A stretch of 64,000 nt of DNA from Ilex aquifolium (lineage: Eukaryota; Streptophyta; Magnoliopsida; Aquifoliales; Aquifoliaceae): the NCBI GenBank assembly GCA_951799425.1, contig OX637394.1, forward strand, positions 12,270,501 to 12,334,500, read 5' to 3'. How positions within the stretch are numbered: the first letter of the stretch is position 1; every line of letters begins with the position of its first letter. Below are positions 1-64,000 of the stretch, piece after piece. The position numbers and the translations under genes were made by a program. The notes beneath the pieces are model-generated. The model worked only from the letters and a program-made list of their open reading frames with translations. It did not search any database and had not been told where the DNA came from.

Positions 1-467
1 ATACATTTTTGAAGTTTTGATTGCCATGAAACAGCCCCACCTGCAAAAGTGAGTAATTAACCCGATATAGATTTTCAGGAATCAACATCACTAGCCATGT
101 CTGCATCCGCGAATCCCTCCAGCATAGGCTTTCCATTTCCAAAGCATAAAGACACCTTGGAAGAACCCCGGAGATACCTCATAATCCATTTAACAACTGA
201 CCAATGTTCTTTTCCTGGATTAGAGAGAAATCTGCTAACCAAACCAACCGCATAAGCTAAGTCCGGCCTTATGCAAACCATGTCATACATCAAGCAACCA
301 ACGGCTGAACCATAACAAATTTTCAGCATTTCCTCCTTTTCTTTCTCACTTGTAGGACATTGTATTGAGCTAAGCTTGAAGTGGCCTGCAAGTGGAGATC
401 CAACCGGCTTTGCTTTGTACATTTTGAACCTTTCAAGCATTTTTTCAATGTAGTTCTCTTGTGACAA
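1..467 (-). pseudogene. copia RT C-terminus and RNase H, disrupted
   Basis: The reading frame contains the copia connection region (LSQENYIEKMLERF, then MRYLRGSSKVSLCFG) leading into RNase H (GFADADMASDVDS). It continues after a stop as a KSISG-type segment and then GGAVSWQSKLQKC, the typical copia RNase H sequence. In-frame stops occur just below position 75 and again about 20 bases further on. It is separated from the RT core by one TGA near 478-480, in the same frame. The RNase H is cut by the window edge. Confidence 0.85.
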
Positions 468-476
468 CCAAAGCTG

Positions 477-1189
477 TCAACTCTTTCGATCACGAAGAAT
501 TTTCATACCAAGAATTTGTTTTACCGGTCCTAAGTCCTTCATGGCAAAGGACTTGCTTAGCTCCATCTTCAATTTGTCAATCTTTGTAGAATCTTGACCC
601 ACAATAAGCATGTCGTCAACATATAACAAGAGAATGACAAAGTTACCATCCGGAAACTTTTTCATAAACACACAATGATCGGAATTGGTTCTAGAATACC
701 CATGATCCATCATGAAAGAATCGAATTTCTTGTACCATTGCCTCGGCGCTTGCTTCAATCCATACAAGCTCTTCTTTAACTTGCAAACTAGATGCTCATT
801 CCTTTTGGTTTTAAAACCTCTGGGCCGCTCCATGTAGATTTCCTCATCTAAATCTTCATGGAGAAAGGCGGTCTTCACATCAAGTTGCTCAATTTCCAAG
901 TCCATACTTGCAGCCATGCCGAGAACAACTCTAATGGATGACATCTTCACCACGGGTGAGAAAATCTCATCAAAGTCCACTCCCTTTTTCTACCCAAAGC
1001 CTTTGACAACAAGTTGTGCTTTGTACTTTGGTTTATAGCTCTTCTCATCATTCTTCAATCGGAATACCCATTTATTTTTCAGCACTTTCTTTCCTTTAGG
1101 AAGCTTCACTAACTCATATGTGTGATTCTCAAGCAAATACTTCATCTCTTCTTGCATAGCTTTGAACCATTCATCTTTGTGCTCATGAT
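477..1189 (-). pseudogene. copia reverse transcriptase core, disrupted
   Basis: The frame shows standard copia RT motifs: DEIFSPVVKMSSIRVVL, QLDVKTAFLHEDLDEEIYM, SLYGLKQAPRQWYKKFD, the catalytic LLLYVDDMLIVG, and KDLGPVKQILGM. A further upstream piece (WVFRLKN to AQLVVKGFG) is readable between about 1000 and 1130 after a stop near 990. The N-terminal side ends at the hAT insertion at 1190. The protein would copy the element's RNA into cDNA in cytoplasmic particles, but the stops make this copy inactive. Confidence 0.9.
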
Positions 1190-1509
1190 TAGGGGTGTCA
1201 AACGTGTTGGGTTAAACGGTTACGTGTCGGGTTAAACGGGTGACGGGTGAAAAACATATAAACCCGTACACGACACGTTTAATAAATGGGTAAAAAATCT
1301 CAACACGAACACGACTCGTTTAATAAACGGGTAACACGACACAACTCGTTTAACCCATTAAATTTTATTAAAATTATTTTACTAAAATTTTAAACTCCAC
1401 TAATTACCCACAACATCAAAACTCTTTTTATTAAAAAAGTTTCAGTTGGGTGCCACTTGCTTTCGTAAGTGGAAGGCAAAGGTGAAGGACTATACAAATA
1501 GGTGCAGCC

Positions 1510-1560
1510 TTTTATAGGCATGAGAGAGTTCTCATTCACTTAAATTAGTCGATGTGGGAT
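1510..1560 (-). promoter_or_regulatory. snRNA-type promoter (USE + TATA), minus strand
   Basis: On the minus strand the sequence ATCCCACATCG (1550-1560) matches the plant snRNA upstream sequence element RTCCCACATCG. A TATAAAA box follows at 1510-1516, 33 bp away. In plant snRNA genes a gap of this length marks RNA polymerase II promoters, while about 23-24 bp marks polymerase III. I recognise no snRNA downstream. Confidence 0.65.
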
Positions 1561-1627
1561 TCCAACCAAAAGCTTTCAAGGATGCCTTCACTGTGTTCAC
1601 ACTTCTCTCACAACTCACAAGTTTTGA

Positions 1628-1679
1628 ATCCCACATCGGTAGATTTGCAAGGAAGGAGACCTCCTCCTTGCCTATAAAA
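1628..1679 (+). promoter_or_regulatory. snRNA-type promoter (USE + TATA), plus strand
   Basis: ATCCCACATCG at 1628-1638 is followed 34 bp later by TATAAAA at 1673-1679, again with polymerase II-type snRNA spacing. It is arranged head-to-head with the minus-strand promoter; the two upstream elements are 67 bp apart. Downstream sequence (from about 1700) is T- and A-rich and does not resemble U1, U2, U4 or U5 RNA. Confidence 0.65.
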
Positions 1680-2045
1680 AGTGAAGTCCATTCTTTTCTT
1701 CATCATTTAATTTTTTTATTTGTTTTTCCAAGTGTTCACTAATAAAAATCTTTTAATTAAGAGATTGAATATTTGGATAGTTAATTTTAATAAATTCTGA
1801 TTATTTTTTTTAAAATAATTATGAATTTATAATTTATTATTATATTAAATTTATTTAAACGGGTTAAACGGGTTATAAATGGGTTGACATGTCTCACTCG
1901 AACACGACTCGTTTATTAAACGTGTTAAACGGGTTGATCCGTTTAACACGTGAACCCGTTAAGGTCTCACCCAAACCCGTTTAATCAGCGGTTAATCGTG
2001 TCGGTTAATCGTGTCGTGTTGAATTTTGACAGGCCTACTCATGAT

Positions 2046-3060
2046 TTAAGGTTTCTTGATAAGTCTCAGGCTCTCCCCCATCGGATAGCATCACATACTC
2101 ATTTGAAGTATACCTTTTGGATGGTTGTCATTCTCTTATGGATCTTCTTAACTTGGGTTGTAGTGGTGGCTTTTGAGTTGGAAACTCCCCCTCATTTTCT
2201 AGCTCAACATCATTTGGAATCCCATCATCTACTTCATCATCATGAAGTGGCTGCATCTCTTCCCCATTTTCATCATGCACAATAGGTGAAGGAATCGGAT
2301 CCAAGTCAATAAGATCATCAATGTAAGTCTCGGGCTGCTCCACCTTTTTCAAGTCTTCAATTGTTTGATCTTCAAGAAAGACAACATCCCTACTTCTAAC
2401 AAGTTTCTTGTCGGCCGAATCCCACAATCTATACGCAAATTCCTCATGTGCATATCCAAGAAATATGTTTTGCTTTGCCTTAGGATCAAGTTTAGACCTC
2501 TCATCTTTGGGTATGTGAATGAATACCCTACAACCAAAAACTTTCAAGTGAGCATATGAAACGTCTTTACCTTTTCAAACTTTTTCGGACACTTCACCAT
2601 GTAGAGGAACCGAAGGAGAAATATTAATTAAGTCAATTGTTGTCCGCATCGCCTCACCCCAAAAGGATCTAGGTAGCTTAGCATGTGAAAGCATATACAT
2701 AATCCTTTCAACAATAGTGTGATTTATCCTCTCGGCAACTCCATTTTGTTCAGGAGTCTTGCGAACCGTCCTCTCATGTCTAATCCCATGTGTATCACAA
2801 TAACCATCAAATGGTCCTAGGTACTCACCACCATTGTCCGTGCGAATGCATTTCAATTTCCTCCCCGTTTCTCTTTCCACCTTAACATGAAAATGTTTAA
2901 ACATTCTAGCACTTGATCTTTGCTTTTCAATGCATATGCCCACACCTTTCTTGAATGGTCATCGATAAAGGTAACAAAGTAGAGTGCACCACCAAGTGTT
3001 CTAACTTTCATAGGACCACACATATCCAAATATATCAAATCCAAAACATTGGTCTTTCTA
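2046..3060 (-). pseudogene. copia integrase, disrupted
   Basis: The integrase core is readable: DLIYLDMCGPMKVRTLGG, FVTFIDDHSRKVWAYALKSKDQV, CIRTDNGGEYLGPFDGYC and TPEQNGVAERINHTIVERI. These supply the catalytic D, D and E of the DDE fold. The C-terminal part (KVFGCRVFIHIPKDERSKLDPKAKQNIFLGY) follows after a stop near 2572. A frame change splits the core near 2900. The acidic tail ends in PLQPKLRRSIRE, the usual lead-in to RT. The remainder is displaced by the hAT insertion. Confidence 0.88.
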
Positions 3061-3518
3061 GATGCAAAGTCCCTACGAAAAATAACTCAATGTTGTTTAC
3101 CGTCCAAGCAATGAACACATGTTTTGAGAGGTGTACCTTTCATTTCCGGTAGGGGCTGCTTCTTGGACAGAATTTGTAATCTCTTTTCACTCATATGCCC
3201 GAGCCATTTATGTCATAGCTCAGTGGAGGAATCATTATCAAGTGCATTAACTTCACTCTTGCTGATTTTTGCTTCCATTGAGTAAATAGTAGAGTTTTTC
3301 TTCCCTTTAGCCACAACCAATGATCCTTTAGAAAGCTTCCATTTTCCATCACCGAAGTGGTTGTTGTAGCCCTCATCATCAAGCTTCCCCGTGGAGATCA
3401 AATTAAGCTGAATGTCTAGGACATGCATCACATCTTTAAGCAACAACTTGCAACTAATATTTACCTCCAAGCAAATATTTCCAACACCCATGATTTTAGA
3501 TAAGCCCTCATTTCCCAT
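3061..3518 (-). pseudogene. copia protease/GAG-pre-integrase segment, disrupted
   Basis: The frame reads GNEGLSKIMGVGNICLEVN, then LLLKDVMHVLDIQLNLISTGKLDDEGY, both typical of the segment between the copia protease and integrase. After a stop where a Trp is expected it continues as HKWLGHMSEKRLQ, the His part of the integrase zinc-binding motif. It sits between gag and integrase as expected for copia. Confidence 0.8.
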
Positions 3519-3605
3519 TCGAACAAATCCAAAATCTGCTTGAGAATAAGATATGAAGAAAGCAGCTCATGAAGTGACATGAAATAAAGCACCGGAATAA
3601 ATCAC

Positions 3606-4480
3606 TCAACTACTCTCTTGACACATGAAATTAACATAACCGTCATCACACACAACAATGATGTCACCATCGAAAGTGATTGCGGAAGTGTCTTCTTGCT
3701 TCTTTTCATCACATTTTTCTTTCTTTTGATCCCTCTTGAGTTTTCTACACTCTCTCTTTATGTGCCCTTTCTTGTGGCAATAATGACACTCTATATTTTT
3801 CCTTGAACTTGAAGCTTCTCGTGATTTATCATGTTTGTGAGATGTTCTACTTTTACTTCTCCCCCGCTTCTCCATGACAAGTGCTTCAGAATGAGAAGAA
3901 CCGGATGACTTCCTTCTTGTCTCTTCATTTAGCAAGCTACTAGTCACTTGACTCATAGTGACAATTCCATCGGGGGCGGAGTTACTAACCGTCACTATCA
4001 AGGTCTCCCAACTTTCCGGCAAGAAACTAAGAAGCAACAAAGCTTGCAACTCATCATCAAAAAGAATCTTCATGGAGGAAATTTGATTTACAATGCTTTT
4101 CATCTCATTCAAATGTTCCACAATGGAGCTGCCCTCTTTATACTTTAGATTAACAAGCTTTCGAAACAAAAAAAGCCTTGTTAACGACCATTTTCCTCTC
4201 ATAAAGACTCTCTAACTATTGCCAAAGAGAGTGCTGAATTTTCGGTAGAGACATGGTGGAAAACACTATCATCAATCCATTGACGAATAAACCCGACAAC
4301 CTTTCGATTAAGCTTGGTTCACTCACCATCTATCACACCTAGGGGTCGACTTTTTTCACCTTCTATGGGTCCATAAAGATCTTTACAATACAAGAGGTCT
4401 TCTATTTTAGTCTTTCATGTCACCCAATTGGTTCCATTGAAGCTAATCATACACCCCACATTACCTTCCATTATTTACAC
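3606..4480 (-). pseudogene. copia gag with zinc knuckle, disrupted
   Basis: The clearest open part (3606-4202) has a UBN2-type gag body (LFRKLVNLKYKEGSSIVEHL, DDELQALLLLSFLPESWETL), a basic Ser/Arg linker, and one CX2CX4HX4C knuckle (CHYCHKKGHIKREC). Upstream the reading continues with stops towards 4480, where the original start is expected. Gag packages the element RNA in virus-like particles; stops make this copy inactive. Confidence 0.88.
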
Positions 4481-4504
4481 ACGAAATAAACCGAACCAAC
4501 CCGT

Positions 4505-4516
4505 GCTCTGATACCA
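4505..4516 (-). other. primer binding site (tRNA-Met type)
   Basis: On the minus strand this reads TGGTATCAGAGC, complementary to the 3' end of plant initiator tRNA-Met, the usual copia primer. It is two bases from the LTR edge, which fixes the LTR start at 4519. Confidence 0.9.
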
Positions 4517-4518
4517 CT

Positions 4519-5143
4519 TGTTGGGAAAACTAGTGACTTTCCCTCTATGTGCAAATCAATAGAGAATAACCAAAACCACAAACAAGCACAATAAGCAAAC
4601 CAAACCAACAACAAGAAACACAAGAATTTTTAACGTGGAAACCCTTCAAGGCGAAGGGAAAAACCACGGGACCAAACTTGGTCCAATCTCTCCACTATCA
4701 ACGAAAGTAGGATTACAATTCTTCTAGTCACAACTAGAGATGTCAAACATCAAAAGAAAAATATCTCCTTGGCTCCCAAACATAAAAACTTCACCCTTAC
4801 GTGGATTTTAACACAAAACAACTAGAAAGATCTCACCGAAGTGGCTGAACTTCTGTCATTGAAAACCAATTGTAGAAGAGTCCGATTGACGACCCGAAAT
4901 AGTAGAAACCAGCTGTGGAAGTGAGGAATATGTCCCTGAATTTTCAGCTTGATCGGAGTAGAAATGAGTCTTGAACAAGAGCAAGAAGTGGGCTGCTGTC
5001 TTCCACTTTTCTCTCACAAAAGAAATTGTCCCTCACAATGTTTTTTACAGATTTTTCCCACTCAAAGTGTAAAACCAGTCAGGCAACTTGGAAGACAAAA
5101 GGTCTTCAATTCTTGGCTTGTGCTAGACTCTTCCAATGCATAG
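4519..5143 (-). repeat. copia 5' LTR (outer edge uncertain)
   Basis: The LTR starts (on +) with TGTTGGGAAAAC next to the primer site. The leader-like AAAACCACGGG segment near 4660-4680 is common in plant copia LTRs. The outer CA end was not fixed because the second LTR is outside the window; about 5143 is an estimate. Confidence 0.6.
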
Positions 5144-6443
5144 TTCTAATGCACACATTCACATATCTTTAATTTGAGTTGGGTCCCAATGAGAAGACAT
5201 AAGAAGGGACATCCAACAATAAGGGCGCCGATAATATAACTACAGACAATGCCCGATGAGCTAAAAGACGAAAAACAAGAGTAGGCAACTCCGAATGGGT
5301 GGGAGCTAAGGGCTTTTTGAGTTGTGTGTAAGAACATGACTGCAAGTGCACTAGAAAATGGTAAATTTGATTGTGATTACAACAAGACTTATTCAAATCT
5401 TATCAACAGCCGCAATACCAATGGCAGCACGATGAACAGGGCTGATTGTCAATTCTGTAGCTTTCACCTCCCATATCAGTAAGAGGATACAGCTTCAGAT
5501 ACATGAATACTAGGGAAAAAACAGCACTCCCAATCAAAAAAGGATGAAACTACTGGTTCATTAAATTAAAAGAATCAAGTAAATACAAATTACTTTGAAC
5601 TATAAAAGTAAACTAGATTTATACTTTGATCCTGATACACACAGAACAAGAATAGATATCATCAAACTTCCAGAAAAGCGCCACCTTCAGACGATTACTT
5701 TCAATCAAGTGGTCAAGAGATGATTCTTAGCTTAAGAAACATGGTAGCAAGATTTCCACATATAATATGGCGCTTTCCTCTTACACATACCCTGCTAATA
5801 ATATGAAGAAATTCTCAACATATGTCAATTCACAAAGGAAAAACACCAAACCTACGAGTTGTGTGCAAGCTACTGGACCATGAGTCATCATGTTATCAAG
5901 GTCTCACATTGGCCAAGTGTGTTTGAGCCTTTCACATAACCTCAATCACCATCAACTTGAAATAAACACTTCGACTTGTCATGTTTCCTGCTTTTATGAA
6001 GACCTTTCAATTTAGGTTCGAATAGGGCTCAGTTGAACCTAACCACCCTAAGCCCAACTAGACCTGTTGATGGAACTACGCCAGGCTTATAGTAGCTTTA
6101 TTTGCACTTGAGTTGAAGAACACAACCTAACCTCTGGCCTAGTTGGTTTCAATGAGGAATTGGACAACTGAAGCCAATGCAAACCTGACCCTTTTTAGAG
6201 AGACTATGTAATATATAATAAAGTTAGACCAAAGTCAAATTCTCATTGATATGATAACAAGAGAGACTAATTTATTTGCATCAAATTCAGGACCCTAGTA
6301 GCCACAGATGGTTAAGCACTTACCTCTTGACATGTTCCAGTGTATAATTCTTGAATTACTAAACCTCCAACTTTTTTAGCAAAATTCAAAAATTTCAATT
6401 TCATTCCCATTTCTTCTGATCCCCTGCTCTGTTTGTCTTCTAT
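5144..6443. other. intergenic, nothing recognised
   Basis: About 1.3 kb of AT-rich sequence. The short ORFs here have no recognisable domain, and I see no repeat structure or paired ends. Confidence 0.6.
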
Positions 6444-6451
6444 CTTCACTG

Positions 6452-6948
6452 TGGGCTTGTCAAAGTCCGACGGGACACGATTAACCGACACGAATTAAGC
6501 GGGTTTGGGTGAGACCTTAACGGGTTCGGGTAGTAAACGGGTTGACCCGTTAGACACGTTTAATAAATGGGTCGTGTTCGGGTGAGTCCTGTCAACTCAT
6601 TTATCACTCATTTACCCGTTTAAATAAAATTAATATAATAATAAATTAATAATTATTTTAAAAAACTTGGCAGAATTTTTTTTAGTGACAGCCATAGAAA
6701 ATATATATATATTATTTTTAGTGATAGCCACAAATTATTTTTTTTTTAATTTAGTGACAGCCACAAAAATATAATAATAAATTAAAACTAAGCGAGTTAA
6801 ACGAGTCGTATCGTGTTACCCGTTTATTAAACGGTTTGTATTCGTGTTGAGATTTTTCACTTTTCACTTGTTTATTAAACGGGTCGTGTATGGATTTACA
6901 TGTTTTTCACCCGTCACCCGTTTAACCCGACACGTTTGACGTCCCCTA
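6452..6948. mobile_element. second copy of the AAACGG-rich hAT element
   Basis: It is the reverse-oriented relative of 1190-2037: the left end TGGGCTTGTCAAA matches that element's right end and the right end is the complement of TAGGGGACGTCAAA. Flanking 8-mers CTTCACTG and TTTCACAG agree at 6 of 8 positions, consistent with an old TSD. Subterminal AAACGGG motifs are again abundant. The centre differs and lacks the snRNA-type promoters. It sits about 75 bp left of the Tat element. Confidence 0.85.
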
Positions 6949-7024
6949 TTTCACAGTCCTCTTTTCTTCTTTGTCAAATGTGCAATCCACTGTTTTTCTT
7001 TCTTCTATGCCAAAAAAATAAAGT

Positions 7025-7751
7025 TGATGATACTTAAAATAAACCCCAGACACGAGCTCAGGAAAAGAGCTCAGCTCTGGAGGACAGGGAAGATAAACCG
7101 AGCTCACCCAGCCGCGGTCTGAGCTCGACCAGTCAACACTTGTACTCCCAGCTGAAGACACAAGGTGATAAATGTTAAGAGGACAGCAAGTCGACAGCAG
7201 ATACCATCATAAGGAGAATGAAGCCAATCCAAAGCATGAAATCTGTAACCAACCACGATCCTCTCCTAAAATCAAGGAGAGGATCCCATAGAGAAAGGCG
7301 AAGATTATACCAGGAGGAGGCCTTTGAAAGCCGGCCGAATGGATTTTAAGCGATCCCGGGATTATAGATGGAGGTAGGGCTTGATCCCTTCAATATAGGA
7401 TATAACTCCGGATTAGAGGTAAGCATGAGACTATAAAAGGGAAGGACAACCTCCATTGGGAAAGGGATCGACTAAAAAACCCTAATACCCTGAGTATTCT
7501 ACTGTAACACGGTCAATTCATCAATAAAGAGAAAGGAGCTAGAGCCTCCATTAGAGAGTGGACTAGCCGAGCTCATTAGCCGGTGAACCACTATACTTCT
7601 ACTGTATCACACGCACTACACGTCGGTTAATTAGAGCATTCGTCCATCGATATACGAGCCTTGTAGCTCAGATGCCATACCAAGCCCCACACAGATCGTT
7701 CATACCACATAATCCAATCTCATAGCTCATTCGCGCAGGTTTACGCCATCA
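7025..7751 (+). repeat. Tat 5' LTR
   Basis: Starts TGATGATAC and ends GCCATCA. A TATA box (CTATAAAAGG, 7431-7440) lies about 320 bp before the end and an AATAAA signal near 7523. GAGCTC-type motifs are frequent in the first 100 bp. Confidence 0.95.
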
Positions 7752-7752
7752 G

Positions 7753-7776
7753 TTTGACGCCGTCTGTGGGAACGAC
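7753..7776 (+). other. Tat primer binding site region
   Basis: The stretch TTTGACGCCGTCTGTGGGAA directly follows the LTR. It matches the GCGCCGTCTGTGGGAA-type primer-site region of many plant gypsy elements, with one change (GACGCC for GGCGCC). The priming tRNA was not identified. Confidence 0.7.
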
Positions 7777-7813
7777 TGTTCCTGTTACAAGTAAGCTGAT
7801 TCCTCAGTGACTG

Positions 7814-9088
7814 ATGGTAACAACTCGAAATATGAGCAGAAGTCAAACAAACCTACCACGAATGCAAGATCAGCAGGAAGCCACCAACGGCAGACAACCC
7901 GGGAACATCCAGGAGACGAATTCCCCCATTAATAACGAGTTGGAGGCCCTTCGCCTCGTCAACCAACGATTGCTAAAGGAAAATGCAGAGCTATCAAAGC
8001 TCGTACAACGCCCACAGGAGGCACGACCGGCCCAAGAAGGCCAGAATAACCCCCCTTACAGGGAACGGCGACACTGGGACCCCCTCAGAGAGGTCGACGA
8101 AGGAGGAGAAAGCAGCCAGACCAGGGGGCATGCTCCTTATGTACCCTCTAGGAATGGCCATAACGACGAGATGCAAAGTCAGAACGACGAGGGCGATAGG
8201 GATGATTCTTTCCCTTATCCACCGGACAGGAAAGAGCAGCGCTGGGAGCAACGCTTCAAAGACATCCAACAAGAGCTCAGCCACATGAAGGAGGCTGTAA
8301 AGAGTAAAGCTCTGGTTACAATGGATGTCTTGGTTCAGCAAACCGAGTCCCCATTCACCACGGAGGTGCTACACTTCCCTCTCCCACCGAAGTTCAGGAT
8401 GCCTCAAATAGAGGTCTTTGACGGGTCAAAAGATCCCGTGGATCATCTCAACACTTACAAGAACCAGATGGAGCTACATGGATACCAGGATCCCGTACGC
8501 TGCAGAGCTTTTGCCATCACATTGAAAGGCTCCGCCTTAGCCTGGTTTCACAGGCTCCCACCAGCCTCAATCTCATCCTTTAAAGAGTTTTCCATAGCTT
8601 TCGTATCTCACTTTATAGGAGCCCGGATATACAGAAAGCCAAGCTACCACCTGCTGAACGTGAAGCAAGGTCCCCAAGAGAACCTGAGGTCTTATGTCCA
8701 AAGGTTTAACTCGGAGACATTGAAGGTAGACGTCCCAGACGAAAAATTCGCCATAACTGCTTTCATTGCAGGGTTGGGAGTGCAATCAAAGGACTTGATG
8801 TTCTCTTCTATATCAAAGAACCCTCAGGCAAGCATGGCTGAGGTGCTAGCCAAGGCAGAGAAGTATATAAATGGCGAAGAGGCACTCCTTTCTAAAGTAG
8901 GAGGAACATCCTCACGAAAGGAGAAGGAAAAAGAGGAGAAGATAAGGGACAGGAGTCCTAGGAAGGAAAAAGGGCGAGAGAGGTCTCCCAGAAGAGATAG
9001 GGACCGCTCGCCAAAGAGAAGAGGAAATGTCAGAGATCGCCTGGGCCCCATGCAGCCTGAACTGCAGCCCAGATATGGACCCCAGTGA
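7814..9088 (+). CDS. gag: Tat gag (capsid) part of gag-pol
   Basis: The 424-aa frame starts MVTTRNMSRSQTNLPR. It has a coiled-coil-like stretch (residues 40-65), a charged linker, and a plant retrotransposon gag body: FPLPPKFRMPQIEVFDGSKDPVDHLNTY, then GSALAWFHRLPPASISSF, FVSHFIGARIYRKPS and VKQGPQENLRSYVQRFN. A basic Arg/Lys/Ser/Glu tail precedes TGA at 9086-9088. The next frame (from 9110) is in the same phase and begins with the missing gag tail including a zinc knuckle. The TGA therefore probably interrupts one gag-pol frame, by mutation or as a readthrough stop. Confidence 0.93.
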   Translation: MVTTRNMSRSQTNLPRMQDQQEATNGRQPGNIQETNSPINNELEALRLVNQRLLKENAELSKLVQRPQEARPAQEGQNNPPYRERRHWDPLREVDEGGESSQTRGHAPYVPSRNGHNDEMQSQNDEGDRDDSFPYPPDRKEQRWEQRFKDIQQELSHMKEAVKSKALVTMDVLVQQTESPFTTEVLHFPLPPKFRMPQIEVFDGSKDPVDHLNTYKNQMELHGYQDPVRCRAFAITLKGSALAWFHRLPPASISSFKEFSIAFVSHFIGARIYRKPSYHLLNVKQGPQENLRSYVQRFNSETLKVDVPDEKFAITAFIAGLGVQSKDLMFSSISKNPQASMAEVLAKAEKYINGEEALLSKVGGTSSRKEKEKEEKIRDRSPRKEKGRERSPRRDRDRSPKRRGNVRDRLGPMQPELQPRYGPQ

Positions 9089-12000
9089 TTCACCCCACTC
9101 ACTGCCGCTGTGTCGCAAGTTCTGTATGAGGTCCAAAACGAGAAGTTCTTAAAATGGCCACCTCGGATGAAAGCAGATCCAGCCAAAAGAGACCCCACCA
9201 AGTACTGCGATTACCATAGAGACCATGGTCACCACACTGATGACTGCATTCAATTAAAGAAGGAGATCGAGTTTTTGATCCAACGAGGTCAATTACGTCG
9301 TTTTGTAGCCAATGACAACCAGAACCGAGTTCTTCCACTTCCACCACCCCGACAGCAGGCACCTGCACCGCACCAGCAGCCTCCAGGGGAGATCAGAGTA
9401 ATATCAGGAGGGTTCGCAGGAGGCGGAGAGTCCAGCTCAGCCAGGAAAGCACACCTTCGACGAATCAGAGCCGAAGAAGCTCTGGAAGTGCACGCTGTGT
9501 CCAAGGTACCACGTTTGGATACAGCTATCACTTTTCCAGACGCTGATCTAGAGGGATGCCAGTATCCACATGATGATCCATTGGTGGTACGAGCTGTGGT
9601 GGCTAATAGAACCGTTCATCGGGTCCTAATCGATAACGGGAGTTCGGCGGATATCATTTTCGCACCTGCGTTTGACAAGATGGACATAGGAAGGGAGAGA
9701 CTCGAGCCAGTAAACACTCACTTGCTGGGATTCTCCGGGGAAAGGGTGCTCCCCCTAGGTTCGATTCAACTCGTGCTCACCCTAGGGGACCCGCCTTGCC
9801 AAGCCACTACCACGGTGAAATTCCTAGTAGTCGATGCACCATCTGCATACAACATCTTGCTTGGAAGGCCATCCCTTAATTCTGTGAAGGCAATCCCATC
9901 TGCCTATCACTTAGTCGTGAAATTCCCTACAGATAATGGAATCGGGGTAGTCCGAGGAGACCAGCGTATAGCGAGGGAGTGCTATATGGCTTCTATACAA
10001 AGAAAGGAGGTTGAGAACATCCAACTGGACGAACTCGACATGAGAGATGAAATGGAGACAAGGCCAATGCCATCGGAAGAGCTGGAACCAGTTCAGCTTG
10101 ATGAAAAGCCAGAACACCTCGTTTATGTGGGTTCCAGACTGAACGCTGAGCTCAAAGGACTCCTCATCCAGTTCCTAAAAGAGAATATAGGAGTGTTTGC
10201 TTGGAAGCAAGAAGACATGGAGGGAATTGATCCTTCGGTTATTTCCCATAAGCTAAGTGTGAGCCCAACTTGCAAACCCATCAAACAGAAGAGGAGGAGT
10301 TTTGCCCCCGAAAGGCAAAGGGCAATCAATGAGGAGGTCAGCAAACTCCTCCATGCCAAGGCTATCAGGGAGGTTGATTACCCCATCTGGTTAGCAAATA
10401 TGGTTCTTGTAAAGAAAACCAATGGAAAGTGGCGACTGTGCATTGACTTCACTGATCTCAACCGAGCATGCCCCAAGGATAGCTTTCCCTTGCCTCGGAT
10501 TGACCTAATAGTGGATGCCACAGCCGGGCATGAGCTCCTCAGCTTCATGGATGCCTTCTCAGGCTACAACCAAATCAGGATGGACCCCAGCGATCAAGAG
10601 AAGACCTCCTTCGTAACTGAACAAGGAACATACTGTTATCAAGTCATGCCCTTCGGGTTGAAGAATGTTGGAGCTACTTACCAGCGCTTGGTGAATAGGA
10701 TGTTCCAAAAGCAAATAGGAGCATCCATGGAAGTTTACATTGACGACATGTTAGTAAAGTCACTCAAAGCAGAGCTCCACATCGAGCACTTAGCTGAGTC
10801 ATTCCGAATCCTAAAGGAGTACAAAATGAAGCTCAACCCTGCGAAATGCGCATTCGGTGTCTCAGCAGGGAAGTTTCTGGGTTTCATAGTTAGCAGCCGA
10901 GGAATTGAAGCCAACCCAGAAAAGGTCAGAGCAATGGTGGAAATGCAATCACCATCCAACACAAAAGAGGTGCAACGCTTGACAGGCAGGATAGTTGCCC
11001 TGAGCCGTTTCGTGTCTAGGTCGAGCGATAAATGCCAGCCATTTTTTCAGGTCTTGAAGAAGGCATTCCAGTGGGATGCCAAGTGTGAAGAAGCATTCGG
11101 AGCCCTAAAAAGCTATATGAGCTCTCCCCCCGTTTTGGTAAGCCCTTTAGAAGGGGAAGTCCTCACCCTCTACCTAGCAGTTTCAGATTTTTCGACAAGC
11201 GCAGCGCTGGTTAGGGAGCGAGACAGAGCTCAGCAACCAGTCTATTACTGTAGCAGAGCTCTGAGGGGGGCAGATGAGAGGTATCCAAAAATGGAAAAAC
11301 TTGTTCTAGCCCTGGTTACAACAGCTAGAAGACTTAGACCTTATTTCCAGGCTCATACTATCGAGGTCCCAACAGATCAGCCGTTGAAACAAGTATTGCA
11401 TAAGCCAGAGTCTTCAGGAAGGTTGGTTAAATGGGCCATAGAGCTCAGTGAGTTTGATATCAGATATAAGCCAAGAACTGCCATCAAAGGGCAAATTTTG
11501 GCGGATTTTATCGCAGAGTTCACAGCAGCAGCGCCTATGGAAACCACAGATTTAATACCAAACCTCCCCATATGGAAGCTTTCAGTAGATGGAGCTGCCA
11601 ATGCTCAGGGAAGCGGTGCAGGAATGATCCTGACATCCCCAGAAGGAATAGACGTCGAATATGCCCTCAGATTTGGGTTCAAAGCTTCAAATAATGAGGC
11701 AGAATATGAAGCTGTCATCGCCGGGCTTAATCTTGCTTATTCTATGGAAGCAGAGCAGTTGGAGATCTGCAGCGACTCTCAACTAGTGGTAAAACAGATA
11801 GAAGAGGCCTACGAAGCAAGAGGCGAAAAGATGGTCCTTTACCTCAAAAAGGTACGAGAAATAATGAAAAAATTTGTGCAGGTTAAGGTCAGACATGTGC
11901 CCAGAGCAGAAAATTCACGAGCAGATGCGTTGGCAAGGTTAGCGACTGCCTCGCAAGAAGACTTGGATAGACTAATACCAGTGGAGCACCTCCCAGAGCC

Positions 12001-13288
12001 TTCAGTGAGTATCGAAGAAGAGGACATGCTATCAGTCGAAGCTCAGCCGAGCTGGATGGACCCCATCATAGGGTACCTGCAGAATGGGACTTTGCCAAGT
12101 GATGCTAAGGAGGCATCCAAGCTAAGGGCCAGGTCAGCCCGATTTTCCTTGCTACAAGGAGGTCTGTACAAGCGTGGATTCTCAACGCCTCTCCTTAAAT
12201 GTGTGGGGGATGAGGATGCCAATTATATACTCAGAGAGGTACACGAAGGTATATGCGGCAATCACATAGGAGCTCAGGCCTTGGCAGGAAAAGTACTAAG
12301 GCAAGGGTATTTTTGGCCCACCATGCTCAAAAGTGCCACCGACTTAGTAAGAAAATGCAAGACTTGCCAGGAGCATGCCAATGTGTCCCACCATCCTCCC
12401 GAGCTCCTAACCTCGGTGGTAAGCCCATGGCCTTTTCAGCAGTGGGGTTTGGACATTCTGGGACCCCTTCCCACCGGTGTGGGACAGTGCAAGTTTGCCA
12501 TCATAGGAGTGGATTACTTCACCAAATAGGCAGAGGTCGAACCTTTGGCAACAATCACTGAGCAAAAAGTTCAAAACTTCGTTTGGAAATCGATAGTTTG
12601 CAGGTTTGGGGTTCCCAGAGCGGTCGTGTCCGACAACGGAAAGCAGTTCGACAATTCGAAATTCAAAAGCTTTTGTGCCGAGCTTGGGATCAAGAACTAT
12701 TTCTCAGCTCCTGCACATCCCCAATCCAATGGGCAGGCAGAGGTCACAATCAGAACCATAAAGTCAGCCTTGAAGACCAAACTAGAAAACCTGAAAGGTA
12801 AGTGGGTGGAATACATCCCTGAGGTATTGTGGGCCTACCGGACCACCGTCAGATCTGCAACTCAGGAAACACCCTTTGCTCTGGCCTTTGGAACCGAGGC
12901 AGTAGCCCCTGTGGAGATAGGGCTCCAATCACCAAGGGTGGAATTTGCAGATGCCGAGCACAATGATGAATCTCTCCTGTTAAACCTCGATCTCTTGGAT
13001 GAAAAAAGGGACAGAGCTCTGCATCGTGTCCGCATTTACCAAAGGAAAACTGCAAGGTATTACGACAGGAAGGTAAGGCACCGAAGCTTCAAGGCTGGAG
13101 ACTTGGTACTTAGGAGGCTTCTGCTTGCAAGAAAGGATCCCACGCATGGAAAATTGGGGCCCAACTGGGAAGGGCCCTATATCGTGTCAAGGGTAATCCG
13201 ACCAGGGAATTACGAATTGCAAACAGAGGAGGGAAAGGTCCTACCTCACTCGTGGAATGCCGAGCACCTTAAGAGATTTTTTCAGTAA
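9089..13288 (+). CDS. pol: Tat pol: zinc knuckle, PR, RT, RNase H, aRNH, integrase; one internal stop
   Basis: Domains in order: zinc knuckle near 9206 (CDYHRDHGHHTDDC); aspartic protease near 9630 (IDNGSSADIIFA); RT with FMDAFSGYNQI near 10543 and YIDDML near 10736; gypsy RNase H about 11160-11500; then a second, archaeal-type RNase H about 11570-11940 (LSVDGAANAQGSGAGM, NNEAEYEAVIAGL, CSDSQLVV, ENSRADALARL), which marks Tat elements. Integrase follows: HHCC (HEGICGNH to CKTC) near 12240-12370, D at 12450 (GLDILGP), D near 12630 (VVSDNGKQF), E near 12735 (SNGQAEV), and a GPY/F-type C-terminus. A TAG at 12527-12529 falls inside YFTK-AEVEPL, where relatives have Trp; the downstream part (to 13288) is in the same frame. 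As written the protein stops within the integrase core. Confidence 0.95.
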
Positions 13289-13369
13289 GTGTTACTTGTA
13301 ATAGAGCTATTTTTAAATCAGAATGAGCAAGTCTTTTATTCACCCTTCAATAGCTTCCAAAGTAAAGGC

Positions 13370-14218
13370 ATGAGCTCTTCATCTCATAAATATACGATAA
13401 GCTTCAAAGCTTATAAGGGTAAGATGAGCTCTTCAGCTCATAAATATACGATAAGCTTCAAAGCTTATAAATACAAGATGAGCTCTTCAGCTCATAAATA
13501 TACGATAAGCTTCAAAGCTTATGAATACAAGATGAGCTCTTCAGCTCATAAATATACGATAAGCTTCAAAGCTTATAAGTGTAAGATGAGCTCTTCAGCT
13601 CATAAATATACGATAAGCTTCAAAGCTTATAAATACAAGATGAGCTCTTCAGCTCATAAATATACGATAAGCTTCAAAGCTTATGAATACAAGATGAGCT
13701 TTTCAGCTCATAAATATACGATAAGCCTCAAAGCTTATAAGTGTAAGATGAGCTCTTCAGCTCATAAATATACGATAAGCTTCAAAGCTTATGAATACAA
13801 GATGAGCTTTTCAGCTCATAAATATACGATAAGCCTCAAGACTTATAAGTGTAAGATGAGCTCTTCAGCTCATAAATGTACGATAAGCTTCAAAGCTTAT
13901 GAATACAAGATGAGCTTTTCAACTCATAAATATACGATAAGCCTCAAGGCTTATAAGTGTAAGATGAGCTCTTCAGCTCATAAATATACGATAAGCTTCA
14001 AAGCTTATAAATACAAGATGAGCTCTTCAGCTCATAAATATACGATAAGCTTCAAAGCTTATAAATACAAGATGAGCTCTTCAGCTCATAAATATACGAT
14101 AAGCTTCAAAGCTTATGAATACAAGATGAGCTCTTCAGCTCATGGATATACGATAAGCTTCAAAGTTTATAAATGAAAGATGAGCTCTTCAGCTCATACA
14201 AGCTTCAAGGCTCATAAA
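13370..14218 (+). repeat. 54-bp tandem array of paired palindromes
   Basis: Fifteen units of 54 bp plus a partial sixteenth. Each unit holds two inverted repeats: ATGAGCTCTTCAGCTCAT (6-bp arms) and ATAAGCTTCAAAGCTTAT (8-bp arms, 2-base loop), joined by short spacers. Units differ at a few positions in higher-order patterns (spacer ending TACAAG versus TGTAAG). Since 54 is divisible by three and there is no stop, the array is open for about 270 codons (repeat MSSSAHKYTISFKAYK), but I take it as non-coding satellite. It begins about 80 bp after pol. Confidence 0.95.
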
Positions 14219-14334
14219 ATTCAAGACTAGTCTCTTCTTGGAGACACCAACAGTCAAATTCAAGACTGGTCTCTTCTTGGAGACACCAAGAGTCAAATCC
14301 AAAGCTGGTCTCTTCCTGGGGACATCAACAATAT
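14218..14334 (+). repeat. 39-bp tandem repeat, three copies
   Basis: Three units at 14218-14256, 14257-14295 and 14296-14334, each built on CAAGACTGGTCTCTTCTTGG. They follow the 54-bp array directly. GGTCTC...GAGACACC gives each unit a small inverted repeat. Confidence 0.85.
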
Positions 14335-14704
14335 TTCCCCATGACTAGTGGTCCTGGTGCACTGCCTACACACTCGCGGACCCCAATGTGTACAGAACAG
14401 CGGATATCACCCGCGTTGTCAGTTGAAGATTAAGGTCTGTACACACAATCTTCTGTTTTCCATCAAGGTTCGCGGTCAGATCTCTGGAACTAGACAGGAA
14501 CTAAGGTCAGTGCAAACATGATCTTCTGTTCTCCATCTACGTCCGCGTTCTGAACACCAAGAGCTCATATATGGGCATGCATACTCAAGAATAAGAACCT
14601 AGAATTCAGAGTATCCAAGAATATAAACGTTCGGAAAAGTGCGCAAAGAGTCATAGTCTGGTATCATTCAAGAAAAGAAAGAAAGATACAAGGAAACAAA
14701 GATC
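14335..14704. other. Tat spacer with imperfect duplication
   Basis: No coding signal. Two imperfect direct copies built on AAGGTC...ATCTTCTGTT...CCATC...CCGCG lie at about 14430-14475 and 14502-14550. Confidence 0.6.
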
Positions 14705-15792
14705 CTAGTCCTTTTTAAGTTGAGACTTCAGCTCAGCAACCTCTTCCTTCAGGCTAGCATTCTCCTTCTTCAGCTCGTCCCTCTCCTGTTCAGCCTTGTG
14801 AAGTGAATCAAGAAGCTTCTGACCCATGGAGGTAAGGAAGATGGTGGACAGAGAGTCAGGCGAAGGGGAGTCATCCCTCTTACGCTTCCTTGAACTCGTG
14901 CCGGTGCTCCTATCCTCGTCAAAATCCCCGTCCTCATCAGAATCAGAGAAAGAGGTCCAGGAAGAGTAAGGAATAGAGGAAAACTCAAACTCAGTAGCCT
15001 CAGCCCCAAGCAAATAGAGGTTTGCACTCGTCATCAGCTCGGAATAAGTCCTAGATTCCACAAGCAGCAACTCGTTGATATTCACCATCCCTGGTACGTC
15101 CAGATCAGATGGACCTGCACAGCAGGGGCATAGTAAGAGTATATCTTCAAAAGGAAGTATTCAAAAGAGCTCGGCTTGAGCTTACCAATGCGAGAGAAGC
15201 TCTTCCAGGACCGAGGAATCCTAGCTTTACGGCAGCGATCCTCAGGAGACCTCCAGGACTCTCCAGAGGCGAAGAAGAAACGCTTAGACCACCCTTCAGG
15301 ATTGGAGGGAAGATCTAGAACCAAATGACGTAAACTAAAATTCCTCCAACGGAAGAAACTGAAGCAGGGGGCATCATCTTCTTCAATCTCGAAGAAGTAT
15401 AGAAACTCAGAGACGAAGGGGAACCTGCCAAGGGCGTGCAGGCGGCAGAACAAGAAAAAGCTTACCATAGCAGCCCATCCTCGTGGAGAAAGGCGAGAAG
15501 GACACAGGCCATAGTAGGCAAGAACTCGCCCAACGGCCGGATGAAGGGGAAGGCGAAGTCCCATGTCCAGAGCACCTTCAAAGAAGCAGACTTCCCCTCG
15601 AGGGAGGTAGTTGCAGGGCTCGTCGGGGGTAGGGACTCGCAAAGGCAAGTCAAGATCAGGAAAAAACCGTTTCTTGATATCCACCAAATCAGAAGATTCA
15701 AGTATTGAAGGAGACAGGTAGCGACAGTGCCACTTCCATTCGATTCCAAAGGAGGTGCGTTCCTGGAACAGAGAAGAAGCAGAAGCAGCCAT
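14705..15792 (-). CDS. Tat antisense gene B: two-exon PF04195-like protein, open
   Basis: Exon 1 is 15792-15186 and exon 2 is 15114-14705; the 71-bp intron (15185-15115) has GTAAGC donor and CTGTGCAG acceptor. The spliced frame is open for 338 aa with a phase-1 junction. Exon 1 starts MAASASSLFQERTSF and holds the conserved core MGLRLPLHPAVGRVLAYYGL, SRLSPRGWAAMVSFFLF, and FFFASGESW, the hallmark pattern of Pfam 'putative gypsy type transposon' (Transposase_28). Exon 2 has an acidic Ser-rich stretch, a KRKRDD basic motif and a C-terminal leucine coiled coil (LKKENASLKEEVAELKSQL). Without splicing the frame stays open through the intron as a 236-aa form. Its function is unknown; related antisense ORFs occur in other Tat elements. 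Confidence 0.85.
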
Positions 15793-16953
15793 CGGAAGTG
15801 CTGGTAAGGAAAAAGATGCAAGAAATCAAGAAGAAAGTCAAGAATATTTTATGCAAGAAAGGGAAAGAGGAATTCAACAGATGGTAAGAAGCTTAGGAAA
15901 AGTTGGGAGCTTTTTAGGAAACCAAGAGTCAAGAAATGGGGAATCAGTTGCCTGTTTAGTTTCTTAATTAATAAAGGTAGTTGCGGTTATGGAAAGTGGA
16001 TGCGGTTATGGAAAGTGGTTGCGGTTATGGAAAACGATTGGAGAAAAAGGCGGGAAAAGAAGCTACCCCTCCTATTTGCACTCAAAACAACCTACAAGAA
16101 TTCTGACCCCACCAAGCAACATATCCTCCATATTTGAGCCCAGCCCAGTCAAAAACAAGAGCACCTGTATAGCAAGTCTTGAAGGCCTGCAACTCTAAGA
16201 GCCCTACTCACGTTAGAAAGGAAGGGTTCCTGGTGGGTTCCTCGGTTCATCAAAGAAACTTAACAGCATGTAAAAGTTCATAGCCTTGCTTAAAGAAGGC
16301 CTAAAGCACTCCTCAAAGCAAGGTGGGGGGAAGAGAAATGTGAAACGTAGAAGAAAGTCTTCTATTCTCAGAAATATGGAGCATTGGAATTTGTTATCTA
16401 TTTCAGACAAGAGAGCCATGAAGCTCAGAAAGAACCTTTAAGTTCAGACAAAAGAGCCAAAAAGCTCAGTAAGAGCTTTTAGGTTCAAAAAGACGAACTG
16501 TATAGCTCAGCAAGAGCTCATAGGCTCGCAAACTCGAGCTATGTAGCTCAGAAGGAGCACACCAGTTCAGAATATCAATCTGAGCGGCTCAGAATAAAGA
16601 AGAATAGGGACTGGATCCCTAAGAGACCAACTACCGAGCTCAAAAGCTCAGGAGAAGCAGTTGAGCATAACATCAAGTCTCCTGTACTCTTCAAATCTAG
16701 TAATTTTGCTTCAAGAAGTGCACAGCACCCCTCAAAGCAAAGGGGGAAGGAGGATATGTGTAAGCATAAAGCAAAACAAAAAAAACAACAAAGCAAAACA
16801 AGTAAGTGTGCAAGCGAAAGTCAAAGGTATACATGAATATGATAAACCAGCAATGGAGAAACAAGATGAAGACCACAAAGTAGCACAAGGTCCTAGCCCA
16901 AGTCAAAGTTACATCTCAAAAAATTCCTTACAAATAATTACAATTAAAAAGAC
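15793..16953. other. Tat spacer between antisense genes; AGCTC-rich
   Basis: It contains the putative promoter side of gene B (right of 15792), including the 19-bp triplet listed separately. A degenerate stretch at about 16410-16670 has AGCTCAG/AAGAGCT/GAGCTC-type words recurring every 20-30 bp. No credible ORF. Confidence 0.6.
15982..16036 (-). promoter_or_regulatory. three 19-bp direct repeats upstream of antisense gene B
   Basis: TGCGGTTATGGAAAGTGG(A/T) occurs at 15982-16000, 16001-16019 and, slightly changed, 16020-16036. On the minus strand each gives CCATAACCGCA, which contains the AACCG core recognised by many plant MYB factors. The repeats lie 190-245 bp upstream of the gene B start codon. 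A regulatory role is inferred from position only. Confidence 0.4.
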
Positions 16954-19593
16954 CTAAGTTTCTGGGGGGGTAATTGAAGGATCTCGCAGCTCAGCAGATG
17001 AGCCCTCAGCAACAGAAGCAAAGGGAGAGCTTCCAGAAATGTCTTGGGTCCTCACTCCCGTTGATTCCGGATCTTGGACAAGGGCTTCAGTCACCAAGTC
17101 AACTGAAAATGGTGCAGAAACAGGAACAGAAGGATCTGCAGCTAAGAGCTCAGGAATCACCGTTGGAGGCTCAGAAAGTACTATAAGAGCTCCAGAGGTC
17201 CCGGGGGCAGGTATGTCTTGACTCAAGGCTGCAGCTGAAGGAACCGAGGCATCCTCCTCATTATCAGAGCTAGACTCTTCCATTTCTTCTTCGGTAGGGA
17301 TAGAAAAATTGAAGTCGAGGTCAGGGAAAGCTTAGATAGCCTTGCGCCTAAAGGCAAGCCATCCAGTAGCCCACAATGTGGTGGCCTCATCTCTCAGCTC
17401 AGCAATTTCTTTGTCCCTCTGTTGGGCCAAGCCTTCCTGCTCCTTGAGCTCCTCGCAGAGCTTGCCATTAGCCTCGTTGAGGGCAAGGTAATCTTGATTG
17501 ACCTGGATGAGCTCTTTCTTGGCGTCGAAAGCCTCTTGGCTAGCCTTGGTCCACGCCTCAACCTTAAGCTGCAGGTCCTCCTTTACTAGCCTTAGCTCAT
17601 CACGAGCTTTCTTTTCCCCTTCCTCCGCTCTGACCTTGACGGTCAATGTGTGTTTGAGGTCAGAAGCCTGCTTCACCAATTGCTCATTGAGGTTCCCCAC
17701 TTGAGCCTTGAGGTCTTCATTCTGAGCTCTGAGGTCTTCGTTCTCAAGAGACAATTCAGAAACCTTGGCCTTATACTTCTTCAGAACCTGAAAAGAGCTC
17801 TCTTGGGACCGAACCCGATGCAGTAGACCATTCACATGAAGGACAGCCTGAAAATCCGAAAGAACGCATGAGACCACGAAACAAAAATAAGTGAAGAAGG
17901 AGAAGTGATAGCGCTTACAGCAGCAGCTCCCTGAAGAGCTGAAGAAATGGACTCCTCAAGAGGCATGGAAGCGGCCTTCAGAACATCAGACTCAGAGAAA
18001 ATAGAAGAAAGAGCCCCTGCAGCAAGATCCATGTTGTCAAAGAAGGAATCCTCATCTTCTTCAGATTTTCTCTCTGCCTTCCCAGAAGCAGTGTATGAGA
18101 ACTTTCTGGGTTGGAGGTCAGGGATCACTCCCAAGGCTTTCTCAACCTCAGAGGAGGAAGAGGAAGCCTGATCTCCCTTTCGAGCAGGCACCGACCCAGG
18201 ATGGGCCACTGGAGGAGGAGAGATGACTACATTTTGAGGGATGCCGGATGAGGAAGGCGGTGCCTTGATGGGAACCAATTCTGTAGTAGCAGAGGGGGGG
18301 TGAAGGCACCTCCGACCTGGGAATTTTAGCTCGAGTGTTTGGACCACTCCCAGAGCTGACCCGAGCCTTGCGTTTTCCAGACCGGCCACCTCTCATTAGT
18401 TCTGCAACTTTAGCCTGAATCTCTTCTGGAGTAGACTTCATGGTAGAAGGACCTGGGAAGTCTGGATGGAATAAGGAGATGTAAGGAGAAAAAGAATAGA
18501 AGGAAAGATGATGAAGAGAGGAAAACAAGTGATGATGAAATTACCTTCGTCAACCCCTAAAACAGATAATGGAATCGCTAAAGTCGCCACAGGAAGGCTC
18601 AGACCTAGCTGCACCAAATTTCTTGACTCAATCAGGTCGGCGTACTTCTCCGGCTTGATCTTCGCCAACTTCGCTAGCACCCTCTTATCTTCAGGGCTGA
18701 GCTCAAAACGATCACCTGAAAAGAAGAAAGTGTGCAAATAAGAGAAAGGCAAGAGGCCTATAAGTTCCAGACCAGAGCTCAGTCGACTCAAGTAAAGACT
18801 CACGCAAGTTTTCTGGTTCAGTCCAAGCCGTAGGGATACCGAGAGTGTCAGTCTTATCAGCAGGATTATACTCCCAATTGGTGCCCCCGACAAAAAAGAA
18901 ATGCTCCTTCCAGTGCTTATGAGAGGTCGGAATGTTAGAAATAAGCTGCCTAACGTTGGCACGCTTAGAGGCATACAAGAAGCCTTCAGATGTCGGTTTA
19001 ACATTAAAGAACTCTAGAAACAAGGAAATGCTGGGAACCCCGAGTTTATGCTTCCTGAAGATGACTAGAAAACCAACCATGACACCATAGAAGTTGGGGG
19101 AAATCTGGGAAGGGCACACATGAAAATGTTGCAGAACAACCTTGATGAAGGGGTGCAGAGGAAAGCGAAGACCGTTATCAAAGGCAGCAAGAAAGAAGCA
19201 GACCCTATTGCATACTTGTTCTACATAGTATACGAATTTGTCTGGACACCAGGGTTCGACCCCAGGAGGAAAACCATACCGAACTTTATAAGCCTTCATT
19301 AGCTCAGGGGCCTCTTTGCTGTAGCCCACAGACTCGGCATGCCTGAAGGCCGACCCCAAATATGAGGTCTTCTTTTCAACCCCGACTCCACTCACCTTGA
19401 CTTTGCCTTTATCAGGTCTGGGGGGCATGGGAGAAGAAGTAGAGGGAGGCTCCTCGGTACCCACCTCGGTTTCTACAGCCTCTACACCAGGAAAGTTATC
19501 AATTTCGTCACCCACGTCTCCTAAATCAGTGTCCCCAGACCTATTGCCCAGTAGGGAGACAGAGGAACAAGTAGCACCAGAGGAGGCAGACAT
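16954..19593 (-). pseudogene. Tat antisense gene A: four-exon PF04195-like/coiled-coil gene, broken
   Basis: Start codon at 19593 (MSASSGATCSSV). Exons: 19593-18804, 18715-18545, 18461-17919, 17847-16954; all three introns (88, 83 and 71 bp) have GT donors and AG acceptors, and intron 2 has two possible acceptors 9 bp apart. Exon 1 carries the Transposase_28 core (FDNGLRFPLHPFIKVVLQHF, FYGVMVGFLVIFRKHKLGVP, HFFFVGGTNWEY). Exon 2 gives DRFELSPEDKRVLAKLAKI. Exon 4 is a long coiled coil rich in Glu, Lys, Gln and Leu. Two breaks: one extra base in a 7-G run (18294-18300), and an in-frame TAA at 17332-17334. The tail reads on in frame to 16954. It is a diverged paralogue of gene B. Confidence 0.82.
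16962..16977 (+). other. internal polypurine-like tract in Tat
   Basis: The run TTTCTGGGGGGGTAATTGA resembles the end of a polypurine tract plus LTR edge but lies 3.3 kb before the real 3' LTR, overlapping the stop of antisense gene A. It could be a second-strand primer or a relic of a related element. Confidence 0.3.
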
Positions 19594-20215
19594 GATTGGG
19601 CAGGAAAAAGGAAGATTAAAGGAGAGATAAAGAGGGGGAACACTGATCAAACTCTCCCTAATAACCCTAGGGTCAGCACAATAACTACCAACAGCTAGTA
19701 TGTGCACAATCGAACTCCAGCCCACGAAGCGAGGAAGAGGGGATAAGCAATAATCGCGACGCCAGAAATAAAAGAACCTAAAAGACCAAAAACGCAGCAA
19801 CCACCTCGAACTCGAGGGATCCAGAACGAAGAAAGGGGGCAGAAAACACGTACCTAGTGGAAAGAAAGCAACGAACGAACCAAGGGCCAAATCAGAAGGG
19901 GAGGCACTGTGGGTCTTCAAATCGAACACAGGGGAACCGATTTAGAGCAAGAAATCAGGAAAGTTTGAGTAAGATCGTCTGAAATCGCAAGAAGGACAGA
20001 GACGAAGAAGTAGAGAAGAAGATGAATAGTGCGCAGAAACGGTTCAGGTAGCCGTTTTGGGGCATTTAAAGCTTGGGGAACGTGGGTTGAGACATGCGCG
20101 GGAGTCGAGGAGAGTCATGATTTCTACTAACCGTCAAAAATCTTCAAGTCACGTGCTAGCCACGTGCATATTTAACTCTGTCCGGAATACAGGTCAGCCC
20201 CTGCCTAAGATCCTA

Positions 20216-20236
20216 AGGCAAGGGCTGGGGGGCAAC
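20216..20236 (+). other. Tat polypurine tract
   Basis: AGGCAAGGGCTGGGGGGCAAC lies directly before the 3' LTR (starts 20237) and is the expected primer site for plus-strand synthesis. Confidence 0.8.
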
Positions 20237-20964
20237 TGATGATACTTAAAATAAACCCCAGACACGAGCTCAGGAAAAGAGCTCAGCTCTGGAGGACAGG
20301 GAAGATAAACCGAGCTCACCCAGCCGCGGTCTGAGCTCGACCAGTCAACACTTGTACTCCCAGCTGAAGACACAAGGTGATAAATGTTAAGAGGACAGCA
20401 AGTCGACAGCAGATACCATCATAAGGAGAATGAAGCCAATCCAAAGCATGAAATTTGTAACCAACCACGATCCTCTCCTAAAATCAAGGAGAGGATCCCA
20501 TAGAGAAAGGCGAAGATTTATACCAGGAGGAGGCCTTTGAAAGCCGGCCGAATGGATTTTAAGCGATCCCGGGATTATAGATGGAGGTAGGGCTTGATCC
20601 CTTCAATATAGGATATAACTCCGGATTAGAGGTAAGCACGAGGCTATAAAAGGGAAGGACAGCCTCCATTGGGAAAGGGATAGACTAAAAAACCCTAATA
20701 CCCTGAGTATTCTACTGTAACACGGTCAATTCATCAATAAAGAGAAAGGAGCTAGAGCCTCCATTAGAGAGTGGACTAGCCGAGCTCATTAGCCGGTGAA
20801 CCACTATACTTCTACTGTATCACACGCACTACACGTCGGTTAATTAGAGCATTCGTCCATCGATATACAAGCCTTGCAGCTCAGATGCCATACCAAGGCC
20901 CACACAGATCGTTCATACCACATAATCCAGTCTCATAGCTCATTCGCGCAGGTTTACGGCATCA
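20237..20964 (+). repeat. Tat 3' LTR
   Basis: Near-identical to 7025-7751, with about ten substitutions and one inserted T. TATA box near 20644; ends GGCATCA before the TSD AAAGT. Confidence 0.95.
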
Positions 20965-22837
20965 AAAGTATTTGTTATATACGTGTCTAGTCCATCTAAC
21001 CTAGCTCAACCAGGGTAACCGCAACTCAAATGGCTTCTAAGATATTGGATGCAGATCTGTATCGAGTCCACCCTTTTGAGGACCTCTAGTTATCAGTACC
21101 AATAAAGCCCTTTAGAAAAAGGATGATGATGTATTTACATCCACTAGAGCATAAAAGAAGTAAGGGTGATTTCTTACATAATAGTGAGATAGCGACCTGA
21201 CACTCGAAGGTTGCTCTCCAGATTGAGGGTGACAGAAACCTGAGAATCACAAAGAAAGGTTAGACTGGAGGCCGGAGGTATCTCTAGCGATTCCGCTCTA
21301 ATACTTAAGAAAATTTCTGAGGAGGAAAGAAGACACAGTGCTATGTGCTGAGTTGTGAGAACGTACCTCCATTTCTCGTCTAAGAGTGCTATTTATACCT
21401 TCCCGGTAGTTGAGTGCTTCGATCAAGAATATCCCTACGACCCTTTTGGTGGGAGGATCCCTGATTGGCTCACCCTTGAGATCGTAGGGATGTCTCTCTG
21501 ACCTTGTCAAGCGGCTGGGCATCAAGACAGATGCCCCTTTGACCTCGATCCTCGATCTTTTACATGTACGTCGATCTGATGCGCATTAATGACATTAACC
21601 GTTCGGCGTCCAAGTCCACGCCGATCATTAATATTCGTGCCTATCTTAACTATGAGACATGTCGTTAGAAGACCTGCTCTCCAAGAATAAATGCCCGGTT
21701 CCTCATGAGCCAAGGGATTAATGTTTTCTGTCTCCTTTCTCCCAAGCATTAAATATCTCTGAGTCATCTGTCGTATGCTCATGATGTAACGCCCCGTTTC
21801 CGGGATGCATTACTTGATTAAATCAATCGATTATAATAAACTACAAATATCTTCAAATACATGGACCGAACTCTAATTGCCTTAATAAATTTATAATCAC
21901 AATTTTGATCTCCAAATACCAATAAAAGTTAAAAATTATATCAAGATTCATCCATCTTCGATTTCTCAAATATCAACTTTGGTCATTCCCTCCGAGATTA
22001 TCCTGAAAAAAAAAATATTAAAAGCGAGGAAGTATACAATATGACAGCAAACAATATGCTTAACGAGAAAAATATGAATGACCAAATTCCAAATAATTCA
22101 AATGATAAGAATCATGGATAACAAAATCAAGAATCACATTCGACAGACCACATAGCTCAAATGCTATCAAACGTAGTCTCATACTTGGTTCCTCTTGGTG
22201 ACATGATAAGTAATACCTGGGCATATAAATTCATACTCATACCAACCAATCACACCCCGCAGGACTATAATCACAATCGCACCCCGCAGAGCCATAATCA
22301 CATTTTACCAATTATTTCTCAAGTACACTTTGTACATGTACCAATCAATCCCAAAGTATTTAGTCCAAAATACATGTCAACCAATAAAATTGAAAGAATT
22401 TTGTATCAATCAGAATAATCAATAGGAATACAAATTTCAAATAATCAATGGACACTCTTTGCAAAGAGATTTTAAAAGACATGAGCATATTGTATACTAC
22501 CCCGTACCTCAAAATCATTAATAATTTCAATAGATAAGAAATTCAAAGTACCCCGAACAAGACACTTCAATTTGTTAACGATCAAAAGTAAAATCACTAT
22601 TTAATTTTTGACCCCAAAGTCTCATAAGTTTATCTCTGTCTCTCTCTTCATATTTTTCTCTCTTTCTCTTCCTTCATCTCTCTCTTTCTTCTTCTTTTTT
22701 TCCTCTTACTTGCTCATTGTCTGAAAGTTTATTTATAGACAACATGTTGCTAGGCCTCCAAGGGTTTGACGTCAACCAATGTAAGGGTGCTTACATAGTT
22801 ATGCCTACATTATGGACATTTGTCCATGCCATTTGTC

Positions 22838-22869
<32 letters not shown>

Positions 22870-22897
22870 TTATTTATTTATTTATTTATTTATTTCA
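22838..22897. repeat. (TA)n(TTTA)n microsatellite in LTR
   Basis: About 25 bp of TA followed by about 32 bp of TTTA units. The other LTR of the same element has only a short TA run at the matching place, so the tract grew after insertion. Confidence 0.9.
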
Positions 22898-23166
22898 TCT
22901 CCAGGCACACGTCACCTCATATACATTTACATACATGTTACACATATATTATGTATTTAGTATATAATTCAAACACTATATTATTTTTATTTTAATATAA
23001 AATATGACTTATATCATAGTCATTTAACTCGTTTTTACACAAGTAATTCATATTTGAAGTCCATTTATTTAATTTAAATTTAAAAATAACCCTTAATTAT
23101 ATAGAATAATAATTAGCGACTTAATTAGCGTGTTAATAGCAAATTGTTATACGAACCGTTACAATC

Positions 23167-23184
23167 TACCCCCCTTAAAAGAAT
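23167..23184 (-). other. polypurine tract of the LTR-dominant element
   Basis: On the minus strand this reads TTTTAAGGGGGGTAGATT immediately before the 3' LTR, the expected polypurine tract. Confidence 0.75.
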
Positions 23185-23416
23185 TTCATCCCCGAAATTC
23201 GATACCTCAAGAGTAAAATAAGTATGAATATATTACACAAATATCCGCTATGCACTCTGATATTTTTCAACTCTTTACTATATAACCCAAAATTTTGATA
23301 TGAATTCCAACTTATACATCCGTTTAATGGAAATTGGTCGACTTACTCCGCACATTTCAAACTTCTATACCTACAGCAAAAGCAGATAGTCTCACTTCCC
23401 ACAAGACCCATATAAA

Positions 23417-23429
23417 GATCTGATACCAC
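23417..23429 (-). other. primer binding site of the LTR-dominant element
   Basis: On the minus strand the sequence AAGTGGTATCAGATC abuts the LTR; TGGTATCAGA is the core complementary to initiator tRNA-Met. Confidence 0.8.
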
Positions 23430-26400
23430 TTTGTAACACCCCGTTTTCAGAACGCGTTACTTGATTAAATCAATTGATCACAATAAATCACAAATATCTC
23501 CGAATACAGAGACAGAGCTCTAATTGCCTCAATAAATTTATAATCACAATTTTGATCTCCAAATACCAATAAAAGTTAAAAATTATATCAAGATTCATTC
23601 ATCTTCGTTTTCTCAAATATCAACTTTGGTCATTCCCTTCGAGATTATCCTGAAAAAAAAATATTAAAAGCGGGGAAATATATAATATAACAACAAACAA
23701 TATGCTCAACGAGAAAAATATGAATGACCAAATACCAAATAATTCAAATGATAAGAATCATAGATAACAAAATCAATAATCACATTCGACAGGCCACATA
23801 GCTCAACTGCTATCAAACATAGTCTCATACTTGGTTCCTCTTGGTGACATGACAAGTGATACCTGGACATATAAATTCATACTCATACTAATCAATCACA
23901 CCCCGCAGGGCTGTAATCACAATCGCATCCCATAGGGCCATAATCGTATTTTACTAATTATGTCTCAAGTACACTTTGTACATGTATCAATCAATCCCAA
24001 AGTATTTAGCCCAAAATACAGGTCAACCAATAAAATTGACAGAATTTCATATCAATCAGAATAATTAATAGGAATACAAATTGCAGATAATCAAATGACA
24101 CTATTTGTAAAGAGATTTTAAAAGACATGAGCATATTGTATGCTACCTCGTACCTCAAAATCATTAATAACTTCAATAGATAAGAAATTCGAAATACCCC
24201 GAACAAGACATTTCAATTTGTTAACGATCAAAAATAAAATCACTATTTAATTTTTGACCCCAAAATCTCATAAGTTTCTCTCTCTCTCTCTTCATATATT
24301 TCTCTCTTTATCTTCCTTCCTCTCTCTTTTTCTTCTTTTTTTGTCCCTCCTTCTTGCTCATTGACTGAAAGGCTATTTATAACATGTTGCTTGGCCTCCA
24401 AGGCTTTGACGTCAACCCATGTAAGGGTGCTCACATAGTTATGCCTACATCATGGACACTTGTCCATGCCATTTGTCATATATATATATTTCATCTCCAG
24501 ACACACGTCACCTCATATATATTTACATACATGTTACACATATATTATGCATTCAGTATATAATTCAAATACGATGTTATTTTTATTTTAATATAAAATA
24601 TGACATATATCATAGTCATTTAACTCGTTTTTATGCAAGTAATTCATATTTGAGGTCCATTTATTTAAAATTTAAAAATAACCCTTAATTATAGAGAATA
24701 ATAATTAGCGACATAATTGGCGTGTTAATGGAAAATTGTTATACGAGCCGTCACACATGAGGAACATTTATTGCATCTTTAAGTGTCTTTCCCATGATTG
24801 ACTACAGTGCACTATCCTGCTAGATCTGACAACATGAGATGAAGGACCCATGCTCGCAGAGAGTTGAGCACAATTCCTCGTAAGACATTCTTCATTTATT
24901 CCCAGGTGGTCGTTCCCAATGCAAAGCCAGTTGTCTTCCAATGCACCGACTGACGTAGTTGGAGTGTAAAGTTAATCATGTCTTAGGCCCCTTGGCCTGT
25001 TTTCCATTGGCATTCTGACATGGTCTCAATGATCTTCGATCTGAACTGAGAAAATCCCTCGTCAGTGTTCATGGTAACGCTGGGGAGATCCTAGTGCACT
25101 TCCAATGATGATGCCGCCGCCAGAGTCGCTCGGTACGAGATTCCCAAAAGCCCTTCGTTGGCATTCATGGTGATGCCGAGGAAGTCCCGATGGTCATCTC
25201 CCATGACGATGCTCCAAGGCTGAGCATGTCATATCACGAGAATCATTACTTCTACAATTATCGATAGAATGTGCCACGTGTCTTCTCTTGGTTGATCTAG
25301 CAGACCACGTCTCATCAAAATGCATCATCAATAATTCAGGAACCATAATATATACATAATCACAGGTGTCAGAAATAAGTGAATCATGAGTTAATTGTTG
25401 TCAAAAAAAATTATCTAAGGTCTCTAGTGTTAGATTTCATAGTGTTCTTGAGCAAGAAGACAGATACTCACACACACAGAAACCATGAGGAAAAAAAGAT
25501 TTTTCATTATACTATTTCCAGTTTAGTATGCATGTATTTATATACAATCTTGGTTACAATATGACGCCCCGATTTTTGGGGGTGATTTAGTATGTTTTAT
25601 GTAATTTATGTGACAAATAGACACAATTCATTAAATGAATTGAACAATTCACGTATTTCGGTTTAGACTAGACAATAAGAGCATTTATTTAATATCATAG
25701 TCTAAGTACCCAAATTATACATTTATCCCAAAAGTAGTCCATAATCGATACTATTACATCCCGTCGGTTTTGAAAACACATTAAAGCAATAAAACACAAG
25801 TCACTAATCTAAAATTTTCCTAAGCGTTAACATGAAATATAATATCTTGTAAGCCAACTGAGCACAAATATTCAAGATAGCTCTGGGAAGAAACCCCCGT
25901 CATCTCTTGGTCTAGTCCCTGCAAAAAATGTTAGGGTGAGCCACGCTCAGCAGGAAAAACAACTACTAAGTTTTAATCTCATCCCGTAAAATGTGTCAAT
26001 GCCTATAAGTTCACATCGAATAATATTTATCGTAACAACCTACTTAAAACATAGCATGAGGCATTATATAAACTTTACCAACAAACACGAAACCTACGAA
26101 TGATGGAAAATTTCAATTAAGCATGTAATCAATCTTACCCATTAATGTCATGGTCGCCCTAAACTTTCACTCTTATTCTTTATCCATTTAAGTCAATACA
26201 CCGTTTATTATGCACAAACACCTTGGGAACTCCGAGTCCCTTTGAGGGCTCTAACCTCGGGTGTACCCCACCCCCTCGTCCTTAGATGCTTTCAATTAGG
26301 GCACGAGTGACCCTGCACCTCGACGAATGCTATGCTTGATCAAGACTTGTTTCAGGTCTTTCACCCAAGGGAGGAACGATCCCTGCTTGCTTGTCCCAAT

Positions 26401-27341
26401 TTCGTTTCGAGAATTATCATTTCATGTGTCTCAAAGTCGGTTGAGCACGCTAACTGGAATAATCACAAATGATGCATTTACCATCATGATAACAACCAAA
26501 ATGTAAATAATATAATCATGAATATGCATTTCAATATCTCTTTAACATGCTATCATATACGAGTATATGCTACTTAAATCAATATATGTATCATGATTAA
26601 CATTCTAACTATGTGGAAGTGTACCACCCTTCACACATAATACTTCTCTTGTAAATTTCCATATATATTAGTGGATTAACTTTCATAAGTAACCACACTT
26701 TTACTTGAACAATGAATATATACATAATTTTTATCACCATGTGAGTAGTTTACAACTCCAAGAAAATACCATCTTAAAGGCCACACGTGATTTGGTGGTC
26801 TTTCCACACGGTTATAATCTTTTGGATTCATTCATGAATCTTTAGGAACTTCATTGCAATTAGAGGTCACTTTGTAATATTCAAAAGTATTTTATACTTA
26901 TTGGGGTCAATGTATAATTTCAGAAACATTTCCTAACTACTAGAAATACTGATTTGGTGCTTTAGTAGTATTTTATGATCTTCTAGGGTCATTGTGTAAT
27001 TTCAACAGGTACTTATCTGTTACTCATGAAACAAAAAAAGGGTTTTCTGTAACTTAGCAAAATCTTGAACTTAACTTTGTAATTTCTGCAAGTAGGTATA
27101 TGATGTATCTAAAACTAAGGGGGGAGTTTCTAAATTTAAGCCAACATTTCATTCATCTTGTCCAACGTCCAGGCCTGCATCCGTTTTTTTTTTTTTTGCC
27201 ATAAATTGTTTCTTTTGTTCATTTCTTTCAAATCTAAAATTCTCTATCATCACCAAGGACCTAGATTACCTTTCAATAAATTTTCATCTCATTCCTTAAT
27301 GAAATTCGAAGACCCATTTCACAATTTCATTCATATGCATG

Positions 27342-27348
<7 letters not shown>

Positions 27349-27399
<51 letters not shown>
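27349..27399. repeat. (TA)n(CA)n microsatellite
   Basis: TATATG units, then pure TA, then about 15 CA units, inside the gypsy solo LTR. Confidence 0.9.
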
Positions 27400-27755
27400 T
27401 AGCTCATCCACATATATTATTCATCTACATGCACACCACATATACTAGATTAACAACTTACAAAGCAAAAAGAAAATTAAAACCGTAGAGAGATATGGAA
27501 GAAAACAAAGGAGTTGTAATTCCTACCTTTGTCTAGAGCTAGTAGTTGTAGGTTCAAAGTTTCGATCCCTAAGCTTCTCCTCTTCCAACAATGGGGGTTC
27601 TCTCTCTCTTTCTCTCTGTTTTCTTTTCAATACCAAGGCTGGCAAATTGTTTTTTTCTCCTTCTTTCATTTGTTTTGCTTGTATTTATACACTAAGAAGG
27701 AGTGGGCTTCTGTCCAAGAAGTTGGTGAGTCAAAGATAAGGGGTGACCTAGAGTC

Positions 27756-27839
27756 ATGGGCGGCAATGGCAGGGCAATGATGTTTCCTTGCTTTCCTATG
27801 GGCGGCAATGGCAGGACAATGATGTTTCCTTGCCTTCCT
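27756..27839. repeat. 42-bp tandem duplication in solo LTR
   Basis: Two adjacent copies starting ATGGGCGGCAATGGCAGG (27756-27797, 27798-27839), differing at two positions. Confidence 0.9.
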
Positions 27840-28180
27840 ACCATAACCAATATCAGCTAAATAGTCATGGCAGGCTGCCATGACTGATAATACTATTCAT
27901 CATTTTTTTTTTGTAATTCATTCAATTCCATTTAACTTAAGCTAATTTGACCTCGGTACTAAACATAGTCAATATTATACTAGTTGGACTCGTTTTCATG
28001 AGGGGAATTCAACGATGAAGTCTATTTTCTTCATCCGAGTTTTCTATTAAAAGTCAAAATTTTGATAACTTAATAGATATAATTATAAATAATAGGTTTT
28101 CACATACAATACCAACTAGGACTAACTAACTAACAGACTGTTATGCAGGTTAGTGTCTTTAGCAACTGAATTGGATTCCT

Positions 28181-28456
28181 TCACGTGTGGAACTGAGTAG
28201 CAAGAGCAAGAACAAGCTTAATTGTAGCATGCTTAACCCCTGGATTGAAGGTTTCATGATAATCAACCCCATGCTCTTGATGAAACCCCTTGGCCACCAA
28301 TCTGGCTTTATACCTGGAAACTATGTCATCAGAGTTGTGTTTGATTCTGAAAACCCATTTACAACCAATGGGAGAATGGTTAGAAGGAGGAACCAGAGTC
28401 CAAGTTCCCTGATGTTGTAAAGTAGAGAACTCTTTAGACATAGCCTGTCTCTCCAC
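28181..28456 (-). pseudogene. copia RT N-terminal fragment
   Basis: The frame reads GTWTLVPPSNHSPIGCKWVF, then DDIVSRYKARLVAKGFHQEHGVDY and ETFNPGVKHATIKLVLALA, the start of copia RT. It ends abruptly at the LTR, so the catalytic YVDD part is deleted. Confidence 0.9.
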
Positions 28457-30064
28457 TCAAGAAATTGAGATGCAGATGTAAAAAGGTAGGTTCAGCAACT
28501 GAAGTAGCAGAAAGATAGGCTTTAGGCTTGAAAATACCAGATTTAGCTCTAGTTTGCATAGGGTGAGTAGAAAGAGGTAGGGGCAGAACTGGTGGAGTAG
28601 GATTTGGGGAAGGATTAGACATAACAAAACTATGAGGAGGATGAGAAGATATGTTAGAGGATATAGGTAAGGTAGAGGCTGCAGATTCTGGAGTAGAAAA
28701 CAAAGATGTGGCAGAAGGTAGACAAACTGGTGTATGGGAAAGAAGAAGAGGGAGTAACTCAGGAGATGCTATAGGTGAAATAGAGGGAGGAAAGCCCAAG
28801 ATAGAAGACTGAGAAGTACCAGGAGAAGTAGAAAGAGGAAACCAATGACTAGGATCAGGAGGAATATAAGGAGAATAAGAAAAGGATTTAGCATAAGGAA
28901 AAGTTATTTCATCAAAGATAACATATCGAGAAGTATAAATTCTATTGGTTTGAGGATCAAGACATAGATAACCCTTGTAATCAAAGGGATAACCAAGGAA
29001 CACACACTGAGTAGTTTTAGGCTCAAGTTTATGACTAGAATAAGGCTTGAGCAGAGGGTAAAAAGAACAACCAAATATTTTGAGAGCTGAATAATCAAGA
29101 AGTTTTTCAGAAATAGCAGACGAAAAGGACTGCTGAGTGTTGTAGGAAGGATATTCAGAAGAAGCAGCCATAGCATTGAAAGGTGGAGAAGGTGAAGACT
29201 GAACTTGATAGGCACTGTTCATGCGATGATAACAGTTAACTACACTGTGACCAAACTTTCCACAGATCTGAAAATAAATCTGAGGCTTCTGTGAGATAGA
29301 GTTAAATCTAAACTGTTGAAAATGAGATATGTTGCCATAGTTGTTTCTGTCTCCTTGATTAGATCCACGACCTCTATAACTAGAGGAGTCTCTGCCTGAA
29401 CAAGAATTGGGACGAGTGGAATTAGGATCATATAATTTTCCTTGTGAATCAGTCATAGCTGATGGATTGAAAAAGGTTGGGGATGATTGAGAATATGCTA
29501 AAACAAAAATTTCTTCTGCCTTTAGTAGAGAATGAAGATCCTCCAGAGAAAGAGGCTGAGATCTAGTTCGAATTGTTGTTCGAAAGGCACTATATTCAGG
29601 TGGCAAACCATTAAGTGTATACAACAATATATCCTCATCTTCAATGATAACCGAAACTTCTTGAAGCTTATCTCTAGCCTCTTTGACTTTCTACAAGTAG
29701 ACATCAATAGAATCTAAACCTTTGGTGATGGTTTGAAGCAGAGACTTGAGCTGCAGGATATTAGCTCTGGATTGAAATGAAAATCTTCTTTCCAGTGCAA
29801 GCCAAACATCCTGAGATGTAGTATAGCCAACAACATGTGCAATAGTAGAAGAGAAAAGTGTGGCATTAACTAGAGTCATAAGAGCTTGATCTTGAATAAT
29901 CCACTGTTGATGATATGGATTAATCTTTGTAATAGCAGTGCATGTATCATCAAGCACATATTTGGATGAACAAGGAAATAATCCATCAAGAAAACCAAAC
30001 AAAGAATGAGCTTGTAACAGAGTTGAGATCTAAAACTTCCAAGAGACATAATTGGAAGAATCAA
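28434..30064 (-). pseudogene. copia gag fused to integrase C-terminus by deletion
   Basis: The N-terminal gag part (about 29691-30064) reads QWIIQDQALMTLVNATLFSS and SQDVWLALERRFSFQSRANI. It continues after a break with MLYTLNGLPPEYSAFRTTIR and a Gly/Ser/Arg-rich region with a C-X2-C-like knuckle (CGKFGHSVVNCYH). Near 29110 the gag sequence passes without a break into the integrase C-terminal part (SALKIFGCSFYPLLKPYSSH, QCVFLGYPFDYKGYLCL, SRYVIFDEITFPY). The protease and DDE core are therefore missing. A Ser/Pro-rich linker and MQTRAKSGIFKPK lead into RT. The 397-aa frame 28434-29627 is open, which is notable for a deleted copy. Confidence 0.88.
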
Positions 30065-30229
30065 GACAAATAGAAATCAGATTGTAGATATTAGAAAGCA
30101 GGTATATAGGTGAATGTGACGAAAAATAGACTGTAGCAGAAGGTACATTTTGAGAAGAAAAGGATGAACAAGTAGAAGACAAGGAGGAATCAGTATTTGC
30201 CATCGGATCAGACGTTTGTCTTTGAAGAT

Positions 30230-30242
30230 GGCTCTGATACCA
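30230..30242 (-). other. primer binding site (tRNA-Met type)
   Basis: On the minus strand the LTR edge is followed by TGGTATCAGAGCC, complementary to initiator tRNA-Met. Confidence 0.88.
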
Positions 30243-30534
30243 TGTTAGATTTCATAGTGTTCTTGAGCAAGAAGACAGATACTCACACACACAGAAACCA
30301 TGAGGAAGAAGAGATTTTCCATTCTACTATTTCCAGTTCAGTATACATGTATTTATATACAATCTTGGTTACAATGCCAGCTAGGACTAACTAACTAACA
30401 TATTGTTATGCAGGTTAGAGTCTTCAACAACTGAATTGGATTCCTTCACGTGTGGCTGATATAAGAGAATTGCTTGAGTGTAGTGCTGGTGTAGAGTAAT
30501 ATCTAGTTGTTTGACTTCTGCAAGTATATTAACA
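30243..30534 (-). repeat. copia 5' LTR, 292 bp
   Basis: Starts TGTTAGATT and ends TATTAACA, giving inverted TGTTA/TAACA ends. It aligns with 25428-25561 plus 28112-28180. Confidence 0.8.
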
Positions 30535-30786
30535 TCTCAGACTACACCCTTTTTGTGGTAAACAAAGAAAAAGGGATGTATTTAAGCCAAGAGCATGGAT
30601 TACTATCAAAGACGAATCTGATATAATCCAACTAATGGTTGGCTGGCTTCTTCGACACAGGAGAGATGCATATGTGCACAATTTGCAACTAAATAGTGTG
30701 TTTGGAGTGACTTTTTAAAAGTACTTCTAGAAATTACTTCGCATAAGTACTTTAAAAAAAAATAGTGATTGAAACCGTCTCATCAA

Positions 30787-30816
30787 TACTTGTATCACCA
30801 TCACCACCACCATCAT

Positions 30817-30847
<31 letters not shown>

Positions 30848-30960
30848 ACCATCGCCGCTGCTACCACCACCACCACCATTGCTGTCGCCACCACCACAAC
30901 CACCACCACCACGGTCATTGCCACCCACCACAATCATCACCGTCTCCTACCACCACCACC
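30787..30960. repeat. compound trinucleotide tract (CAC/CGC/CCG)
   Basis: About 170 bp of CAC, CGC and CTG-like triplets with a pure (GCC)8-like core near 30818-30840. Long ORFs in several frames (poly-Pro, poly-His, poly-Val, poly-Gly) are by-products. Confidence 0.92.
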
Positions 30961-31287
30961 TCTCACTCCCACTACAATCGATGCTTAAATTCATTTATCT
31001 CTCATCTATGTTTGTGATTTGATTTTGGATATGAATACAAATATGTTTATTATTTACCATTTTTTATTACTCTGTGCATTCAGACACAGGCAATAACTAG
31101 TACATTTATAATTGATTAATTTTGTGGAGTTTATTGTAAATTTCAATATATTTTATAGTCATGATACTATCAAAATTGAAGATTCGAAAGAGTCATTGAG
31201 AGAAGGAGATTAAGTGTCAATGCTACATCATTTACACTTTGGTTGCACTTTTAAGCTTAGGACAAAAATAATAAAGATACTTAAGAT

Positions 31288-32210
31288 CAAGGTCGGCCCA
31301 ATCCTTTGGCAACTAAATTGCTTGCCTAGGGCCCCAAATTTTAGAGGGCCCCCACAATATTTATCCTTTTTGTATAGTAGGTCTAATTTTTTATGTTTTA
31401 TTTTATATTTTAGATATGATTACAATTTTTAGGGCTTAAATTTTATTAGTTCAAATCAGTATCTAATTTTATTAAGTCCAAAATTACTCTCTACTTGCTT
31501 AAGCCCAAATTTTAGAGGCCTCCATAAAATTTACCACTTTAGTATAATAGTCCTTTTTATTTTTATTTTTTGTATTTTAGATATGATTCAAATTTTTAGG
31601 GCTCAAATTTTAATAGTTCAAATCAATATCTAATTTTTTTGGGTCCAAAATTACTCCTTCGTGTGAGCTTTAATTTAAATTTTTTTAAATATTTTGGGTG
31701 TGTTCATAGTTGTATTTCACTCAATCACATAGGAAATTTATATTCATTATTTCTTGTGGTGAAAATCTATAAAATTGGTTTTTTTTTTTGTCTTAATATA
31801 AATTTTCAGTCCAAATAATTTATACTTAAATTATCTATGTTATTAAAGTTTTGTACTTCATGCGTACACATTAGTCATGGGTAAAAAATGATTATTTGTT
31901 ATCTTAAAATTATTCTTTGCTCACATATTCTATTATTAAATTACTTGTTGAAAACTTAAATTGATGAAATTTTATTTACAATCAACTAAGAGTGAATGAA
32001 TTAACAATATTATCTATTAAAAAAAATTATTGTCAAAACTTGAGTTTAAAAACTTGATCAATATTTTAAATTTTTAAAAAAATAAAAATAATTTTTTAAA
32101 ACATAAAAAATTATAATAATTAAAAATAAAATATGGCAATAGACAAAATATTAATAGGGTCTCATATGAAAATTTTACGTAGAGCCCCACTTGACCTTGG
32201 GCCGCCCCTA
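31288..32210. mobile_element. non-autonomous hAT element, 923 bp, 8-bp TSD
   Basis: Perfect TSD CTTAAGAT (31280-31287, 32211-32218). Ends CAAGGTCGGCCCAA and the complement of TAGGGGCGGCCCAA match at 11 of 14 positions. The interior is AT-rich without ORFs. It contains a direct duplication of about 165 bp (about 31331-31500 and 31504-31665) starting at CCCAAATTTTAGAG. Confidence 0.9.
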
Positions 32211-32218
32211 CTTAAGAT

Positions 32219-33527
32219 GAACCCTTAGTTTAATTAACTTAGGAAGATTAGAGTTAAAATAAAATTAGGAATTAATCCATATATGACTCTTAGGTGATTT
32301 TAAAAGAATTTTTTTATTAAAACATTGTGTTTTAAAAATATAGTTTGAGTCATTAGCGAACCCTTGAACAACACCCTTTAGTGCTCAAAATGACAAGTTT
32401 TTTGATTGATTTTAGGCTTAAAAAATTAGAAAAATTGCATATGCTCACTAACCTTCGCTAGAACAGTCTCTTTATGACTTAGGGAAGAGACCACATATGT
32501 AATACAGAGACGCTCTATGAGCTCGCTCAAGTGGCCTTGACCATCGCTCGAGGGGTCTGTGCTCCTGCCTCCTTGCCCAGGATTCAAATTCAATTTTCAT
32601 TCCTATGACAACTGCCCTCCCACCGATTGAGCAGTCGTTCGCGAAACTAAGTTTTTTTGTTGATCAAGATTACCCTTATTCCGGACTTATAAATAAGAAG
32701 AGTTTTTTCTTCAGTTAGGGTAAGTCTTTTGAGAGTAAAAACTCATCTTCTATTTAGAGAGTTTCCACCACAAACCTAGATCTCTAAGACCCAAGGCTAC
32801 ACTAAAGATTACACCTGACCTCACAACTTGGTATTAAAAATCTTAATGGTTTGAACCAAACTTATTGGTGTGTATATACCGGTAGTCGTTGGCGTGCCCA
32901 TGATTACTGAAGGCCTAAACAAACCGTACAGCGGAGGGTTTAAGTGAAGTTACACAAGACATCGAAGGAAGGCCTTTAACGAAGAGACCTACGAAAAAAA
33001 GGAACATCTAACCATGATATTGATTAAGGTATAAGATTCGAATACTTATAAATGGACTTTGAGAGCAGTGAATTAGGTTTTTATGAACCATAAGTGATTC
33101 CCCGCAATTTTTTCTCAAGAAGGGTTCTGCGTCAACAAATTACTTGTATTAACCCTCCCTCTAGGTAATGTCATGTGCTCCTCGTATATAATCTTCAGGG
33201 AAAATCCACTTCATTTCTTCTCCTCCCAAAACAACTTTCACAATTACCCTATATCATATTCAATTGTATATAAAATCCTATACCTCTCCTCACATTTTGA
33301 AAAAAATGTTACACGAATAGATATATAGAGTACTTTGTGTAGTGTATTCAAAACCTTAATGACTTGTATATAATAACCAACTAAAAACATTAACCGCGTG
33401 AATGAGTGATGTTGTTCTAAATAAAAGCAAAATGATTGAATAAGGTTGAAGACAAAACGAAAAAGTAGTAAATCATAACAAATTGTTCGCAAAAGTGACT
33501 TTTATCATGAATAATGCATTGCCTCAC
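32219..33527. other. intergenic, with one weak SINE-like stretch
   Basis: AT-rich with no credible ORF. Around 32518-32665 the words TGAGCTCGCTCAAGTGG and GGATTCAAATTC are spaced like tRNA-type A and B boxes, followed by a short T run, but no flanking duplication was found, so SINE identity is only possible. Confidence 0.45.
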
Positions 33528-34574
33528 AATTATTTTTAGAGAGAATTATATTCAGACCCTTGAAATTTGTCACTTAATCACTCAGACCATTTAACATTTG
33601 AAATATTACACACAAACCTTCTGAAGTTTGTACACACATAACACTTGGACTCCTACCGTCAATGTCTGCTAGTAAATTACACTCAAACCTCCTAAAATTT
33701 GTAGGCTTGTAATGCTTAAACCCCTCAAGTTTAAAATATTATATTTAGACCAAAAATACTACAATCAAAGATAAAATATCAAATATTTTAAATTTTACAA
33801 CTAAAATTCATGTTCTATTATGACATTTATTGAAATAAAATCAAAATCAAAAATTTAATTTTTTCTTAAAAATTATAAATAATATACAATTATACTATCT
33901 ATTGAAATTTAATTTGGTCGTTTAAACGACCATATTAAACTATCAAATTACTCTAATTAAAGTTAGAAAATATTGTGTCAATTACAGTTTGACCCCTTTT
34001 TTTATTTTTTAGTTTTATTCCAATATATATTATAATTGTATACTGATTATGATTATTTTTAAAAAATTAGATTTTTATTTTTGATTTTATTTTAATAAAT
34101 GATATAATATAACATGAATTTTGGTTGTAAAATTCATGTTCTATTACGAATGACTTAGACCCCTTGTTTGATTTTTTTAGTTTTATTCTCATAGATAGTA
34201 TAATTGTATACTAATTATGATTTTTTAAGAAATAATTAGATTTTTATTTTTGAATTTATTTCAATAAATGATACAATAGAACATGAATTTTGATTGTAAA
34301 TTTAAAATATTTGATATTTTATCTTTGATTGAAGTTTTTTTGTCTAAATATAACATTTTAAACTTGAGAAGTATAAGTATTGTACGCCTACAAATTTTAG
34401 GAGTCTGGATGTAATTTATTAACAAATATACAAATGGACATTGACGGCAGAGGTCTAAGTGTTATGAGCGTACAAACTTTAGAGGATCTGTATGTAATAT
34501 TTTAAATATCAGGAGATCTGAGTGATTAAGTGACAAATTCTAGGATATCTGGGTGTAATTCTCCAAAAATAATT
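33528..34574. mobile_element. foldback-type element with arms of about 400 bp
   Basis: The left arm (from about 33528) and the reverse complement of the right arm (to 34574) align over about 400 bp. Shared words include TTTGTCACTTAATCACTCAGA and AAGATAAAATATCAAATATTT. The short centre has no ORF. The TSD could not be fixed because the outermost AATTATTTTT is itself inverted. A part of a related copy lies near 60563-60629. Confidence 0.8.
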
Positions 34575-35332
34575 TTATCATCCTTAATTGCCAAAATTAA
34601 ATTTGGCATAATTTCCCCGCCCCCCATAGACTATAACTGCTTCGAGATGGATAGGGGTGGGAAGTGGTTCGCTAGAATATGATCTGATGGCAGAGGCCCG
34701 GTAATGCTGGTGGTGTGGGCTAGTGGTGCTGGTGGCATGATGGTGTTCAGTGGCTGATGGATTGGGCATGAGTGTGTGTGAGTTACAGAGCGTGGAGAGA
34801 GAGGGAGAGAGAGTGTGTTTCCCTGTGTCGCAGGATGGCTAGTGCGAGAGAGCAACGTCGGAGGTGTTCGCTGGTAGGTGAAGCTACTGCTACAATTGTT
34901 AGGATTGGGCTCTCGGATTTTGTGGGTGATATAGAGATTGGGGCTGATTTAGGTGGACAGAAGGCAACAAGTCTGGCTGATTTGGATTGGATAGGCATGC
35001 GCATGATTAGAATTTGCATCTCAATTATGTCTAAGCAACCCAGCGGAGGATTGCATTGGGCATAGGGATTGATCACTTTTGGATCACATTACATCCATTT
35101 TGTCTTGGGCGTCTGAGGAACTCATAAGCTCTCTATGGCCCAAGAATGGACCCATTATGGCTTCCTTGGGTTGCCTAAATTGTAAACTCAACTAATCTAG
35201 TCGGATCGGATCTGATGGGCTAGGCTGAGATCCAAAATTATAAAATTGGGAGAAAAATAAAGCCAAACTCTTGCCAATAGCAAATAATTACTCACAAGTT
35301 GACTAAGATATAGTTCATAAAAAGTTAAAGTA
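34575..35332. other. intergenic, gene-like composition but no confirmed gene
   Basis: GC content is higher between about 34620 and 35070, with GA-rich runs. The 97-aa frame at 34772-35065 (+) shows no recognised domain. It may be a leftover of a gene leader; I do not call a gene. Confidence 0.4.
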
Positions 35333-35342
35333 AGATAAATTC

Positions 35343-35727
35343 TGATGGTGTTATTTCACGTGAATGAGCAGAGAGTTAGAGTATAATTGCTATGATCAGA
35401 TCTGAGCTACAAGGCCCTTGAATTAGTGGTTGAATGCTCTAGTTGTCCGAGGTGTGGTGTGTGTAACACGTAGAAATATAGTGGTTCACCGGCTTGGGAG
35501 CTCGGCTAGTCCACTCTTCAATGGAGTCTCTTGCTCCTAGAATCTATAAACTGATGGTGTTTTACAAGATGCCTTTGATGCCAGTAGGGTTCTCTCTCAA
35601 TTTCTCGTTTGTTTTCTTTGAGGAGAGCTTGAGGTCTGGATTGCGGAGCCCTGGTTACTGTGTATGACCTCCTTGTCTGACCTCCATGTCCGAGCTCATA
35701 CTTAGAGCTTTTTTCTATGTATCATCA
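35343..35727 (-). mobile_element. Tat-related solo LTR, 385 bp
   Basis: TSD AATTC is perfect (35338-35342, 35728-35732). The sequence starts TGATGGTGTTATTTCACG and ends GTATCATCA, the reverse complement of the ends of the Tat LTR at 7025. Interior blocks match that LTR in reverse (TGAGCTACAAGGC, TAGTGGTTCACCGGCT, AGCTCGGCTAGTCCACTCT). It is shorter than 727 bp, so it is a deleted or sister-family LTR. Confidence 0.85.
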
Positions 35728-35739
35728 AATTCAAATAAT

Positions 35740-35913
35740 CACTGGGCTGGTGGTGCGGGGATTAGGTTATGGTTCGAATCGACTTTTGAAAACATTTGTG
35801 GATTTTCGCTGTCTAGGCCCTATTAGCGGGCTTCTCTCGTGGGGTTCAGGATACTATGATAAAGTCTAAGCAAAGGTTTCACCCCGATTGCTTTCAAAAA
35901 AAAAAAAAAAAAA
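35740..35913 (+). mobile_element. tRNA-derived SINE, about 174 bp
   Basis: It has a GGTTCGAATC B-box near 35777, a G-rich 5' part (GGTGCGGGGATTAGG) and a 19-20 base poly(A) tail ending at 35913. The 17-bp target duplication AGATAAATTC(A/T)AATAAT is present right of the tail (35914-35930). On the left it is split by the solo LTR (35333-35342 plus 35733-35739). No coding capacity. Confidence 0.85.
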
Positions 35914-35930
35914 AGATAAATTCTAATAAT

Positions 35931-36531
35931 AATTCCAGGACATAATCTCAAAGGCAAGAAACAAAAGATCTGAAACAAGTCTATACATATTAAAATTAAT
36001 TGATTATTGAGTTAAAAATCTCCTGGAAAAATTAAAATAGCAAAATCCCATACAACTAACAATTAATTGAGTAGTCAACTTATAACATTAAAAAAAAAGT
36101 GCTAAACATATGAGCTGATTATAAAAACAAGTCACTAACCCTGACTAGACACAAACACTTCATAGCACAGTAAACCAAATATCATACATTATACGTAATT
36201 GTCACTGACCCTCAAAGCTTTACGAAATATATTTGACATTTTTTGTGAGAGCATACTACATTTAAAAAATAATAATAATTAAATAATAAATTTGGCACGA
36301 TCCATGATACATGGTAGAAATTTGGAGAGATTTTTGAATGAGTTTAATACTCCAACTGACACTACTATATGGTGTGCGAAGAGACGGTCACAAATCAGTT
36401 TATGGAACACATAAGTTAAATTTTTTTTTAAAAAAAAAAGAAAATTTGACAAAATTATACAAATTAGTCATTTATTAGGGAATATATAATATGTTATTAG
36501 TACGTACATCACTAAACACTATCATGTCATG
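35931..36531. other. intergenic, nothing recognised
   Basis: AT-rich sequence without ORFs, paired ends or repeats that I can support. Confidence 0.6.
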
Positions 36532-36532
36532 T

Positions 36533-38641
36533 AGGGTGTGTTTGGATAATAGATTTGGATAGGCTAGGATTTCTTTTTTATATCCTAACCAATCCAACCC
36601 AAACCCACTCAGCCACTTAAATTAGATGGGTTAGGGATTATATCCAGTCCAATCCATTGTTTGGAAAACAAAAGTGCAATTTTGTGGGCCCCGTGAATTA
36701 GATCATTTCTTTTGTAGAAGTTTACCATTCTACCCATGGACCCCTATCTCTCTCTCTTTTTTTTTAGAGTAAAACTTCCACAATGCGAGGATATATATTA
36801 TTAATTCCAAATCAATATTACACCTAATCGGGGGACATAAAACCTTACCCGTAAATATGAATCTAAGTACATCATGATCTTAAAGTAATAAAATAGAAAA
36901 TTAAATTCATGAAATGGAAAAGGAAAAGGAAATTCATAAGCTTTCCACCCAAGAAGTTTTGTTGTAGGCGGAGCCTCCTGTTTCCGCATAGCTGCTGCCA
37001 CTTCATCAATTTCACTCCTCATTCTAATAGAAATAGAATCCCAAGCCGAACGCAAAGAAAAATAACTGACATTGTTAGAGTCCAAGAAAGCTCTACATGG
37101 CATCAATGGTAAGTAAACTTCGTATATGGTAGCTGTCATATGGTACCAGTTAATAACTCAGAGATCATTGAAAAATAGGTTGGCCTTACTTCCACCCTTA
37201 ATATTAAAGAACCACTGTCCAACCAATAGTAGAGACCCACACACAAATAGGCAATTCATTTTTAGATGTTGAAAAATTCATTTACACAATTCATCAAACA
37301 TATTATGCTCAACATTCTAAATGTACACACAGATGCATAAAACCAATTCATACTTCATAATTCTCAAATCCCAATTCATAATTCATAATTCATAAATTAC
37401 AATTCATAATTCCAAATTCACCATTCATAATTCATAATTCAATTTACACTTCATAATTCAATTTACACTTCATAATTCAATTCTCAAAAATAAAATGAAA
37501 AAAAAGCACAGTATTGTTGGTTCTGAGTAGCTTGAATATTTGTAAGAAAATAATGAACACACAAATCATCAAAATGAAAAAACTATGAGTAGCAATCGAC
37601 CAAGCACTTGAACAATATACCAGAAAAACATAGAGGAGAAGATGAAAAAATGTAAGAGAATCATACCCAGCTAGCAGTTAAATACACTTGTTAATCAAAC
37701 ATAACTAACAACCTAGTATTAATAAAATGAATTCAAATTATAGACACACACAATTGGGCTAAGAAAACCCTTCGACCTTGACAATATGTGAATGAAGAAG
37801 AAGATTAAGCTTGGGGTATGATTTACAAATTGACCTCGTAACTCTCCAATATTAGGCATATAATAAGGAATCCAATTCCTCACAAAAGTGAACAAAGTCT
37901 CATTCTCCATTGTTTGGAATCCAATTCACTTATTGACCACCACCACCACCACCATAAAAATGACTAAAATCTAAAAGACAGAGAGGAGAATTAGGGTTTC
38001 AAAATGACCCACCATCACATCAGATCTGAGAGATAGAGAGGGGAGTTAATTTCATAATAGAAGTTAGGGTTTCAAAATCATCCATCATCGTGGTGAAGAT
38101 CTCTTCTTCATTCGGTCCACTCAGGCACCCAAACCCATCCCAACAAAAACGCTGGGCTTGGGCTTCGTCGCCTTCACAAAGCGAGAGAGAGGAGAGAGAA
38201 AGAGACCGAGATAGAGAGAGACCGAAGAAACTTATCTCAATCCAGCGATGTCGTCAACCACACGAAGCAGAAAGTTGGAGGACCTTAGATTTTCGTCTTC
38301 TCCCTCGCCTCTGTGCAACAGACCTTGGACGAGCTCAGCTCCTTCGCGCTCTGGTTGACAGGAGAAGAGAGAGGTCGGATGGTGTGGAGAAGAGAGGAGG
38401 GGCAAATATGTCTATGGTTGGGTTATCCTCTTCTCTGGGTTCGTAACCCATGGGGGGGTGGGTTAAGTGGAGCCGGTATATGGGGTTTAAATGGTATTGT
38501 AACAACCGGGTCAAGCCTTGACCCGTAATTTATATCCAATCTAAAAAATGACTTCCCAAACAAAAGTTATCTAGGTCTCACTCATATTTTATCCCATCCA
38601 ACTACTAGATAACCACATTTATCCCATTATCCAAACGCCCT
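36533..38641. mobile_element. TIR element of about 2.1 kb, TTTGGATAAT ends
   Basis: The left end AGGGTGTGTTTGGATAAT pairs with the complement of the right end, AGGGCGTTTGGATAAT. Ends of this kind are seen in Tourist/PIF-Harbinger and related plant elements. A 3-bp TSD was not evident. The interior contains an ATTCATA-type minisatellite (37364-37487), a GA-rich leader-like segment (38170-38225) and small ORFs (36801-37139 minus, 38090-38446 plus) that I cannot assign. No transposase was recognised. Confidence 0.6.
37364..37487. repeat. AATTCATA-type minisatellite
   Basis: Irregular repeats of AATTCATA and CAATTTACACTTCATAATT over about 120 bp. Confidence 0.85.
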
Positions 38642-38649
38642 GTGGTGTG

Positions 38650-39170
38650 TTAAACAAAACAAAATTTCTCAAAAATTTGACATGACAATTCCAAATCATG
38701 AGTAATTTTTAATATAATAATTACATTACATCAGATATGTCATGTGACATAACTATCTAATAAAAAATTTAAAAAATTAATAAAGTGAACCAATATATAA
38801 ATTATGTGACAGTGATATGGTCTAATAGTATTTTTGTGACTGTAACTATTGGACTCCATTACTTGACATATTATTATGTCAAAAAATTAGGACAAATTTT
38901 TAGGTTTTAATAGTATTACTTGGAGGCAATTATATAATACATGAGTAATGCTATTAGAATCTAATTTATTGATCTAATGATGTGAGAGTGATATGGTCCA
39001 ATAAAATTATTGTGATTGTAATTATTAGACTTTTTCATTTGAACTCTATTATTTATCATATAATTATGTCAACAAATTACATAATAAATAGTGATTATTG
39101 ACTTTTATCGAACTTACTTGCCCATTTATTTCATTTTTTAGTGGACAATTAGATCAAGTAGCACCAATCG
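38650..39170. other. AT-rich intergenic with degenerate direct repeats
   Basis: Two imperfect blocks containing GTGA(C/G)AGTGATATGGTC(T/C)AATA (near 38808 and 38984) suggest an old duplicated element, but no termini are visible. Confidence 0.5.
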
Positions 39171-39173
39171 TTA

Positions 39174-39763
39174 GAGCAACTTCAACCCTCCTCAACAAAA
39201 TGACTAGTCAAAATATATTTAAATATTGTATTCTCTATTTTAATTAGTCATTTTTTTAAATTCACTCTAACCACGCTTTCTATTTTAGCTAACTATTTCA
39301 CATAACTTTCAATAATATAATTCAAAAATACCACGTAGCCTAATAATATAATTTAAAGTTTTCACAAATACTTGCATTAATATTTCATAGGGCCTAAAAA
39401 TTTCATTATACAAGGGGGGTTTTCAAAATTTGGGTTTTCAGAGAAGGGGGTTTTTCAGAATTGGGGAAAGGGGGTTTTCAGATGGGTTAGAGGCAGGGGA
39501 GAGGTGGGTTTCGAAATTGGGGGAGGAGATTAGCAACTTGGGGGTAGGAGATGAATAAAATTATCTGGACCAACCCTTAGAGAAGACGATGAAGATAGAG
39601 ACGAGCAGTCTGACGAGCTTCTTTTTCTCTCCAGATCTGGTGAGCGACAAGGATCTTCTACATTTTAGCTAGCAAGATGGCGAGTCGATTGAAGTAATTT
39701 TTTTGAGCAACCCTCGCCAAATTAGCTAAGACTAAAAATTTAATTAGTGGGTTAGAAATGCTC
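39174..39763. mobile_element. PIF/Harbinger-type MITE, 590 bp, TTA TSD
   Basis: TTA flanks both sides (39171-39173, 39764-39766). The ends GAGCAACTTCAACCC and the complement of GAGCATTTCTAACCC form the TIR. No ORF. It sits about 1 kb upstream of the SOSEKI-like start codon. Confidence 0.72.
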
Positions 39764-40099
39764 TTACCCTCAATATTTTCTCTAAAATCACTTTTTTTTC
39801 CTACAGATATTTAAGTTTTGTCTCGATTATTTCATCAAACTAAGACCGTAATTTAAACTCATTTAGAACATGTTTCTCGCAAATCACGTTGCACAGGCTC
39901 GTACGTTGCAAAATAAAAGAAGCGGGAGGTACGTCTTGTTTGTAATTATAAACCTTCCAAAGGGGTATTTTGGAAAATAATATAGAAGGAAGCAAGGTGG
40001 CACTGTAGATCCAACAGTAAGAAGCAAATCAATAACCCTTCGAATCAAAAGCCCAAAGATCACAAAAGCAGACAAGAAAATAAAAGAGGAGATAGAGAG

Positions 40100-40804
40100 A
40101 TAGACTATCCCCTCATTGATTTCCACCTTCGTATCTCTCCAGTCACTTTCATCTATACTGTCGTTTCCATACCTCTCTCTCACATCTCTTTCCTCACTGT
40201 ACTCTGCCACTTCCCCGAATACTAATCCAATCCAGCTGACAGATTTATACAGTACTCTCTCCGTCTCTCTCACTCTCTGCTTTGCATTCATTACGGGCGC
40301 TCCATGTGCTGCCTCTCAGGTACTCTCTCTCTCTCTCTCTCTCTCTCCATTCTCGCTAGAACTAGAAACACTTTCTCTTTGCGCTTGTAGCCTGTTCTCC
40401 AGATTCGTCTAACTGCATTTCACCATTTGCATTTGCGGAAATTTCTTGTTCTTCACTCAATCGGTGACACTTCACATTATTATACATACATCTGAGGAAT
40501 ATCATATAATATATATTTTGTGTGTGCATGTTTGATTTGGTAGTGTTGTTTCTGTGGCATTTGATCTCTTCAGGATTCGGAGCTCTGGGAAATTATTTTT
40601 CAGATCTTACACGCTCTAATCAATGCTTGGAGAAATGCTTTGATCTCAACAATATGCTCTACCAAACAGCGGAATTTCGCTTTTGAAGTTGCATTACTGC
40701 CCTAGGGTTTCTGGTGAAGATCAGAGCGTAGAATATTGGATTTGAAGTGAGGATTTATATGTAAATTGCTGTTTTAGGGTTTTGATTGAATATTTTGGGG
40801 TGAA
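40100..40804 (+). promoter_or_regulatory. probable 5' leader of the SOSEKI-like gene
   Basis: It is CT-rich, with a (CT)n run at 40320-40347 directly after a CAG/GT junction, which could be the donor of a leader intron. An upstream frame starts at 40116 and stays open for 98 codons. The transcription start cannot be placed from sequence alone. Confidence 0.5.
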
Positions 40805-43800
40805 ATGGAGGGGCGTACGAGGAAGTACAGGCAAGTGAGTCCGGAGAGAGCTAAAGTGTGGACGGAGAGGTCGCCGAAGTATCATCAGCATAATCGGAAA
40901 GTTCCTGTAGTATATTATCTCTGTAGAAATCGGCAGCTTGAACATCCTCATTTTATCGAAGTCCCTCTCTCTTCTCCAGATGGCCTCTACTTGAGAGGTA
41001 CAGCAATATACATTCAAAACACATATTTATACATGTTTGTCTACCACGTACATGTGTATGCATTTATGTATTTAGAGATAGAGATAAATTTTGATGACTG
41101 ATTTGCTACCATTTCGTAGATGTGATTGATAAGCTAAATAGCCTGAGAGGCAGAGGCATGGCTTCAATGTATTCGTGGTCTTGCAAGAGGTGAGATTGGT
41201 GAAGTGGTTAAGTTTATTTCTATTTTTTCTTTTCAGGACTTTTTTTCTGATTTTTTTTTTGTTGTTTTTTTGGCTTATGTGCAGGAGCTACAAGAATGGG
41301 TTTGTATGGCATGATCTTTGTGAAGATGACCTCATTCTTCCTGCTCATGGAAATGAATACGTTCTTAAGGGCTCTGAACTCTTTGAAGAATCTGGTCCAG
41401 GTGATAACAACATTCTGTGCTTGTTTCTTTTACATATTTATTTTTCTGAACTAAACTTGTGTTTGGTTGCTGAGAAAATGTTGCAAAGGAACAAATACAA
41501 ACTGTGAATTGCTTGAATTATATGGTATTATCAGTTTTCATCTTTTATCCTGTGGTAACGCCAAGAGGTTCACACTATTAAGCCTGATATACCTACATAA
41601 CCTGGCTGAGCTGAAATATTATTAAGTTTTAGCAGTATATTATCTTCAGAAACCTTATTCTATTTGTTCACTTGGATAAAATTGCAAGTATCTATAGCTT
41701 TGCAAACTGCTTAGCGATAATTCTCTGCTGGGCAATGTTTTTGTCTTTCTCCCAAGTATGTATAGCTTTGCAAACTTCTTTTCTACAATTCTTTGCTCCA
41801 CAATATTTTAGTCCCTCTCCAAAGTTGAACTTCATTCTGTTGATTCCGCCTTTCCAAAGTTCTGTTTTTATCATTAAGAGCTATCGAGATTTTGGTAAAT
41901 ATCTGACTAAAAGAAATGGAAAACACACACTGTATATTTTCAGTTCAATTTCTCAGCAACAGAATGGATAAAATTAGTCATGACACAGAAGAAGCCCAAG
42001 TTGTAAATGGGACTTTCTGTTTTCAGGTCGACTCAGTCCAGCTGCAAATATAAGATTATCAATTCCCAAACAATTAGCAGAACCAGCGTCTTCCAGGAGC
42101 CAAGACGAGTCTTCATCTTCTTCCAGCATGAGTGGGAGAGATACAAAGCATTCTCAGGATGATGAGCTCTCTCCTCCGGTTCAACGTCCGAGTTCTTCGG
42201 GTGTTTCCCCAGAATCCAGTGCTGTGAAAGATTCCTCTGGGCATGGTTTATTAGCCTTGGCTGAGTTTAAGGTTTACAAGAGCAATGGTCTTGCTGATGC
42301 TTCCACTCAAACTGAGGAAAACGCAAGCAGAGCTAATAGAGCTCGAAAGACTTGTACAAGGGGTGTGTCGACGGATGATGGTTCATTAGAACCTGAAAGA
42401 AATGGGAAACATCAAAACCAAATTCCACGTGTGAAACAGAGTTCTGAAATTTGCAGGGATTCAGTCTCCCCTCCTCCATCTTCATCCAGTGCCTCTTCAT
42501 CTGGTGGTAAGACAGAGACCTTGGAATCTCTGATCAGAGCTGATCCTAGTAAGCTTAATAGCTTTAGGATACTCGAAGAGGAGGAATTTCGAATGCCGAC
42601 CTGTACGAAGCTCAAGGCTTCAAATATGTTAATGCAGCTGATCTCCTGTGGATCAATTTCAGTGAAAAATCACAGCTTTGGCCTCATTCCAACCTACAGG
42701 CCAAGGTTTTCACATTCAAAATTTCCTTCCCCATTGTTCTCCACGTCGATGATGTTGGGAGAGATGGATTGCCTGACTGAGAATCCAAGGCTCATGAGTC
42801 TGCGGTTAGAAGATAAGGAATATTTCAGTGGGAGCTTGGTTGAGACAAGTATGCTTAAGGAAGGAGTAGCTGTTCTAAAACGATCTTCTTCCTACAATGC
42901 TGACAGGTTAGCCACTTAGCCTGTTTCCAACACTCTTACGTACCACATTATGAGTTGATGTTAGCCTTCATTGTACATATATGTGAGCTTAAAGAGTTCA
43001 AGGTGCTACATTTAAAAATAAATAATATGTATCAGAAGCAACATGAAGATTCCCTGAATTGGCCAAATTTTATGCCTCAGGATATATACAACGGAACTCA
43101 TATGATACATGGAAAGGTAATTATGAGGCAGTCACATGACCTGCTCTAACATGTTATTGGTTGTTCGAAATTTGTCAGATTTGACTTATTCCTGAATTCA
43201 TACTGGCCAAACTGGGTTTTCAAATGGCATCTATTTACAATGTCTGCATATATTTTTTGCATTCATTATCCTATTATCACCGAAGTATGTGATTATATTT
43301 ATGTTATCTTTCTCCAATTCCATGTATCTAAATCTATTAATTATCTTGCATTAGGTGATTTAGAAAAAAAAATATTAGATTTGGTTGGATGTAATGTCTC
43401 AAAAAAAAAAAAACACCTGCAGCACAGTTGAATTTCATGTGAAGTTAATCAGAAAAACAAATATTGTTCAAATAGGTTGTCATTATCACAATCAATTGTA
43501 GAATACTGTACAATATCGTGCAATGGAAATCCTAAAAGGGTCCTCATTTTCCTACAATTTCGTTAATATCATTTCTTTTCAAGGTGAAATTTTCTTGTCA
43601 TCGAAACAATTAATCTTTGGTAATAGTAGGTGGTGCTTGCTTCTCCGCCAACAATTTTGGTAGCCAACATTTAGTGTACTGTTCTCCCTGGGCTATTTTT
43701 CATACTAAAATTAGGAAAATACTTTGTAACAGGACAAGTAAGCAATTTGATTCGGGTGAAGACAAGGAGGAGACTACCTCAGCACGTTCAAAGTGCATCC

Positions 43801-44036
43801 CACGATCAATCAAGGCTTCACTGAGCAAGCAGCCAAGAAGTGATTCAATGAGATCTCCCATTTCTGAGGGACCGAGAATCTCATCAGACGGAGTTCACAG
43901 CTCACGATCCATAACACCTGCTGGATCCAATGGTGGCAGCAAAAGAATCACAGAGCCATCATCAGGGAAGAAACAATCAAAGAGACTAGATTCCTTCAGA
44001 AAAGAGGATTGTGTAATCAAATTCGAAGAAAGTTAA
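40805..44036 (+). CDS. SOK: SOSEKI-family polarity protein (DIX-like domain), five coding exons
   Basis: Exons 40805-40997, 41120-41189, 41285-41400, 42027-42906, 43733-44036, all with GT-AG introns, join to a 520-aa open frame ending TAA. Residues about 15-110 form the SOSEKI/DUF966 DIX-like domain (VWTERSPKYHQHNRKVPVVY, HFIEVPLSSPDGLYLRDVID, SYKNGFVWHDLCEDDLILP, NEYVLKGSELFEE). A Ser-rich linker follows, then a conserved block (MPTCTKLKASNMLMQLISCG) and FSTSMMLGEMDCLTENPRLM. The tail is basic and Ser-rich. In Arabidopsis, SOSEKI proteins polymerise through the DIX domain and mark cell edges in polarity and oriented division. The start is the first ATG in frame before the domain. The family is clear; which paralogue it is remains undecided. 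Confidence 0.95.
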
Positions 44037-44560
44037 GTTTTGACTCTTCCTCATTTTCCCAATAGACACTCAACTAACTAAAAGCGTTCCGCTTATCTTG
44101 TTCAAGCTGGTTGAGATTCATAGTGATTTTATCCCAACAGGCTTGCTTCAGGAGCTCGGGTTATAATCCAGTCCAATGCAGCTTGTGATTCTGATGGGAA
44201 CTCTTAAAGTACATATCAAGGTTGAGTACGACTCTGGGTCTTCTTGCCAAACCTTGTTCATTCTCTAAAACTACATAGCCAGAATTTTGTTCAATTTGGA
44301 AATACTGTGAATCCGTTGAAAGGTGAGATAAATGGCATTGGAAATGGGAAAGAGAGAAGAGAAAGGAGGAAGGTGCTTATTTGCAAATGGGCTATTAGCG
44401 TGGGATTGGTTGTCCTGTCGAGTCAACCTGGATTTTGTTGTCTTTCGTTTTTTTTTTTTTTTGGGTCTGCGTTTGATTGTACTTTAGTCCATTATGATAG
44501 AGTAGAATGGCAAATGCCACTGGTCGTCAATGCCTAATATTGTGGCATTTAGCTTTGGTG
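44037..44560 (+). other. probable 3' UTR and downstream of SOSEKI-like gene
   Basis: No coding signal. T-rich with a poly-T run near 44449-44462. A (TG)9 run at 44624-44641 lies just beyond. The polyadenylation site was not placed. Confidence 0.5.
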
Positions 44561-44734
44561 CTCCATTGCTAGGGTGACTGAAAAATCTGATTGTAGAACG
44601 GTGTTTGAGAATAGGGATGCTTTGTGTGTGTGTGTGTGTGTGCACTTATTTCTTCAGTATAACTTAGCCTTTAATCTTCGAAGTTTACGAAAAAAGATTT
44701 TATATTAGGGAAAGTGAAAAGGTATATATCTATT

Positions 44735-44885
44735 GAGCAATATTATATATCTCAAATGTGTATTCAAAATCAATAAGGATGGTTGGATCAGTGGGTCTCA
44801 ATTAAAAAAATTGATGGAATTCACTCATTTAATAGTTTCTATTCATTTGAGATACAAATTTAGGATATAAAGTATTATTCATATC
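44735..44885. mobile_element. small MITE-like inverted repeat
   Basis: The left end (AGCAATATTATATATCTCAAA) and the complement of the right end (GAATAATACTTTATATCCTAAA) are similar. About 150 bp; TSD not determined. Confidence 0.45.
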
Positions 44886-45217
44886 TATTATATGTCTAAA
44901 GTCTTCTTTGAAATTTTGAATTTTCGAATCGCAAAATCAAGGCTCCCTGGGGACATGGGATTCCATTCAGTGCCCGGTTGAACAAACAAGTGGAGGATGC
45001 TCAGAGCTTATGTGGTTGACATGAAAGTTCCTTTTCAAAGTCAAAAAGTCGAAATTCGTGGCTTTGATATGCCAAATTTTTGGCTCTCCCACCCAAAACA
45101 TAGAAAAAGAAGCAAAAAGTACTTTTTGAAAAAAATGTCATATATATTTCTCCACTTCATGGCTTAGTCAACTCACAGGGTACACCTCTACTCTGCAATG
45201 TAAACGTGAATGTAGAA

Positions 45218-45665
45218 TTGTTTATGGTACATTAAAAAAAAAAATCATTATCATACTTCTATTTATTATATTTATAGATATTTTTATAATTGATGTGAGT
45301 GATGTTATTATAATACAACTATTATACTATCGGAAAAAATATTAAAAATAGTTACCACAACAGTGATAAATCACTTATAACAATGGTAAAAAGAAAATGT
45401 TACATAATTAAAATGAAACTCAAAAGTTAAAACTCAAATGTATATCATCCCTTTGATGAGTGTAGGATGAGTGAGTCTCACTGAAAAAATTGATAAGACC
45501 CGCTCATCTAAGGGATGATATGCAAGAGTTACAATTTTTTAGATTTTATTTGAGTTTTGTAACATTGCTCATGTTAAAAATATTCATAACAATGATAAAA
45601 ATACTCATAAATATAATAAATGTCGATATGGAACTGAAATTTTATTTTTTGGTACCATAGACAAC
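45218..45665. mobile_element. MITE with TATGGTAC ends, about 450 bp
   Basis: TTGTTTATGGTACATTAAAA at the left pairs with the complement of the right end, TTGTCTATGGTACCAAAAAA. Both arms continue as ATTTATTATATTTAT(A/G)-rich sequence. No ORF. A smaller inverted repeat sits inside. Confidence 0.65.
45394..45572. mobile_element. nested MITE-like inverted repeat
   Basis: Arms share AATGTTACA, AAACTCAAAT-like sequence and TATCATCCCTT. It lies wholly within the TATGGTAC-ended MITE. Confidence 0.5.
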
Positions 45666-46068
45666 TCTTATTCTCTCGATTTATGAGATTGAGATTAATA
45701 AGTTAGAAATTTCCCGTTTCTCTGTTCAATACTGTCTAATAAAATTGTAAGATCTATTATTTATTAGTAAATTAGATGAGTCAAGCGTGAGTATTTCTTC
45801 TGCTCTATGTGTCCGTTGGCCTGTTTTGAATCATATTACAACGTCTTTAACTTTTTTTTTTTTTTTAAATAAAATTAATTACCTACACAAAGAGTGAACA
45901 TATTCTCTCCCCAGCACACACGATGGCCTTTTCTAACCGAAGTTCAAATGAAAATTGGACAAGGCTACAATATTGCAGAGAAATTTATATGTGGTCTCAT
46001 TAATTTTGATCAGAATGATTTGTAAACACTGATTAAGTGAATAGTTGTAATGTTGTAGTTAAAATCTC

Positions 46069-46642
46069 GGAAAAATTTCATCCACACCCCCTCTAGATAA
46101 GTTTAACTTCAGTGACACTTCTTTTTTATTTTGAAATTTCACTGACACCCATTGTTAGTCTTGGTACAGTAACGGACGGGATGAAAATGCTTCTTTTACT
46201 ATATTACCCTTCACTTTATATTGTTTTATATATTAAGTGTGATGGCTGGTCTGTCAGGGGCCATGTTGTATCTTGCTTGGCATAAGTCCCCAATTGGATT
46301 TAGTTTTCACATGGGCTTTAGGCTTTCAACTCTAATTTGTGATCTTCTGTAAATATAATAATATTCTCACCAATTATTTGATATTGAAAAAAAAAAAAAG
46401 AATGTTGTGTATTTGCTTCAGGTGGTTTGTGGTGGTGCCGAAATGGTGGTGTTATGGAGGCGAAGGTGCATTGAAAGTATTGTAAAGAAAAAAGGGGTAA
46501 AATTGGTAATTTTTGAAAAAAAAAAAAGATAAAATCATCATTTTTTAGTTGTCAGTAAATATATAAACTATAAAGAAGTGCAGTGAAATTTTAGAATTAG
46601 AAAAGGGTGTCACTGAAGTTAGGCCTATCTACACGGGATATA
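46069..46642. mobile_element. MITE with GGAAAAATTTCATC end
   Basis: The left arm (GGAAAAATTTCATCCACACC, then TTTAACTTCAGTGACAC) is inverted at the right (GTGTCACTGAAGTTAGGCC up to ACACGGGATATATA). The outer few bases of the right arm are lost where GC-rich sequence begins at 46643. A second, partial copy of the end is at 59716-59781. Confidence 0.7.
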
Positions 46643-47060
46643 TAGGACTGTCCATGGGCCGGGTCAGCTTTGGCCCGTGAATTTTTTTTCGGGCCGAATT
46701 TGGGTAGTGTAGGCCCAAGCCCGTACTCGAGCGAGTGGCGGGCCGGGCCGAGCTCGAGTAGGGATAAGCTACCCGCAGCCCAGTTTGTCACCTATTGGGC
46801 GGGCTTTGCGGACCTGTTTGGGTGGGCTTTTGTTGGGCCTGTTGGGCGGGCTATGTTGGGTCTTTTGGAAGCGAACTATTTTAAGTCATGGTGGTCATTT
46901 AATTATAAAAATTGGTTGAGCAAATTTAAAAAGTTATGTTGTAATAAGTAATTTAATGTAATATTGAACATATTCGTAGTATTGATAATCGATACAAATA
47001 AAATGGCTTCTAGTATTACCAATAAACATAACTGAAGAGGAAAGAAAACCATACAATATT
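46643..47060. mobile_element. one-ended hAT-like fragment
   Basis: TAGGACTGTCCATGGGCCGGG followed by GGCCC/GGGCC-rich sequence resembles the end of plant hAT elements. No matching right end was found, so this may be truncated. Confidence 0.35.
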
Positions 47061-47264
47061 TTTAAAAAAAAGAGCAGCGTGGTGCACGACTCTTTCGTCA
47101 CTATGGATCTGAGTAGACTCAGATATACATAACTTTACCCACTACAAAAACAATTGATTATCACAACAATAACATACTTTTTTTTTTGGCTGCGACAACA
47201 ATAACACACTTGAAGCACAGTCAAACAAGTTTAAAGGACACAAGAGTGAAGACTTTGACTTTAT

Positions 47265-47702
47265 CTATTCACACTTGAAGCCAGGTGGAACGGTTTTGCC
47301 ACATGCACTGAGCAGCACACTAAGAGCAACAGGCACTTCCAAGTTAATTCCAAGTACATTGGCCTTAATGACAGTGCAGAGACAAGCTGCAACCTCCAAG
47401 TCTGCTAAACCTTCAAGCAAAGCACAACACTCGCTGCTACGAGGTGTTCCAACCACAATGTTAACCAGCCCAAGAAGGTCAACACACACACCAAGCTTCA
47501 AAGTATCTTTGGGACAGAAGGCACCGGCCGGTGCTGGAGCCAACGGATGCGACGTTGGACATAAGGGGCTGGCCGGTGCTGGTGCTGGAGCCAACGGAGG
47601 CGGCTTTGGTTTGGTCTGACATACATTGCAAGCGTCGGAAAACGCTACAAAGAAGAGGAGGGAGATGATGAAAATGGTGCCGGAGTGGTTGATGGCGGCC
47701 AT
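47265..47702 (-). CDS. hybrid proline-rich protein / eight-cysteine motif (DC2.15-like)
   Basis: Intronless, 145 aa, starting MAAINHSGTIFIISLLFFVA. Residues 1-24 are a signal peptide. Residues 28-58 are a short Pro/Ala-rich part with LAPAPA units. Residues 60-145 are the eight-cysteine motif (C...C...CC...CLC...C...C) with VCVDLLGLVNIVVG and ECCALLEGLADLEVAACLC. It ends PPGFKCE, the canonical end of this family. Such proteins are secreted cell-wall or membrane-wall proteins related to lipid-transfer proteins. The gene is complete. The composite hAT begins only 34 bp upstream of its start codon, so its former promoter should lie beyond 59713. Confidence 0.96.
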   Translation of the reverse strand: MAAINHSGTIFIISLLFFVAFSDACNVCQTKPKPPPLAPAPAPASPLCPTSHPLAPAPAGAFCPKDTLKLGVCVDLLGLVNIVVGTPRSSECCALLEGLADLEVAACLCTVIKANVLGINLEVPVALSVLLSACGKTVPPGFKCE

Positions 47703-47837
47703 GGATATATGAACTATAGGTTTAGGGTATGGTGTGCAGGGGCGGAGCCAGAAATTCTGGTCAGGGTGGGCACTTTAATTAAGCACTCTAATTTTTTTCC
47801 TTCTAATCAATCACACTATATAATATACTAGGGATAA

Positions 47838-47855
47838 CCCGTGCCTGAAGGCACA
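47838..47855 (-). other. Helitron 3' hairpin and CTAG terminus
   Basis: The minus-strand stem GTGCC/GGCAC with a TTCA loop, then GGGTTATC and CTAG at 47831-47828. Confidence 0.82.
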
Positions 47856-48242
47856 GTGTAATATTTTTTGAGGACTTTTTTAGCAAAACTTGCTCTAAAA
47901 ATAGGAGCCCAAAAAAATCTCAGCCTATCTACAAAACTCAGAATCTCTTGAATGCACAATACAATCAAACCTAAAATTCATAATTCACAATCATACATAA
48001 CAATAATCATAGTTCACAATCAAAATTCTCCCAAAATTTACCATTCCGAACCCAACTATCAAAACAACCATCAATTCCAATAGTCAACTAATTATATTCT
48101 CATCCATTAAATACTGCTTATGCAAACTAAGATAGTCACAAGTCAGGATCAATTGTACCACGCATCTAAATGCAAGTGTGAAATGTACTTAATTCAATGT
48201 GGATGCCTCAGTCACCAGTCAGTCAATAATATGCTTAAGAAC

Positions 48243-48667
48243 CCTTCGCCTTCTTGTGCTAAGCCACAAGCCATGATTCAAAAGCTGAAAATAAGAGAGA
48301 AGTGGCAATACCACCCAAAACACGACCCAACATCAAAACTTTGTACTGTGGAGAATGCTTGGTAATATAGCTCAATATGGAGAATGCTTGGTAATACAGC
48401 TCAACATCACACATGCCCGCTTTTGACCCCTGAATTTAAGTTATGAACCATTAGAAAACAACACAAGCAATCAATTTCAACATAACAATAATGTTTACAC
48501 AAATTTCAGATAGAAAACTCACTATTTGTCAGCTACAGATCCAACAATTGTCCCAAAAAACATGGAAGATCTAAATCCTGCAATAAAGAGCTGTTCAATC
48601 TCTCCTTTCCCAAAGTCATATGTCGCGTAAAGGTAGTAGACATATGGACCATGCAATCAATCACCAA
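48243..48667 (-). pseudogene. captured MFS (molybdate-anion transporter-like) exons
   Basis: Exon a (48667-48523) reads HGPYVYYLYATYDFGKGEIE, then QLFIAGFRSSMFFGTIVGSV. Exon b (48429-48243) reads ITKHSPQYKVLMLGRVLGG and IATSLLFSAFESWLVA. These are adjacent exons of the plant DUF791/MFS_5 family, with intron junctions preserved (AG acceptors; GTGAGT and GTTCTT donors). Damage: stop where GDW is expected, a stop at the end of exon a, a 29-bp tandem duplication (48349-48377, 48378-48406) that shifts the frame, and a stop after SWLVA. It is a fragment, not a functional gene. Confidence 0.88.
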
Positions 48668-48679
48668 CTGTTGCCACAT

Positions 48680-51600
48680 AAACGTAACTCATCAGAAAAA
48701 ATAAACATTAATACATCCAACAGGTAATACGTACAATTCATACGATTCTTGTCATCAGTTCACGAAGCAAGGTCTAAATAATAGGCAGGGAATGCCACCA
48801 TTAGATTCTTAAGTTAGTTGTCAAAAACCAATTAATTTACCCTAATCAAGAATATCTACAATGAAAAATACTTCTCATGGTTTCCTTGCAAACAAACTGA
48901 TGAAAAGGAAAGGAAAAAAAAAATTAGATTTTGAATTCAACATTTACAGTTTTTCAATTCCAAACCTTTTCTAAAAAAATCCACTAATATCATTACGGTA
49001 AGTTAAAAAAGTACTTAAACTAACAGAACTTATATAAAATTGTTGCATTAAACACTCATCTAATACCGACAAACCATGGGATCAAACCCAAACCGTGAAC
49101 CAAACACTGTGTTCTTTAGATCACTTCCTACCAGTGACTCCACAAGATAATCAGATCAGAGGACGAAAACAACTAAGTTGCTCAAAGTCTGTTGGTAGCT
49201 TAGAAAATCCAGTAAGAATATATTCAGGTGCATTTAAAAAATGAAAAAATTCAATAGATTTATTTTGTTTTCTAAGTCCTAGCCGATTAAACTTTTGAGA
49301 ATCACAAAATCAATGTATTTTTTTTACCTCCTACATTTTCTCAATAACCCCATAACACACTCAACCAGAGATAAGAGTGAGATCCCATGTTTCCCCAAAT
49401 ATCCATAGCACAAAATTAATAACCAATATCCATAAACTATATTCCATCATCAATAGCTAGATTTCAACGAACACTTACCCCAAGAGATCCCTACTTCTTT
49501 GTGTGCAATTGTACAGGTGTGCATTTAAGTATCTATGCATCGCTAAGTTAGTGCAAGACTATAGGAGGTAATTGAAAGAAACGGCCATCAAGGAATGATG
49601 GTGCAAATGTTTCAATTCAATAAAAAAGCTATGTAGTCTAGAGACAAAAGATAGAATAGACGGCTGAAGATCAATTTTCAAGAAAACAATTGCTTAATGA
49701 ATCACTTGCAATCATTGGTGTCACACCGCACCAATGATTGTTAAACTATTAAAAAGAGTTGTTAAACTAATAAAAAGAGTTATTCAATAACAAAAAACAA
49801 ATAAAAAAAACCAAGAAGAGGTATTTGTAGTAAAATTGAATGAAAGTTGTTACCTTCATCGGCTTAATTTGGGTGAAGCACTGCAATCATGAAATTCATC
49901 AAACACCTAAATGGCAAAAAAAAAAAATTCAATATATTAAGAATGATTAGTACCATAAAATTAAACTATGTCAAATCCTCTTGGTTGGAATCCTTCTTCA
50001 TTAAGATTTCATAACTTGACACATTAGTATACGTATAAATTAGGTCAATTTTTAAGGTTCCAAAAGCATTACTCATTGGATGATTAATGTTGTTGGGACC
50101 TCAAAATCTGACTTAATATGCTCACCGTTAGATTATGTTTCAATATTTGATGGGATTTATGGTCAATCTAATGGACATAATGAATTTGCTCTTAATAGCA
50201 TTGCTCTTTACTAATATGATGATGCAATAAAAAAGTGTAAAAAAGTTCATTAAGCATTGCTCTTAATAAATTTGCTCTTAATATCAAGTGATGGACTCGC
50301 AATAAAAAAGTTCAACATACACAACAATACTGTAAGCAAGCTGTAAAAGCCCAAGGGATATATTTTCTTGACCAGAAAATTAAAAAACAAAAACAAAGAT
50401 GTCTAACTGTTTCATACAGGCCACATGGCTACAATGACATGAAAACAAACAGTGACATTACTCTTTTAGGAAGAAAGGTTCAAAATTTTATTATTTTTTA
50501 GGAAGAAAGGTTCAAATGGAGTGAAATGGTTTTGAGATCTTAGATGGGACGAATCCAAGTTCTATCCAACCATTAGAAAGCGACACATATATGTATTTTT
50601 ACATACATTTGCCTAAACATTTTATAGCCTCAAATTAGCATATTGGCACATTCATCATTGCATCAAGAACCTGATGGTATCTACCCTTGGACACGCAAAT
50701 TTGTAGTTGCAGCACATGCCCAAATTTCTCATCACCGACAATACTTATTCACTTTTTCTCAACAACCAACTTGTATACTACCATATTACATTTTCAAATT
50801 ACACCAAAATCACTGAATCAAACCAATCTCAGTTACCTAAAAAAAAAAAATGAGGACTAAAGGTTCTAGTTGAACTAAAAGGAGATTCATTGACATTGCT
50901 TATCTGATTGCAATAGCATCAATTCTATAAATACCACAAGTTTGTGACACAAAAGAGTAATTTATATAAAGAAACCAAAAAAATGGATATGGTTCGGTGA
51001 AGCTAAAGTCTCCATATGGTAGGTAAGTATCAAAAAATATTACTGCTTCCAAAAAAAGAAAAACAGAGCAATCCAACCCACTTCACTGCTTTGGCCAAAA
51101 ACTAAGAAAAAGCTTTGTTAGACCTACGAAGGGCATGGCAAACAGATTGTTGTCACTCAAAGAAACACATACAGGGAGAGATTAACTCAAGGACACACAC
51201 TGGGAGAGAAACATAGAATAGATTATTTACAATCTTCATGAGGCAAACAAACCCTTTTGACTTATTATTGGGCATTCAAGAGCCTTGTAGGCCACTGTGT
51301 ATTTAAGCAATCTGTTCTTGCAATTTTGCAGTAATGCTAATGATTAAGAAATGAATCAGTATCCATCAAATGGTCCAACAAAGCAAAAAGGTACAAAGAA
51401 TTTTGGAAATTAGAGCTTCAAATATGACCTATAGAATGCTCATTAAGTATTCAAAAGTTTGGCAAGTTGAGATCAAAATTACTCTAAGCAAGAATCAAAT
51501 CCTACTTAAACCCATCATTTTGGTAATTACGAAATACCAACCTCATCCAAAGCTAAGCATGATTAAGGACTCAAAATACTTACAGCAAATCCTAAAGTAA

Positions 51601-51760
51601 GAGCATCTACATGTGCATTAGTGAAGGACTCAAAATTTTTTAATACTTAAGTAGAACAGAAGCCAGAATAGTACCTGTATTAGTGCATTTATTTCCATCG
51701 AGTCCAACAAATTTTTGAGCCTTGCTTATTTCTAAGAGAGAGCTATGGAGTGTTTTGCTT
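48680..51760. other. Helitron interior, unassigned
   Basis: AT-rich. It contains a 12-bp-arm hairpin at 49709-49740 and an open minus-strand stretch at about 50645-50745 (QLQICVSKGRYHQVLDAMMN) with no family recognised. Other short frames look random. Confidence 0.5.
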
Positions 51761-52209
51761 GTTCTAAGGGGGCTGTTCTATGGAGGGAAGCAGGAGGAGG
51801 ATGGGTCAAACTGAAATTCCAAAATCTCATACACAAATTTCAAACCTTAACTGTGAGCTGTGTGTGAGTTCTGTGTGCGAGTGTGTGACACTGTATGTGT
51901 GTGTCAATGGAATATACACGGTTGACGTTCCACGCACTGGCACACAAAGTGAAGGCGAGGGAGACCTGAGACTCGAAGAAAAAAAGAACATCATAGAAAG
52001 AAGAAGGAAACTCAAACACAACTGGAAACCCAAATCAGAAATTCGAAAATTATAATGTTTTTTTCCTTTCCTATATTTCGGCTTGTGGTTTTTACAATGT
52101 AGAATATGTAATGAAGATTGAACAAACATTTTTCAGCAATAGAAAAAAATGCTTTTGTGTACATCCCAAAGATTTCTAGAAAAATTAACAAAAAGCACTC
52201 AAGAAAAGC

Positions 52210-52810
52210 AAGGAGGAGGCTATGAAAAAATCAAACCCTCTACACTATCATTCTCCGTGGGATCTGAAAAATCAATAGAATGCCGCACAAAGAACACTGT
52301 GGTGGGCGAATGTGGTGGGTCTGTGGTGGGCGTGTGCGGTGATGGGTTTGTGTGTGGGTGATGAGTGTGTAGAAGAGGGCAGAGAAGAGGCGGGGCTAGG
52401 ATGGGTGTGTCTGAGAGAGAGAGAGATGAGGCATACCTAGGGCGGTGGTGGTGTTGCTGACTTCGGCGGCTGTGGTGGTAAGAAGAGGCTCTGAAGAAGG
52501 CTTGGCGCGGAGGTGGTGTTACTGGGAAGAAGAAACAAAGGGAGAGAAATAGAGAGAGAGACAAATAGTGAGATTTGGAACTTTTGCCTGACAGAAGGGT
52601 TGGGAAAAAACAAAAATGATGTCCAACTGTCCAAGGCTTTTTACCGTTGTGATTGACAGATGAGTGATTGACTTGATAAAAATTTTGAAAATAATTATAG
52701 ATGAAAAATGATAAATTTGGGGGGAAATGAGAAGATCTGGAACCGTTGGATGAAATAATTTATAACCGTTTGATCGGCTTGTTGAAGCCCGCTCTGTTTT
52801 ATATTATAGA
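52210..52810 (-). other. second Helitron 5' end with GA/CT-rich leader-like segment
   Basis: The terminus TCTATAATATAAAACAGAGC ends at 52810. It is followed on the minus strand by CCAACGGTTCC-type words and a CT-rich segment ending near a CTAG/GTATG-like donor (about 52430). The same layout is found at 56930-57548. Confidence 0.6.
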
Positions 52811-54473
52811 TTTTGTGTTTGTGTATCTCGTGTTTGTGTTGGGTGATGAAGACAGCGAAAGGGATACGATAGAGCTAAATTAGTTTCAGTTCAACAAATA
52901 TTTTTAAAGATGGTTTGAAAAGATTCAATAGAGCTAAGGTGATTAGGTGATTGTATCAGGCCTTCTGCTGAGCCGCAAAAAACCTTATATGGCAAACTTG
53001 GGATAAAGAAACAGTGATTCCTCTAAATGTAAACTTATCTGGTCTACTCCAGTGCAATTCACTTTTTGCAATAAGATGGACTGCCTATTCCCCAGCAGAA
53101 AGAAGAAACACTACGAACTGCAGTCCTTATTGATTATAGAGACGGGAGAGAGAATGGTATAGGTAGAAAGATTGTAATCCCGGCAGGAGCTTGTTAAAAG
53201 ATCATAGGCAAAATAGTATTTTTGTTTTTCTCCACAGGTCAGTCAAAAATTTTGAAAACCTTGTGCTGAATTAGTGACAGGTAACAAAATAACTCAAAGA
53301 TCCAAGAAAATAATTTAGGAATTCTGAGTTTCATGAAGACGGAGGAGAGACCTGGCCCGGTTGATTGCAGCAAAGCAGAGGCATAAGTGTTCCTCAAGAT
53401 CCATCAGCTGGTGGAAGAAATTGTCATGGTTCCTATTCACATGCAACACGTTTCAAACACATGTTATGCTCCTTTTGGAGACATTTCATCAAACACATGT
53501 TATGCTATTTTTTGTATTCAAAATAAAATAATTGAATACAAAAATCCAACCATTCACTCGGTTGCTATTCGATCAAAATCTAACTATGGAATTTCAAAAT
53601 TTGAAGCACTCACATAACCACTATGGAAATTCATAATTTGAAGCACTCACATAGACCCAAAAGTTTTAGGCAATTTTCGATCAACAACTCCTCAATCCAA
53701 ACAACTCATGATACCTATCCACACCCTGTTCTGCTACCTTGTTCGAAAAAAAATGTTTTTGCTACACCCCAAAAAATGGAAGTTCTATTCATCTGACACA
53801 AAAAAATTTATTAGGCCGCCCCCTTGACTCCTCAGTAGTTGAAAATTCCAAACCTTCCATAAATACTCTAACGCCTGATCTTAATAACGAAAAAGAAAGC
53901 AAAAAAAAATTAAATGAAGAATTATCCATAGTACCAAAAAGTGAAAATTTCCAGAATTTTATTCATGCTAAACCTCCAATTACACTATATGAATAAATAC
54001 TCATATTTGAGCCCTAAACCCAAGCTCAACAGAGTAGGAAACAAATAATCCCAATTACTCTAAAATCAAGCACAAACTAATTCCAATAATCCTAACCTGA
54101 ACATCCAATAATTCAATAATCCAATAATTTAAGAGAAGACTTTATTATACTTTAGACAGAGACTCTAACCTGAACATCCAATGTGAGCGTACGATAATGA
54201 TGGTTGGAGGAATCTTGAATACGGCCCCCACCTTTAAATCCATTCATATCAACACTTCTACTAACACAAAAATTTCTTTATACCTAAAAAAACCCAAAAA
54301 AAAAATATTTCACACTATCAAAACTCGCATTTTACTTTACTTATTTACCGCAAATCCCACAAAAGTAAAATAACATAACAATAAATTGAGAGTGGACAAC
54401 AATGCCATAAACTTTGGATAATGAAGACCGTAGGATCGGCTTGTTGAAGCCCTGCTCTGTTTTATATTATAGA
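52811..54473. other. Helitron interior between two 5' ends
   Basis: A third TCTATAATATAAAACAGAGC terminus sits at 54473 (minus). The remainder is AT-rich with no recognised coding; the 85-aa frame at 53739-53996 has no known motif. Confidence 0.5.
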
Positions 54474-54636
54474 TGTCAGCCACAATCCATATGCATCATT
54501 GACAGGGTGGAGAATTCTATAGTGAAAAAATAATCCAAGGATCACAAGGCGGAGTAAAATGATTGATCTGTATGGGTTTATGTTGCTAGAAGAAACAGGT
54601 AACTTTCTTGAAAGTGGCTGCCTGCCTTCATCCATC
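54474..54636 (-). pseudogene. captured cellulose synthase exon, truncated
   Basis: It follows an intron acceptor (CTATAG) and reads [20 protein letters not shown], then [19 protein letters not shown] and AYGLWLTS. This is the CesA segment at the first transmembrane helices. It is cut exactly where the second Helitron 5' terminus begins, between A and T inside the codon after LT, as expected for a Helitron insertion. It belongs with the exon at 55901-56160. Confidence 0.92.
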
Positions 54637-55900
54637 CTATAGAAAATAAAAGAAAGAAAAAGTGATAAATAATAAATTCCTTCAATCAAAGAAAATTTAC
54701 ATTGCATGCATTATGGAAACAAAATATCTAGTTTATCATGAAAAATTTATCTCTAGACACTGGTCAACATAATTATTACACACATGTTTGGTGCCCGCTT
54801 CAACACTTGAAATGTGCCTAAGTTTATCTTCTCATACTACGTCAAAAATGGAAAGATTTATTGCATATTGTTGTTGTAAACTCCAAGTCAGTCAAGTTTT
54901 GATAATTAATCACACATTAATGAAGACTACACATGATATCTAACCTTCAAGTAAATATGATGATGCATAGCATGGGATTACCAATTGCAAATGAGGGCTC
55001 TCGAGGGCATCAAATGCATCAAAAATACAATTCTAGGTTAAAAAAACAAATAACTACATATCCCGAATGAAAAGGCTTTCTCCTGCAGATAAAGTTGATA
55101 TGGAAATTGGGATGATTTCGTCAATTGAAGATTTTGGGTCAGACAACAGCTTATTGATCTCAGTCATAGCCAAGGAACAGGCCAGTAAAAAATATTATTT
55201 TTTCATCAGCACCATGAAGAAATATTGTTGTTCGTGCAATAAATGAATGAAAAACTAATAAGTTCATGTGGCCAAATATTAGCCTCCAAAACACATTTCT
55301 CAATAATTGTCTAAAAACATCTATGCATGAAGTATTTTCATGGCTTCTATTTGTTAATCAGATTAGAAAGCCATAGTAAATGTAGTTGTTCTATTATGTC
55401 ATCTATCCTCGCTGTCAAAAGAAACTCACTTCTTGGCTCTAGGCGGTAAGTCAATACATACCCAATGATTAGGGGAATAAGAAATTAATTTCATGCTATT
55501 TCTTTCTGTTCTAGTATGCCCTTTATCAATCTTCATATTAGCTATTACAATTGAAATTGCTGTGCATAACTACTCCAGTTAATTTAACCATTCAAGACAG
55601 CTGCTTTCCAACAATTACCTACCTACAGATTAAATAAAAGACAGACCAAGTCATATCTGGCACAACCAACTCCCATGCTAATCAGATTATCAAGATATTA
55701 TATTCTCAAAAGAACAGCAGAGACTTAATAACCAAATAATTTAAAGTCCAAACATTATGCCTCATAATTGTAGTTGGTACATAATATATTTGTGTATGTT
55801 ATTTATGATATAAAATACACTAACTACAGTTTTTAACAACTACAAGTCAAATCACCGACAATACACTAAACATGAGAAGATACAGAAAGAATGCACCTAC
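54637..55900 (-). other. captured cellulose synthase intron
   Basis: Lies between the two CesA exons with GTAGGT donor and CTATAG acceptor; AT-rich, about 1.26 kb. It shows that genomic DNA, not mRNA, was captured. Confidence 0.75.
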
Positions 55901-56160
55901 TTGGGCAAATCAGGATCTTCCAACTCATCTCCATCTTTCCCACCACCATTTTCTCCTTGGTGCTTAACCACTTGAAGTTTATCATTTTGCTTTTTCTTCC
56001 ACTCCTCCATTCTTTCTTTCCACGTAACAGTACCATACCCATATACTGCTAGGTCTTTCTTAGGATCCATTGGCCGGGGTGGCACTGCAAGTTCGACATC
56101 AATGTGTACACTAAGCCATGTAATGCTTTGAGCTGGTCTTCGAATCCCAACTGGCTCATT
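55901..56160 (-). pseudogene. captured cellulose synthase exon
   Basis: It reads PPRPMDPKKDLAVYGYGTV, then WKERMEEWKKKQNDKLQVVK and GDELEDPDLPK. This is the linker between the N-terminal RING region and the transmembrane region of a primary-wall-type CesA. No stop occurs in it, but the catalytic domain is absent. The donor GTAGGT follows DLPK. The upstream limit is uncertain; sequence before PPRPMD is open but less typical. Confidence 0.92.
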
Positions 56161-56759
56161 TTTATAATTTCAAGCTCATTTAAATGATGAAAATTTTGAT
56201 TATTTAATTTAAAATCAATACAATTTGCCTAAGTTAAGAAATTTTGGGTGACCTAATCTCAATAATAAAAAAGCAGGAGACCAAATCAAATGGGTAAACA
56301 GTAAAGCCCATAAACTGCAAGAAAACAAAGGCTAAGTTAAGAAATTTTTCCTTGTGTTTAATTGCAGGGAGAATTAACAAATTCCATTTACTACATATCC
56401 ATTTCCAGCTAAGTTATTCATCCCAAACCCAGAAAGGAAATCAAAACAGAAACCATTATTTATATCCACTGCCAATACGATCCAAGGCTGTGGTGGATTT
56501 ATCGAGGTGATTCATGATTTAGTCTTTGTTGTGTCATGAAGACAGAGAAAGGGATATGAAGAGGGCGACAGAATGAGAGAGAGCTTGTTATTGACATGCC
56601 TTTATGGTCAACTATTGCCTAATCAACTTGTTTTTACCCTACATATTGCACTGGCATACTTTGCAGCTCTCATACTTTTCTGTGTCTTATTTGCATCACA
56701 AGGGTAAGAACATTTTTTGGTGCATTGATATTGTCTTTTTCATTCATCATCTGTATTAG

Positions 56760-56894
56760 GCTGGAACCAAGGCTCCAAGGCAGCCACGGCATGATCTACA
56801 TTGCAAAATTGAAGGTCCGGCTGCATATGATGTTCTTATAAACTTTGCTCAACGTTGGAGAAAAGCAAGAAAATGGAATGAGTTTCGATTACTC
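56760..56894 (+). pseudogene. captured phospholipase D exon, opposite orientation
   Basis: After a TATTAG acceptor it reads [20 protein letters not shown], then [20 protein letters not shown]. This is a conserved PLD segment (delta-type by its KAPRQP and RRW-like context) lying after the C2 region. A Trp is replaced by Arg (PRHD for PWHD). The exon ends in a poly(A)-like run without a donor. It is on the plus strand, opposite to the CesA and MFS fragments. Confidence 0.88.
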
Positions 56895-56929
56895 AAAAAA
56901 AAAAATATCTCACTGGCATTTCAACAAAC

Positions 56930-57548
56930 ACTTCATGTGCCATGGATTGGAGCTGTGGTGTGGGGAAGGGGTATGGTCATGGTGGTAACCGAATATGGAA
57001 GAGAAAGAGGGGAAGAAAAAGAGCGGGTGTATGTGACTGCGATTGCGTGCTCTGGCTGGGTGGGGTGTGTTTGTGTTTGTTCGACTGTGTGTGTGACTGT
57101 GTGTGCGTGCGTAGAGAGGGAGGTGAGAGAGAGAGAGAGAGAGAGGGGGAGAGGGAGAAGAGCTTACCTGGGTCGGTGGGCTGGCCGGTGAAGGGTGAGA
57201 TGGAAGAAAAGAGACGAAGTGGCGCTGCTGCTGGTGGTGTTGCTGGTGGTGTCGCTGTGGTGTAACAGAGCGAGAGAGAGAGAGAGAGAGGGGATCGACG
57301 GAGGAAGCAGAGGCAAGATGTAGGGGTGGCTGCATCTCTGACAAATGAAATGACCGTGGTCTGATTTGTTTTGAAAGATAATGAGTAAAAAAATATGAAT
57401 TTGGGGGGGAAAAATGAAGGGGATTAATGGCCGTTGGATGTTGAAGCCCCAAATGATTTTAGACCGTTGGATGTTGAAGCTTAAATTGATTTGAGGCCGT
57501 TGGATGTTGAAACCTTGGGATTTGAGCCGCTCTGTTTTATATTATAGA
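56930..57548 (-). other. outer Helitron 5' end with leader-like segment
   Basis: Starts TCTATAATATAAAACAGAGC at 57548, with three CATCCAACGG words in the first 130 bp, then a CT/GA-rich region with a GTAAGC donor-like site near 57166. It is similar in layout to 52210-52810. Long frames here arise from low complexity. Confidence 0.6.
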
Positions 57549-58179
57549 TTTATATTTATTATATTATATTTGATACATGAAGTCCATTTAACATAAAAAA
57601 TGCCAAAAAAAAAATATATATATATATATATATATGTCAGGGGTGAAGTCATGAATATCTATGAGGGGACAAAATATAACTGGTATAAAAAAATATTTAG
57701 CCGAAATTGATACAAAAAAATTCAGTTCAAGAATAACAAAAAACTAAGAATCAAAACAAAATTATTGTGAAATAGTAAATTCAATTTTTATTTAGCCAAA
57801 GCAAAATCCACACAAAAAAAAAAAATTTAGTACATTTTTAACCTAATTATATATTTCAATAAAATATAATTTTTTTAAAAATCACTAAAATTTTGTATAT
57901 GAATTAAATATAAATTAATTTTTCACTAATTTTCTATCAATGCGCACAATCACAAGTCCGTAGTAAAATTCTTCTTTATTTAGTTGCAACTAGGGATTTT
58001 ATACCCTTTTCTCTCTTTAGTCAAGTGGGCCAAAAGTTTTGTTTTTTAATGGTGGGTGGGTCAAAAGTTTTGTTTTTAATGTTGAGCCAAAAATTTTGTT
58101 TTTAATGTTGGGCTAAAAGTTTTGTTTTTTTAATAGGTTTGGGTGGATTGTGATAGGTCAAATATTTGATTTTTTAATA
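57549..58179. other. hAT interior, AT-rich, with an inner hAT-like end
   Basis: Contains CAGGGGTGAAGTCATGAA at 57638 after an (AT)n run, then AT-rich DNA without ORFs. Confidence 0.6.
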
Positions 58180-58437
58180 GTGAAAATTGGAAGTGAGTCC
58201 CCCTAAATGTACTTGTTTGAAGATGAGTCCGGCAAGGAAACTTATAAGGGGTTAAGTGCATGTTTAAAATTATATGTAATGACTTAAGTCCACTTTTTTT
58301 TTTTATCTCAAAAATACCCTTCCTTGAAAGGAAGTTAAATTAATTTCCTATTTTGGAAATTGTTATCCCTTAATTCAAGGTCAATTAAAATATGCCAATA
58401 AAATCTCCATCATAAATTTAAAATTCAAATTCAAAGA

Positions 58438-58449
58438 TCTCTCTCTCTT

Positions 58450-58536
<87 letters not shown>

Positions 58537-58625
58537 AATTCAAAGCGCTCTCTCTCTCTCTATATATATATATAAAATCTCCATCATAAATTTAAAATTC
58601 AAATTCAAAACTCTCTTTCTCTTTT

Positions 58626-58664
<39 letters not shown>

Positions 58665-58691
58665 CAAATTCAAAACTCTTTCTCTCTCCCC

Positions 58692-58739
<48 letters not shown>

Positions 58740-58740
58740 C
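58438..58740. repeat. four compound (CT)n(TA)n microsatellites
   Basis: Four blocks of CT followed by TA, each ended by ATCAAATTCA or AAAATCTCCATC words. The longest TA run is about 70 bp (58463-58533). Confidence 0.93.
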
Positions 58741-58746
58741 AAATTC

Positions 58747-59165
58747 ATGTTACTATTTTTTTTATTATGTTACTATTCATGTTACTACTTTTGTTGAGTA
58801 TGTTACTGTTCATGTTCCTATTATTTTGAGCATGTTACTGTTTTTGTTGAGCATGTTACTACTATTATTTTACTAAATATTAATATTCAATGTTACTATT
58901 TGTTTTGTTTTTGAATATTACTATTTTTTGTGTTCGAATGGTACTATTTTTTGCTTTTGAATTTGAGAGAAATAATTATTGTTAAGTATGTTACAATTTT
59001 TGTTGAACATGTTACTGTTGTTATTTTTTAAAAATATTAATATTGAATGTTTCAATTTTTTTTTATGTTTAAATGTTACTATTTTTTTGTGTTTAAATGT
59101 ATTATTTTTTGTATCCAAATCATAACTTTTTTTGTATTTGAATGTTACTATTTTTTATTTTTAAT
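58747..59165. repeat. degenerate GTTACTATTTTT minisatellite
   Basis: Words such as ATGTTACTATTTTT and GTTGAGCATGTTACT recur at 20-40 bp spacing over about 400 bp. Confidence 0.8.
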
Positions 59166-59187
59166 GTTACTATATATATATATACCT

Positions 59188-59320
59188 AACCTATATATGA
59201 ATATAGATAGATAAGAGAGAGGCAAAATTTTAATGTTAGTCAAACTCTTAACCTATATATGGATATAGATAGATATGAGAGAGAAAAGATTTTAATGTTA
59301 GTCAAACTCCTAAGATTTAG
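59188..59320. repeat. tandem duplication of about 70 bp
   Basis: Two copies of CCTATATATG(A/G)ATATAGATAG followed by AGAGAG and TTTTAATGTTAGTCAAACTC. Confidence 0.85.
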
Positions 59321-59712
59321 GAATTTTTAATTTTTAGTTTTATTTCACTTCTAAAGGGAAGGGATAGTATGGTAAAATTGACAAAAAACGGACTTCATAA
59401 CAAATAAGTTTCCTTGACGGACTTAAGTCCAAACAAGTCCATATAGGGGGACCGGCCTCCAAATTTCCCTTTTTAATAAGTTTGGGTAGATAATAGTGGA
59501 CTCAATTTTTTTTGTTTTAAATGGACTTAATTTTTTAATTTTTTTGGGTAAATAATGTGGGCCTAATATTTTTATCTTGGATTTTGGGTGGGCACAAATA
59601 ATATATTATACAAATTTATAATATATATACTTAACTAAAAAAAAAAAAAAAAATTTGAGGGGGGGGCACGTGCCCACCCTAGCCCTAGCCTCCCTCCGCC
59701 CTTGATGGTGTG

Positions 59713-60388
59713 GTGCATTGGTGAAGGGAAGGGTATCACTAAAGTTAGGTCTACCTACACGGGAATTAGATGAAATTTTCCTAAAAATCTTTGATTTTTG
59801 AGACAAACTTGAAAAAGCGAAAAACATAATAAAGGTACAATAGTAGCCTTCGTTCTCACGTCTTGTTTAAACTTTATACTTCTAAACCGTTGGAGAGAGT
59901 TTTCTCGTTTAAAATAAAGCCAAGGGCCGGTGGCTGCCAAAAAGGTTATTCCACGTGAACAAGACTGCTACTAGTAGTAGGTTGAGAGAGGGAGGGGGAC
60001 AGTAAATAAGCTGGCCGAAGGCTTTTTTCTCTGGAATGGTGCATTTGCTTCCCTTTCTCTTGCTTTTAGGTCAGAGCTGCGAAGCTTTGCAGACCGAGAA
60101 TATGCTCGATCTTTGTTTGCATAAAATCTTGGCGTTTACTCAAGCCCTTTACGTGGACTTGATTACGGTACCGATAAAAAAAATTTGTACTCTACTTTTA
60201 AAATTTATTATTTTAAAATATATTTTTATAATTTTTGTTTGTTATTTTAGAAATTAAAAATTTATCATTTTTTGTGAATGATTTATCATTTTTATAAATA
60301 ATTTTTACCACTGTTGTGGATATTTTTAGTATTATTGTGATAACTATTTTTACAACTTTCTTTTGATATAAAATAAATTATTATTTTT
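59713..60388. other. intergenic with MITE end; former upstream of HyPRP
   Basis: 59716-59781 is the end of the GGAAAATTTCATC MITE family. The remainder has no convincing gene; the 73-aa frame at 60036-60257 has a hydrophobic start but no recognised domain. Removing the composite hAT would place this sequence directly upstream of HyPRP. Confidence 0.55.
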
Positions 60389-60491
60389 GTGGGTGATTTA
60401 TCATATTTGTAGGTTTTTTTTATCACTATTGTGGGTGATTTATCATATTTGTAGGTTTTTTTTATCACTATTGTGGGTGATTTATCCTTTG
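60389..60491. repeat. 42-bp tandem repeat, two and a half copies
   Basis: TTGTGGGTGATTTATCATATTTGTAGG repeated with a T-rich spacer. Confidence 0.88.
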
Positions 60492-60562
60492 TGGTAACTA
60501 TTTTTACCTTTTTTTTGAATACCACAATAATGATAAAAAAACATTCATAACAATAATAAAAG

Positions 60563-60629
60563 TACACCCAGACATTTAAGAATTGTCATTTAATCACCTA
60601 GATCTCTTGATATTTAAGCGGTGAGTCCT
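60563..60629. repeat. partial copy of the foldback-type element
   Basis: ACACCCAGACATTTAAGAATTGTCATTTAATCACC-like words match the outer arm of 33528-34574. Confidence 0.65.
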
Positions 60630-60781
60630 TACTCAACTACCAGTAAGTTAAGGAAATGAACTTACATCCTAAAAGCACAAGATTCTATCTATCCTACATG
60701 CCCTTAGCTACCTGTCTTTAGCATCCGAACTAATTGGTTCTTCTTTATCCTATCTTGATATATGTTGTCCGAATTTGGTAT

Positions 60782-62267
60782 TGACAATTAACGTGCAAGT
60801 ATACACGATCAACAAGTAATAAAGTGATAAGTAGAGTATCGTTCCCACGGAGAATTATCGCTAATAACTTTCAAATACTAACTTTATATCAATTCAATTT
60901 TATTTAAACAATTGCAATCAACTATGAATTTACTAATTTAAGAATAAACCTAAATTTACTAATCAAAGATTGAATTTATCGGATAGAAGAAGTTAAGATT
61001 ACAACTTCCCCTAATGCTTCGTATAAATCTTTCCACTCTCGTTCCAGTAAATTGATCAAAATAAGTTGTTAACTAAGATTTCAAAATTATTTATCAAACC
61101 TCTTCCGATAGTAAGATAAGCATATCTATCCTAATTAAATTGTTATATTCCTATGCAAAATAAGTTAGAATAAATTCATTAAGTTCAAACTCTCATACAA
61201 GTTACACACGGCATATAGGTATATTCTTATCCTATACACAAACCCAGCAATTCAATCCTAAGAAGAATTAACCAGACGCATGTCATCATATTCAGATCTA
61301 AACCTAGAATTCATCTCCCAATTTCATCTAGGTTATCAAATTAATTGTTGGCCAAACAATTATATATTAAACACAAAATATGACAAAAAACTCATATATG
61401 ATCAACAAGAACTAGAAACGAGAGTAGGTAAATTTAACTAGACATTAGGTTCCGTTGCAATCTTAATAAAAATTTAGTTCATAATGTAATTGAAAAACAT
61501 CCTTCTCAAAGTAATAAACATCTTAGAAAATTAAGAAATAAAAGTAAGGGAAAAAAATGAAACTTAGTTGCAAGCTTCAATCCCTCTCTAGCCTTCAAGT
61601 CCGATTTTCTTCGTGTCGGTTTCTTCGATTTTTGCCTTCAAAATCTCTTTAATTCTTGGTCTTCTTCTCTATATATCTATCTCCCTTTTCAGCCCCCAAA
61701 GTCATTATATTTATATCCCCATCAAACCCTAGGCACATAGGAGTCATTAGAATCCAATTTCGGGTCAAAAAGGAGTCATATTTCGCGTCCAACTTCAATG
61801 GGGGCGCGCTGGGGCGCTGGGACAGCGCTGGGGCGCTGGTAAGGCAGCATGTTGGCGCAGGGGCGCTGGTTTTGGCGCCTAGGCGCGCCTCCCTTTTTCT
61901 TCAGCCTTGGACCAGTTTTCGTAAAATCGCCATAACTTTTGATCCAACCGTTGGATTGAGCTGAAATTTTGACACAATACAGAAGACATCCAGATCTACA
62001 ACTTTCATGTTTTGCACTTTTCCAGATTCTGAGTTGATCATGGTCAAAATGGAGGAAAACCGAGGTGCCTTTGTTATCAAACACCAATACCTCCTTGATT
62101 TCTTTCACTTTTAAGCCTCCACATCCTTGTTTCCTTCCAAATAATGATTCCTACAAAATAACATCAACACACACAAAACAAATAAAAAAAGAACATAAAA
62201 TAATTGAAAACTTGCAAATTCCTTAAGCCGAAAGTACTCAATTCGTAGGTATAAAATCCACTCATCA
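60782..62267 (-). repeat. Athila-like gypsy 3' LTR
   Basis: On the minus strand it starts TGATGAGTGGATTTTATACC after a purine-rich tract and ends TTAATTGTCA. It contains the AGTATCGTTCCCACGGAGAA word (plus strand) common in this class. A GC-rich stretch at 61799-61890 has repeated GGGGCGCTGG. The second LTR is outside the window. The left edge is probable. Confidence 0.7.
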
Positions 62268-62288
62268 AATACCCCCAAACTTAAAGCT
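62268..62288 (-). other. polypurine tract of the Athila-like element
   Basis: The minus strand reads TTTAAGTTTGGGGGTATT immediately before the LTR start TGATGAG. A second copy of AAGTTTGGGGGTGTT lies near 63290. Confidence 0.7.
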
Positions 62289-63620
62289 TTGCTTGTCCTC
62301 AAGCAAAATACTAAGAACAAAAACTATAGAGATTAATCAACTCATTACTCAAACAATGGATCAATATGAATTTGAATAATGGCCCCAAAAGTTACTACAA
62401 ATACTAATTCACGGGAAACTTCAAAACAATGTAAAGTCCAACAGCTCAACATACTCCTTAATTTTACTTCCGCTCATGACCCTTTAAATACATGTGCATA
62501 TTCTAACTGTTTAAACTAGTCATCACCCAGATAAATTTACGTAGTCAAGCGCTCCATAAGAGATACTCAATATCAACTCTATAATCTTACGTTTCACATC
62601 AACCTCTGCTTGTTAAGGCAAAACATATAATTAGAAGGTACAAAGATATTTTTTTTTTCTTTCTCTTTTTCTCTCATTCAGTGAGTGCATTTTATGCTCC
62701 ATCTCACTTTCTATTGAGCGAGTGCGTTTTACGCTCCATCTCGCCTTTTCTTAAACAAGTGTGTTTTACGCTCCATCTCATTCTCAACATGTGTTTATGA
62801 GTGAGTGCGTTTTACGCTCCATCTCTACTCACCACATGCTCCTTTCTTGTTTCTTGTCTTCCTATTTTTCTTTTTCATCTACCTCATGAAGGATCAAATC
62901 TAAATAATTTTTTTTTTTTATACACTAACCCATCATAATCAATATTTCCCCCAAACTTATACGAATACCTCAATTCGCTTTGACTGATGCTTAAATAAAT
63001 TTTCTAGAGTTTCACTGATATCTCTCACAAGCACTTAGCCAAATAACTTCTCTAAATGATAACTAACCAAACAGATAGATATGTGCTCATGTGTGAAAAG
63101 ATCATAAACAGTATAAAACCAACTAGTATGTCAAACTTCAAACCCAACATGTTCATCAATTTCCCTTGATTTGACAATTAAACACATTTCATCATTGGCC
63201 ATGATCAAATTCACTCAACCCATTGCTCAAGTTGTATTAAAACATGCAATCTAAATGCAAACCTAATAATGCAAATGCAAACAAGAAAACACCCCCAAAC
63301 TTAAACTAAACATTGTCCTCAATGTATAAAGTAGGAAAAATTAAGACAGAGGACTTCCCTGAGACTTTGCTAGTTCGCATCATCGTCAGCGTCCTCGTCG
63401 TCCACGGAGTCGGGAGTGTATTCAGGAAACATAGGTGGGTTGTTCTTGGCTCCTTGTAAGGCTTTGTGTGTGCTTCAACTTTATGTTCAATCCTTGGACC
63501 CTGCAAGCAATTGACATACCAATTAAAATGCACTAACTAACTAACTACATTATTTCTAAAAAAAATAAAAACTAAATTAAAATAAAATGAAATAAAACTT
63601 AGAAACTAAAATTTGGGTTG
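62289..63620. other. untranslated 3' region of the Athila-like element
   Basis: It has no credible ORF. At 62680-62826 four copies of GAGTGCGTTTTACGCTCCAT-like sequence occur 40-60 bp apart. The frame at 63306-63533 is unconvincing. Confidence 0.6.
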
Positions 63621-64000
63621 CCTCCCAATTAGCGCTTGTTTTATAGTCTTCAGCCTGACTATTTCCTGTTTCATCCCGGGTCGACATAGGTAATTGAGGT
63701 CTTTTCCCAATCAATGTCGCCGCCCCAATAGTGCTTAAGTTTTTGCCGTTTCACCTTTAAAGTTCTTTTCGAATTGGCTTCCTTGACTTCAACTGCTCCA
63801 TGCGGGAACACCTACTCTTTATATCGCTTGGTATTCTTAAGGGAATTTGAAATACAGCGTTGAACGAATACCTCATTCACTGCCTTTTCAACCACATCAA
63901 CCCGAAAACATTCTTCTACTTCCTCTGGAAATTTCACAGCTGAAAATACATTGAATGTAACCTCTTGATCTTGGACTCGCATAGTTAGCTCACATTTCTG
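63621..64000 (-). pseudogene. Athila-like pol relic: PR-RT linker joined to integrase tail
   Basis: The minus-strand frame reads ELTMRVQDQEVTFNVFSAVK, then FPEEVEECFRVDVVE, the segment after the protease in Athila-type gypsy elements. Then, after one TAG (about 63812), it reads FPHGAVEVKEANSKRTLKVK and QKLKHYWGG, the end of integrase. RT, RNase H and the integrase core are missing between them, so a large deletion has occurred. It continues off the right edge. Confidence 0.78.

Follow-up and report, generated by a model that had tools for sequence, protein, structure and literature searches.

How does one Helitron come to carry pieces of several unrelated host genes? The source of multi-gene cargo in Helitrons is debated, and read-through, filler DNA and stepwise capture are the routes under discussion. 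The question is raised by a locus in Ilex aquifolium, where fragments of a phospholipase D (PLD), a cellulose synthase (CesA) and an MFS_5 transporter lie in a single mobile unit. We analysed a window of 64,000 nucleotides around it (assembly GCA_951799425.1, contig OX637394.1, positions 12,270,501 to 12,334,500 of the forward strand; here contig C4), and coordinates given with no contig name are those of the window. The window also holds LTR retrotransposon frames with gag, reverse transcriptase, RNase H and integrase domains (7811-13288), and Transposase_28 (putative gypsy type) and copia-type gag domains on the minus strand (18712-19941, 28434-29690 and 3606-4211).

Results

A unit with two full copies

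The minus strand of the composite (Table 1) opens with TCTATAATATAAAACAGAGC at 57548, a TC 5' end that is common to copies of the element, both composite copies and Helitron A copies. It closes with the hairpin GTGCC-TTCA-GGCAC, 9 nt ahead of CTAG at 47828; folding of the last 45 nt is stronger than that of most shuffled versions (z -2.87), and 3 of 200 shuffles do equally well. The name Helitron rests here on these features, namely the TC, the hairpin, the CTAG and the A/T insertion site. A sister copy of 9,724 bp on contig C7 (36167069-36176792) has both ends the same in unrelated flanks, and the flanks of both full copies read A|TC...CTAG|T, with the host A before and the host T after and no duplication of the target. 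Because the same ends stand in different flanks on C7, the outer termini delimit a unit that moved. The two copies differ by 16 substitutions and three indels (0.16%). The composite is real, recent and was mobilised as one unit.

Table 1. Parts of the composite Helitron in window coordinates
Feature	Positions	Strand	Basis
Whole unit: non-autonomous composite Helitron A[CesA[B[C]]], 9,721 bp	47828..57548	-	Termini; full-length second copy on C7
5' terminus of Helitron A (outermost)	57529..57548	-	Exact 20-mer; end recurs in the C2 and C1 copies of A
Part of Helitron A that stand-alone copies of A also have	56242..57548	-	C2 96.1% + 99.4%; C1 87.9% + 96.0%
Captured PLD fragment with intron; exon begins at about 56760	56581..56919	+	6kz8; C8 donor match
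Short filler, 12 bases	56230..56241	-	Sequence reading
Helitron B interior piece used as patch (109 bp)	56121..56229	-	98% to B copies on C5, C8, C12 and others
Captured CesA fragment: exon, whole GT-AG intron, exon	54474..56123	-	C12 donor; 8vi0
5' terminus of Helitron B (second in the unit), abutting CesA at A^T	54454..54473	-
Helitron B part	52811..54473	-	97% to C5 and C12 copies; 21/1599 substitutions to C5 copy
5' terminus of Helitron C (third in the unit), within B at A^T	52791..52810	-	Empty site in two B copies
Helitron C part	47828..52810	-	C-type relatives L011, L013; search of 49400-52815
Captured stretch, C9 locus, first piece	52060..52130	-	3/71 substitutions
Captured stretch, local array on C5 (2.89-3.12 Mb)	50847..52054	-	24/1203 to C5:3042960-3044189
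Captured stretch, C9 locus, second piece	50522..50820	-	13/299 substitutions
Captured MFS_5 gene fragment with introns	48079..49412	-	Pfam PF05631; putative C1 donor
Sole 3' terminus: hairpin and CTAG	47828..47860	-	Terminus pattern search, flanks, folding

The genome (800 Mb, 103 contigs) was searched and the best 40 of 490, 64, 412, 385 and 789 candidates were scored, so that copy counts are lower bounds. Among the best 40 of 64, 412, 385 and 789 candidates in four genome searches, whole-query matches came only from C4 and C7. The same candidates included no copy of the composite sequence running from B to the end of C or holding C only, and no full nest with a B tail and an A tail after C. 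For a Rep/helicase, no Pfam family was found in eight of the 11 composite ORFs of at least 90 aa, and because the scanned ORFs show no Pfam family we take the composite to be non-autonomous. About 84 bp that a relative on C18 has just inside its 3' hairpin (L011, 9032-9147) are missing at window 47858-47860, and the composite still moved.

Three 5' ends and one 3' end

An identical 20-nt 5' end occurs three times on the same strand, at 57548, 54473 and 52810, and a single 3' end matches the pattern. The third of these 5' ends lies within B. In two stand-alone copies of B, one on C5 and one on C12, the sequence is unbroken at this place (CACAAACACAAAA|TTCCC), and beyond it B continues as TTCCC(T/C)CCTATACCCC; because the A^T site is empty in both, we conclude that C was inserted in B. 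Downstream of the 3' end of C, neither composite copy continues with B, which indicates that the composite ended at the CTAG of C and that the tail of B was left behind. The several 5' ends with one 3' end of a multi-5'-terminus composite are present, and a nested origin is found for C in B.

The initial annotation had proposed one Helitron at 47828-57548, with TC at 57548, hairpin and CTAG at 47828, and an A/T insertion site. Its outer ends and its single mobile unit are borne out by the C7 copy, but the unit consists of three Helitrons, A, B and C, each with its own 5' end, and the internal 5' termini at 54473 and 52810 had been overlooked. It had staked this reading on termini shared elsewhere in the genome, which the C7 copy supplies with different flanks, and on similarity to the three genes, which Pfam supplied for MFS_5 and the sequences of solved structures for PLD and CesA.

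Two side observations concern the relatives. On the minus strand of the C-type relative L013 (C8:10644501-10654500), two matches to the 5' end, at about 8411 and 4426, perhaps mark another unit with several 5' ends. Pfam searches of seven ORFs of related elements gave two LINE-like reverse-transcriptase pieces (zf-RVT and RVT_3), both in the stand-alone B copy on C5 (L032, 4191-5204, minus strand).

The phospholipase D piece and Helitron A

From 57548 to 56242, PLD included, the composite matches two stand-alone copies of A, on C2 and C1, which diverge from it after 56242; the copy on C2 ends at a 3' terminus of its own, about 7.9 kb further on. Because these copies already hold PLD, the fragment came with A. 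It was recognised by comparison with phospholipase D alpha 1 (6kz8, E 2.2e-8), and its putative donor at C8:9358624-9359014 differs by 3 of 338 bases (0.9%), with a 53-base deletion in the fragment match; further PLD-like exons lie at the donor locus. The same PLD piece (98%), together with a duplicated neighbouring stretch, was also seen at four loci (L047-L050, on C12, C10, C8 and C2), and the one on C12 sits in a different Helitron of 6.6 kb.

The patch, the cellulose synthase piece and the joint with Helitron B

At the inner edge of A the order is A, the 12-base filler, the 109 bp of B interior, and then CesA. Positions 56229-56245 repeat 17 nt of 56332-56348 inside A, about 100 bases away, and the 109 bp derive from inside a stretch of 1,379 bp that the C5 copy of B has and that the composite's B part lacks, with AAAG at that join. 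By eye, short overlaps that may be due to chance can be read at four joins (AAAA, TTA, AAAG and TGA); at another, the C9-to-C5 join, no overlap is clear. This boundary looks like the product of filler-DNA repair, and CesA was probably added in the patch between A and B.

The CesA exon matches 8vi0 at E 1.4e-24, and the candidate donor at C12:26156095-26157785 gives one unbroken exon-intron-exon match with two gaps and 14 substitutions in 1650 (0.85%). Pfam profiles gave no name to either the CesA or the PLD fragments; comparison with PDB sequences identified both. The CesA exon halts exactly at the A|TC of the second 5' terminus (CTGACA|, then the TC of B), and the C12 gene runs on uninterrupted past this point with TCAATTATAT; in an intact nest, TCAATTATATGTG would be expected as the CesA sequence beyond B. 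The plain reading of this joint is that B was inserted at A^T in the CesA piece.

A single template-switching repair could instead have made the entire A-to-B region, passing from A to A itself, to the B interior, to CesA, to the B 5' end and again to the B interior, with C as the only insertion. The overlaps AAAA, TTA and AAAG would fit such a process, as would the origin of the 109-bp patch inside the stretch missing from the composite's B. So would six nucleotides, GACATC, that the CesA gene shares at its joint with B with the flank of the C5 copy; among six B copies whose flank was read, with four distinct flanks, the GACA flank is found in this one. However, the joint falls exactly at the TC end of B, as insertion predicts, and the C5 copy is no nearer than others to the B part, which has 16/957 substitutions to it and 15/959 to the C12 copy (8/977 between the two). 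The flank of the C5 copy is thereby weakened as a template for the CesA-to-B join. The signature of template switching there would be an unlinked B copy with the flank GGCTGACA and the composite B's own substitutions. We judge this repair unlikely to account for the region and keep the insertion of B into the CesA piece as the preferred reading, with copying across this one joint as a less likely possibility.

Helitron C and its cargo

Pfam finds MFS_5 (PF05631) in two exons of the C part, at E 5.5e-16 and 3.4e-17. The putative donor gene on C1 (L016) differs at 110 of 1310 positions (8.4%), and further MFS-like exons lie at that locus. The same fragment is present in other C-type elements, 48/1327 substitutions from the composite on C18 and 86/1254 on C8, and because it is shared with them we place its capture before the others. 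The two C9 pieces (52060-52130 and 50522-50820) stand in the same order on C9, about 870 bp apart and colinear, and in the composite the C5 stretch lies between them. We count the C5 and C9 stretches as captured because they match few, clustered places and because, at the two source loci read (L058, L059), alignment with the element gave no match to a Helitron terminus. Pfam found no family in seven ORFs around their source stretches.

Alignment to donor genes in the same genome, a check that the initial annotation had proposed, gave candidates on C12 for CesA, on C8 for PLD and on C1 for MFS_5. All three genes are present as it had claimed, and one, PLD (+), does run opposite to CesA and MFS_5 (-), but they are not the captures of one Helitron: PLD belongs to A and MFS_5 to C. 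Its limits needed revision too. The PLD piece, put at 56760-56894 (+), keeps its identity and strand, but homology to the donor covers 56581-56919, and the confirmed MFS_5/DUF791 piece, put at 48243-48667 (-), widens to 48079-49412. The CesA pieces, put at 54474-54636 and 55901-56160 (-), are indeed two exons with the intron and its GT-AG kept, but 56124-56160 is Helitron B sequence. The captured stretches between 50522 and 52130 had been missed.

Divergence falls from MFS_5 (8.4%) through C9 (4.3%), C5 (2.0%), PLD (0.9%) and CesA (0.85%) to the two composite copies (0.16%), figures that mix exon and intron and whose order is a guide only. Candidate donors for CesA, PLD and MFS_5, assigned by similarity, lie in this same genome; an unsampled paralogue closer than the assigned donor is possible, above all for MFS_5 with its 8.4%. 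The spliced CesA frame runs for 127 codons and then reads SII and a stop, three codons into Helitron B. The MFS piece keeps its splice GT and AG, but its frame is broken, since the codon across the exon junction reads TAG and a further TAG follows within the second exon. The composite is not evidence of new genes, and transcription of its pieces, including the chimeric transcripts envisaged in the initial annotation, is only hypothetical.

Considering that all three genes lie inside one mobile unit and that stepwise capture is described in maize (PMC3288121), one Helitron might have captured them separately, with the internal 5' ends incidental. We hold this very improbable: the internal 20-nt 5' termini are exact and sit at A|T, the C site is empty in two B copies, and PLD and MFS_5 each occur in separate elements that hold none of the remaining cargo. 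An assembly artefact or a chance resemblance, for which no favourable point was found, is next to impossible with the whole 9.7 kb repeated on another contig in other flanks.

Discussion

We are fairly confident that the composite was built by nesting, and that rolling-circle transfer then began at the outermost 5' end and halted at the first 3' terminator; we infer the following order of steps. First, Helitron A, with antisense PLD already aboard, would have suffered a break, which may have been mended by copied pieces, namely a few of its own bases, 109 bp of Helitron B and 1.65 kb of CesA. Second, Helitron B would have inserted at an A^T within the CesA exon. Helitron C, which carried MFS_5 and two further captured stretches, would then have inserted at an A^T within B, with all three elements in the same orientation. 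Third, a transfer starting at the 5' end of A would have stopped at the terminator of C, the first 3' end that it met. The product would be a new unit that combines three 5' ends with a single 3' end, the tails of B and A having been left behind. This unit would then have moved to at least two places with an enzyme presumably supplied from elsewhere.

The candidate donors, the relatives and the empty internal site stand in one genome and allow fusion by nesting to be told apart from the capture of PLD, CesA, MFS_5 and the stretches from C5 and C9. The rule of starting at the outermost 5' end and stopping at the first 3' end thus becomes countable genome-wide. It is also conceivable, though here we lean slightly towards doubt, that such transfer after nesting is a route apart from capture that fuses the gene pieces of unrelated Helitron families, that such units are common in this genome and that the composite may still move.

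The mechanism is known in outline and has already been proposed in print (PMC5148889); what is unusual here is the completeness of the record. The account of the FoHelis of Fusarium oxysporum describes several 5' termini with one 3' terminus, as in the Ilex composite, and proposes that nicking takes place at the leftmost 5' end and that, in a nested pair, unwinding proceeds as far as the first 3' end (PMC5148889). However, the duplicated 5' stretch described there is typically below 200 bp and arises by self-insertion, whereas the composite joins three different families of kilobase size, with host gene pieces and an internal empty site. For maize helA, 17.6% with multiple 5' termini, stepwise capture and a cited range of zero to nine gene fragments per element are described (PMC3288121). 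Nested Helitrons are a source of multi-terminal elements both there and here, but the worked example of that paper has three 3' ends and one 5' end, and the composite, with these numbers reversed, is its mirror image. Spliced transcripts of captured pieces have also been reported in maize (PMC4528327).

The filler-DNA capture described for Hel1A of Spodoptera, with short common ends at the joins of captured pieces inside the element, may resemble what is seen in the composite; in the composite, unlike Hel1A, the filler would mix Helitron and gene sequence and be combined with nesting (PMC6544945). In the Helraiser/Helibat work, the terminator role of the hairpin was established by experiment (PMC4778049), and in the composite, too, the 3' hairpin appears to set the point at which transfer stops. 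Read-through in that system passes the 3' end, whereas transfer of the composite appears to have halted at the first 3' end (PMC4778049).
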